From Candidatus Bathyarchaeota archaeon (GTDB taxonomy: Archaea > Thermoproteota > Bathyarchaeia > Bathyarchaeales > Bathycorpusculaceae), in NCBI GenBank assembly GCA_026015145.1, contig JAOZGY010000015.1, positions 1-35,246 on the forward strand: a stretch of 35,246 nt of DNA, given 5' to 3'. The first letter of the stretch is position 1, and each line of letters opens with the position of its first letter. The notes under the pieces were generated by a model that was not told where the DNA came from, did not search any database, and worked only from the letters and a program-made list of their open reading frames with translations. A program made the position numbers and the translations under genes. Below are positions 1-35,246 of this stretch, in pieces.

Positions 1-466
1 AGAAATGCAGAACCTTGCTTGACAGCTCCATTGTTTTGCGCCGATAACCTAATGCCAAAAGGGCTATTACTTGGAATCTTTCTGGGATGATTAGAAGTTT
101 TTTAACTTGATTCTCATTAAAGCTTCCAATCCAACATGTACCCAAGCCTTCGCTGGTAGCGGTCAAAACCATGTTTTGCATAGCAATAGTCGTATCAACC
201 GCGTGCCAGTTGGGTGACGTTTTTTTGTCTCCACAGCCCACCAATACAACAGGTGATTCTACTAAGAACTTGGCATATCTTCCTTTTGACAGCTTCTTTC
301 TTTTCTGTGGATCGGTGACAACTATGAAATGCCATGGTTGTATATTTCCAGCAGAAGGTGCCAAACGTGCAGCTTCCAAGATTTTTTCCAATTTTTCACT
401 AGGAACTTCATCGGACAAATATGATCTAACTGAATGTCTCTTTTGGATTGCCTCAAACACTTCCAT
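1..466 (-). CDS. Nitroreductase family protein, 3' end cut by window edge
   Basis: This gene is absent from the ORF track because it runs off the left edge. The minus strand gives 155 residues starting MEVFEAIQKRHSVRSY and continuing with LEAARLAPSAGNIQPWHF. This is the FMN-binding N-terminal signature of the nitroreductase family (R-S-x-R-x-Y, then A-P-S-A-x-N-x-Q-P-W). Further on come TTIAMQNMVLTA and GLGTCWIG, the dimer-helix and second flavin-contact segments of the family. Such proteins are NAD(P)H-dependent FMN oxidoreductases, and the substrate cannot be read from sequence. A purine-rich GAGATGAGA lies just upstream of the ATG. The plus-strand 99-residue ORF in the same place is its shadow. 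Family assignment is firm; function within the family is open. Confidence 0.9.
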   Translation of the reverse strand, partial: MEVFEAIQKRHSVRSYLSDEVPSEKLEKILEAARLAPSAGNIQPWHFIVVTDPQKRKKLSKGRYAKFLVESPVVLVGCGDKKTSPNWHAVDTTIAMQNMVLTATSEGLGTCWIGSFNENQVKKLLIIPERFQVIALLALGYRRKTMELSSKVLHF

Positions 467-470
467 TTAA

Positions 471-771
471 TCTCATCTCATTGAGTAGGAATTGATCCAA
501 AACTACCTGATATACAATTCTTTAGTTTTGAGATTTAATTTTAATCAAAAAAATCCGATCCATAAACCTGTGAACCTGATGACTTGGCATTAACAACCAA
601 TTCTTCTTCTAACTTAGAGCCTATAAAAGACTAATCCAACAAATAGTTAATCTTTGAAAAAAAGTTTCGCTATTAATAGCTCATATAGAAATTTAATAGG
701 TAGCTCGGGTAACCAAAAGTAAAAACAAGAAATCAACAAAGATAATTAAATCCTATGTTCATTCAACTCTT
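471..771. other. Divergent intergenic region
   Basis: AT-rich gap between the divergent nitroreductase and JAMM genes. A TATA-like taattaaat lies about 25 bases before the JAMM ATG, which would fit a nearly leaderless transcript. I see no repeat or RNA gene here. Confidence 0.5.
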
Positions 772-1164
772 ATGAGAAACAAGCTAAACGTATCCATGAA
801 CCAAGAGTTATTAGATACAATCTTTGAGGGAGCAAAACAACTCTACCCAAGAGAAAACATTTTGTTTCTTAGGGGAAAAAAAAACGCAAACCTGCTGCAG
901 ATAACTGAGCTTGTTATTCCTCCTTTAGCAGTTCATGGCAGCAGATTCGCAAACGCTCCACTATACATGTTACCCACGGATTTTTCAATTATGGGAACTG
1001 TGCATTCTCATCCTTCTGGGAACTTGTCTCTTTCAAATGTCGATTTTAATCATTTTTTTGGGAGAATAATGATGATTGTTGGTTTTCCTTTCCTTTGCAA
1101 AAACAACGTTGCAATCTATGATTCGAAAGGAGAACAATTAGAATTAGAAATAACCAAAAAGTAA
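772..1164 (+). CDS. JAMM/MPN+ metalloprotease domain protein
   Basis: A 130-residue single-domain protein. It carries the full JAMM zinc motif HSHPSGNLSLSNVD, that is H-x-H-x7-S-x2-D, and an upstream Glu (near ENILFLRG) that can serve as the catalytic acid. Archaeal proteins of this type (M67 family) are isopeptidases that remove ubiquitin-like SAMP or related modifiers; some bacterial relatives act on small sulfur-carrier proteins. No membrane segment or signal peptide is visible, so a cytoplasmic role is expected. The gene is isolated, with no ubiquitin-like or E1-like gene nearby in this window, so its substrate is unknown. Length fits the short archaeal JAMM proteins. Confidence 0.85.
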   Translation: MRNKLNVSMNQELLDTIFEGAKQLYPRENILFLRGKKNANLLQITELVIPPLAVHGSRFANAPLYMLPTDFSIMGTVHSHPSGNLSLSNVDFNHFFGRIMMIVGFPFLCKNNVAIYDSKGEQLELEITKK

Positions 1165-1278
1165 CAAAACTCTTTCTTCAAAAATGCTAAGTCACAAAAA
1201 CAAAAAATAGACGACACCACTAAGGATCACAGTGTATAGCTGATTCCAACCTAGATTTTTATTTAATCCTCATTAACT

Positions 1279-1390
1279 ATCTCGATTTTTATTATTTCAA
1301 GAGTTCTTATTGATGGTATTATTAGGGCTATCGCGGGGGGTTTTTTGGCTTTTTAGCTCAATCTTCTTTTATTATCTTGATTTTTATTCT
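1279..1390 (-). repeat. Dispersed membrane-helix tail repeat, copy 1
   Basis: The plus strand reads ctcgatttttattatt, then a gagttcttattgatgg variant, then a stretch ending agggctatcgcggg. On the minus strand this encodes a relative of the IIPAIRTLEIIKIEI peptide that ends the 178-residue protein at 16071-16607. It continues into a ttttttggctttttag/ctcaatcttcttttatta segment that is also shared with 15990-16105. It sits between the converging JAMM and htpX genes. Confidence 0.8.
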
Positions 1391-1422
1391 AAAAGATATC
1401 AATAATTCTTATTCAAAAGATG
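1382..1422. repeat. Short repeat shared with 20155-20194
   Basis: A segment of about 40 bases, containing caataattcttattcaaaa followed by gat, recurs with a few differences near 20155-20194 in another intergenic gap. It directly follows tail-repeat copy 1. No coding role is seen. Confidence 0.65.
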
Positions 1423-1462
1423 GAATTACCTAATTTGCGTAGTTTTAAAGCCAACCGAAAAA

Positions 1463-2359
1463 TCACATTGCTCTTAGTCGTTTTATTCTTTCTCCTATTG
1501 GGGGATGAGTCGCAAAAAGACTGTCCAATGAACTTTTTTTAGGATCCACAAAAAATAGATGACTCAAAGCTTCACTTACCTTCATTTTTCCCCGATTTAC
1601 ACTACCTATTTTTTCGAGAGCAGATGCAAGTCCTTCAGGGTATCGAGTTACACCCACCCCAGAAGCATCAGCTAAGTACTCGCGCTTACGAGAAATAGCA
1701 AACTGCACCAAACGAACAACAATCGGAGCAAAAATAGCTAAAATGATCCCTACAATAATCAAAAGCCACATAATCCCTCCTCTATCTCGACTATCTCTTC
1801 GACCCCCAAACCACATTGACCGCAAAATCAAATGACTCACAATCGCAGCAAGACCAACCAAAACCGCAACAAGAGTCATAAATAGTATATCTCGGTTTTT
1901 TACATGAGAGATCTCATGAGCGATTACACCTTCAAGCTCTTGCCTATTCAAAGAACGAACAAGCCCTGAAGTAACTGCAATACTAGCATTTTGTGGATTT
2001 CGCCCAGTCGCAAAAGCATTCAAATCCTCACTTTCCACCACATAAATTTTAGGAGCCGGAATCCCTGAAGCAATACTCAAACCCTCAACAACATCCCGCA
2101 AATACTGGTATTCTCTACCTTGAGCAAGCTTAGCATTAGTAGCTGAAAGAACCACCCTATCCCCAAACCTATAAGAACTATAAGTGTAAACCACAATCAA
2201 AATAACCGAAATAGGCAAAGCCACAAGAACAAGCTCAGGTAATAAAAAAAATATTATAAAGTAAACCAAAAAAAATAGTATCAACGAAACAACTATAGCC
2301 AAAAAAAGAGAAGATCGTTTATTCTTCGCTATTTCATCAGCAAAACTGGTAATACCCAT
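1463..2359 (-). CDS. htpX: HtpX family membrane zinc metalloprotease (M48)
   Basis: A 298-residue integral membrane protease of the HtpX type, thought to cleave damaged membrane proteins. Two N-terminal helices (about residues 18-60) precede the catalytic domain. The zinc motif HEISH is at 148-152, within VIAHEISHVKNRD. Two more helices follow (about 160-180 and 197-222), and the third zinc ligand is the Glu of KREYLAD (about 227). The segment ESEDLNAFATGRNP is a family hallmark before the active site. The start codon overlaps the lemA stop by one base (TGATG), so the two genes are very likely translationally coupled. The LemA-HtpX pairing is common in archaea and bacteria. Confidence 0.95.
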   Translation of the reverse strand: MGITSFADEIAKNKRSSLFLAIVVSLILFFLVYFIIFFLLPELVLVALPISVILIVVYTYSSYRFGDRVVLSATNAKLAQGREYQYLRDVVEGLSIASGIPAPKIYVVESEDLNAFATGRNPQNASIAVTSGLVRSLNRQELEGVIAHEISHVKNRDILFMTLVAVLVGLAAIVSHLILRSMWFGGRRDSRDRGGIMWLLIIVGIILAIFAPIVVRLVQFAISRKREYLADASGVGVTRYPEGLASALEKIGSVNRGKMKVSEALSHLFFVDPKKSSLDSLFATHPPIGERIKRLRAM

Positions 2360-2916
2360 CAGAACTTCACTTTAACAACACTTCGTTCTTCCTCAGGAAC
2401 TGCCAAGAAAGCATGTTTACTTCTGCCACCAGCAAACCAACGACCAGGAATTGTTGTGATAAGATTGTTGTACCCTAAAACTGAACTATTATAATACTGT
2501 CGGGCATAAGCAATTTTATTCTCAACACCTTCCAGCTGCTCTTGGAGCAATTTAAAGTTGTCACTAGCCTTAAGAATAGGATAATTCTCAGCCACAGCAA
2601 ATAAAGTTTTTAAAGTACTTGTTAATTGATTCGAAGATTTCACCCGCTCCTCTCTACTACCACTAATCATCCCTTTCCTATCTTCAGAAACCTTTTCAAA
2701 AATCTCTTTCTCATGCTTAGCATAACCTTTCACAGTCTCAACTAGATTTGGAACTAGATCATAACGCTTTTTTAATTGAACATCAATCTGAGCCCAAGCC
2801 TCCTCAATACGATTGAACAAAATTCTTATTCGATTATAATAGTAAAAAAATAACACAACACCAATCACAACACCTAATCCTATCACTCCGCCAACAATCC
2901 ATGTAACCAAGCTCAA
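2359..2916 (-). CDS. lemA: LemA family protein
   Basis: A 185-residue protein with one N-terminal membrane helix (about 5-27) followed by the helical LemA domain. Family-typical segments are NRIEEAWAQIDVQLKKRYDL (31-50, followed by VPNLVETVKGYAKHE), FAVAENYPILKASDNF, and the C-terminal ARQYYNSSVLGYNN then TIPGRWFAG. LemA proteins are membrane-anchored helical-bundle proteins of uncertain function, often paired with HtpX, and the present operon repeats that arrangement. Its C-terminus ends in the overlap with the htpX start. No processing site is evident. Confidence 0.95.
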   Translation of the reverse strand: MSLVTWIVGGVIGLGVVIGVVLFFYYYNRIRILFNRIEEAWAQIDVQLKKRYDLVPNLVETVKGYAKHEKEIFEKVSEDRKGMISGSREERVKSSNQLTSTLKTLFAVAENYPILKASDNFKLLQEQLEGVENKIAYARQYYNSSVLGYNNLITTIPGRWFAGGRSKHAFLAVPEEERSVVKVKF

Positions 2917-3048
2917 AAATTCATACCTCCCATAAACCGATTCATCTAAAAACTATTAAATATTATGTAATACCCAATCAAGAAAAAAAACATTATTATA
3001 ATATACTACAATATTATAAGATACTTTATTTCTGATCTTCTTGTTCTT

Positions 3049-3351
3049 TCTCGTTTTTTATTATTTTTAGGGTTCTTATTGCTGGTATTATTAGGGCTAT
3101 CGCGGCGGTTGCCATTCGCTCACCCGCAAATCCAATAGTTGGTCGGCATCATTTTATCGGAGATCAACCATAATTTAAGACGGGTGGACAGTTCCAACTT
3201 CTAAAAGGTGTATTTACAAGAAAAAAGCACGCATAAAAATTTTAAATTAATTCTTAAATCACCCTACTGCTTACTATTACTAGGAGGAACCCTCTGTGAA
3301 AACAGGAAAAAACCTGGATAAAGAGTTCCCAAGCGTCATGGATAGCGCGTA
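3049..3351. repeat. Duplicated tail + promoter + leader block, copy A
   Basis: The block starts with the dispersed tail repeat (ggttcttattgctggtatta, then agggctatcgcgg), continues with tagttggtcggcat, a gagatcaac...taatttaag stretch, and the promoter-like aaaattttaaattaattctt. It ends inside the CBS gene after the codons for MKTGKNLDKEFPSVMD. The matching block at about 9130-9451 precedes an unrelated gene. The minus strand of the first third still reads as PTIGFAGERMATAAIALII then PAIRTL, so this part derives from the membrane-protein tail. By eye most positions match between the two blocks, with small indels in the central part. Confidence 0.85.
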
Positions 3352-4132
3352 CAAACAGTACAAACACAATCTTTCGCGCTACAAACAAGCAAATGAAATT
3401 ATGACAAGAACCGTTTTTACAATAAACCCTGAAGCTTCAATGTATGAAGCCGCCAAAATAATGGGTGAAAAACACATTGGAAGCTTAATTGTAACAAAAT
3501 ATGACACCCCTGTAGGCATAGTAACTGAGAGAGACTTACTCACAAAAGTTTTGGCATTAGAAAAAAACCTAAAAACAGAAAAAATCGAAAAGGTGATGTC
3601 TTATCCTTTAGTTTCAATTGGCTTAACCACTAAAATAAAAGAGGCTGCAAAAACCATGATCAACCAGAAAGGCAGACTCGCTGTTTTTGATGCCGGAAAG
3701 CTAGTAGGCATAGTAACAGCCTCAGATCTCATTAGAAGCCTACCAGAAATTCATGAAACAGAGGCAAAAGTGGACGATTTCATGACCAAAAAAGTCATAA
3801 CCACGGACGAAAAAACATCCATAAACACGGTAGCTAAAATTATGGGCAAAAAGCGAATAGGCAGCGTCATAATAACCAAGAAAGGAAAACCCATAGGAAT
3901 TTTTACAGAACGAGACCTACTCACCACCATCCTTTCAAAAGACAAACCACTAACAACCCAAGTAGGCAAAAAAGCTTCTTCACCACTCATAACCCAATCC
4001 AGCGGAATAAGTATTCATAAAGCCGCCATCACAATGACCATCAAGCATATCAGAAGATTACCAATAGTCAAAAGAGAACAAATCATAGGGATTATCACAG
4101 CTAGAGATCTTGTCGAGGCTTACGCAAAATAA
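3296..4132 (+). CDS. Four-CBS-domain protein (two Bateman modules)
   Basis: A 278-residue soluble protein made of four CBS motifs. They begin near IMTRTVFTINPEASMYEAA (36), VMSYPLVSIGLTTKIKEAA (101), FMTKKVITTDEKTSINTVA (162) and ASSPLITQSSGISIHKAA (227). Each ends in a G-I-[VIF]-T-x-[RS]-D-L signature. CBS pairs bind adenine nucleotides and act as energy sensors, and stand-alone four-CBS proteins are common in archaea with unknown partners. The start is GTG, eight bases after a strong AGGAGG. The first 17 residues (MKTGKNLDKEFPSVMDS) are not part of any CBS fold and are almost the same as the N-terminus of the cytidylyltransferase fusion at 9396, as is the upstream DNA. Confidence 0.9.
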   Translation: MKTGKNLDKEFPSVMDSAYKQYKHNLSRYKQANEIMTRTVFTINPEASMYEAAKIMGEKHIGSLIVTKYDTPVGIVTERDLLTKVLALEKNLKTEKIEKVMSYPLVSIGLTTKIKEAAKTMINQKGRLAVFDAGKLVGIVTASDLIRSLPEIHETEAKVDDFMTKKVITTDEKTSINTVAKIMGKKRIGSVIITKKGKPIGIFTERDLLTTILSKDKPLTTQVGKKASSPLITQSSGISIHKAAITMTIKHIRRLPIVKREQIIGIITARDLVEAYAK

Positions 4133-4194
4133 CATCCCCTTTTTTTAGATCACATGCTATTTTGAATAAAAACTAGATTCTCACTATTCTGCTT

Positions 4195-4260
4195 CTTCTT
4201 GTTCTATTTCGATTTTTATTATTTTTAGTGTTCTTATTGCTGGTATTATTAGGGCTATTA
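4195..4260 (-). repeat. Dispersed membrane-helix tail repeat, copy 3
   Basis: The plus strand reads gttctatttcgatttttatt, then atttttagtgttcttattgc and tggtattattagggctatta. The minus strand encodes ALIIPAIRTL-like residues. It lies between the CBS gene and the converging 70-codon ORF, and its last bases supply that ORF's stop codon. Confidence 0.85.
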
Positions 4261-4470
4261 TCTTTGTTGTTTGCGTTTTTTAGTTTTTTTGAGATCTGAA
4301 AAATCCGTTAGACTCTGAACTGGATAATCTTCTATTCCATAATCTTTTCTTATCTTATTTTTATAACTTTTTTCCAAGATTTTTGCATCTGTTTCTTTTG
4401 CGCTTAACTCTACACTATTTTCCAATATCTTAATTGTTCTACGCAGCCGACGTTGACTTCTAGTAACCAT
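4258..4470 (-). CDS. Small basic protein of unknown function (70 aa)
   Basis: I do not recognise a family. The product is highly charged and basic (MVTRSQRRLRRTIKILENSV at the start, KKTKKRKQQR at the end) and probably helical. No cysteines or membrane segments are present. The stop codon lies at the edge of a dispersed tail repeat, so the original C-terminus may have been altered when the repeat arrived. It is plausible as a real small protein, possibly nucleic-acid binding, but coding status rests only on the open frame and an ATG. Confidence 0.4.
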   Translation of the reverse strand: MVTRSQRRLRRTIKILENSVELSAKETDAKILEKSYKNKIRKDYGIEDYPVQSLTDFSDLKKTKKRKQQR

Positions 4471-4666
4471 ATCTTATCTTTCTCCAAAAAGAGTAATAGT
4501 TATTATTATATCTTTTATATTGTAAGAATAATTATTTAAGCTCCAAAATTCTAAGAGTATTTTAAACTTCGGAGATCGATTAACTAAACAGATAGAATTA
4601 CTTATATCATAGAGAAAATGAGAAACACGGAGATAATGAGGACCTGAAGAAGATTAAATTTTAATC

Positions 4667-4704
4667 CTCTTCTTGTATTATTTCGATTTTTATTATTTTT
4701 AGGA
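4667..4704 (-). repeat. Dispersed tail repeat, copy 4 (truncated)
   Basis: Only the first half is present: cttgtattatttcgattttt then attatttttagga, after which homology stops at ttccggttcc. It lies between two small minus-strand ORFs. Confidence 0.75.
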
Positions 4705-4726
4705 TTCCGGTTCCTTACATCTATCT

Positions 4727-4918
4727 TTATTTCTTTTGAGTAAAAGTTCCTATTAAGACTCCGATTACCAATGTAAACGATGACAACGCGAAACTCTCAT
4801 GATGAAGATCTTCTACTTGAAACCAAATCTCATTAATCAAATACTGATCATATAAAATAAGAAAACCTACAACTGCAAACAATAACGAAACACCTAAGGC
4901 AATCCACATTCTGTTCAT
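4727..4918 (-). CDS. Small two-helix membrane protein (63 aa)
   Basis: The product has two predicted membrane helices (about 6-25, WIALGVSLLFAVVGFLILYD, and 43-60, LSSFTLVIGVLIGTF) joined by an acidic, histidine-containing loop (FQVEDLHHES). An AAAGGATGA Shine-Dalgarno-like stretch lies about seven bases before the ATG, supporting translation. Family and role are unknown, and no functional neighbour is evident. Confidence 0.55.
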   Translation of the reverse strand: MNRMWIALGVSLLFAVVGFLILYDQYLINEIWFQVEDLHHESFALSSFTLVIGVLIGTFTQKK

Positions 4919-5284
4919 TCTTAGTCATCCTTTCTCACTAACACTGTATTGCTACTAGAAAAACATTATTCGAAATCTAATAATACCAAAGAATATCAAA
5001 ACCAAAGAAATCTACTTGTCATTGCAAAATCCATCATTCCTTAGAATGTGTAAACGAATTTGGTAGATGGAACTGGCTGCAGAAAATCTCCCACAAAGAA
5101 ACATTCAAACTCAAAATAATATAACACCCCCAGCTTAGGGGTTGGGAGAATTCTTGGATAAATGAAAATAAAAATTGCAGCAATATAACCATTTTTTCTC
5201 TATTCTTAAAAACGGTTTAAAGTTCAAGAAATGAAATGCGGGTTTTAGTATACTAAATATTTAATCAAATTGGTCTTTTGTGTG
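4919..5284. other. Intergenic region with a short hairpin
   Basis: AT-rich sequence without a gene. The only structure I see is a perfect 5-bp stem with a 7-base loop at 5126-5142 (acccc, cagctta, ggggt), which could be a weak terminator or chance. No tail repeat is present here. Confidence 0.4.
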
Positions 5285-6079
5285 TTATTTTGAAAGGATG
5301 GTATAAAAACATAAGATTACTCCGATGATTAATGCAATAGCTGCAATCCCATAATATACGGTTTTTCTTTGCTCAAATTCTAAGGATAATTCTTCATTTC
5401 CAAATAAAGGGGTGCTTGTGGGCGAAGGGTTTGGCGTTAGAGATGGGGAAGGAACTGGGGTTGGATCTTTGTCTTGGTTAGGGGGCGTTGGGGATATTGA
5501 TGGTTGAGCTGTTTGTTTTGGAGTAGGTGTGGGAGAAGCTGGGGGAGAAGGAGCTAAAGTTGGTGTAGGAGTTGGCTCTGGTGTTGGTGTGGGTGTTGGA
5601 TTGGGGGTTGGAGTTGGTGTGTGAGTTGGTGTTGGTGTGGGTGTTGGCTGAGTAATTAAAATAATAGTATCTGTATAAGTGACAGAAACCAAATTGTCGT
5701 TGTTTTTAATTTGGTAATATACAGTTTTCACTCCATTTCCAGGCAGCAGCGTCCAGGATTTGGTTGAGGAAAATTTCTCCCAAGGCTTGTCCCAACCACC
5801 ATTATTGCTAAATCTAACCTCATTTACGCCAGATTCTGGATCATAAGCAGTAAGGCTCAAAGACACAGAGATTGAACCTGTAGACTCCTCACCATTGTTA
5901 ATTACTATAGAACCTGTTGGTGGGGTTTTATCTTTTTTAGCATAAACATCAACTACCTGAGCTTCAAAGAGCAATACCAAAAGCAAAAATATTAGCAAAA
6001 TCCAAGCTAGAAAAGAGGTAGCTCTCATACCAATTCTTCGCTCTCCACTTAACGAGTTTAGCAATCTAAAATCAGACAT
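5285..6079 (-). CDS. Cell-surface protein: Ig-like domain, Pro/Thr linker, C-terminal anchor
   Basis: A 264-residue secreted protein. Residues about 18-47 form a hydrophobic signal or anchor helix after a basic N-terminus. Residues about 52-142 form one Ig-like bacterial-type repeat with the recognisable strings [40 protein letters not shown] and VTYTDTI. Residues about 145-228 are a PTPTPTP-type linker rich in Pro, Thr and Ser, likely glycosylated and extended. A C-terminal helix ([18 protein letters not shown]) anchors it to the membrane. A second Met at residue 18 would also give a good signal peptide. The linker DNA is strongly G/T-biased on the plus strand. A role in adhesion or envelope structure is inferred. 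Confidence 0.8.
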
Positions 6080-6421
6080 CCTTTTCCTTAAATAAATTCA
6101 CACTATTCATTATCTATGATGATCTTATTGAAGTACCAGATATCTCTCTTTTCTTTCTCCTATCAAATCTGCAAATTATTCAAATAATATTATTCTTTTG
6201 GATATATATCCTGAAAATAACCTATTTAAAAAGAAATTTAGATCAATAAATCTAGTCAAGCCAACAACATCTCCCGCTCATTCTTCCCTTTTTTATTCTT
6301 CTGTTTCTATTTCGATTTTTATCGAAAAATTCTGTTTCTATTTGGTTTTTTAATATCTCGCCTGTTCTTATTATTAACGATAGATATGGTTTAGTATTAG
6401 GAAAAAAGGAAAAAAATACCA
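6080..6421. repeat. Intergenic gap with degenerate tail repeat (about 6295-6372)
   Basis: The gap between two divergent surface genes holds a decayed copy of the dispersed repeat. The string ctgtttctatttcgattttt appears, and ctgtttctatttgg recurs about 35 bases later, followed by ctgttcttattatt. The internal partial duplication suggests decay or slippage. Upstream sequence is AT-rich with no gene. Confidence 0.55.
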
Positions 6422-7630
6422 ATGCAATCCAAAGTAAGAAACGCGGCTATAGTAGTCATATTAATCCTTACGGCATTTCTGCTTGTGAGCTATACTCGAT
6501 GGCCTATCGAAACGCCCCTTTCCAACGTCATATCACCCAGAGAAACCTATTATGTTCAAACAGAAAAACTGGTTTATGAAGTCGCAGACGATCTAGTGAA
6601 CATCCGAGAATTAAATGGACCCAATGAAATAAAGATTCAAATTGTCAATGTGGAATGGACTAAAGAAAATTGGGGAAGAAAAACAAACCAAGGAGAAATT
6701 AACCAACTCAAGATCGAAGAGGAAATTTACAAACACTTATTTATTGTTCCCCAAGACTTTGATCTCTTAGCCCAGAAAGAACAGGAAGCCGGCTCTATTC
6801 TGGCTGCACTTTGGGGAGATACTTTGTATTTTGTAAGCGATTATTTTGATCCCTACAATGAAGTGAGCGCAAAAGAAGCCATTGCTCATGAAGTGGCACA
6901 TTTACTTCAAAGCATCAATTTTAAGATAGAGCAACCATTCAAGTTGGACGCTACCTTAGCTCGAGGGGCATTAGTTGAAGGCGAAGCTGAGGTGACAAAA
7001 ACTCAATATCTTGAACTTGTGCTAAATAAAAGGGTGGACAAAGATTTCTTTCCTGTGGGCAATCAAACAATAAGTGTTGACGAGTTTTTCTGGTTAAAGT
7101 GGGTTGCCCCCGGCATCTTTGGCATTGAATTTGTTGAAATGCTCTATAGGGAAGGGGGTTGGATTCGGGTTAATGACGCCTTTATTGATGTTCCCAAGAC
7201 CATGGAACAAATCATGCATCATGAAAAATATACTATGAAAGAGGAGTACCTGGATTTTGAAGAAGAAATGCTTGAAGATTGGGACCTTGAGAGGAGCGAT
7301 AGATTTGGTGAACTCTTCATTGTATTGTTTCTTGCACGACACATGCCTGTTGATGATGCGAGAATTGCAGCACAAGGATGGGGCGGAGATAACTTTGACT
7401 ATTACAAAAAACACAATGAATATTTTTTTGAATGGAAAACCGCATGGGATACCACAACAGACGCAGACCAGTTTATTAGCGCTCTTGAAAGCTTGTTTGG
7501 ATCAATAGAAGCTAAAGAGATAGCACCCAAAACCTGGAAAATTAATGAAGAATATCTAAAGATTAAAAGCAATAATTGGAATGTTACAATTGTCGGCTCG
7601 TCAAACTATGAAACCTTAGAAAATCCGTGA
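6422..7630 (+). CDS. Membrane-anchored HExxH putative metalloprotein
   Basis: A 402-residue protein with an N-terminal membrane helix (about 7-24) and a large extracytoplasmic domain. It contains HEVAH at 156-160 and EGEAE at 186-190, a gluzincin-like arrangement (two His plus a downstream Glu about 28 residues on). Later segments (MEQIMHHEKYT, the acidic FGELFIVLFLARHMP, and AAQGWGGDNFDYY) resemble a poorly described bacterial and archaeal family of secreted zinc proteins, as I recall it. No known protease name can be given. The neighbours at 5285 and 7882 are also surface proteins, so a role at the cell envelope is likely. Catalytic competence is inferred only from the motif. Confidence 0.7.
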   Translation: MQSKVRNAAIVVILILTAFLLVSYTRWPIETPLSNVISPRETYYVQTEKLVYEVADDLVNIRELNGPNEIKIQIVNVEWTKENWGRKTNQGEINQLKIEEEIYKHLFIVPQDFDLLAQKEQEAGSILAALWGDTLYFVSDYFDPYNEVSAKEAIAHEVAHLLQSINFKIEQPFKLDATLARGALVEGEAEVTKTQYLELVLNKRVDKDFFPVGNQTISVDEFFWLKWVAPGIFGIEFVEMLYREGGWIRVNDAFIDVPKTMEQIMHHEKYTMKEEYLDFEEEMLEDWDLERSDRFGELFIVLFLARHMPVDDARIAAQGWGGDNFDYYKKHNEYFFEWKTAWDTTTDADQFISALESLFGSIEAKEIAPKTWKINEEYLKIKSNNWNVTIVGSSNYETLENP

Positions 7631-7675
7631 AGAAAAGGATTAAGTGTAGTTTCTAATTGCCAAAATAATTTTCTA

Positions 7676-7745
7676 ATCTTCTTGTATTGTCTCGATTTTT
7701 ATTTTTTTTAGGGTTTTTATTGCTGGTATTATTAGAGCTATTAGC
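7676..7745 (-). repeat. Dispersed membrane-helix tail repeat, copy 6
   Basis: The plus strand reads cttgtattgtctcgattttt, then attttttttagggtttttat and tgctggtattattagagcta. It lies about 50 bases after the metalloprotein stop codon, between converging genes. The T-rich run could also help end plus-strand transcription. Confidence 0.85.
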
Positions 7746-7881
7746 TTGGTTATTTTTGGATTTTTTTCACTCGATTAGTTATCCAAATAAATCCCACAAA
7801 TCCTAAAGTTTATCTCATCTCATTAACAGACAAAAATATGATCTAAGCTGACAGAAAAGCTAAAAGCTAATACTTGAATTG

Positions 7882-8964
7882 TTATGGGAGAACTTCCACA
7901 ATAGATACATTATCAATTTTCAGAGGATCAAAATTATTTTCATTTACTTGGTTTAAGTAAATCATAATTGTGTTGATGTTTACATCGTTAACAAAGGGTA
8001 TGTCTGTTACGCTTGCACCTGGTCCCCCTCCTGTGACTGTTAAATCAAAAGTTTTCGCATCCAGATCCGCAATGACCTCTATGGTTGCTTGTTCACTAAC
8101 GCTTACAACTCCAGTTGTGGATCCATCATAGTAACCCAATGTTTCGTGACCCCCAAATCCGTTGTTAGGTCCACCCCATTTGATGTTAACTGCAACATCT
8201 TGAGTTTCACCTGGCGGAGCACTTGTTAAGTCCTCACCAAGCAACATAAATATCTCATAGGTCCCTTCGCTGCCTGTTCTCTCAAAGTCAAGATCAAAAG
8301 TCCAATTAATTTTCCCCGCTGCAACCGCAGAGAACGAATGGTAAACTAATGGTTGGTGATTATCATCTAAGGTTTCAAAATGCAAACTATTATCTAGTAT
8401 TTGAGCATCTGCACTAGCATCAAAGTCAATTTCAACCCAACCCATACCCACTGTAGAACTATCTGCTCGATCAAAGTTATCATCAAGAAAAACTATTGGA
8501 GTTACACCACCTGCTGCCTCACCGGGATATCCACTGATTTCTGTGAAGGTGCCATCCATTGTCACAACTCTAACTTCCACAAGCTCTCCTAAACCTCCCG
8601 CTGAGCCAGCTACCACTAGGGTGGCGGTTGTTCCTTGTGGGATTAGTCCATCTACTGGGTCTAGGCTGCAGGGTTTGAGGGCGCCGTTTACGTATGCTAT
8701 TGAGGCACCGGTGGGGTCTAGTTCTATTGTGCCTTCGCCTACGTTTTGGGCGTAAACGACAAGATCTGTTCCATCGTTGGCTATGCTTTGGATTTGGAGG
8801 GCGTGTCCGGCTTTGGTTGTGGTGAAGCCTAAATAGCCCATTACCCAGGCGTAGGTTACTAGGCCGGCTGCTACAGCAACTATGATCATCATTAATACAG
8901 CAAGAATTGGCGAAATGCCCTTGATACCTTTTCGTAATCGGCTAAATCCTAAATTCACATTCAA
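7882..8964 (-). CDS. Archaeal type IV pilin-like protein with large ectodomain
   Basis: A 360-residue protein. The N-terminus RLRKGIKGISPILAVLMMII is an archaeal class III (prepilin) signal peptide, cleavable by a PibD/EppA-type peptidase before or near ISP, followed by the hydrophobic assembly helix up to YLGF. Residues about 50-150 are a small beta domain typical of archaeal pilins. After TPIVFLDDNFDR (about 157) comes a lectin/LamG-like beta domain of about 200 residues (DNSLHFETLDDN, TFDLDFERTG, KIDNVSIVEVLP). Such pilins are surface appendage subunits, usually shorter than this. The first third of the gene looks more GC-rich than the ectodomain part, hinting at a fusion of a conserved pilin head to another domain. 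Confidence 0.8.
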   Translation of the reverse strand: MNVNLGFSRLRKGIKGISPILAVLMMIIVAVAAGLVTYAWVMGYLGFTTTKAGHALQIQSIANDGTDLVVYAQNVGEGTIELDPTGASIAYVNGALKPCSLDPVDGLIPQGTTATLVVAGSAGGLGELVEVRVVTMDGTFTEISGYPGEAAGGVTPIVFLDDNFDRADSSTVGMGWVEIDFDASADAQILDNSLHFETLDDNHQPLVYHSFSAVAAGKINWTFDLDFERTGSEGTYEIFMLLGEDLTSAPPGETQDVAVNIKWGGPNNGFGGHETLGYYDGSTTGVVSVSEQATIEVIADLDAKTFDLTVTGGGPGASVTDIPFVNDVNINTIMIYLNQVNENNFDPLKIDNVSIVEVLP

Positions 8965-9129
8965 TTCTCCCTGATTTTTTAAAATAAGTTATTAAATCTT
9001 CAAGTAATTCTGAAAATTTTTACTTATAAAACCCAAAGGAATTATCTTATAGAATTATTTTACATACAGAAAAAAGCAAATCTCCCAAAAACGACTTAAA
9101 CATCTGCAACCTAATTTCTATCAAAAATC

Positions 9130-9451
9130 TGATCTTTTTTATATCTCGATTTTTATTATTTGTAGGGTTCTTATTGCTGGTATTATTAGGGCTATCGCGG
9201 CGGTTGCCATTCGCGTGCCCGCTATTCCCATAGTTGGTCGGCATAATATTTTATCAGAGATCAACATTAATTTAAGACTGGTGGACCGTACTAGCTTCTA
9301 TAAGTTTTGTTTACTATAGGAAAAAAGTACACAGAAAAATTTTAAATTAATTCTTAAATCGCTCCAATACCTACTATTAATGTAAGGAACTCTCTATGGA
9401 AACAGGAAAAAACCTGATTAATGAGTTCCCAAGCGTCATGGATAACGTGAG
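9130..9451. repeat. Duplicated tail + promoter + leader block, copy B
   Basis: Counterpart of 3049-3351. It has the tail repeat (9140-9210), then tagttggtcggcat, taatttaag, aaaattttaaattaattctt, and the codons for METGKNLINEFPSVMD. The minus strand reads PTMGIAGTRMATAAIALII in the same frame as copy A, with mostly conservative or silent changes, as expected for a coding ancestor. The 65-residue minus ORF in the track here is only a frame-shifted reading of this repeat. Confidence 0.85.
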
Positions 9452-10799
9452 CGAAGTTAAGCAAGCCCTTGTTTTGGCAGCTGGAAAAGGAAGCCGGCTG
9501 AGCGAATGCGCAAAGCAAAAATTAATTCATTATATTGCAGGTGTACCCCTACTAGGGAGAATCCTTCAAGGTCTTAAAGAAGCTGGAATAGAAAGCGTTC
9601 ATATAGTTATCGGATATGAAGGAGATGATATACGCCAAGAGATTGGCAAGAATTACTTGGGACTCGATGTCAGTTACGTAATGGCCCAAAACTGGGAAAA
9701 AGGAAACCTACACTCATTTCTGGCTGCTAAAGGGACTTTCAAAGAGGATTTCATTCTTTGTATGGGTGATCACATTTTTGACAGCCAAATCGTGACAAGC
9801 TTCATCAATGTCGATCATAATAGTTCTGTTGTTTTGGCTATTGACACGATTGGGTACGCCTTCGATGACACAAAAGTGCTAGAGCATGAGGGAATGATCC
9901 TTGATATTGGCAAGGACATAAATCCTTCAAACTGCGTGGAAACTGGATTTTTTTTCTGTTCGCCAAAAATATTCTCATATGCAGAAATGGCTGTGAACCA
10001 AGGGAAATCAGAACTTGCTGACTGCATTCGAATCGCTGCCCAAAACGGAGATGCACAAGTGCTCGATGTAAGTGGACACTATTGGGTAGATGTAGACAAC
10101 AAAAAAGACATTGAACGTGCAAAAAGAGTTCTGGCTAAATACTCACAAAAGAAGCGAGGCGCATCCGACTTTGTAGCCCATTACTTTAATAGACCGATAG
10201 AAAACGCAATTATCCATCGCCTATCGGATTCTAGGGTAACACCCAACCAGATTACTATCTTAGTAAATGTGTTAGCCTATCTCGTAACGGCTTTATTCCT
10301 TTTTGGTCACTTGTTTATAGGATCAGTCTTAACTTTTGTGGTGGGGCTTATAGACGGGTTGGATGGCAAATTAGCTAGAATACGAGGACACTCAACAAAA
10401 CTTGGGCGTATGGAACATTTGTTTGATCTGTTATTTGAATTTTCATGGTTAATAGCTATTGCCATGTTTTTAAGCCAAAGCAAAGGTTCGTTGCCACTCT
10501 TACTTGTTGCCTCTTCCATCACATTTATCGCATTCTATCGGTTTTGCTACGATCAATTCAGCAGAACAACGGGCATTAGTCTAGACGTGTACGGGCGGTT
10601 TGAACGTGCTTTCAGGAGGATTGCTGGTAGAAGAAACATATACAACGTTTATATTCTGATAGGAGTTATCTTGGGAACGCCACTTTACTCATTAATTGTA
10701 ATTCTATTTCACTCAGCTTTAACAGCAGTGGTATATGCTTCTAGAGTAGCTATACACCTGCATAGGATTGATAAAAAAGAACAGGTAAATCTTTTGTAA
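9396..10799 (+). CDS. Bifunctional inositol-1-P cytidylyltransferase / CDP-alcohol phosphatidyltransferase
   Basis: A 467-residue fusion. Residues about 23-248 are a nucleotidyltransferase with LVLAAGKGSRL, NWEKGN, MGDH, IGKDI, ETGFF and WVDVD, matching the cytidylyltransferase half of IPCT-DIPPS enzymes. Residues about 255-455 are a membrane CDP-alcohol phosphatidyltransferase with DGLDGKLAR then a spaced G-R-M-E-H-L-F-D. Known relatives make CDP-inositol and join it to inositol-1-phosphate, giving di-myo-inositol phosphate or a related phosphodiester; whether the acceptor here is an inositol or a lipid is not visible. In the D-x2-D-G-x2-A-R-x8-G-x3-D-x3-D signature, the third Asp is Glu. 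The usual PK of the nucleotide loop reads QK. The first 17 residues are a foreign leader shared with the CBS protein at 3296; natural homologues begin near KQALVLAAG. Confidence 0.8.
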   Translation: METGKNLINEFPSVMDNVSEVKQALVLAAGKGSRLSECAKQKLIHYIAGVPLLGRILQGLKEAGIESVHIVIGYEGDDIRQEIGKNYLGLDVSYVMAQNWEKGNLHSFLAAKGTFKEDFILCMGDHIFDSQIVTSFINVDHNSSVVLAIDTIGYAFDDTKVLEHEGMILDIGKDINPSNCVETGFFFCSPKIFSYAEMAVNQGKSELADCIRIAAQNGDAQVLDVSGHYWVDVDNKKDIERAKRVLAKYSQKKRGASDFVAHYFNRPIENAIIHRLSDSRVTPNQITILVNVLAYLVTALFLFGHLFIGSVLTFVVGLIDGLDGKLARIRGHSTKLGRMEHLFDLLFEFSWLIAIAMFLSQSKGSLPLLLVASSITFIAFYRFCYDQFSRTTGISLDVYGRFERAFRRIAGRRNIYNVYILIGVILGTPLYSLIVILFHSALTAVVYASRVAIHLHRIDKKEQVNLL

Positions 10800-10829
10800 A
10801 AGTTTTGCGAGCGCTTTGTGTGCATTTCA

Positions 10830-11618
10830 TTAAGCTCTTTTTGCTTTAAAAGCGTCCCAGCAGTTGACTATCTTTTGCATGAGTTCAGGTTGAATGTCGT
10901 AGAAGTCGTTTATCCTTCCTTCTGGAAAGAACATTCTAATCATAAACTCTCTTCCAAGCCTATCCATCTTGGATAAGCTCAGCTCCGGCTTTTTTATTAA
11001 TTTGTCTTTGTATGTCTCGTAGAATCTTTCAATAGTAGGTTTGATGCATTCATCCATTAATTCTTGGTTGGTTATGTTATCTAGATGGGGGAAGCCCATC
11101 GGAAAGGAGTAGTCGATTACGTCTTTTCTTCCTGAATAGTTGAGGATGATGCTGTCCAAAACTTTCCGGTTTGGGATCTCCGTGATATTGTAGGTTGGAG
11201 CATAGATTTTCGTGTAGTTGATGGTTATCTCCCGAACCTCTCCCTCAATATCCCCGATTTTCACATAATCTTTCACCATGAAGGGTCTTGATATCATGAG
11301 ATAAAGTCCAGCTAAAAAATTACCTACGGTCTGAGTGGAAGCAAAACCAATCGCTGCTCCAGTTAAAGCGGAGATTCCGATAAACCAATCAGTACCCACA
11401 CCAAATAGGCTTAGGATAACGATCACACCAACAGAAAAGACGATGATTCTAGAGATTAAGTTGAGGATATTAGCAACATGAGGATCTAGTTTTAATCTCT
11501 TTGCGTATCTTGATATTGCTCTCCGAATCAACCGGTCAACGACAAGAATTATGACAACAATTAACAAAGCTGTTCCCGCAAGCAGAAGGTTCTCCATGGA
11601 TAGAAGATTCGGAAACAT
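10830..11618 (-). CDS. mscS: MscS-family mechanosensitive ion channel
   Basis: A 262-residue small-conductance channel. Helices span about 9-28 and 52-75. The pore helix carries ALTGAAIGFASTQTVGNFLA (84-103), the Gly/Ala-rich packing segment of MscS, followed by GLYLMISRPFMVKDYVKIGD, which enters the beta domain. IYAPTYNITEIPNRKVLDSI is the usual end of that domain, and the C-terminal alpha/beta part follows. It releases solutes on hypo-osmotic shock. Its position converging on the inositol-solute type enzyme is suggestive of an osmotic theme, but there is no shared operon. Length is normal for compact archaeal MscS proteins. Confidence 0.92.
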   Translation of the reverse strand: MFPNLLSMENLLLAGTALLIVVIILVVDRLIRRAISRYAKRLKLDPHVANILNLISRIIVFSVGVIVILSLFGVGTDWFIGISALTGAAIGFASTQTVGNFLAGLYLMISRPFMVKDYVKIGDIEGEVREITINYTKIYAPTYNITEIPNRKVLDSIILNYSGRKDVIDYSFPMGFPHLDNITNQELMDECIKPTIERFYETYKDKLIKKPELSLSKMDRLGREFMIRMFFPEGRINDFYDIQPELMQKIVNCWDAFKAKRA

Positions 11619-11774
11619 TTCTTGCCAAACACCTTGCAGGAACAGAAAGCGACTTTGTTAAAAAAACTTTCGATGACATGCGTTCCCCAAGAAACCCTAT
11701 TGATGTCCTATTGAATTGAAACTAATGAAGTTACCACGCATGTGCGTCCAGTGTGTGTGCATAATATCTTTTAA
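11619..11774. other. Intergenic region, no gene seen
   Basis: Short gap upstream of the MscS gene and downstream of the nucleoside phosphorylase remnant. On the plus strand, aattgaaactaatgaag near 11715 is not convincingly part of any feature. Nothing else is recognised. Confidence 0.4.
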
Positions 11775-12255
11775 TTAGCGCGCGTTATTAAGCATAGAAG
11801 GGAAAAAGTGGGGTTTCCCGGTTTTCCTTTTGGTAGCGTCCCATTTGCTCAGTATTCTCGCAGCCTCATTGGCAATTCTGATTGCGTTCTCTTCTCCAGC
11901 ATGCGGCTTGAACTCGCCTGTAACATGACTGTTATAAACCGCAAGCACCGCGCCCGCCCTCAACCCAAAAATGCTTGCCAACGCAAAGAGCGTGGCAGTT
12001 TCCATCTCTACATTCAAGACTCCTGCTTTCTGAAGAGCAGGAACTATATTCTCCCCATAGGAAACCCCTCTCCTCATGGGGTGATTTTGCCCAGCGTAGA
12101 AATCAGCCGTGGTCGCTGTCACGCCCACATGATAATTACGAATGCCCAATTGCTCGGCCGCCTCAATGAGCGCTAAGAGCACTTCATAGTGGGCCGCGGC
12201 TGGGTACTCAGGAACGACGTAGCAGTTGCTTGTAGCGTCTAAGCGCACGGCAGCC
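11775..12255 (-). pseudogene. Uridine/nucleoside phosphorylase, 5'-truncated remnant
   Basis: The C-terminal part of a UdpB-type phosphorylase: AAVRLDATSNCYVVPEYPA, YHVGVTATTADFYAGQ, then VLNVEMETATLFALAS with the ribose-binding EMET motif, then the helix ending AARILSKWD. Roughly 158 residues remain of a family usually about 250-290 long. The phosphate-binding N-terminus (the GDP-x-R and GTxG region) is missing. The ORF track extends it to 12422, but the added MCGNDGHGRR...KPF segment is only antisense to the HhH-GPD coding frame. The break lies at about 12250, where it meets the other truncated gene head to head. It is very unlikely to encode an active enzyme. Confidence 0.8.
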
Positions 12256-12548
12256 TCGAAAGGCTTCACACAGAATCCAGTAGCCCAAGCGACCTGGAAA
12301 ACCGCCTTATGGAGTTTAAAGGCGTTGGCCCCGTGGGTGTGAACATATTCCTGAGAGAACTTAGGGGAATCTGGGAAAAAGCAAAACCGCACCCTTCGTC
12401 CATGACCATCGTTACCGCACAAAAAATAGGTCTAGACATAGAAGACGTTGAACGGTACGAATCTCAGCTTGTGCGATTAAACCTTGAGTACTGCAAGAAA
12501 CACAGAAGCTTGGAGTGTCCGCTTGGAATTAATTGTGCAGATAAATAG
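12243..12548 (+). pseudogene. HhH-GPD DNA glycosylase/endonuclease III-like, 5'-truncated remnant
   Basis: The plus-strand frame reads GSLERLHTESSSPSDLENRL followed by MEFKGVGPVGVNIFLREL. The G-V-G-P-x-x-x-N-I-F-L helix-hairpin-helix followed by a conserved Trp (GIWEKA) is typical of archaeal HhH-GPD base-excision proteins. The C-terminus EYCKKHRSLECPLGINC has three cysteines, and a Cys-rich C-terminus is common in this group. The frame is closed at 12240 by TAA and no start precedes the conserved part, so about the first half of the gene, including the first lobe of the glycosylase fold, is missing. The ATG at 12309 used by the track begins inside the hairpin domain. Confidence 0.75.
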
Positions 12549-12599
12549 ACTAGGACTAGTAGTACTAAATTTAGAGCAATAAAAGGCAAAGTGTGATAC

Positions 12600-12758
12600 A
12601 TGAATTTCAATCAAGGAATATCCAAGTGTCGAAGATGTATACGGTTAACGAGTTCCGGTCGGCTTAATACTGTTGAAAAGTCTTTTGCTAAATTTCAGGT
12701 AGAAGAAGTGTGGAAATCAAATCAAGTGAAAGTTTTGTTTGTGTTATGTGGAGTGTAG
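12600..12758 (+). CDS. Short CxxC ORF (52 aa), possible truncated glycosylase-like protein
   Basis: Too short for the ORF track. The ATG frame gives MNFNQGISKCRRCIRLTSSG, then TVEKSFAKFQVEEVWKSN and VKVLFVLCGV before TAG. The opening K-C-x2-C-x-R-L followed about 35 residues later by a hydrophobic KVLFV strand resembles the beginning of iron-sulfur uracil-DNA glycosylases and similar proteins, where the strand leads into a catalytic loop. Here the stop comes just at that point, so this may be a truncated gene. It follows the HhH-GPD remnant by about 50 bases. This is an inference from pattern only; it could also be chance. Confidence 0.35.
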   Translation: MNFNQGISKCRRCIRLTSSGRLNTVEKSFAKFQVEEVWKSNQVKVLFVLCGV

Positions 12759-12813
12759 CATTGGACTTAGTTATTATGTTTATTAGAAGCCGGAAGCTTT
12801 TTTTAAGAAGAGT

Positions 12814-13140
12814 CTAATACGCCATTTCTAGGATTTGTAGATATTTATTGAACCTATGTTTTAGTTGTTTTTCATTATTTGTTAATGAATAAAGTTGACG
12901 TCTTGGAGCATGATTGCTACTCTGTTTTATTGTTTTCTCGATTAATCCTGCTCCACGCAAATCTTTTAGATGACGGTAAACATTGCGTAAATTATCGTCA
13001 TCAAGGTAGCAATGAAATCTTGTTTTAAGAATGGTCCAGATGCTGTAACCGTAAGAGTTGTTTCCGTTGATAGTGTTGATGTATATTATTGCTAGTATCT
13101 TGAATTTTGTTTCTCCGATTGATCCGTGATTGCGTGGCAT
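12814..13140 (-). CDS. PadR-like winged-helix transcriptional regulator
   Basis: A 108-residue protein with a winged-helix pattern. An N-terminal helix (TKFKILAIIYINTI) is followed by NSYGYSIWTILKTRF, then DDDNLRNVYRHLKDLRGAGL as the recognition-helix region, and a wing with APRRQLYSLT, then a basic C-terminal helix. The G-Y-x-I then L-x-x-L-x-x-x-G-L-I spacing fits PadR-type repressors. It is transcribed away from tfb. Its start region contains two palindromes around a TATA box, which suggests self-regulation. Effector unknown. Confidence 0.75.
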   Translation of the reverse strand: MPRNHGSIGETKFKILAIIYINTINGNNSYGYSIWTILKTRFHCYLDDDNLRNVYRHLKDLRGAGLIEKTIKQSSNHAPRRQLYSLTNNEKQLKHRFNKYLQILEMAY

Positions 13141-13203
13141 TGTTAGCCCTAATGTTTTTTAGGGTTAATGGTAATATATATATTATCTACAGGTAATTTA
13201 CCT
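13141..13203. promoter_or_regulatory. TATA box flanked by two palindromes upstream of PadR-like gene
   Basis: For the minus-strand gene, the TATA-like taatatatatatta lies at 13171-13184. Between it and the ATG is an imperfect inverted repeat, ttagccctaa (13143-13152) and ttagggttaa (13159-13168). Upstream of the TATA box is a perfect palindrome aggtaatttacct (13191-13203). Both are well placed to block or guide TBP/TFB binding. Which protein binds is not shown by the sequence. Confidence 0.6.
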
Positions 13204-13332
13204 CTATTCTGGAATAAGCAAAAATCAAGAATCTTAAAGCAACCAACTTCTGTAAGCAACACTTGCAATAAAATATCAGAACAAAGAAGCCATTAGGGGA
13301 TTGATGTAGATGAAAACTAAAGCGGATAATAA

Positions 13333-14244
13333 ATGCAAGAAATGCTCCAAGAGCAAAACAAAGGATGCGCTCACTGCAAGAGTGCGAACCTTATCACAGA
13401 CAAAAACAGTGGCGAGATCGTATGCAGCCAATGCGGCTTGGTTACAACAGATGATATGCTAAACCAAACCCCTGAATGGAAGGCAGTCACACTAGAACAG
13501 TATAAAACTCAAACCAGAACTGGAATTCCAATCAGATACTCTCGTTTTGACAAAGGCCTACACACGACCATAACAGGCTATATGGATGGATTAGGGAAGC
13601 CTCTTTCATCTAAAGCAAAACGTCGAGCATATTATCTTAGAAGAACACATAATAGATCAATAACACATGATTCACATGAGCAAAACCTAAAGTTAGCTAT
13701 GAATGAACTACGAATCCTTTCCGAAAAACTACACATTTCTTTTCCAGTTCAAGAATTAGCCGCTGTTATATACAGAAAAGCTCTTAATAAAGACCTGATA
13801 CGAGGTCGATGCATCAAAACAATCGCAGCTGCAGCTATGTACGTTGCCTGTAGGTTCACTAAGACTTCTAAGACTCTCTCAGACATAGCACGATACAGTG
13901 GTCTAAACAGGATAGAAGTCTCAAGGGATTATCGTTTGATTATAAATACGCTTAAAATTAAAATGCCTTCACATGATCCTTTGAATTACATTTCAAGGCT
14001 AGCTGAAAAAGCTAATATTTCAGGAAAGGTTCAGGGTGCTGCCATAAGGATATTAGCTAAGGCTAAACGAAAGCGGATAACCACGGGTAAAGATCCTGTT
14101 GGAATGGCTGCTGCGGTGCTCTATATTGCTTGTCAGCTAAAAGGTGAGAACGTGACTCAAGAAAAAATAGCGAAAGTAGCAGGAGTAAGCGAAGTGACTG
14201 TTAGAAACAGAAAGAGAGAGCTTTGCAAAAAACTCGGTTTATGA
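13333..14244 (+). CDS. tfb: Transcription initiation factor B (TFB)
   Basis: A 303-residue TFIIB homologue that recruits RNA polymerase to TBP-bound promoters. The zinc ribbon uses C12-x2-C15 and C31-x2-C34 (CAHC, CSQC). The B-finger/reader segment reads TGIPIRYSRFDKGLHTTI. Two cyclin-like core repeats follow (about 110-200 and 205-300), ending in the helix-turn-helix VTQEKIAKVAGVSEVTVRNR that contacts the BRE. In most TFBs the reader has His-Asp where this has Phe-Asp. A TAA immediately before the ATG fixes this as the first in-frame start. Many archaea have several TFBs, so this may be one of a set. Confidence 0.95.
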   Translation: MQEMLQEQNKGCAHCKSANLITDKNSGEIVCSQCGLVTTDDMLNQTPEWKAVTLEQYKTQTRTGIPIRYSRFDKGLHTTITGYMDGLGKPLSSKAKRRAYYLRRTHNRSITHDSHEQNLKLAMNELRILSEKLHISFPVQELAAVIYRKALNKDLIRGRCIKTIAAAAMYVACRFTKTSKTLSDIARYSGLNRIEVSRDYRLIINTLKIKMPSHDPLNYISRLAEKANISGKVQGAAIRILAKAKRKRITTGKDPVGMAAAVLYIACQLKGENVTQEKIAKVAGVSEVTVRNRKRELCKKLGL

Positions 14245-14317
14245 AGGATGTTTCTCTTAAGTAAAAAAATGAAGAGATTACCTTTCTGGGGTTACTATAG
14301 GTATTGGGGAATTCAAA

Positions 14318-14530
14318 ATGCTTTTAGAGTTTTTCGTTAAAAATGTTCTTCAACGGCATCTTGGTAGAAGATTAGCCCTAACACTAAAAGAACTTAGGAT
14401 GACGGATTGCTTAATCTACATTGGTATTAGGTATGGATTGCTGTTTTTGGAAAAGGAGTTGAAAGAACACATTGAGACGGAAGAGGTTACAGATTCTGAT
14501 GTAATTTTGGAAGGAGTTGCTCAACAATAA
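14318..14530 (+). CDS. Small protein of unknown function (70 aa), upstream of radical SAM gene
   Basis: Unrecognised family. The N-terminal half is basic and partly hydrophobic (FFVKNVLQRHLGRRLALTLK, then CLIYIGIRYGLLFLE) and the C-terminal half acidic (KELKEHIETEEVTDSD). Its last bases carry a GGAAGGAG motif that appears to serve the next gene, and its stop codon TAA overlaps that gene's proposed ATA start, so the two are probably co-translated. Confidence 0.55.
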   Translation: MLLEFFVKNVLQRHLGRRLALTLKELRMTDCLIYIGIRYGLLFLEKELKEHIETEEVTDSDVILEGVAQQ

Positions 14531-15963
14531 AAGTTGTTCTTATTAATCCACCTATGTTGAGTGCGGAGGCTACTCAAGTTTTAGGAATTAAAACTCCACC
14601 TATGGGTTTAGCGTATTTGGCTGCTGCTTTGGAAGCAGAAGGTTACCAGCCTAAGATAATTGATGCAAATGCTTTAGAACTCAACTTTATTGAAATGAGA
14701 AAAAAATTGGAAAAAGAAAGCCCAGATGTTGTTTGCGTCACTTCGATAACCCCTATGATATATGAAGCCATGGCATCAGTGAAGGTTGCTAAGAGTGTAA
14801 GTCCGAATTCCACAACAATTCTAGGTGGACCTCACGCAACATTCTGTCCGATGGAAACACTTGAAAACTGTCCTGAACTTGATGTGGTTTGTTTAGGAGA
14901 AGGCGAAGAAACTCTAACTGAATTAATCCAAAAAGTGGAAAAAGAGCAAAATTTGGATGATGTGAAAGGAATAATATATCGAAAAAGTGGTCACTTTTAT
15001 AGAACAGAACCAAGACCTCTGATAAAAGATCTAGATAACCTTCCATTCCCAGCAAGACATTTGTTACCAATGAACCATTATACAGTTCTTGGTCGAAATT
15101 ATCCTTCAATAAACATTGTTTCCAGTCGAGGATGTCCATTTCGCTGTAGCTTTTGCTCATCTTCCTATTTTTACGGAAAAAGCTATCGCGCTAGAACCGC
15201 AAAAAACGTCGTCGATGAAATCGAGCAAGTCGTTAATAAATACAAAGTTAAATCAATTGAATTTAGTGACGACACTTTCACCCTTTATCGGTCGAGAGTA
15301 GAGGAGATATGTGAAGAAATCATTAGACGGAAATTGGACATCTCTTGGGTATGCTCATCAAGGGCAAATTTAGTGACAAGGGATTTACTCATTAGAATGA
15401 AGAAAGCTGGTTGTCACATAGTATTGTACGGCATAGAGTCAGGTAGCCCGAGAATATTGAAGTTGATGAAGAAAGGGGAGACACCAATCCAGATGGCGAG
15501 AGCGGTGAAAGTAACTAAAGAAACTGGAATGGAAACTTTAGGCTCGTTTATTTTAGGTTATCCAGAAGAGACGCGAAGCGAACTTTTGCAGACTATCCAT
15601 TTTTCAAAGAAAATAGGGATTGATTTCGCGGAGTTTTCCATTGCAACACCATATCCAGGAACTGAATTATTTGAATTCAGTGTGAAAAAGGAACTTCTGC
15701 TGACAAAAGATTGGTCTCTCTATACGGGTGTCAAACCAGTAATTAATCCAAAATATTATTCAGTAGAAGAGCTTAATCATCTCTTTGTGAAAGCCTATAG
15801 AAGTTTTTATGCTTCTCCAGGTTTGCTAATTCATCATTTGGGTAAAGGTCGAATTGGATTTTTCGCGAAAGTAATCAAGAATCTGATTCCCAAGTTTTTC
15901 CGTATGGGTGAACGCAGGAGTAAATTGAAACCAAGAAAAACCTTCGATTTTTGTGGAGAATAA
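14527..15963 (+). CDS. B12-binding-domain radical SAM protein
   Basis: About 478 residues if it begins at ATA 14527 (469 from the ATG 14554 used by the track). The N-terminus is a Rossmann-like B12-binding domain with GGPHATF and LGEGEETL. The radical SAM core follows with SSRGCPFRCSFCSS (C-x3-C-x2-C, 4Fe-4S cluster), ESGSPRILKLMKKGET, LGSFILGYPEET and a PYPGTELF segment. Such enzymes perform radical methylations or ring contractions of unknown targets. The nine codons before the ATG encode KVVLINPP, the standard first strand of this family. A GGAAGGAG lies at correct distance before the ATA, while nothing suitable precedes the ATG, so I place the start at ATA. Substrate unknown; the 70-residue partner may matter. 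Confidence 0.88.
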   Translation: MKVVLINPPMLSAEATQVLGIKTPPMGLAYLAAALEAEGYQPKIIDANALELNFIEMRKKLEKESPDVVCVTSITPMIYEAMASVKVAKSVSPNSTTILGGPHATFCPMETLENCPELDVVCLGEGEETLTELIQKVEKEQNLDDVKGIIYRKSGHFYRTEPRPLIKDLDNLPFPARHLLPMNHYTVLGRNYPSINIVSSRGCPFRCSFCSSSYFYGKSYRARTAKNVVDEIEQVVNKYKVKSIEFSDDTFTLYRSRVEEICEEIIRRKLDISWVCSSRANLVTRDLLIRMKKAGCHIVLYGIESGSPRILKLMKKGETPIQMARAVKVTKETGMETLGSFILGYPEETRSELLQTIHFSKKIGIDFAEFSIATPYPGTELFEFSVKKELLLTKDWSLYTGVKPVINPKYYSVEELNHLFVKAYRSFYASPGLLIHHLGKGRIGFFAKVIKNLIPKFFRMGERRSKLKPRKTFDFCGE

Positions 15964-15989
15964 TAGCAACTATTTGTTCAAGTTTTGTA

Positions 15990-16105
15990 ATTATTTGGAT
16001 TTTTATTATTTCTAAGGTTTTTATTGCTGGTATTATTAGGGCTATCGCGGCGGTTTTTTGGTTTTTTAGCTCAATCTTCTCTTATTATTTCGATTTTTAT
16101 TATCT
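15990..16105 (-). repeat. Dispersed membrane-helix tail repeat, copy 8, next to the parent gene's own tail
   Basis: Copy 8 (ttatttggatttttattatt, tctaaggtttttattgctgg, tattattagggctatcgcgg) sits directly downstream of the intact family member, whose own tail (16079-16145) is a second instance in tandem. The spacer cggttttttggttttttagc followed by tcaatcttct is shared with copy 1 at 1340-1370. Confidence 0.85.
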
Positions 16106-16607
16106 CAAGGGTTCTTATTGCCGGGATTATCAGAGCTATTAGCGCAACTACCATAAGGGCTAGGGCGGATGCGCTGGTTGGATTGTAGGAGCTGCCCCAG
16201 TTGAAGTTGGTGGGGAGTCCATATTCTATTAGGCGGTTTTGCAGTAGGGTGTCTATTTGTCTTAGACTATAGATGCTTGTGGCCAGGTAGGCTATGGAGA
16301 GGGCTGGGAGCATAAAACCCAGGATCTTTGATGTCCTGCTGGGCTTTTGACTGTACTGATAATGAGGAATAATCGAGAGAGCAGAGAGCGCTGTGCTGCC
16401 AAAGAGAAAGCCCCAAAGCAAACCAGTATAATACCAGTAATCCGATGCCCAATCAAAACTAAACACTAAACCAAAATCGTATAGGTCCCCATTCACAAAA
16501 AGATCTAAGCGCCACAACAAAACAAAAACAATAGCATCCAAAATGATTATGAACAACAAAACCTGAACCACCCGATCCACTAAAAGCCTCTTAAAATCCA
16601 CCCGCAC
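16071..16607 (-). CDS. Four-helix membrane protein, parent of the dispersed tail repeats
   Basis: A 178-residue integral membrane protein of unknown function. Helix 1 is VVQVLLFIIILDAIVFVLLW, helix 2 runs through YYTGLLWGFLFGSTALSALS, helix 3 is ILGFMLPALSIAYLATSIYS, and helix 4 is ALALMVVALIALIIPAIRTL followed by the charged end EIIKIEIIRED. Loops between helices 1 and 2 and between 3 and 4 hold similar aromatic segments (LYDFGLVFSFDWASDY and LIEYGLPTNFNWGSSY), so the protein looks like an internal duplication of a two-helix hairpin. Its 3' end, 5' end and middle occur as separate fragments elsewhere in the window. I know no experimentally described member. Confidence 0.75.
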   Translation of the reverse strand: MRVDFKRLLVDRVVQVLLFIIILDAIVFVLLWRLDLFVNGDLYDFGLVFSFDWASDYWYYTGLLWGFLFGSTALSALSIIPHYQYSQKPSRTSKILGFMLPALSIAYLATSIYSLRQIDTLLQNRLIEYGLPTNFNWGSSYNPTSASALALMVVALIALIIPAIRTLEIIKIEIIRED

Positions 16608-16828
16608 ACCTCAACAACAAACATAGTATTGAACTATTACAGGACTACAAACGATAAATAATTAAAAGCCTTTCCCAATCAGAACTTTTAACGATGGTGG
16701 TATCTTCTGCAAAATCCTCCTTTTTAGGGATTAACCTTTAATCTTCTCTCAGGAAACATTAATGTTCGCTATTGCAGGCTCTCGTCGCAAAGACGTCAAG
16801 TAAGGTCAAGTGCAGTGGGCGCTAGAGT
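16608..16828. promoter_or_regulatory. Promoter region of the four-helix gene
   Basis: Just upstream of the minus-strand gene, cctcaacaacaa and aaacgat followed by aaataattaaaa recur at 19155-19205 upstream of the N-terminal fragment of the same family. The taattaaa stretch is a plausible TATA box. The rest of the gap has no gene. Confidence 0.5.
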
Positions 16829-17167
16829 TTACGTGTTATTCATGTACTTTTTGATGGCCTTGACTTTGTCCTTCATAGTGCGCGGTTTGTCCCTTCTGTC
16901 GTCGATTCTGAGGGTGGACCAAACTCTCAAAATCCCTTTGGCAATTATGGCTTCGTGAGCGGCTTTAACTGCTTCAAACACGGTTTCCAGGTTACTCGCT
17001 TCCAGAACAGTTCCCATAGGTGTCACTTCATAGTTTAAGCCCTTCACCTTCTTGACGGCATTTATAGCCTCTGCAACATAGCAGCCTACACTCGTTTCTC
17101 CATGACCAATAGGGATTATGCTAAGATCAGCTATCACGGAGTACTTTTTCTCCAAAAGCATCACCAA
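16829..17167 (-). CDS. MTH1187/YkoF-like thiamine-binding family protein
   Basis: A 112-residue protein with the DUF77 pattern: VIADLSIIPIGHGETSVGCY at the start, then YEVTPMGTVLEASNLETVFE, a helix AVKAAHEAIIAKGILRVWST, and the C-terminal IDDRRDKPRTMKDKV. Proteins of this ferredoxin-like fold bind thiamine or related small molecules as dimers or tetramers. The R-x-D-x-R near the end and the PMG turn are conserved. The track's first codon is TTG; a GTG and an ATG follow directly and either could be used. The ligand here is inferred from the family only. Confidence 0.85.
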   Translation of the reverse strand: MVMLLEKKYSVIADLSIIPIGHGETSVGCYVAEAINAVKKVKGLNYEVTPMGTVLEASNLETVFEAVKAAHEAIIAKGILRVWSTLRIDDRRDKPRTMKDKVKAIKKYMNNT

Positions 17168-17563
17168 ATTGTAACAATAGCTCTATATTTATTAGAGTTG
17201 CCTTACTTGCACAGCCCCTGAAAATTCTATTTGAAAACACATTCACCAAGCGCGTGCACGTGTATTAAGAAATCTCCTGTCTCAGGCTGAGAACCATGGA
17301 GAAAATGTTAACTTTAAGTACTAATTTAGCACAATAGAACGCCATTGATGATTTCATAGATAACAAACTGTAACAAATAATGGTGGCATTAATGAAATCG
17401 TTTAGGTTTTCATTTTTTACTTCTTGTTCTATCTCGATTTTTATTATTTGTAGGGTTCTTATTACCGTACCACTATCGTACCACTCAAACGCAAAGAAAG
17501 CAATGCTCAATAAAGAAGAAAAAATGGGTGCTAAATAAGCGACCTGAACTTTTTTGTTGCGAA
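17168..17563. repeat. Intergenic gap with tail repeat (17418-17466)
   Basis: A copy of the dispersed repeat (ttcttgttctatctcgattt, then ttattatttgtagggttctt) is cut at attacc. Immediately after the cut lies a short direct repeat, cgtaccactatcgtaccact. The 81-codon minus ORF reported here merely reads through the repeat (GTVIRTLQIIKIEI) and is not a credible gene. Confidence 0.75.
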
Positions 17564-18376
17564 CTAAGTGGATTTAACTTTAAGGGTTTTACTGTATTTT
17601 ATCGCTACAACTGCTGCTACTAAGCATAAAGCAACTCCATATATATTATAGAAGATCACCCAATTCACAGGCGCCATTGTTGTTGAGATCAGTATTCCAT
17701 AAAAGCCTGTTGAGCTAGCATGCATCAACATAGCTAATGGAAGGCTTTGTGTGTTTTCATATACCCACACAATCAACACTCTTAGCGGAATAATATGCAA
17801 GCCAAAACCAATAAAGTAAGGCAGCCAATACCCTCCAAAAGCCGCATTGTTTGCTAGAAAGTCAGCTAAAACATGCCACACTATATGAATAAACCCAAAG
17901 TATAGGGCTACTGTTAGGGCACTTCTTTTGGCTTTCATTTTAGGATAAACAAATCCCATCCACCCGGTCTCTTCGAGCAATCCAGCCATGGGTCCACCCA
18001 CCACCCCAAAAAAACCAAATACTGGTGCCAACTCAGGGGAAACAAAAACACCCAAAAACACAGAAACCAAAAGCAAAAGAGCAGGGAAGATCAAAAGCGG
18101 AAGATACCAGCGCCATGCAACCTTGATTTTCTTCATTCTGCTAAACAAGTCTTTTAATCCGGCTTTTCCATCAACAAGATAACTCATTATTAAGCCAGCA
18201 AAGAAAGGCCCATTTAACATGCCCACAGCCATCAGCCCAATGTCGCTTAACTCAAAGGCCTCACCTGCAAGAAACTTTGGTCCTGCTATTGCAAAGGTGC
18301 TAATCCAAGAAATCGCAAAGGCCAACACAAAAAAGACAGCAACTGAGTGGCGCTTAACAAAGCTTTGATTGTTCAT
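17564..18376 (-). CDS. CPBP family intramembrane metalloprotease (CAAX protease-like)
   Basis: A 270-residue protein with about seven or eight membrane helices. CPBP motifs are LLEETGWMGF (about 134-143; usual E-E-x3-R pattern), FGFIHIVWH (about 160-168) and the late LMHASSTGFYG. The two Glu and the His residues of the presumed metal site are present, but the Arg normally following EETGW is Met. Members act as membrane proteases or as scaffolds. The start overlaps the tetR stop (TAATG) and its Shine-Dalgarno GGAGGTGA lies inside tetR, so the two form one operon under the regulator's control. Confidence 0.88.
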   Translation of the reverse strand: MNNQSFVKRHSVAVFFVLAFAISWISTFAIAGPKFLAGEAFELSDIGLMAVGMLNGPFFAGLIMSYLVDGKAGLKDLFSRMKKIKVAWRWYLPLLIFPALLLLVSVFLGVFVSPELAPVFGFFGVVGGPMAGLLEETGWMGFVYPKMKAKRSALTVALYFGFIHIVWHVLADFLANNAAFGGYWLPYFIGFGLHIIPLRVLIVWVYENTQSLPLAMLMHASSTGFYGILISTTMAPVNWVIFYNIYGVALCLVAAVVAIKYSKTLKVKST

Positions 18377-18999
18377 TAATTTTCACCTCCTATAGAGTTT
18401 TTTGCAATTTCTGAGATGAATTTGATATGAGAGAGCATCTTTTCTTGAATCGTTTTGGTAGGAAGATTCCAATTGCTAAGAATATTGTACTCAAACTGCA
18501 ATCCCAACATGCCATAAGTATACTCTAAAGCCAAAACCTTTGGATCATTATCTTTTCCTATCAGATTGCTTTCTTGCATTATCTCAAAGATCATAACAGC
18601 AAGCTTTTGCTGTCTAGTGAAAAACTCCTCAAGAGCGATGTCTCGTGCTCTTTGGTTTTGAAACATTTCTAATAAAACAATCTTTGATATCTTTTGTATC
18701 TGGGGTGTTTGGGTTGCTTTTTGAAAGTTAACCAATCCAGTTTCCCAAAACTGCTCTGGGGGGATGGTTTTGATTTTTTCTTGTAAGTACTGCTTTGTGG
18801 GTGTGGCTTTTTGCATTTGTGTTTGGAAGTAGTCAAAGATCTTGGTTAGGATATCGTCTTTGTTTTTGTAGTGGTTGTAGAGGGAGCTCTCTTTTATGCC
18901 TACGTTTCTTGTGATTTCGCGGACAGAAACGCCGCTAAACCCCTTTCTGGAGAACAAATCGACTGCTGTGTTGAAGATTTTTTGTTTGGTGGTGCTCAT
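18376..18999 (-). CDS. TetR/AcrR family transcriptional regulator
   Basis: A 207-residue repressor. Residues about 6-52 are the TetR helix-turn-helix: IFNTAVDLFSRKGFSGVSV followed by REITRNVGIKESSLYNHYKN, then KDDILTKIFDYF. The C-terminal domain is helical and would bind a ligand. It is the first gene of an operon with the CPBP protease, and its own promoter carries two matching palindromes around the TATA box, so self-repression is likely. Ligand unknown. Confidence 0.93.
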   Translation of the reverse strand: MSTTKQKIFNTAVDLFSRKGFSGVSVREITRNVGIKESSLYNHYKNKDDILTKIFDYFQTQMQKATPTKQYLQEKIKTIPPEQFWETGLVNFQKATQTPQIQKISKIVLLEMFQNQRARDIALEEFFTRQQKLAVMIFEIMQESNLIGKDNDPKVLALEYTYGMLGLQFEYNILSNWNLPTKTIQEKMLSHIKFISEIAKNSIGGEN

Positions 19000-19016
19000 T
19001 TATTTTCACTTTATAA

Positions 19017-19058
19017 CTAACGTTCGTTAGTCTAATATATAAAACTAACGATCGCTAG
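19017..19058. promoter_or_regulatory. Paired TetR operators flanking the tetR TATA box
   Basis: Operator 1, ctaacgttcgttag (19017-19030), is a perfect inverted repeat ctaacg/cgttag with a 2-base centre. Operator 2, ctaacgatcgctag (19045-19058), has one mismatch. Their centres are 28 bases apart. The sequence between them, tctaatatataaaa, reads ttttatatattaga on the minus strand, a good archaeal TATA box, 32-45 bases before the tetR ATG. A bound regulator would cover the TBP/TFB site on both sides. Confidence 0.8.
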
Positions 19059-19152
19059 CAACAAAAAAAAACAACAAACCATACAAAAAAATCACAAAAA
19101 ATAGAACCTGAACAATCCGATCCCTTAGCAAATCCTTAAAATCCACAAGCAT
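19045..19152 (-). pseudogene. N-terminal fragment of the four-helix membrane protein family
   Basis: The minus strand reads MLVDFKDLLRDRIVQVLFFV then IFLYGLLFFFV and a stop after 35 codons. This matches MRVDFKRLLVDRVVQVLLFI of the intact protein at 16071-16607. The upstream flank also matches that gene's flank (cctcaacaacaa, aaataattaaaa). Only helix 1 remains, and its end overlaps TetR operator 2, so a remnant of one gene has become part of another gene's control region. Confidence 0.8.
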
Positions 19153-19314
19153 ACCTCAACAACAATTAATGTTACAAACGATTACACAGCCATAAATAAT
19201 TAAAAACATTTTCTAATCAACCTATCAAAAGCGTAAGGGAAAAAATTGTTTATTGCCTATAATTAGAAACGCCAAAATGCAACAAGACAAATTGCTTTTT
19301 CTCTTCAAGCAAGC

Positions 19315-19938
19315 TTAAGTGTTCCTATAGGCGAGGATTTCGAGAAACAACCCCTCCCATTTCAGTATATCAATTGCTATTAGATCTGCTTTCTTTTTAA
19401 AATCTTTCAAATTTTTATTAGCTGCTTCTATGTTACCCTTCATCCAAGGAAACCACTCCTCTTCTAGTTTTCTAGCATGCTTTAGAGCTTCAATTCTAAA
19501 CTCGCGGTTGAGCAGTTTAAATCCTCCTATCTGTTTTAATATATCGGTTTTCTTTTCGATAATTTTCAACTTAAGATAAATAAACTGCATTTTTAATTTA
19601 GGATTTTTTTCCTGCTCACAAAGACGACAAGCTTCCTCATAAGCAATATCATATTCTAACATCAAACCAGAGACAAGAGACTGGGTGTCTTTCGCGTTCA
19701 GGTAGGTTTCCATCCATTCTTTACGATTGCTCCAATCTCTCTTCACCGCCTCCTCTGAAGCCCCATACTTGCGAGCCACCTGAGAAATCCAATCTTTAGC
19801 CTTGATGCCTAACCTGTCATAGTTGATCATCTCTCTTCTTCTAGCTAAAATTTTTACTCTTGTAGGACGCGTCTTACTGCCAACCGCTAAAACGGCTGCT
19901 GCACACTCTTCCTTTTCAATTAACCCTTGTTTCAACAT
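19315..19938 (-). CDS. Helical protein of unknown function (207 aa)
   Basis: No family recognised. The product is almost entirely helical and charged. Residues about 45-75 (DWISQVARKYGASEEAVKRD then WSNRKEWMETY) have a helix-turn-helix feel, as in small DNA-packaging or phage-type adaptor proteins, and residues about 105-185 look like long amphipathic helices (KLKMQFIYLKLKIIEKKTDI). A second Met at residue 37 (MINYDRLGIKA) is an alternative start. It stands alone between an intergenic stretch and the TetR operon remnant. Function should not be inferred. Confidence 0.6.
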   Translation of the reverse strand: MLKQGLIEKEECAAAVLAVGSKTRPTRVKILARRREMINYDRLGIKAKDWISQVARKYGASEEAVKRDWSNRKEWMETYLNAKDTQSLVSGLMLEYDIAYEEACRLCEQEKNPKLKMQFIYLKLKIIEKKTDILKQIGGFKLLNREFRIEALKHARKLEEEWFPWMKGNIEAANKNLKDFKKKADLIAIDILKWEGLFLEILAYRNT

Positions 19939-20277
19939 ATTTTCCTCTTTTAAGCCTATTGTAATCCTATAAAGGCTTTTAGAGCCTAAATAACGCTTTT
20001 AACACTTAACAAAATCATGTATCATCCGATAAAATAAACCTTTCTGAGAACTTGTTAAACACAAATACACAAACCCACACCACCCCCCTAAAAAGGGAAT
20101 ATATATTCCCCTAAAACCAAATTCCTATTAAGAGATTCGTTAACAAAATCTATCTTTTATTCTATAATATGTCAATAATTCTTATTCAAAAGATAGCTCT
20201 TATTTTTGGTATGTCATTTGATCTTGAGATCTCTTTTATAGATTTTATATCCAATCTCCGGCAGCCTATATCTAAAG
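19939..20277. other. Intergenic gap with short repeat (20155-20194)
   Basis: AT-rich gap with several homopolymer runs and cccccctaaaaagggaatatatattcccct near 20084-20115, where gggaatatatattccc is a perfect palindrome. The segment tcaataattcttattcaaaa plus gat at about 20171 repeats the sequence at 1398-1421. No gene seen. Confidence 0.6.
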
Positions 20278-21117
20278 TTAATTTTTTGGTTTCTTAAACG
20301 ACCTCTTCACAGCTTCAATCCCGTCTCCCATGACCTCAATTAGGTCTATCTCACCTAACTTTTTTTCATAGGCTCGTCTAATATGACTGATGTTATGAGG
20401 ATCAAAGCCCATGACTCTACACGCCGTTGAGTCTGTAGCAACAGGATCTAATCCTGCAATAATTGTGTCCATCTGAACAGAGTTACCTCTTGTCGGACCT
20501 TTACCTTCCATGGCTACAAAACCATCTATCACAGTTATTGCTGGTCTTAATACAGTGCTGATATCCACGATTACTTTGCTGATTCCCTTGAGATGATATT
20601 TAAACTTAAATCTATCAGGAAGAAGACCAAACATGTTCTTCATCCCCAACGTGACCTTGGTTGCGTTATGAGTTTTTAGTTTAGCAGCACTAATTACAGC
20701 AGATTCCTTAACCAAACGAGGAACAGTGATCTTCTTTAAAACTAAACCATCCTCTATGGGAATCGCTACTTTCTCTTTTAAATGCCTAAGATTAATCCAC
20801 TCCACCCCGTTTCTCTCACACATATCTGCCATGCCTGTAGCCTTGAAAGCTTTATTTGCACGCGTTATCGTTGCGTCTGATTCAACTACCTGTATCTCCA
20901 CAGGAAGATCCTTCAATTTCAAGATTATTGCCTCGACAACAATTGGATCTGTAGTCGCACCTGTGTCCCAGGTTTTAGTTGTTATGAAGTTGACTTTGAT
21001 TAGCACTCTTTCAAAATCCGCAAGTGCCTCCTTAAAATCAATTAGATCAAGAGCTCTAAAAACAGGCTCATGACCCCTGCTTCCCTTAACAACAGCAACC
21101 CTAGACAAAACTATCAC
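20278..21117 (-). CDS. DUF362 domain protein
   Basis: A 279-residue protein with the DUF362 layout: RVLIKVNFIT near the start, VVESDATITRANKAFKATGM, SAAKLKTHNATKVTLGMKNM then FGLLPDR, and the late VIDGFVAMEGKGPTRG and DPVATDSTACRVMGFDP. In many relatives a ferredoxin domain follows, but here the protein ends at about 279 residues with no CxxCxxC clusters, so it is the stand-alone form. Its reaction is unknown; some members are linked to metal or redox chemistry. A hydrophobic start MIVLSRVAVVKG precedes the first strand. Confidence 0.88.
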   Translation of the reverse strand: MIVLSRVAVVKGSRGHEPVFRALDLIDFKEALADFERVLIKVNFITTKTWDTGATTDPIVVEAIILKLKDLPVEIQVVESDATITRANKAFKATGMADMCERNGVEWINLRHLKEKVAIPIEDGLVLKKITVPRLVKESAVISAAKLKTHNATKVTLGMKNMFGLLPDRFKFKYHLKGISKVIVDISTVLRPAITVIDGFVAMEGKGPTRGNSVQMDTIIAGLDPVATDSTACRVMGFDPHNISHIRRAYEKKLGEIDLIEVMGDGIEAVKRSFKKPKN

Positions 21118-21379
21118 TATCTAAATCTAAAAAAACAGCTCCAAGTTAAATGAATTTCGTTAAAAAAATTTGATTTTTTTTGCATATAAAAAAACCAAGA
21201 CCTTCTCTTTACTATTGAAATAACTTTGCTATTAATTAAAGATCTAACAAAAAACAGAAATGTTACCACAACCAACACAACAAAAAAGAACAAACCACAG
21301 CTTCTAAAAAAAATTCAATTTATTTCTAATCGTGCGTAAATAAATTTAAAGATAAGGTCAACGAAATATAAAAGAGAGT
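21118..21379. promoter_or_regulatory. Divergent AT-rich promoter region
   Basis: Gap between the DUF362 gene and the small membrane protein gene. Several TATA-like stretches occur (tgcatataaaaaaacc at 21181, aaataaatttaaag at about 21336, aatataaaagag at 21365). The middle one is the best placed for the plus-strand gene. No repeat seen. Confidence 0.45.
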
Positions 21380-21670
21380 GTGAGACAAAAAATGTCTTGG
21401 GAAGGGTCCAAGAAATTGGCTTTTCGGAAGTTCCCAATCCTCGACATACTGGCTATTGTAGTACTCGGCGTCATATCTGCTGGTGGGTCTATTTATGACG
21501 AGGCAGTGGCTTTTGGTTTGCCTGCCTTTCTTTGCGTTTTGGGTTCTGTTTTGCTATTTGCTGGATTGAGGAAAGGAAAGAGGACACAGTTCCTCTACGG
21601 GGTCAGGATCATCATTATAGGTGTGCTGGCTGTCATTTTGGTGGCAATTCTCAAACAAGTTGCCTTTTAA
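21380..21670 (+). CDS. Small membrane protein (96 aa)
   Basis: Unknown family. Three hydrophobic segments are visible: ILDILAIVVLGVISAGGSIY (about 20-39), AFGLPAFLCVLGSVLLFAGL (44-63) and VRIIIIGVLAVILVAILKQV (75-94). The track starts at GTG; an ATG four codons later (MSWEGSKK) is equally likely. It precedes the HEAT-repeat gene by about 165 bases, in the same direction. Confidence 0.6.
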   Translation: MRQKMSWEGSKKLAFRKFPILDILAIVVLGVISAGGSIYDEAVAFGLPAFLCVLGSVLLFAGLRKGKRTQFLYGVRIIIIGVLAVILVAILKQVAF

Positions 21671-21834
21671 CATAGAGGCCTTCAAGCGGTATATTAAGAC
21701 TGTTGAAAAGAAATGGTGGCAATTCCGCAGATAACCTTTGTTTTATGCTTTGAAAATAAACATTGGCAAAGCTACGTTTAGCTAGTTGTGAAAAACTTAT
21801 CTGTATAACCCGGATAGAAAGAGATAGAGGTATA

Positions 21835-23370
21835 ATGTTCTGGAGAAAGAAACTACCGGAAGAGGAGAAAGCAGACGAGTTCCGCAAGCTCTTGAAGGAG
21901 AAGGACGTAAACAAACGGTTATCAGCTATCTCCTCCCTGACCGATGTAGGCTCAAGATCCCCCCAAATATTTCCATCACTTTTACAGGACAGAGATATAC
22001 ATGTTTGCTCATCAGCGGCTTTCGCCATCTCAGGCCTAATATCGAGCTACCCTGAACTTCGAGAGGAACTCGTTAGAAAGATGATGGAGTTGTTGAAACA
22101 TCGAGATTATCGAATGCAGAGGTACGCTGCATCACTCCTAGGACGCGTGGCAGCTCACTTTCCAGAACTCATAAAAGATCTCTTGCCCGAGATCACGCCT
22201 CTGGCTAAGGAAGGAGATGTTGCATACGCGCTTGCCGTACGCGAAATAGGAATCCAAGCTCCTCAACTCATTGAAGACATGATGCCAACGATGACTCAGG
22301 CATTGGAAGGAAAGAAGCATGCAATCAGAGCAGCTCTTATCGCATTAGAACGTATCAGTTGGAAGTCTCCCGTGCTACTTAGAGATTCCATGCCTCATTT
22401 GCTCAATATCGTGAGGAAGACAGACAGTCTGCAAATAAGTGTTTTGGCTGCGGGAGCGTTGACGAATATATCAATGAGCTCTCCTGATCTTGGGAAGCAA
22501 CTTGTTTGGCCTCTGGTGGAAGATCTGATGGAAAAGAAGAAGGAGGTTGCTCGTACCTGTGTTTCCCTCATGGTCTGGGGGGTTGGACTTGCACATCCCG
22601 AACTTGTGATGAACGCCTTGCCGAAGATAGCGAAGCTTTCAGAAGATGACGTGGCGATCGGCATGCTATTAGGGTTAGGTTTAGGGAGGATAGGTTCTCA
22701 ATCTCGCGTTTTGGCAGAGAAGGTGACTCCTGAGTTGCTGAAATTCGTAAATGATCCCCATCCAGCAGTACGCGTCCTTGGCATTATTGGTTTGAGATAT
22801 GTAGCCCAGATCTCTCCTAAACTTGTGAAGGCGGTTGTACCAGATCTATCAAAGATGCTGGAGCATAAAGACGCAACCGTACGGGGGACTGTAGCGATCG
22901 GTTTAAAACTGATCTCCCTTGTATCTCCAGATATTCTGCAGGATGTCGTGGAGATGGTGTCAGACGTAATCGCAGAAGAAAACATAGGCGCTCGACATGC
23001 CGCTGCAACCGTCTTTAACATGATCGCTAAATACTATGATCCTACTGTTGATGAGGGAGTCATCCCTGAAATTGCCGGATTTCTCGGAGACGAAGACTCA
23101 AAGGTACGGGATCAAGCGTTGCTAGCCATCAAGAACATTGCCTTAAGAAACCCAAGCCTTGTCAAAGAATGGGTACCTCAGGTAGCGAAGCTGTTAGAGG
23201 ATAAAAATGAGACCGTTCGAAGACATGCAACTTGGGCTCTCGAAGAAGTTGCAGTAGATCACCCAGAACTTGTCAAAGAGACCGCATTATCAAAGATAAT
23301 CATGTTGCTTGATGACAAGAGTGTGAAGGTACGCATGTTCGCTGCACTTAGCCTAGGAAAACTCATTTAG
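21835..23370 (+). CDS. HEAT-repeat protein
   Basis: About 511 residues from ATG 21835. The track's TTG at 21763 adds 24 residues without a ribosome site, while AGAGGT lies just before the ATG. The whole protein is a chain of about 37-40 residue helical repeats of the form S-P-x-L-[VL]-x-x-x-[VLM]-x-P-x-[LI]-x-x-L-L-x-[DE]-x-x-x-x-V-R (for example HPAVRVLGIIGLRYVAQISP and KVRDQALLAIKNIALRNPSL). About twelve repeats can be counted by eye. Such solenoids are scaffolds for protein complexes. No catalytic or membrane segment is seen, so it is presumed cytoplasmic. Partner unknown. Confidence 0.88.
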   Translation: MFWRKKLPEEEKADEFRKLLKEKDVNKRLSAISSLTDVGSRSPQIFPSLLQDRDIHVCSSAAFAISGLISSYPELREELVRKMMELLKHRDYRMQRYAASLLGRVAAHFPELIKDLLPEITPLAKEGDVAYALAVREIGIQAPQLIEDMMPTMTQALEGKKHAIRAALIALERISWKSPVLLRDSMPHLLNIVRKTDSLQISVLAAGALTNISMSSPDLGKQLVWPLVEDLMEKKKEVARTCVSLMVWGVGLAHPELVMNALPKIAKLSEDDVAIGMLLGLGLGRIGSQSRVLAEKVTPELLKFVNDPHPAVRVLGIIGLRYVAQISPKLVKAVVPDLSKMLEHKDATVRGTVAIGLKLISLVSPDILQDVVEMVSDVIAEENIGARHAAATVFNMIAKYYDPTVDEGVIPEIAGFLGDEDSKVRDQALLAIKNIALRNPSLVKEWVPQVAKLLEDKNETVRRHATWALEEVAVDHPELVKETALSKIIMLLDDKSVKVRMFAALSLGKLI

Positions 23371-23540
23371 CTTAGGTAAAAATTATATCAATACTTATTA
23401 AGTTTGTATTCGTCCAGTAATGTTTTTGATTACTTTCGATGAGCCAGAAAGTTTTTTATTTCTTTGTCTTGTTTTCCATAATGAAACACTATTCTAGGAG
23501 AAGAATTATCCTTTTTTAGGTTTTAATTTATATTGTTATA

Positions 23541-23738
23541 ATGAGGTGGATTTTTTGGGAAGTTTACAAGCCTGAAGATCTGGCTGGCAAAAAGAAAAAG
23601 CCCTCTGACTTATCACCGTTACCAAGTGGAATTGCGCCTACAACTTTGCAGGATGTTATTCGAGAGGTTAGCTCTCTTAGAGCTGAAGTGAACAAAATTA
23701 AAAAAGTACTAAGAGCTGAGGGCAAAGTATTAGAGTAG
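23541..23738 (+). CDS. Small protein with C-terminal coiled coil (65 aa)
   Basis: MRWIFWEVYKPEDLAGKKKK opens the protein; the C-terminal third, LQDVIREVSSLRAEVNKIKK, has heptad-like spacing. No family recognised. The promoter-like taatttatattgttata ends just before the ATG, so translation could be nearly leaderless, although tataatgagg lacks a clear ribosome site. Confidence 0.45.
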   Translation: MRWIFWEVYKPEDLAGKKKKPSDLSPLPSGIAPTTLQDVIREVSSLRAEVNKIKKVLRAEGKVLE

Positions 23739-23821
23739 CTTGAAAATAAAATCGATGTTAAGCAAATGAGGGATGCTTTTGTGGGTATCCTTTTTATTTA
23801 TACCAATCCAATAGTCAATTG

Positions 23822-24212
23822 GTGATATTTTACGAACAATTTTTCTATTGAAGACTGCAAAATTCGCTGGTGGAAAAAAGCTAAAATATCAACTGATGAA
23901 AAACAGGTTTTAATTTCAGATTTGAAAAACACATCAGACATTATTGCAGAGGCTATGAACTTTACAATAAAAAGACAAAAAAGAAAAGTTGTGATCAAAT
24001 TTTCAATAGGACCTAAAAATGTTCCACAAGTCTATTCCTTGCGTGTGTTTTATACGGGTATGGACGGCTGGAGTGTATCAATCAATAGGAAAAAATATGC
24101 TAAAGGTGGTATTGATGATTCTGAAGATGTTTTAGCGGAAATCGTGAGTAGAAAATGGCAATTAATTTTGGTGTTTGATGAGGAGGACTATGGGCCTTTA
24201 GAGGAAATTTAA
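23822..24212 (+). pseudogene. Unknown small protein, frame interrupted in a T run
   Basis: The track begins at an internal TTG (23922, 96 residues: FTIKRQKRKVVIKFSIGPKN, WSVSINRKKYAKGG, ending in acidic EEDYGPLEEI). Upstream in the same frame the sequence still looks coding (SIEDCKIRWWKKAKISTDEK), back to a TGA at 23826, with no start. In the other frame GTG (23822) gives VIFYEQF. Removing one T from the run at 23840-23844 joins them into VIFYEQFSIEDCKIRWWKK. Either the assembly has one extra T, the gene is broken, or it uses a frameshift. Function unknown. Confidence 0.5.
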
Positions 24213-24348
24213 TTTTTTTAACAAAAAATGATTCTAATAATTTAGTATTGTAGCTGTTTGTTTTCAATTTGTCCTTTTCTTGTAATTTAAACCTGTGGGC
24301 CCCTGTAAAAATGAAATGTAGATATGGAAGGAAGAAAGGGTTATGTTC

Positions 24349-24525
24349 TTAGTTCATTAGCGATAGGGCTGAGGTGCTTGTTGGATTATAGGAGCTGCCC
24401 CAGTCAAAGCTTGGGGGTAGCCCATATTCTATTAGGCGGTTTTGCAGTATAGAATCTATTTGTCTTAGACTCCAAATGCTAGCACCCTCATAGACTATGG
24501 CGAGGGCTGATGCAATAAGGAAATC
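24349..24525 (-). pseudogene. C-terminal-half fragment of the four-helix membrane protein family
   Basis: The minus strand reads SIWSLRQIDSILQNRLIEYG then LPPSFDWGSSYNPTSTSALS and LMN, stop. This matches SIYSLRQIDTLLQNRLIEYG and NWGSSYNPTSASALALMV of the intact protein at 16071-16607. It is cut just before helix 4, so it lacks exactly the segment that is scattered as tail repeats. It has no start and abuts, or overlaps slightly, the stop of the DUF998 gene. Confidence 0.85.
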
Positions 24526-25069
24526 AATGTTTCGTAAGATATATTTTGGTAGCTGAGAACTGAATTACGGTGGCCACCGCTCCAAACGATATAATTTCTG
24601 GCACAGCGATACCAGCACTATATACATTCATTCCAAACAGCACGAATGAAATTAAACCTACTAAGAACGCTGTTAATGCTAACAGTGATTTCTTTTCAAT
24701 GGCATTAACTATCGATGTACTCCATATTGACAGGAAGAATAATACTGCAACTAAACCGTGGAGAAAACCGTAGACTTCGTCGAATGTGGCTACAAGCTGA
24801 AGTATAACTGCTGAAGCGATTATACAAAAGCTGGTGTACTTTGCATGTGTTTTAAGGATGGTTACTGTATAGATTATTATAATAAAGCCTGTGAAAAACA
24901 AGCCTAGATTAAATATTGGCGCAACTCCACTATTTACTGAATGTCCAAGATCACTTAGAGCGTTTCTTTGCCAACTAAACCAAGGGGCATACACAATAGA
25001 AAACACAATAGAAAAGTAAGTTACAAAGGGACCAATGATGCCTAACAACGCATAGTTTTTTTCTTTCAT
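24524..25069 (-). CDS. DUF998 family membrane protein
   Basis: A 181-residue integral membrane protein with six hydrophobic segments. The family hallmark is the aromatic stretch and RNALSDLGHS motif after helix 1 (SWQRNALSDLGHSV), with GLHGLVAVL-like FLHGLVAVLFFLSI in the middle. The Shine-Dalgarno GGAGG lies about eight bases before the ATG. The role is unknown for the family. Its 3' end adjoins a remnant of the four-helix family. Confidence 0.85.
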   Translation of the reverse strand: MKEKNYALLGIIGPFVTYFSIVFSIVYAPWFSWQRNALSDLGHSVNSGVAPIFNLGLFFTGFIIIIYTVTILKTHAKYTSFCIIASAVILQLVATFDEVYGFLHGLVAVLFFLSIWSTSIVNAIEKKSLLALTAFLVGLISFVLFGMNVYSAGIAVPEIISFGAVATVIQFSATKIYLTKH

Positions 25070-25534
25070 GGGTCTTCCTCCTTTTAAAACCGTATTAATT
25101 GTAACTATGTTAATAATTTCAGATAAAACATTTTTCCGTTGGATTTTCCCAGGAATAATGAGCTTTAGTGTCTCTTATTGGATATAATCTAATTCTACAC
25201 GTTTTGCCATTAATTGGGTTTAGCTTAAATCCCAAAAAAAGGAGAGTTTGCGGGTGTTATCTCAAGCTTTCACTAGAGATATCGCACTTGGTTAGAGGTC
25301 CAAATTGTGTTAATAGATACCTTAGGGTAATTAATTCAAGCGATTATCACTTATACTAGATTTAAAAAAATTTTAGTCGACACTAATGTACATGTACTGC
25401 AAAAATTAGGTATTTTGTGACATTTTCTTATAGCGATTATATCACCTGAGCAAGAATCTGTATTTTGTGTTCATAAAATAGATATAATTCCCTTAAAAAT
25501 AAATAAACCAAAAAATTCTAGGAGGCAAAACTTT
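25070..25534. promoter_or_regulatory. Intergenic region with promoter of the surface-stalk gene
   Basis: Long AT-rich gap between divergent genes. A gtacatgtac palindrome lies at about 25389-25398, and taaaaataaataaacc is a likely TATA region about 30 bases before the ATG, followed by aggagg. The 63-codon ORF at 25168 has no supporting features and is taken as chance. Confidence 0.5.
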
Positions 25535-26482
25535 ATGTCTTTTGATTTTAAAAAAGCCCTTCCAATAATTCTTATCACATGGATTCTTGGTCTTGCAACA
25601 ACAATAGCCCTTGTTTACGTTTCGCCAAGTATTTTTCCTCCACTTGGAGCTGCAAACATTGAAGATGAAGCTATAACATCTACAAAGATTGCAGATGAGG
25701 CAATTATTGCAGTTAAATTAGATGATGGATCTGTCACTTCAGCGAAAATAGTTGATGGAACAATTACAGCACAAGATCTAATGGATGGATCAATCTTATC
25801 CATCAAAATTGCAGATGGCGCAATCAATAGCAATAAAATTGCCAATAATTCCATAACTGCTGATAAGGTTGCAGATGGAGCAATTGTCACAGTTAAACTA
25901 TCGGATAATGTGGTTACTTCAGCAAAAATAGTTGATGGAACGATAATGGCAGAAGATATCAGCGATGGATCAATAGTAAGTGTAAAAGTAGCCAACGGCG
26001 CAATCACAACCAACAAAATTGCTGATAACGCAATAACAACACCCAAAATTAATGACAACGCTGTAACTAACAGCAAATTAGCCCCAAACGCAATCCCTTA
26101 CAGATCAATGTACAACACAACCCTGGTATCAACAACATCAACGAGTTTTGTAGACATACCTGAAACTTCCTTAGAAATAACATTGGCAAGGAGAAGCAAT
26201 TTGATAATAATGTTTAATGCTGAAGCTTGGGTGGATGGAGCTGGTGACTCACTTTTTGTTCGAGCTTTAGTTGATTCTACTGTTGCTAATCCTAATGGCG
26301 GATCGCAAATATTATTTACAACAGCTGGTGAATCGCAGCATGGATCGTATGCTGTAAATTTCTACTTGGAAAATGTTGAGGCGGGAACTTACACTGTGAA
26401 GATTCAGTGGAGTGAAATGCTGGGGGCGAATAATGCACATATGGCTGATAGAACGCTAAATGTAATAGCTTTACCTGCATGA
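25535..26482 (+). CDS. Membrane-anchored surface stalk of tandem decapeptide repeats with globular head
   Basis: A 315-residue protein. It has an N-terminal membrane anchor (PIILITWILGLATTIALVYV), then residues about 46-188 as about 14 uninterrupted ten-residue repeats with consensus D-G-A-I-T-S-x-K-I-A, then a C-terminal beta-rich head of about 120 residues (RSNLIIMFNAEAWV, YAVNFYLENVEAGTYTVKIQ). The repeats themselves fall into two copies of a six-unit, 60-residue super-repeat (VTSAKIVDGTI recurs 60 residues apart). Similar A-I-T-x-x-K-I-A-D-G arrays occur in phage tail fibres and archaeal surface proteins and are expected to fold as a beta-solenoid or trimeric fibre. Strong AGGAGG precedes the ATG. 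Adhesion or appendage role is inferred. Confidence 0.8.
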   Translation: MSFDFKKALPIILITWILGLATTIALVYVSPSIFPPLGAANIEDEAITSTKIADEAIIAVKLDDGSVTSAKIVDGTITAQDLMDGSILSIKIADGAINSNKIANNSITADKVADGAIVTVKLSDNVVTSAKIVDGTIMAEDISDGSIVSVKVANGAITTNKIADNAITTPKINDNAVTNSKLAPNAIPYRSMYNTTLVSTTSTSFVDIPETSLEITLARRSNLIIMFNAEAWVDGAGDSLFVRALVDSTVANPNGGSQILFTTAGESQHGSYAVNFYLENVEAGTYTVKIQWSEMLGANNAHMADRTLNVIALPA

Positions 26483-26566
26483 ACTATAATCTCTTTTTTT
26501 TTAAAAAAAATCTACTTTTTTATGAATTAATTGAAATAAAAAAGTTAGGATAAGTGAGTTTTTAGT

Positions 26567-26773
26567 TTAAAACCCACTTCCATCAGGAATGCCATCACCA
26601 GAATTAGGAGCAGGTCCAACACCAGGATTATCAGGTCGAATAAACTGATTACCCGATGGTATACCGTCACCCGAATCGGGTGCTGGTCCCGGACCAACTT
26701 CAGCTGTTACAATCCCGCACATTATGCTTGCAAATACTAGGAATAGTAAAGCAGTGACTACAATTTTTTTCGT
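26567..26773 (-). CDS. Small secreted peptide with two GDGIP repeats, ACG start
   Basis: Missed by the ORF track because it lacks a standard start. The minus strand reads (M)KKIVVTALLFLVFASIMC as a clear signal peptide, then EVGPGPAPDSGDGIPSGN and GVGPAPNSGDGIPDGSGF, two copies of a V-G-x-x-P-A-P-x-S-G-D-G-I-P motif, ending at TAA; 68 residues. The triplet at the natural start is ACG, six bases after a strong GGAGGG. No ATG, GTG or TTG lies in frame between the preceding TAG and this point; ATT or ATA would be alternatives. The mature part would be about 40 residues, secreted, Gly/Pro/Asp-rich. Function unknown. Confidence 0.65.
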   Translation of the reverse strand, partial: TKKIVVTALLFLVFASIMCGIVTAEVGPGPAPDSGDGIPSGNQFIRPDNPGVGPAPNSGDGIPDGSGF

Positions 26774-27077
26774 ATTTATCCCTCCAATTTTTGATACTCC
26801 AGATATTATTCTCTATTTGATTTAAGGGACATTATGAAACGCTTATTCCAACATGTCCCTTATGTATCACGTTTCATATAGTGCAAAAAGTGGGGGTTTC
26901 GGGTGACATCTCCACTGCGGCGAGGGTTCAAATCTATCCTCAGATGGATTAGGACTGGTGGGCATCTAAAAAGAAATTACTTTTAAAAATTTTTAATGTA
27001 ATAAAGAACTTGGATTAATGTACAGACTATTAGGTATACATAGACGTGATTCTACACAAAAAGGCTAACACATGCAT
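26774..27077. other. Intergenic region
   Basis: AT-rich gap with one unusual GC-richer patch, about 26885-26965 (gtgggggtttcgggtgacat, gcggcgagggttcaaatc, tatcctc). The gagggttcaaatc part resembles a tRNA T-arm but no cloverleaf can be built. No gene or tail repeat seen. Confidence 0.4.
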
Positions 27078-28991
27078 TCAATTTAAAGTAAAATCCATTA
27101 AAGTTCTTTTTTTTGTGCTTTGATTTGAAAATGTGATATTCATAGGTTCGAAAGTTTGATTTAGTGCAGTTTTAAGATTCCTCACATAATCTTCTACATT
27201 AATTTCATGAATATTTTTCACAAGCCCTGTAGGTTTAACTGTAAATCTTTTTGCGTTATAGTTGAATGGTTTGACTTTTATGAAATGCATTAGATCACCT
27301 CTCTTCACAGTTTTTCCATTGTTCAAAAGTTGAATTGCACACTGATATGGCTGATGAAGAGTCTTTCCTTTCCTTTTCTCATTTGGATTTTCATGAATTA
27401 CAACACTGTACTCTAAATCTTTTATTGGAACTTTTCCAAGTTTAAGATCGTTTATAGCTTTTCTTACAACTGTTTTTATCCTGCTTTTTGAACTCAAAAA
27501 TTCCGATTCATTTCTTACATTCTTTAATTCCTGAATGCAGCTTTTGAAAATATTGTAAATAAAATCTGGGGAATTAGATTTTATTGCAGTTAATCCTTTG
27601 ATGTCTACTGATCCGTCTTTTCTTATTCCGAAATAGGCTTTTGCAGCTTTAGGAAGAACGCATAGATTGTATCTTTCTTCAACCGACATATCTAATTTTA
27701 GTTTATCTTTCACGGTTTTAATTAGCCATTGTATTTCTTTTTCGGTTGGATCTTCCAAAAAAAGCGAGTCGGTATCTCCATAAATGGTATGAATTCCTTT
27801 ATCTTCTGCAATTTTGCATGCAGTTTTCAAACTGTAACGACCATAAGCGGTAATAGATTCACCTAAAGAGGATCGGGATAAACCATGAATTCTTATGACT
27901 ACTCCGTAACTTGAAACTAAAATCAATTTAAGAAGCTCAGAGGTAGCCTCAGCAAGTCTGCGATCTTGTACTGATAGTGCTTTATTTTTGGATCGTGGTT
28001 TAAACCAATGAATTCTCAAATCCTTAAGAGAACCAATTAGTATTGAATAGACTCCTCTTCGTTTAGTGCAAACATAGTGCGAAAGTTCAGGTACCTTGTT
28101 GCTTTGGTACTCCTTATCGCCACAGTCTATTGTTTCATGAGAAAGATTGTACAAATCAATAAGGCTTGGATACATACTGTCAAAATCAACAACCGCTGTA
28201 TTGAAATGAACTCCAGGTTCAGGAGTTAAGGTAAGTGCACCTTTGACTGAATGTGTTTTCTCTCCTCTTCTTAGCTCATCTGATGTGGGAATCAGAATGT
28301 TTTTCTTTCTTAGGTAATTGTGAAGAATTGATTTTATCCAATTACTCACCTGTCGATTATGATGAGTATTGGGAACTGGTATGTTTGCAATTCTTGCCAG
28401 CATGAACATTGAGTGAAGTTGACTTGGCTCAATCTTTTTTCTTAGTCCAAATCTTTCAAGGTTAACTTCAGGAACAGATTGGGAACAAAGAATAAACAGC
28501 CTTTTTGAAAGCTTATATTTTTCAGGATCTGCCTTTTTTATCTCTGAAAAAGCTCTTCTAAAAGCATCCAAATCTTTTTTTGAAATGTCCAAAAAAGGAA
28601 TTATCTCTTTGCCTTTAATTTTATATTGAGCTCCAAAAACCAGATTGTTATCATACATGTAACTTGAAACTACAGGAACCTGTTTTTCCCATGACTTGCT
28701 GAACTTTCTTGATGTTTGCAAAGGATTGGAGAAATCATTTAATTCTATTCTAGATAATTTTATAGGTTGACCAGTGAAAAGATCGGTTTTCTCTAAACCT
28801 TTTACGCTTAATTTAAGGTCTTGTATTACTTTCAAATCGTTATCAGGTAGTGGATGCCGAATGAAAAAATATGGTCGATAATTAGTGTCCAGTATTTCTT
28901 TCCATTTGTTTTTGGAGGGATTGAAAAAAATCAGTTTTATTCCCTGCTCCTTTTCTGAAACAGCAGCATCCAAGAGATAATAAATTGTCAA
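27078..28991 (-). CDS. Family B DNA polymerase without an exonuclease domain
   Basis: A 637-residue polymerase. Motif A is DFDSMYPS (269-276), motif C is YGDTDS (404-409), and motif B is KLILVSSYG (355-363), where the family's conserved Asn of K-x3-N-S-x-Y-G is Val. The palm-entry segment MFMLARIANIPVP (195) and the thumb segments (KDLEYSVVIHENP, QPYQCAIQLLNNGKTVKRGD) are normal. Between the N-terminal domain and residue 195 I find no DxE-type exonuclease I motif or other 3'-5' exonuclease motifs, and the protein is about 130-150 residues shorter than proofreading PolB enzymes. The C-terminus KRTLMDFTLN resembles a PCNA-interaction (PIP) box. Start is TTG after GAGGTAGG. Likely a specialised or element-derived polymerase. 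Confidence 0.88.
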   Translation of the reverse strand: MTIYYLLDAAVSEKEQGIKLIFFNPSKNKWKEILDTNYRPYFFIRHPLPDNDLKVIQDLKLSVKGLEKTDLFTGQPIKLSRIELNDFSNPLQTSRKFSKSWEKQVPVVSSYMYDNNLVFGAQYKIKGKEIIPFLDISKKDLDAFRRAFSEIKKADPEKYKLSKRLFILCSQSVPEVNLERFGLRKKIEPSQLHSMFMLARIANIPVPNTHHNRQVSNWIKSILHNYLRKKNILIPTSDELRRGEKTHSVKGALTLTPEPGVHFNTAVVDFDSMYPSLIDLYNLSHETIDCGDKEYQSNKVPELSHYVCTKRRGVYSILIGSLKDLRIHWFKPRSKNKALSVQDRRLAEATSELLKLILVSSYGVVIRIHGLSRSSLGESITAYGRYSLKTACKIAEDKGIHTIYGDTDSLFLEDPTEKEIQWLIKTVKDKLKLDMSVEERYNLCVLPKAAKAYFGIRKDGSVDIKGLTAIKSNSPDFIYNIFKSCIQELKNVRNESEFLSSKSRIKTVVRKAINDLKLGKVPIKDLEYSVVIHENPNEKRKGKTLHQPYQCAIQLLNNGKTVKRGDLMHFIKVKPFNYNAKRFTVKPTGLVKNIHEINVEDYVRNLKTALNQTFEPMNITFSNQSTKKRTLMDFTLN

Positions 28992-29189
28992 TCAACCTAC
29001 CTCATTATCTATTCTCTTTTTCCTTCTTTTCTCCTTTAATTCTTTGCCCAAGGATCCAACAAACCACCTTTAGAAATAAAAACTGTGTTTTGTTGATGCT
29101 TTCATATACAAATTTGATTCTTCATTTAAGATTAAAAGTTTACAGCAAAAGACATTAGGATCAATAGCTAAAGAGCTAAGGGAAAAACG

Positions 29190-29411
29190 ATGAACAATTT
29201 CCAACCCTTTACTGTGATCGGCATTATCTTCATAGTTTTGGGCATAATTTTGGTAATTCTTCCCTTCATTGCACAATATATACCAAATCTAGAAAAACTG
29301 CCATGGATAATCATCTGGGTATACAAAACCGACAATTTCACTTTCGCAACCTCACCAATACTTCTAATCATAACAGTCCTCTCCTTCATCATTAATTATT
29401 TCAAGCGATGA
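29190..29411 (+). CDS. DUF2905-like small membrane protein (73 aa)
   Basis: Two membrane helices (IGIIFIVLGIILVILPFIAQ and SPILLIITVLSFIINYF) separated by a short amphipathic stretch LEKLPWIIIWVYKTDNFTFA. The arrangement of helix, L-x-K-L-P-W-D/I-I, charged turn, N-F-T-F and second helix matches DUF2905 proteins, which are small, widespread and uncharacterised. Confidence 0.75.
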   Translation: MNNFQPFTVIGIIFIVLGIILVILPFIAQYIPNLEKLPWIIIWVYKTDNFTFATSPILLIITVLSFIINYFKR

Positions 29412-29476
29412 ACCTTGGAATTCATTCGTTTTTTCCTTACTTTAGCGGTTCTTTGCACATTGGGTACTGTTTGATT

Positions 29477-29527
29477 GTTATTACTTCCAGGGTTCTTATT
29501 GCTGGTATTATTAAGGCTATTAGCTTG
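29477..29527 (-). repeat. Dispersed membrane-helix tail repeat, most distal copy
   Basis: The plus strand reads ttacttccagggttcttatt then gctggtattattaaggctat. The minus strand gives LIALIIPAIRTLEVI. It lies between the DUF2905 gene and the methyltransferase gene. The long minus ORF covering it (29437-29904) is antisense to the methyltransferase and not a gene. Confidence 0.8.
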
Positions 29528-29590
29528 TGGTTGCTATTCGATTGTGTTACTTTATAAAGGAAGCTGAGATAATAGCAAAAAGGATCAAAG

Positions 29591-30367
29591 ATGATCTCTT
29601 TCGAAATATTCGTTTCTTTTTTTTGCGGGATTCTTTTTGTAATACTTGCCGTTGGCTCAATTAAATTAAAAATCCCCCGAAAAGTCAGTATTAAAGGAAT
29701 CGGCGATCCCAGGGTGGTAGAAGAGTATGACCGCATAAGCCGCTTGCCACAATTTAAACTAATAAGACAAAACATTGTGAAGAAACTCAAAAAATACAAT
29801 ATTAAAAAAGTCATCACTGATATAGGATGCGGTCCAGGATACCTTCTACAAAACATAGCCAAAGAACTACCAGACATCAAGCTAATCGGGGTAGACATTT
29901 CCAAAGAGATGATTCAAAGAGCCAAAAACAACCTTAACACAATAGGACTTAGTGGAAGAGCAGAGTTCAAGGTAGGCTCAGTAGAGCATCTGCCCTTTGA
30001 GGATCTCACACAAGATTTTATTATAAGCACAGGTGCTCTTCATCACTTCGCTAACCCCAACTTGGCATTAGATGAGATTTATCGTGTTCTCAAACCAGAC
30101 GGACAGATGCTAATCTTTGATTTGAGAAGAGACGTGCGAAGGATCTTCTTTTGGCTACTTTGGTTCGCTCAAAACATAGCTTTTAGAATAATGGGATTAA
30201 ACGCGTTGAGAAGAATCAACGAGCCAACAGGTTCAATGCTAGCTAGCTATACCATTGAAGAAATCCAAGAAATAATGTCAAAAACCAACTTTAGAGATTG
30301 GACGATTGAAGGAAAAACAGGCTGGATCTATATTTGGGCCAGAAAAAAACCCCTCTTAACACAGTAA
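29591..30367 (+). CDS. Class I SAM-dependent methyltransferase with N-terminal membrane helix
   Basis: A 258-residue protein. An N-terminal hydrophobic helix (IFVSFFCGILFVILAVG) suggests membrane attachment. Motif I is ITDIGCGPGYLL (about 78-89), then LIGVDISKEMIQRAK, the motif II region DFIISTGALHHFANP, and motif III IYRVLKPDGQMLIFDL. This is the Methyltransf_11 pattern used by small-molecule and lipid or quinone methyltransferases. A second hydrophobic patch (IFFWLLWFAQNIAF) near residue 190 also favours a membrane-near substrate. AAAAGGATC precedes the ATG. Substrate unknown. Confidence 0.88.
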   Translation: MISFEIFVSFFCGILFVILAVGSIKLKIPRKVSIKGIGDPRVVEEYDRISRLPQFKLIRQNIVKKLKKYNIKKVITDIGCGPGYLLQNIAKELPDIKLIGVDISKEMIQRAKNNLNTIGLSGRAEFKVGSVEHLPFEDLTQDFIISTGALHHFANPNLALDEIYRVLKPDGQMLIFDLRRDVRRIFFWLLWFAQNIAFRIMGLNALRRINEPTGSMLASYTIEEIQEIMSKTNFRDWTIEGKTGWIYIWARKKPLLTQ

Positions 30368-30930
30368 AGAAGTACCTTGAAAAGAAGGAATAGAAAAAAA
30401 AACACGGCTTCTGGAAAGCACTGACAGGCCATGAAATTGGTTGGATTAAATTTTAATCCCAAACCCAAACCCACGTACTCCCGCATACATACCCGTATAC
30501 ACATACACATATACGTGCGTGCAGTCAATCACTCAGTCACTCACTCACCCGCATATAGAAAATATGAAAATATGAAAACTCTTTCAAATCTAATATTCTC
30601 TTCTACCTTTTCTCCCTCTCTCTTACTCTCTCCTTACACACCCACAACACACAAGAAAAAGTGAATAGGAGAAATATGAAATAATATTCTTCTTTCAAAT
30701 AATTTGTTACTGTTTAATAAGTCATGGTCTAATTTCACAGAAGGCAAATTGTTGTCGAGATGAGGTAGCCTCGTTCAGAATGGACACTTTTTCAACATAT
30801 CTCGCAAACCTTTTCCCTTTTTTAGTTTTTAAATTTACTGAATACGATCAAAGAAAACAACGAATGAGTTGATACAACCCAAAATTTTATTTTCCACTCC
30901 GAACAATTCAACTTGGTGATTGAATTGGGT
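30368..30930. other. Long non-coding gap with simple-sequence and alternating purine-pyrimidine tract
   Basis: Within 30460-30660 the sequence is strikingly simple: cccaaacccaaaccc, then a perfect alternating tract of 30 bases at 30494-30523 (cgtatacacatacacatata, cgtgcgtgca), then tcaatcactcagtcactcac repeats, then a pyrimidine run cttttctccctctctcttac. The 77-codon ORF here is a low-complexity reading (IHTRIHIHIYV) and is not accepted. The remainder is AT-rich with no gene. Confidence 0.6.
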
Positions 30931-31014
30931 ATGGGAAAAAGCTCTAAGAAGAAACAAATGACCAAGAAAGAACGAGCTGAAAAAAAGAAAAAGCGAAAAG
31001 AAAAAAAAGCCTAA
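30931..31014 (+). CDS. Very short lysine-rich peptide (27 aa)
   Basis: ATG frame MGKSSKKKQMTKKERAEKKK followed by KRKEKKA and stop. Over half the residues are Lys or Arg. It could be a tiny nucleic-acid binding or ribosome-associated peptide; a similar lysine-rich ORF lies at 33007. No ribosome site is evident, and A-rich DNA can produce such frames by chance. Confidence 0.35.
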   Translation: MGKSSKKKQMTKKERAEKKKKRKEKKA

Positions 31015-31084
31015 ACTAGATTAAAAAAATTTGTTAATTTATCCAATTTTTATAAGCTATTCTATTTTCTTTTTTGTTTGATAC

Positions 31085-31633
31085 TTATTGTTCAGGCAAG
31101 AAAACAGCAGCTGCAATAGTTGTAGTCCAAAGCCCATTCTTATCAACTTTTGCTGATTGAGTAATATTTTGAGTTTTAATAATCAATCCACTAGTTTTAA
31201 AGATCTGCTTTCTCTCATCCCAAGCAGTCTCAGGATTAAACTTAATTCCCATAGTTGTAGCTAACATAGTAGCAGCCAAATCTTCAGAATAATCACCGGC
31301 AACTTCATCAGTCTGACCAAAAGAATGATGCTCAGACAAATACCCATACTTACTCTTTTTAGAAGGCATAGCAACACCAATAGAAGAAACTAACAATCTG
31401 TTAGATTCATTTGAGGCAATTCTAGCTAAAACTACAAAGGTGATTTCACCAGGAGAAAGCATCTTTAATCCTTTAGCTCTGGTAATTAATTTGCATCCGG
31501 GTGGAACAATACTTGAAACATTCACTAAATTGCAATGAGCTATTCCAGCTTTTCTAAGAGCTAACTCAAAGCTTTGAAGTTTCTCTTTGTGCTTGCCAAC
31601 ACCTTTTGTGAGAAAGAAATATTTTGGAATCAT
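31085..31633 (-). CDS. pdaD: Pyruvoyl-dependent arginine decarboxylase
   Basis: A 182-residue proenzyme from ATG 31633. The track's TTG at 31648 overlaps the ribosome site GGAGG, eight bases before the ATG. It self-cleaves between the two serines of [13 protein letters not shown] (Ser40/Ser41), giving a pyruvoyl group on the new N-terminus of the larger chain. Other family segments are [43 protein letters not shown] and [13 protein letters not shown]. The enzyme converts arginine to agmatine, the first step of archaeal polyamine synthesis and of agmatidine modification of tRNA-Ile. A 49-residue acidic ORF lies directly upstream. Confidence 0.95.
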
Positions 31634-31668
31634 ATTTGTATCCTCCAATGAAGTAAAGTCTTGCTTAA

Positions 31669-31818
31669 TTAGGATTTTGATGTTTCAAGATAATTTCTAA
31701 GTTTAGTTTGAAATCTTTCGTATTCAAAAATTATGCCATCTTCATCATTGTTTTCTTCTTTTGCCTTAAAGTCTTCTTTAGCTAATTTTTCTTCATCATT
31801 ATTCATATTTTTTTTCAT
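31669..31818 (-). CDS. Small acidic protein upstream of pdaD (49 aa)
   Basis: Too short for the ORF track. [20 protein letters not shown] then [20 protein letters not shown] and RNYLETSKS. An AAGGTG motif lies seven bases before the ATG, and its stop is 35 bases before pdaD, so both may be on one mRNA. The DEDG centre and helical ends suggest a real but unknown small protein. Confidence 0.5.
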
Positions 31819-32030
31819 CAACTACACCTTCTTCAAAGATCATAAGCTAATATCACTTATTATCCCATGAACAAACACTACAATATACCCATTTTTTCAA
31901 AAAAACAAACTCTTAGAACTGATATTTCACCAAATAATATCTTAATATGACTCATTTTTTAGCATATAAACAAAAACTATTCTTCTTAAAACTTAATTAT
32001 TTTTTAATTAATGTATTAATGGTTTCTTGT
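31819..32030. other. AT-rich intergenic region
   Basis: Very AT-rich spacer between two minus-strand genes, with many TATA-like stretches. No repeat or gene recognised. Confidence 0.4.
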
Positions 32031-32288
32031 CTAGTCAATCAAACCTCTCTTTTTGGCTTCTTCTAACTCATAGTGTTTAGGACATAGTTTGGTACAATCC
32101 TGTGCAAAATCATCAACTAATTCATAGCCCAACTCCAAACTTCCTGCATACCACCCACAAACACAAAACCTATCTGGAGCATCATTCCACGGTAATCCCT
32201 TGCATAAGGGAATGTCTTCTTCTCCGTTAACCACAGGAATAATCATTAATGGACATTCTTCAGATTTATGAACATCTTCATAATTCAT
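32031..32288 (-). CDS. Small cysteine-rich protein (85 aa)
   Basis: Unknown family. Six cysteines occur: ECPL, LCKG, FCVCGWY and DCTKLC, and the overall protein is acidic (MNYEDVHKSEECPLMIIPVV at the start, EEAKKRGLID at the end). The spacing could hold one or two zinc ions or a cluster. It lacks a signal peptide, so a cytoplasmic metal site is more likely than disulfides. Confidence 0.55.
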   Translation of the reverse strand: MNYEDVHKSEECPLMIIPVVNGEEDIPLCKGLPWNDAPDRFCVCGWYAGSLELGYELVDDFAQDCTKLCPKHYELEEAKKRGLID

Positions 32289-32456
32289 TCATTTTACCCC
32301 TATTAAATTTATAAAATTTTATTCTTTATTTGGTTTATCTAGTAATTATAACACAAAAAAAATAGCAAAAGAAATTAGCTGATGTTTCTAAATCATACAA
32401 AATTGTTATACAAGCTAATTATACCAGAAACAGTTTGCTAAAAATAATTCGAATAA

Positions 32457-32894
32457 ATGAAAGTTCGGGAGCGGAAAACTATGAATTTAAAACTTCATGT
32501 TACAAAAGACAATGGTCGTGAACGGTACTATATTAGAGACAATTCTAAATCTAGTTTAATAAGATTTGCAGTAATAGATCTTGATATATCCAGGAAATAT
32601 CCAATTAACTTTGTTTGCGTTCTACCAAAAAATATTAATCCGAAAATAAAAATGCAAACCCATTTTCAAATGAAATTTAAAGAAGAAAGCCTCGAATTAG
32701 CAAAAAATCTTTTAAAAAGGGCTTTAAAAAAAGAAAAAGACGAAGATAAGATACTAGAAATTAAAAAAAGGTTAAAGATACTTAGTCCAAAACTAAAAAT
32801 GGCTAAATGTAACAGGTGCGGTGAAGATTTTTCTCCTAGAAAATTTGGTTATTCAATACAAAAAACTTGTAATGATTGTTGGAGTAAATTATAA
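32457..32894 (+). CDS. Protein with C-terminal zinc ribbon (145 aa)
   Basis: N-terminal part is basic beta/alpha without a known signature (LKLHVTKDNGRERYYIRDNS, then FAVIDLDISRKYPINFVCVL). The middle is a lysine-rich helix (LAKNLLKRALKKEKDEDKIL). The end is a treble-clef-like zinc ribbon, CNRCGEDFSPRKFGYSIQKT followed by CNDCW. Such a layout suits a nucleic-acid binding or plasmid/virus-type accessory protein. The second Met (residue 9, MNLKLHV) may be the true start. Confidence 0.6.
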   Translation: MKVRERKTMNLKLHVTKDNGRERYYIRDNSKSSLIRFAVIDLDISRKYPINFVCVLPKNINPKIKMQTHFQMKFKEESLELAKNLLKRALKKEKDEDKILEIKKRLKILSPKLKMAKCNRCGEDFSPRKFGYSIQKTCNDCWSKL

Positions 32895-33006
32895 CAAACC
32901 CAGTTTTGAGCTCACCAATTTGTTTAAGAGTTCATTATTATTTTGGAAAATAGAAAAATTTTATAAAGCCTATAGTGATGCCATAATTTTAGTAGGTGAT
33001 TAAGAA

Positions 33007-33129
33007 TTGCCTAAGAAAAGCAAAAAAGATAAAATCGCTGGATTGGAAAAACATAAAAAACAACAAAGAGAAAAAGAACAAAAAAGGAAAGAGAGAAGAA
33101 AGGTTTCTATTCCTAAACGTCGCAAATAG
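33007..33129 (+). CDS. Short lysine/arginine-rich peptide (40 aa)
   Basis: TTG frame LPKKSKKDKIAGLEKHKKQQ then REKEQKRKERRKVSIPKRRK. It is extremely basic with a helical central part and no hydrophobic core. It is similar in style, not in sequence, to the peptide at 30931. It lies about 110 bases after the zinc-ribbon gene. Coding status is uncertain because the start is TTG and no ribosome site is clear. Confidence 0.35.
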   Translation: MPKKSKKDKIAGLEKHKKQQREKEQKRKERRKVSIPKRRK

Positions 33130-33213
33130 TGGTTTTTTTTCTTTTAATTGTTGAACTTATTTCGAGTCAGTAAATTTGATTTCTTAAAAGTTTTGAGGAA
33201 TGGTGGAAATTTT

Positions 33214-33510
33214 ATGAATAAAAAACTTATAGTTATTCCAAAACCTAAACCAGATTCAGTAACTCTACTATTGCCTAAAAAAGGAGAAAGATTGCCGTTA
33301 ATCAAATTTGATGGAGATCTGAATCTTTTATGTGGAAACTGTAACGAAATTTTGGTTGAAGGATTAATCGAAGACAATAACCAAATATTAAATGTAGTAA
33401 TTCGTTGTCCAGTTTGTAGACAATACAATCAAATAAATATACAATCATTTGACTCTAAAAATTTTAAAAAGAACATAAAAAAACCTACTGATATTACTCA
33501 TTTTTACTAA
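33214..33510 (+). CDS. Small zinc-finger protein (98 aa)
   Basis: Starts best at ATG 33214 (MNKKLIVIPKPKPD); the track's TTG adds 22 residues that do not look structured. A four-cysteine finger is formed by LLCGNCNEILVEG and IRCPVCRQYNQ (CxxC...CxxC, about 25 residues apart). The N-terminal half is a short proline-rich strand segment. Unknown family. A GGTGG lies upstream of the ATG. Confidence 0.6.
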   Translation: MNKKLIVIPKPKPDSVTLLLPKKGERLPLIKFDGDLNLLCGNCNEILVEGLIEDNNQILNVVIRCPVCRQYNQINIQSFDSKNFKKNIKKPTDITHFY

Positions 33511-33555
33511 AACAAAAATTGTTCAACCTTAAAATAATGAAAAAATTTTAGGAGA

Positions 33556-34755
33556 ATGAAATTGACTGGAAAAACAAAGTTACTTGAGAGAGCATCCAAA
33601 CATTATTTTACTCTTGGTCTTGGAGATGGAGCATCATACTTATGCAGAGAAAATATGAAATATGGTATAGCAAAAATCCATATTGCACAAGAGAAGCTTG
33701 GATTCAAGCCAGATGCTACCTTTCTTTCAACTCCAGATGAAACAGTTACCCGAAATAAGACACGTTGGAAAGCAGGATTTGGATATGGTGGAAAATTGGT
33801 TTGGGGTTCAGGAAAAGAACATTTTATTGTACTTGATACAAAACCAAATGCATGTGGAATGTTAGTAGGGGGTCTTGATGAGCTTCCAAATCCTAAGAGC
33901 CTTATAGAAAAAATAACTTCCTATAAAAACGAATGCTATATTGATAATATTAAATTGGATTGGGACTTTGCTGAAAGCAACCACTTTATTGATTTATTTG
34001 AGGTTGAAAGTTTAAAATTAGACTATAATTTCCCAAAATATGTTTTTATCATTCATGGCGCTGTACCTGAATTATGTGGAAAAAATGAGAAAGGAGTTGG
34101 GCTTTATTTTGACAAAAGTCCTAAACTTCAAAATATTTCCGAGAATATTAAAACAGACTTTGGGTGTCTTAATGTTTTAATTGATAATGCTGCAAAAGAA
34201 TATTATGATTTTTATAAGTATGCAGAGCAATTTTCCAAAAAAAAGAGAAGTCTTGTCGGTGAGTTATTATTTGGAAAATATCAAGAGATTTGCAATGTAA
34301 CCCATCAGGGTCTATTAAGCTATAATGAGCTTGTTTTAGGTTGTCATAACACAAAGGATTCAAGTACTGTTTTTCCTATGGCTTTAAAAGCTGATCTTCC
34401 AGGTTTCTTATTTGAAGGAAATGAGAATATTTCAGATGAGATAATTGAGGTTTCAGGTTTTTCTAAGCGAGCAGAGAGTTTGGGTTTTACTGATAGATTG
34501 AGAGGATCTAATGTTCTTCCTCATGGTGGTGGTTATTCTTTTAGTGATTTTCTAAAGGTTAAAGAAGTAATTGAGATTGGTGACTCTCGTTATTTTATTT
34601 TAGAGATGAGGGCTGAAATTGGAAATAAAATCTGTTCTGATGTTCGTGATATGGAGTTTGATTATCGAGGAAAAGCGGTGGTTTTGAGAACTGTAGAGCT
34701 TCAACTTGGACAAATAGTTGCCAAACTTATTCCTAAGTTTGTTCTAAAAATATAA
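33556..34755 (+). CDS. Protein of unknown function (399 aa)
   Basis: No family recognised with confidence. It begins KTKLLERASKHYFTLGLGDG. Segments with many conserved-looking Gly and His residues are VWGSGKEHFIVLDTKPNACG, ESNHFIDLFEV, HGAVPELCG, VTHQGLLSYNE and RLRGSNVLPHGGGYSF. The repeated G-x-x-H-F-I and ESNHFIDLFEV faintly recall the metal-binding strand (GNHF) of RtcB ligases, but the RtcB signatures are otherwise absent, so I do not call it that. AGGAG is only one base before the ATG; a TTG two codons later is better spaced and may be the true start. The His/Cys distribution suggests a metal-dependent enzyme. Confidence 0.7.
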   Translation: MKLTGKTKLLERASKHYFTLGLGDGASYLCRENMKYGIAKIHIAQEKLGFKPDATFLSTPDETVTRNKTRWKAGFGYGGKLVWGSGKEHFIVLDTKPNACGMLVGGLDELPNPKSLIEKITSYKNECYIDNIKLDWDFAESNHFIDLFEVESLKLDYNFPKYVFIIHGAVPELCGKNEKGVGLYFDKSPKLQNISENIKTDFGCLNVLIDNAAKEYYDFYKYAEQFSKKKRSLVGELLFGKYQEICNVTHQGLLSYNELVLGCHNTKDSSTVFPMALKADLPGFLFEGNENISDEIIEVSGFSKRAESLGFTDRLRGSNVLPHGGGYSFSDFLKVKEVIEIGDSRYFILEMRAEIGNKICSDVRDMEFDYRGKAVVLRTVELQLGQIVAKLIPKFVLKI

Positions 34756-34837
34756 ACTGTTGATAGATAAATAATAGGTAATTTTTTCATTAAAGCAAAA
34801 TCTGTATTATTCTGAAGTTATTTGATCAGAAAATAGA
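34756..34837. other. Convergent intergenic spacer
   Basis: Short AT-rich gap between converging genes; no clear terminator hairpin. Confidence 0.4.
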
Positions 34838-35246
34838 TTAAGAAAATAATAATTTATCCGCAGCATAAGGGATCTTGTTATTATTGTATATTTTAAAATA
34901 ATTTTTTGTAAGTACACGCACTTTTTTTTCATCATTTAGGTATTTTATGTGTAAGAGTTCATGGATTAAAGCCGCTCTGCCCCGATTTTTTATATATGAA
35001 AAAAGTGTTTTTTTCCCAAATCTGGAGACTATTTTTGAACATAAATTTTTTGTTTTTGGAAAAATTTTGATAACGCCTTTAGGGTGACATCTTCCTATAA
35101 CCCAATGATCTTCTTTATTTTTAAGAGGTAAAACTCTAATGTGAATTTGAGTAATTTTGCTTTCTGGAATTTTCTCTCTTTTTAGGAGATATTTAATGAA
35201 TCTTTGAAATTTAGTTTTATTAATTGTATTTAGAGTGTACTTGGAA
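34838..35246 (-). CDS. HELLH metalloprotease-like protein, 5' end cut by window edge
   Basis: Missing from the ORF track because it runs off the right edge. The minus strand ends with about 135 residues: FQRFIKYLLKREKIPESKIT, then IRVLPLKNKEDHWVIGRCHP, then GRAALIHELLHIKYLNDEKK and VRVLTKNYFKIYN before TAA. The H-E-L-L-H followed about ten residues later by a basic helix fits SprT/WLM-like minimal zinc proteases and related archaeal proteins that often have a short C-terminal helix after the motif. The N-terminus lies outside the window. Role unknown; SprT types act on DNA-protein crosslinks. Confidence 0.7.
   Translation of the reverse strand, partial: SKYTLNTINKTKFQRFIKYLLKREKIPESKITQIHIRVLPLKNKEDHWVIGRCHPKGVIKIFPKTKNLCSKIVSRFGKKTLFSYIKNRGRAALIHELLHIKYLNDEKKVRVLTKNYFKIYNNNKIPYAADKLLFS

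Follow-up and report, generated by a model that had tools for sequence, protein, structure and literature searches.

Probable capture of a neighbouring gene's promoter and start by a nucleotidyltransferase fusion gene in a bathyarchaeal contig

It is highly probable that a gene encoding a nucleotidyltransferase/CDP-alcohol-phosphotransferase fusion (NT) in a Candidatus Bathyarchaeota archaeon captured the promoter and start of a gene for a four-CBS-domain protein (CBS) by local ectopic duplication, adding 14 codons before its own start. The 5' region of NT would in this way have been replaced with a copy of the 5' end of its neighbour, 6 kb away. The window analysed here is an entire contig (C112; JAOZGY010000015.1, 35,246 nucleotides) from a genome of 1.53 Mb in 139 contigs. 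It was compared with three congeners, including G002 and G003, which share the promoter, and in a wider survey with 163 genomes of the organism's own order (designated Gnnn).

The duplicated block and its junction

Positions 3031-3347 (block A, forward strand) and 9128-9447 (block B) form a direct duplication with 84% identity over the 322 columns of the best local alignment; the alignment scores 384, against 32 for the best of 300 shuffles, and this is the sole such pair genome-wide. A sequence-only reading had proposed a duplicated promoter and leader ahead of two unrelated genes, moved together as an expression signal with its first codons, and both parts of that proposal are borne out: promoter, ribosome-binding region and first codons travelled as one block. 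The edges are placed here at about 3031 / 9128 on the left, rather than 3049 / 9130, and at 3347 / 9447 on the right. From left to right the block starts with the degraded 3' end of a membrane-protein gene on the minus strand, followed by a spacer, a promoter rich in A+T, a Shine-Dalgarno (SD) region and the first codons; identity between the copies is 94% in the tail, 81% in the spacer, 97% in the promoter, 69% in the 5'UTR/SD and 90% in the leader. Block A ends with the first 17 CBS codons, and the donated part of block B (9128 to 9437, forward strand) ends with the 14 added codons.

The leader peptides, V/M-KTGKNLDKEFPSVMD in CBS and METGKNLINEFPSVMD in NT, have 16 positions in common, of which 13 are identical when both start codons are counted as Met. 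Only the first 14 codons are taken to be donor-derived, since codons 15-16 (ATG GAT) are also the native NT start. Past the leader the proteins are unrelated, with four CBS domains in one and NTP_transferase plus CDP-OH_P_transf in the other (Pfam). A genome search for further genes with this leader, using a degenerate DNA pattern, found exactly two places, the CBS and NT genes. The same pattern across the 163 genomes of the order returned six CBS orthologues, the NT gene of the window and one more match, in G054, which was judged a chance occurrence, as it lies outside the set of CBS orthologues identified. Rfam gave no match in the window at the gathering threshold when a structured RNA leader was looked for. 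Phage records contained no match to the duplicated block and viral contigs no relative of the membrane-protein gene whose tail it includes; a viral origin is therefore without support.

The junction lies at the ATGGAT of positions 9438-9443 (forward strand), the equivalent of CBS codons 15-16, which are likewise ATG GAT and in frame (3338). DNA homology between the NT genes of the window and of G041 begins exactly at base 9438 (residues 15-16), and the sequence upstream of it resembles the native upstream regions of G041 and G060 no better than shuffles do. Together these observations argue that NT was fused at its own start, with the ATGGAT common to both genes linking its start codon to an in-frame Met in the leader of CBS. 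Identity of the ATG is partly forced by a fusion at a start codon; the GAT is additional identity. The natural start of NT is accordingly this ATGGAT (MDNVSEVKQALVLAAG) and not KQALVLAAG, as had been suggested from the window alone. Several NT orthologues begin MDEVNSEAIKALVLAAG, MDGVNSEAIKALVLAAG, MHEVNHSPEALVLAAG or MYGVNYSPEALVLAAG, aligning with window residue 15, so that starts are of the type MDEV / MDGV / MHEV / MYGV and the native pattern is MDxV...ALVLAAG.

Donor and recipient genes

The CBS gene (3296 to 4132, forward strand; four Pfam CBS domains) has a GTG start and the N-terminus KTGKNLDKEFPSVMDSAYKQY, which is conserved among its orthologues. These occur in G002 (83%), G003 (79%), G016 and G084 (71%) and G048/G057 (about 60%), and clearly related N-termini among them read LKTGKNLDNEFPSVMDGAYKQY, LEKGKSLDKEFPSIMDSAYKQY, MRTPKDLKKEFPSVLDSAYMQY and MRVLKDLKTEFPSIVDRAYREY. 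An FPS-type motif stands in the same N-terminal place in 15 of the 29 related CBS genes of the order, and a diverged form (e.g., RKLPSVVDIAYEQY) in about seven further ones. Window DNA is continuous with the orthologous CBS locus from 3221 in G002 and from 3240 in G003. Because the orthologue N-termini are related and the DNA is continuous in this way, leader and promoter are native to the CBS gene, their original owner. The leader has been kept in CBS orthologues and therefore does something in the CBS protein, and the earlier suggestion that neither fold needs it must be corrected: in the CBS protein it forms the native, conserved N-terminus, and NT alone received it. The structure model of the CBS protein (mean pLDDT 51) is too weak to interpret.

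The NT gene runs from 9396 to 10799 (forward strand; Pfam, NCBIfam) with its native start at 9438, and is 80% identical to that of G041. Its 14 donor codons, METGKNLINEFPSV (9396 to 9437, forward strand), have no counterpart in the NT orthologues whose starts can be read, which come from four families of the order. That NT captured the CBS 5' end follows from three observations taken together: the leader is native to CBS, no NT orthologue carries it, and NT homology starts at 9438.

Strong NT matches are spread patchily over 20 of the 163 genomes of the order, the window's own included, with no orthologue in any of the three congeners; the closest named relatives are Candidatus Bathyarchaeota / Bathyarchaeia assemblies. 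The NT tree intermixes families f1, f6 and f7, with f1 requiring five changes, a pattern that fits horizontal transfer or repeated loss. The gene thus looks horizontally acquired, or acquired late or patchily retained in the lineage. In G001 the orthologous mechanosensitive-channel gene is flanked by a different gene, without NT, and gene order is too scrambled for this genome to define the insertion point. A dN/dS of 0.18 against G041 indicates that the body of NT is intact and under purifying selection.

The closest PDB entry for the NT protein is 4mnd, a bifunctional CTP:inositol-1-phosphate cytidylyltransferase / DIPP synthase (IPCT/DIPPS; NF041135) with the same two-domain order across the protein. 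NT differs from it in an altered CDP-alcohol motif, and with 195.4 bits against a cutoff of 580 bits it is not an IPCT/DIPPS equivalog. The usual CDP-alcohol phosphotransferase motif includes G-x3-D-x3-D; residues 320-344 of NT (10353-10427) read DGLDGKLAR-x8-G-x2-E-x3-D, a form invariant in six aligned NT orthologues. The NT structure model (mean pLDDT 49, leader residues about 29) is too weak to interpret. From the structure alignment the relatives L105 and L107 were excluded for internal stops, and L110 was also omitted, needlessly.

Captured promoter, translation start and leader

A putative TATA box, TTCTTAAAT, precedes the CBS gene at 3251 to 3259 (forward strand) and is copied ahead of NT at 9351 to 9359 (forward strand), its first base in each case 45 nt before the start codon, that of the leader in NT. 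G002 and G003 have the identical box that is seen in blocks A and B, and its distance to the start is 44-46 nt throughout. Because both sequence and 45-nt spacing have been retained, the captured promoter likely drives NT transcription; a sigma-70 promoter scan is uninformative for archaeal DNA.

For translation, an SD of the AAGGA type stands at normal spacing before the start at 9396, which is an ATG vs the GTG of the donor, the SD being weaker in block B (TAAGGAAC vs AGGAGGAAC), and no SD is seen ahead of 9438 (TTAATGAGTTCCCAAGCGTC). Translation therefore probably begins mostly at 9396, so that the protein would carry the 14 borrowed residues. An alternative, less probable though worth keeping in view, is that only the promoter was gained, in which case the native ATG at 9438 would serve as the NT start and the leader codons would be 5'UTR. 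That ATG is intact, and the leader codons of block B have changed only non-silently; the position of the SD, retained at 9396 together with an ATG where the donor has GTG, speaks for the upstream start.

If the residues are made, their role becomes the question. One reading is that expression signal and peptide were shuffled as a functional module, with the leader serving for targeting, docking or stability and the two proteins co-localised or co-regulated through it. Conservation of the leader among CBS orthologues and preservation of the reading frame in NT lend this something, but we regard it as unlikely. NT received only 14-16 of the ~30 residues conserved at the CBS N-terminus, the SAYKQYKxxLSRY segment being left behind, and no other tagged gene turned up in the genome or in the 163 genomes of the order. 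Each of the four countable leader codon differences between the copies after the start replaces an amino acid, with no silent change among them; K2E and D8I are two of these, on the NT copy. Measured against G002, private changes number 10 in the NT copy and three in the CBS copy. The sites are few, and the nonsilent changes fit an unconstrained by-product weakly better than a tag. Co-localisation in particular has no support: the donated residues differ between the copies only through amino-acid-changing differences. We infer that NT tolerates the 14 additional residues as a by-product of promoter capture and that they are not a functional tag; co-regulation of CBS and NT is plausible.

Route of the event and relation to known systems

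Two routes can be envisioned for the capture of the CBS promoter and start by NT. The CBS 5' end may have been copied to a place in front of NT, the copied piece being bounded on the left by a tail repeat and on the right by ATGGAT. Otherwise the CBS gene may have been tandem-duplicated as a unit, followed by deletion between two ATGGAT sites, which would take out the body of the second CBS copy and, with it, the promoter native to NT. Copying and duplication-plus-deletion yield an identical product, and comparison of internal duplicates found no second CBS copy, remnant or intact intermediate. Gene-tail repeats would supply the left-hand homology in either case, and local unequal recombination or template switching would be the likeliest source of the duplication; the copied TATA box and SD would now drive NT expression. 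All 44 internal duplicate pairs in the region are direct and none is inverted. Tail and spacer, which make up the leftmost 190 nt of the block, are lineage-specific, being absent from three of three congeners. A quartet of A, B, G002 and G003 over 127 columns divides its informative sites 2:3:2, favouring neither a split of A and B before the G000-G002 divergence nor one after it; in age the duplication falls near that divergence.

Both blocks begin on the left with a repeat that is the 3' tail of a full-length orphan four-transmembrane (4-TM) gene at 16071 to 16607 (minus strand; nhmmer/tblastn-type matches), and the left part of block A, 3031 to 3115 (minus strand), is a degraded copy of its last 25 or so codons. 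About eleven fragments of this gene, in a single orientation, occur on this contig; about ten intergenic ones, with none elsewhere in the genome, hold the last roughly 25 codons plus the stop and share an end at the stop codon. Tail fragments in the duplicate search, one orientation throughout, lie at 1256-1388, 3031-3115, 4194-4272, 4668-4707, 6296-6322, 7670-7765, 9128-9213, 15985-16069, 17412-17467 and 29464-29540. Internal and 5' fragments of the same gene occur at 19059-19219 and 24355-24509 in direct orientation. The neighbouring gene units 1458-2987, 3221-4155 and 10826-11620 match G001 C386, G002 C41 and G001 C4, respectively; similarity extends only some tens of bases beyond the genes, stopping near tail repeats for the first two, and gene order around the units is strongly scrambled. 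A further internal direct repeat of ~174 nt (74%) lies at 25685-26037, within the repetitive coding region 25535-26482. It can be imagined that the tail repeats are recombination anchors that have repeatedly moved 5' modules and that the leader of CBS works as a tag that can be passed between genes, in which event the NT enzyme would have been put under the control of the CBS sensor and into its company; we think this very improbable, and no evidence was seen of a role for the tail repeat in what the leader block does.

The fragmented assembly (139 contigs) might raise the thought of a chimeric contig, but this is scarcely credible for two copies on one contig that differ at 16% of positions and by several indels, as mis-assembly would repeat sequence and not diverge it. 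A leader ancestral to both gene types by common descent, the condition under which the sequence-only reading was to be given up, is practically discounted, since the survey of orthologues in the examined genomes found it on CBS genes only; wherever the start of an NT orthologue could be read, in four families, it was missing.

The capture of the CBS promoter by NT is a clear natural case of an already known process, promoter capture, here with a duplicated segment from an intact donor, a differing native 5' region in orthologues and a short homology at the start. As cited in PMC11111574 (Li and Bock 2019, Blount et al. 2012, Anderson and Roth 1978), promoter capture can switch on silent genes and genes gained by horizontal transfer, by deletion or tandem duplication, possibly at microhomology. 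The likeness to those accounts is a neighbour's promoter placed before another coding region, in a recipient that looks horizontally acquired. The window case differs in being natural, old (84% identity) and from an uncultured archaeon, and in carrying 14 donor codons as a translational fusion; activation of the recipient is putative here. Gene fusions born of deletion likewise set the start of one ORF in frame with another coding region (PMC12803068); here, however, the donor is intact 6 kb away, the recipient keeps its whole native ORF and a prior duplication is needed.

The familiar examples of promoter capture come from laboratory evolution, and the window offers a natural archaeal case in which donor, recipient, direction and junction are resolved to base level. 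It shows that a patchily distributed gene can gain a host promoter, with N-terminal residues as a side effect, and that N-terminal peptides common to unrelated proteins need not be functional tags.
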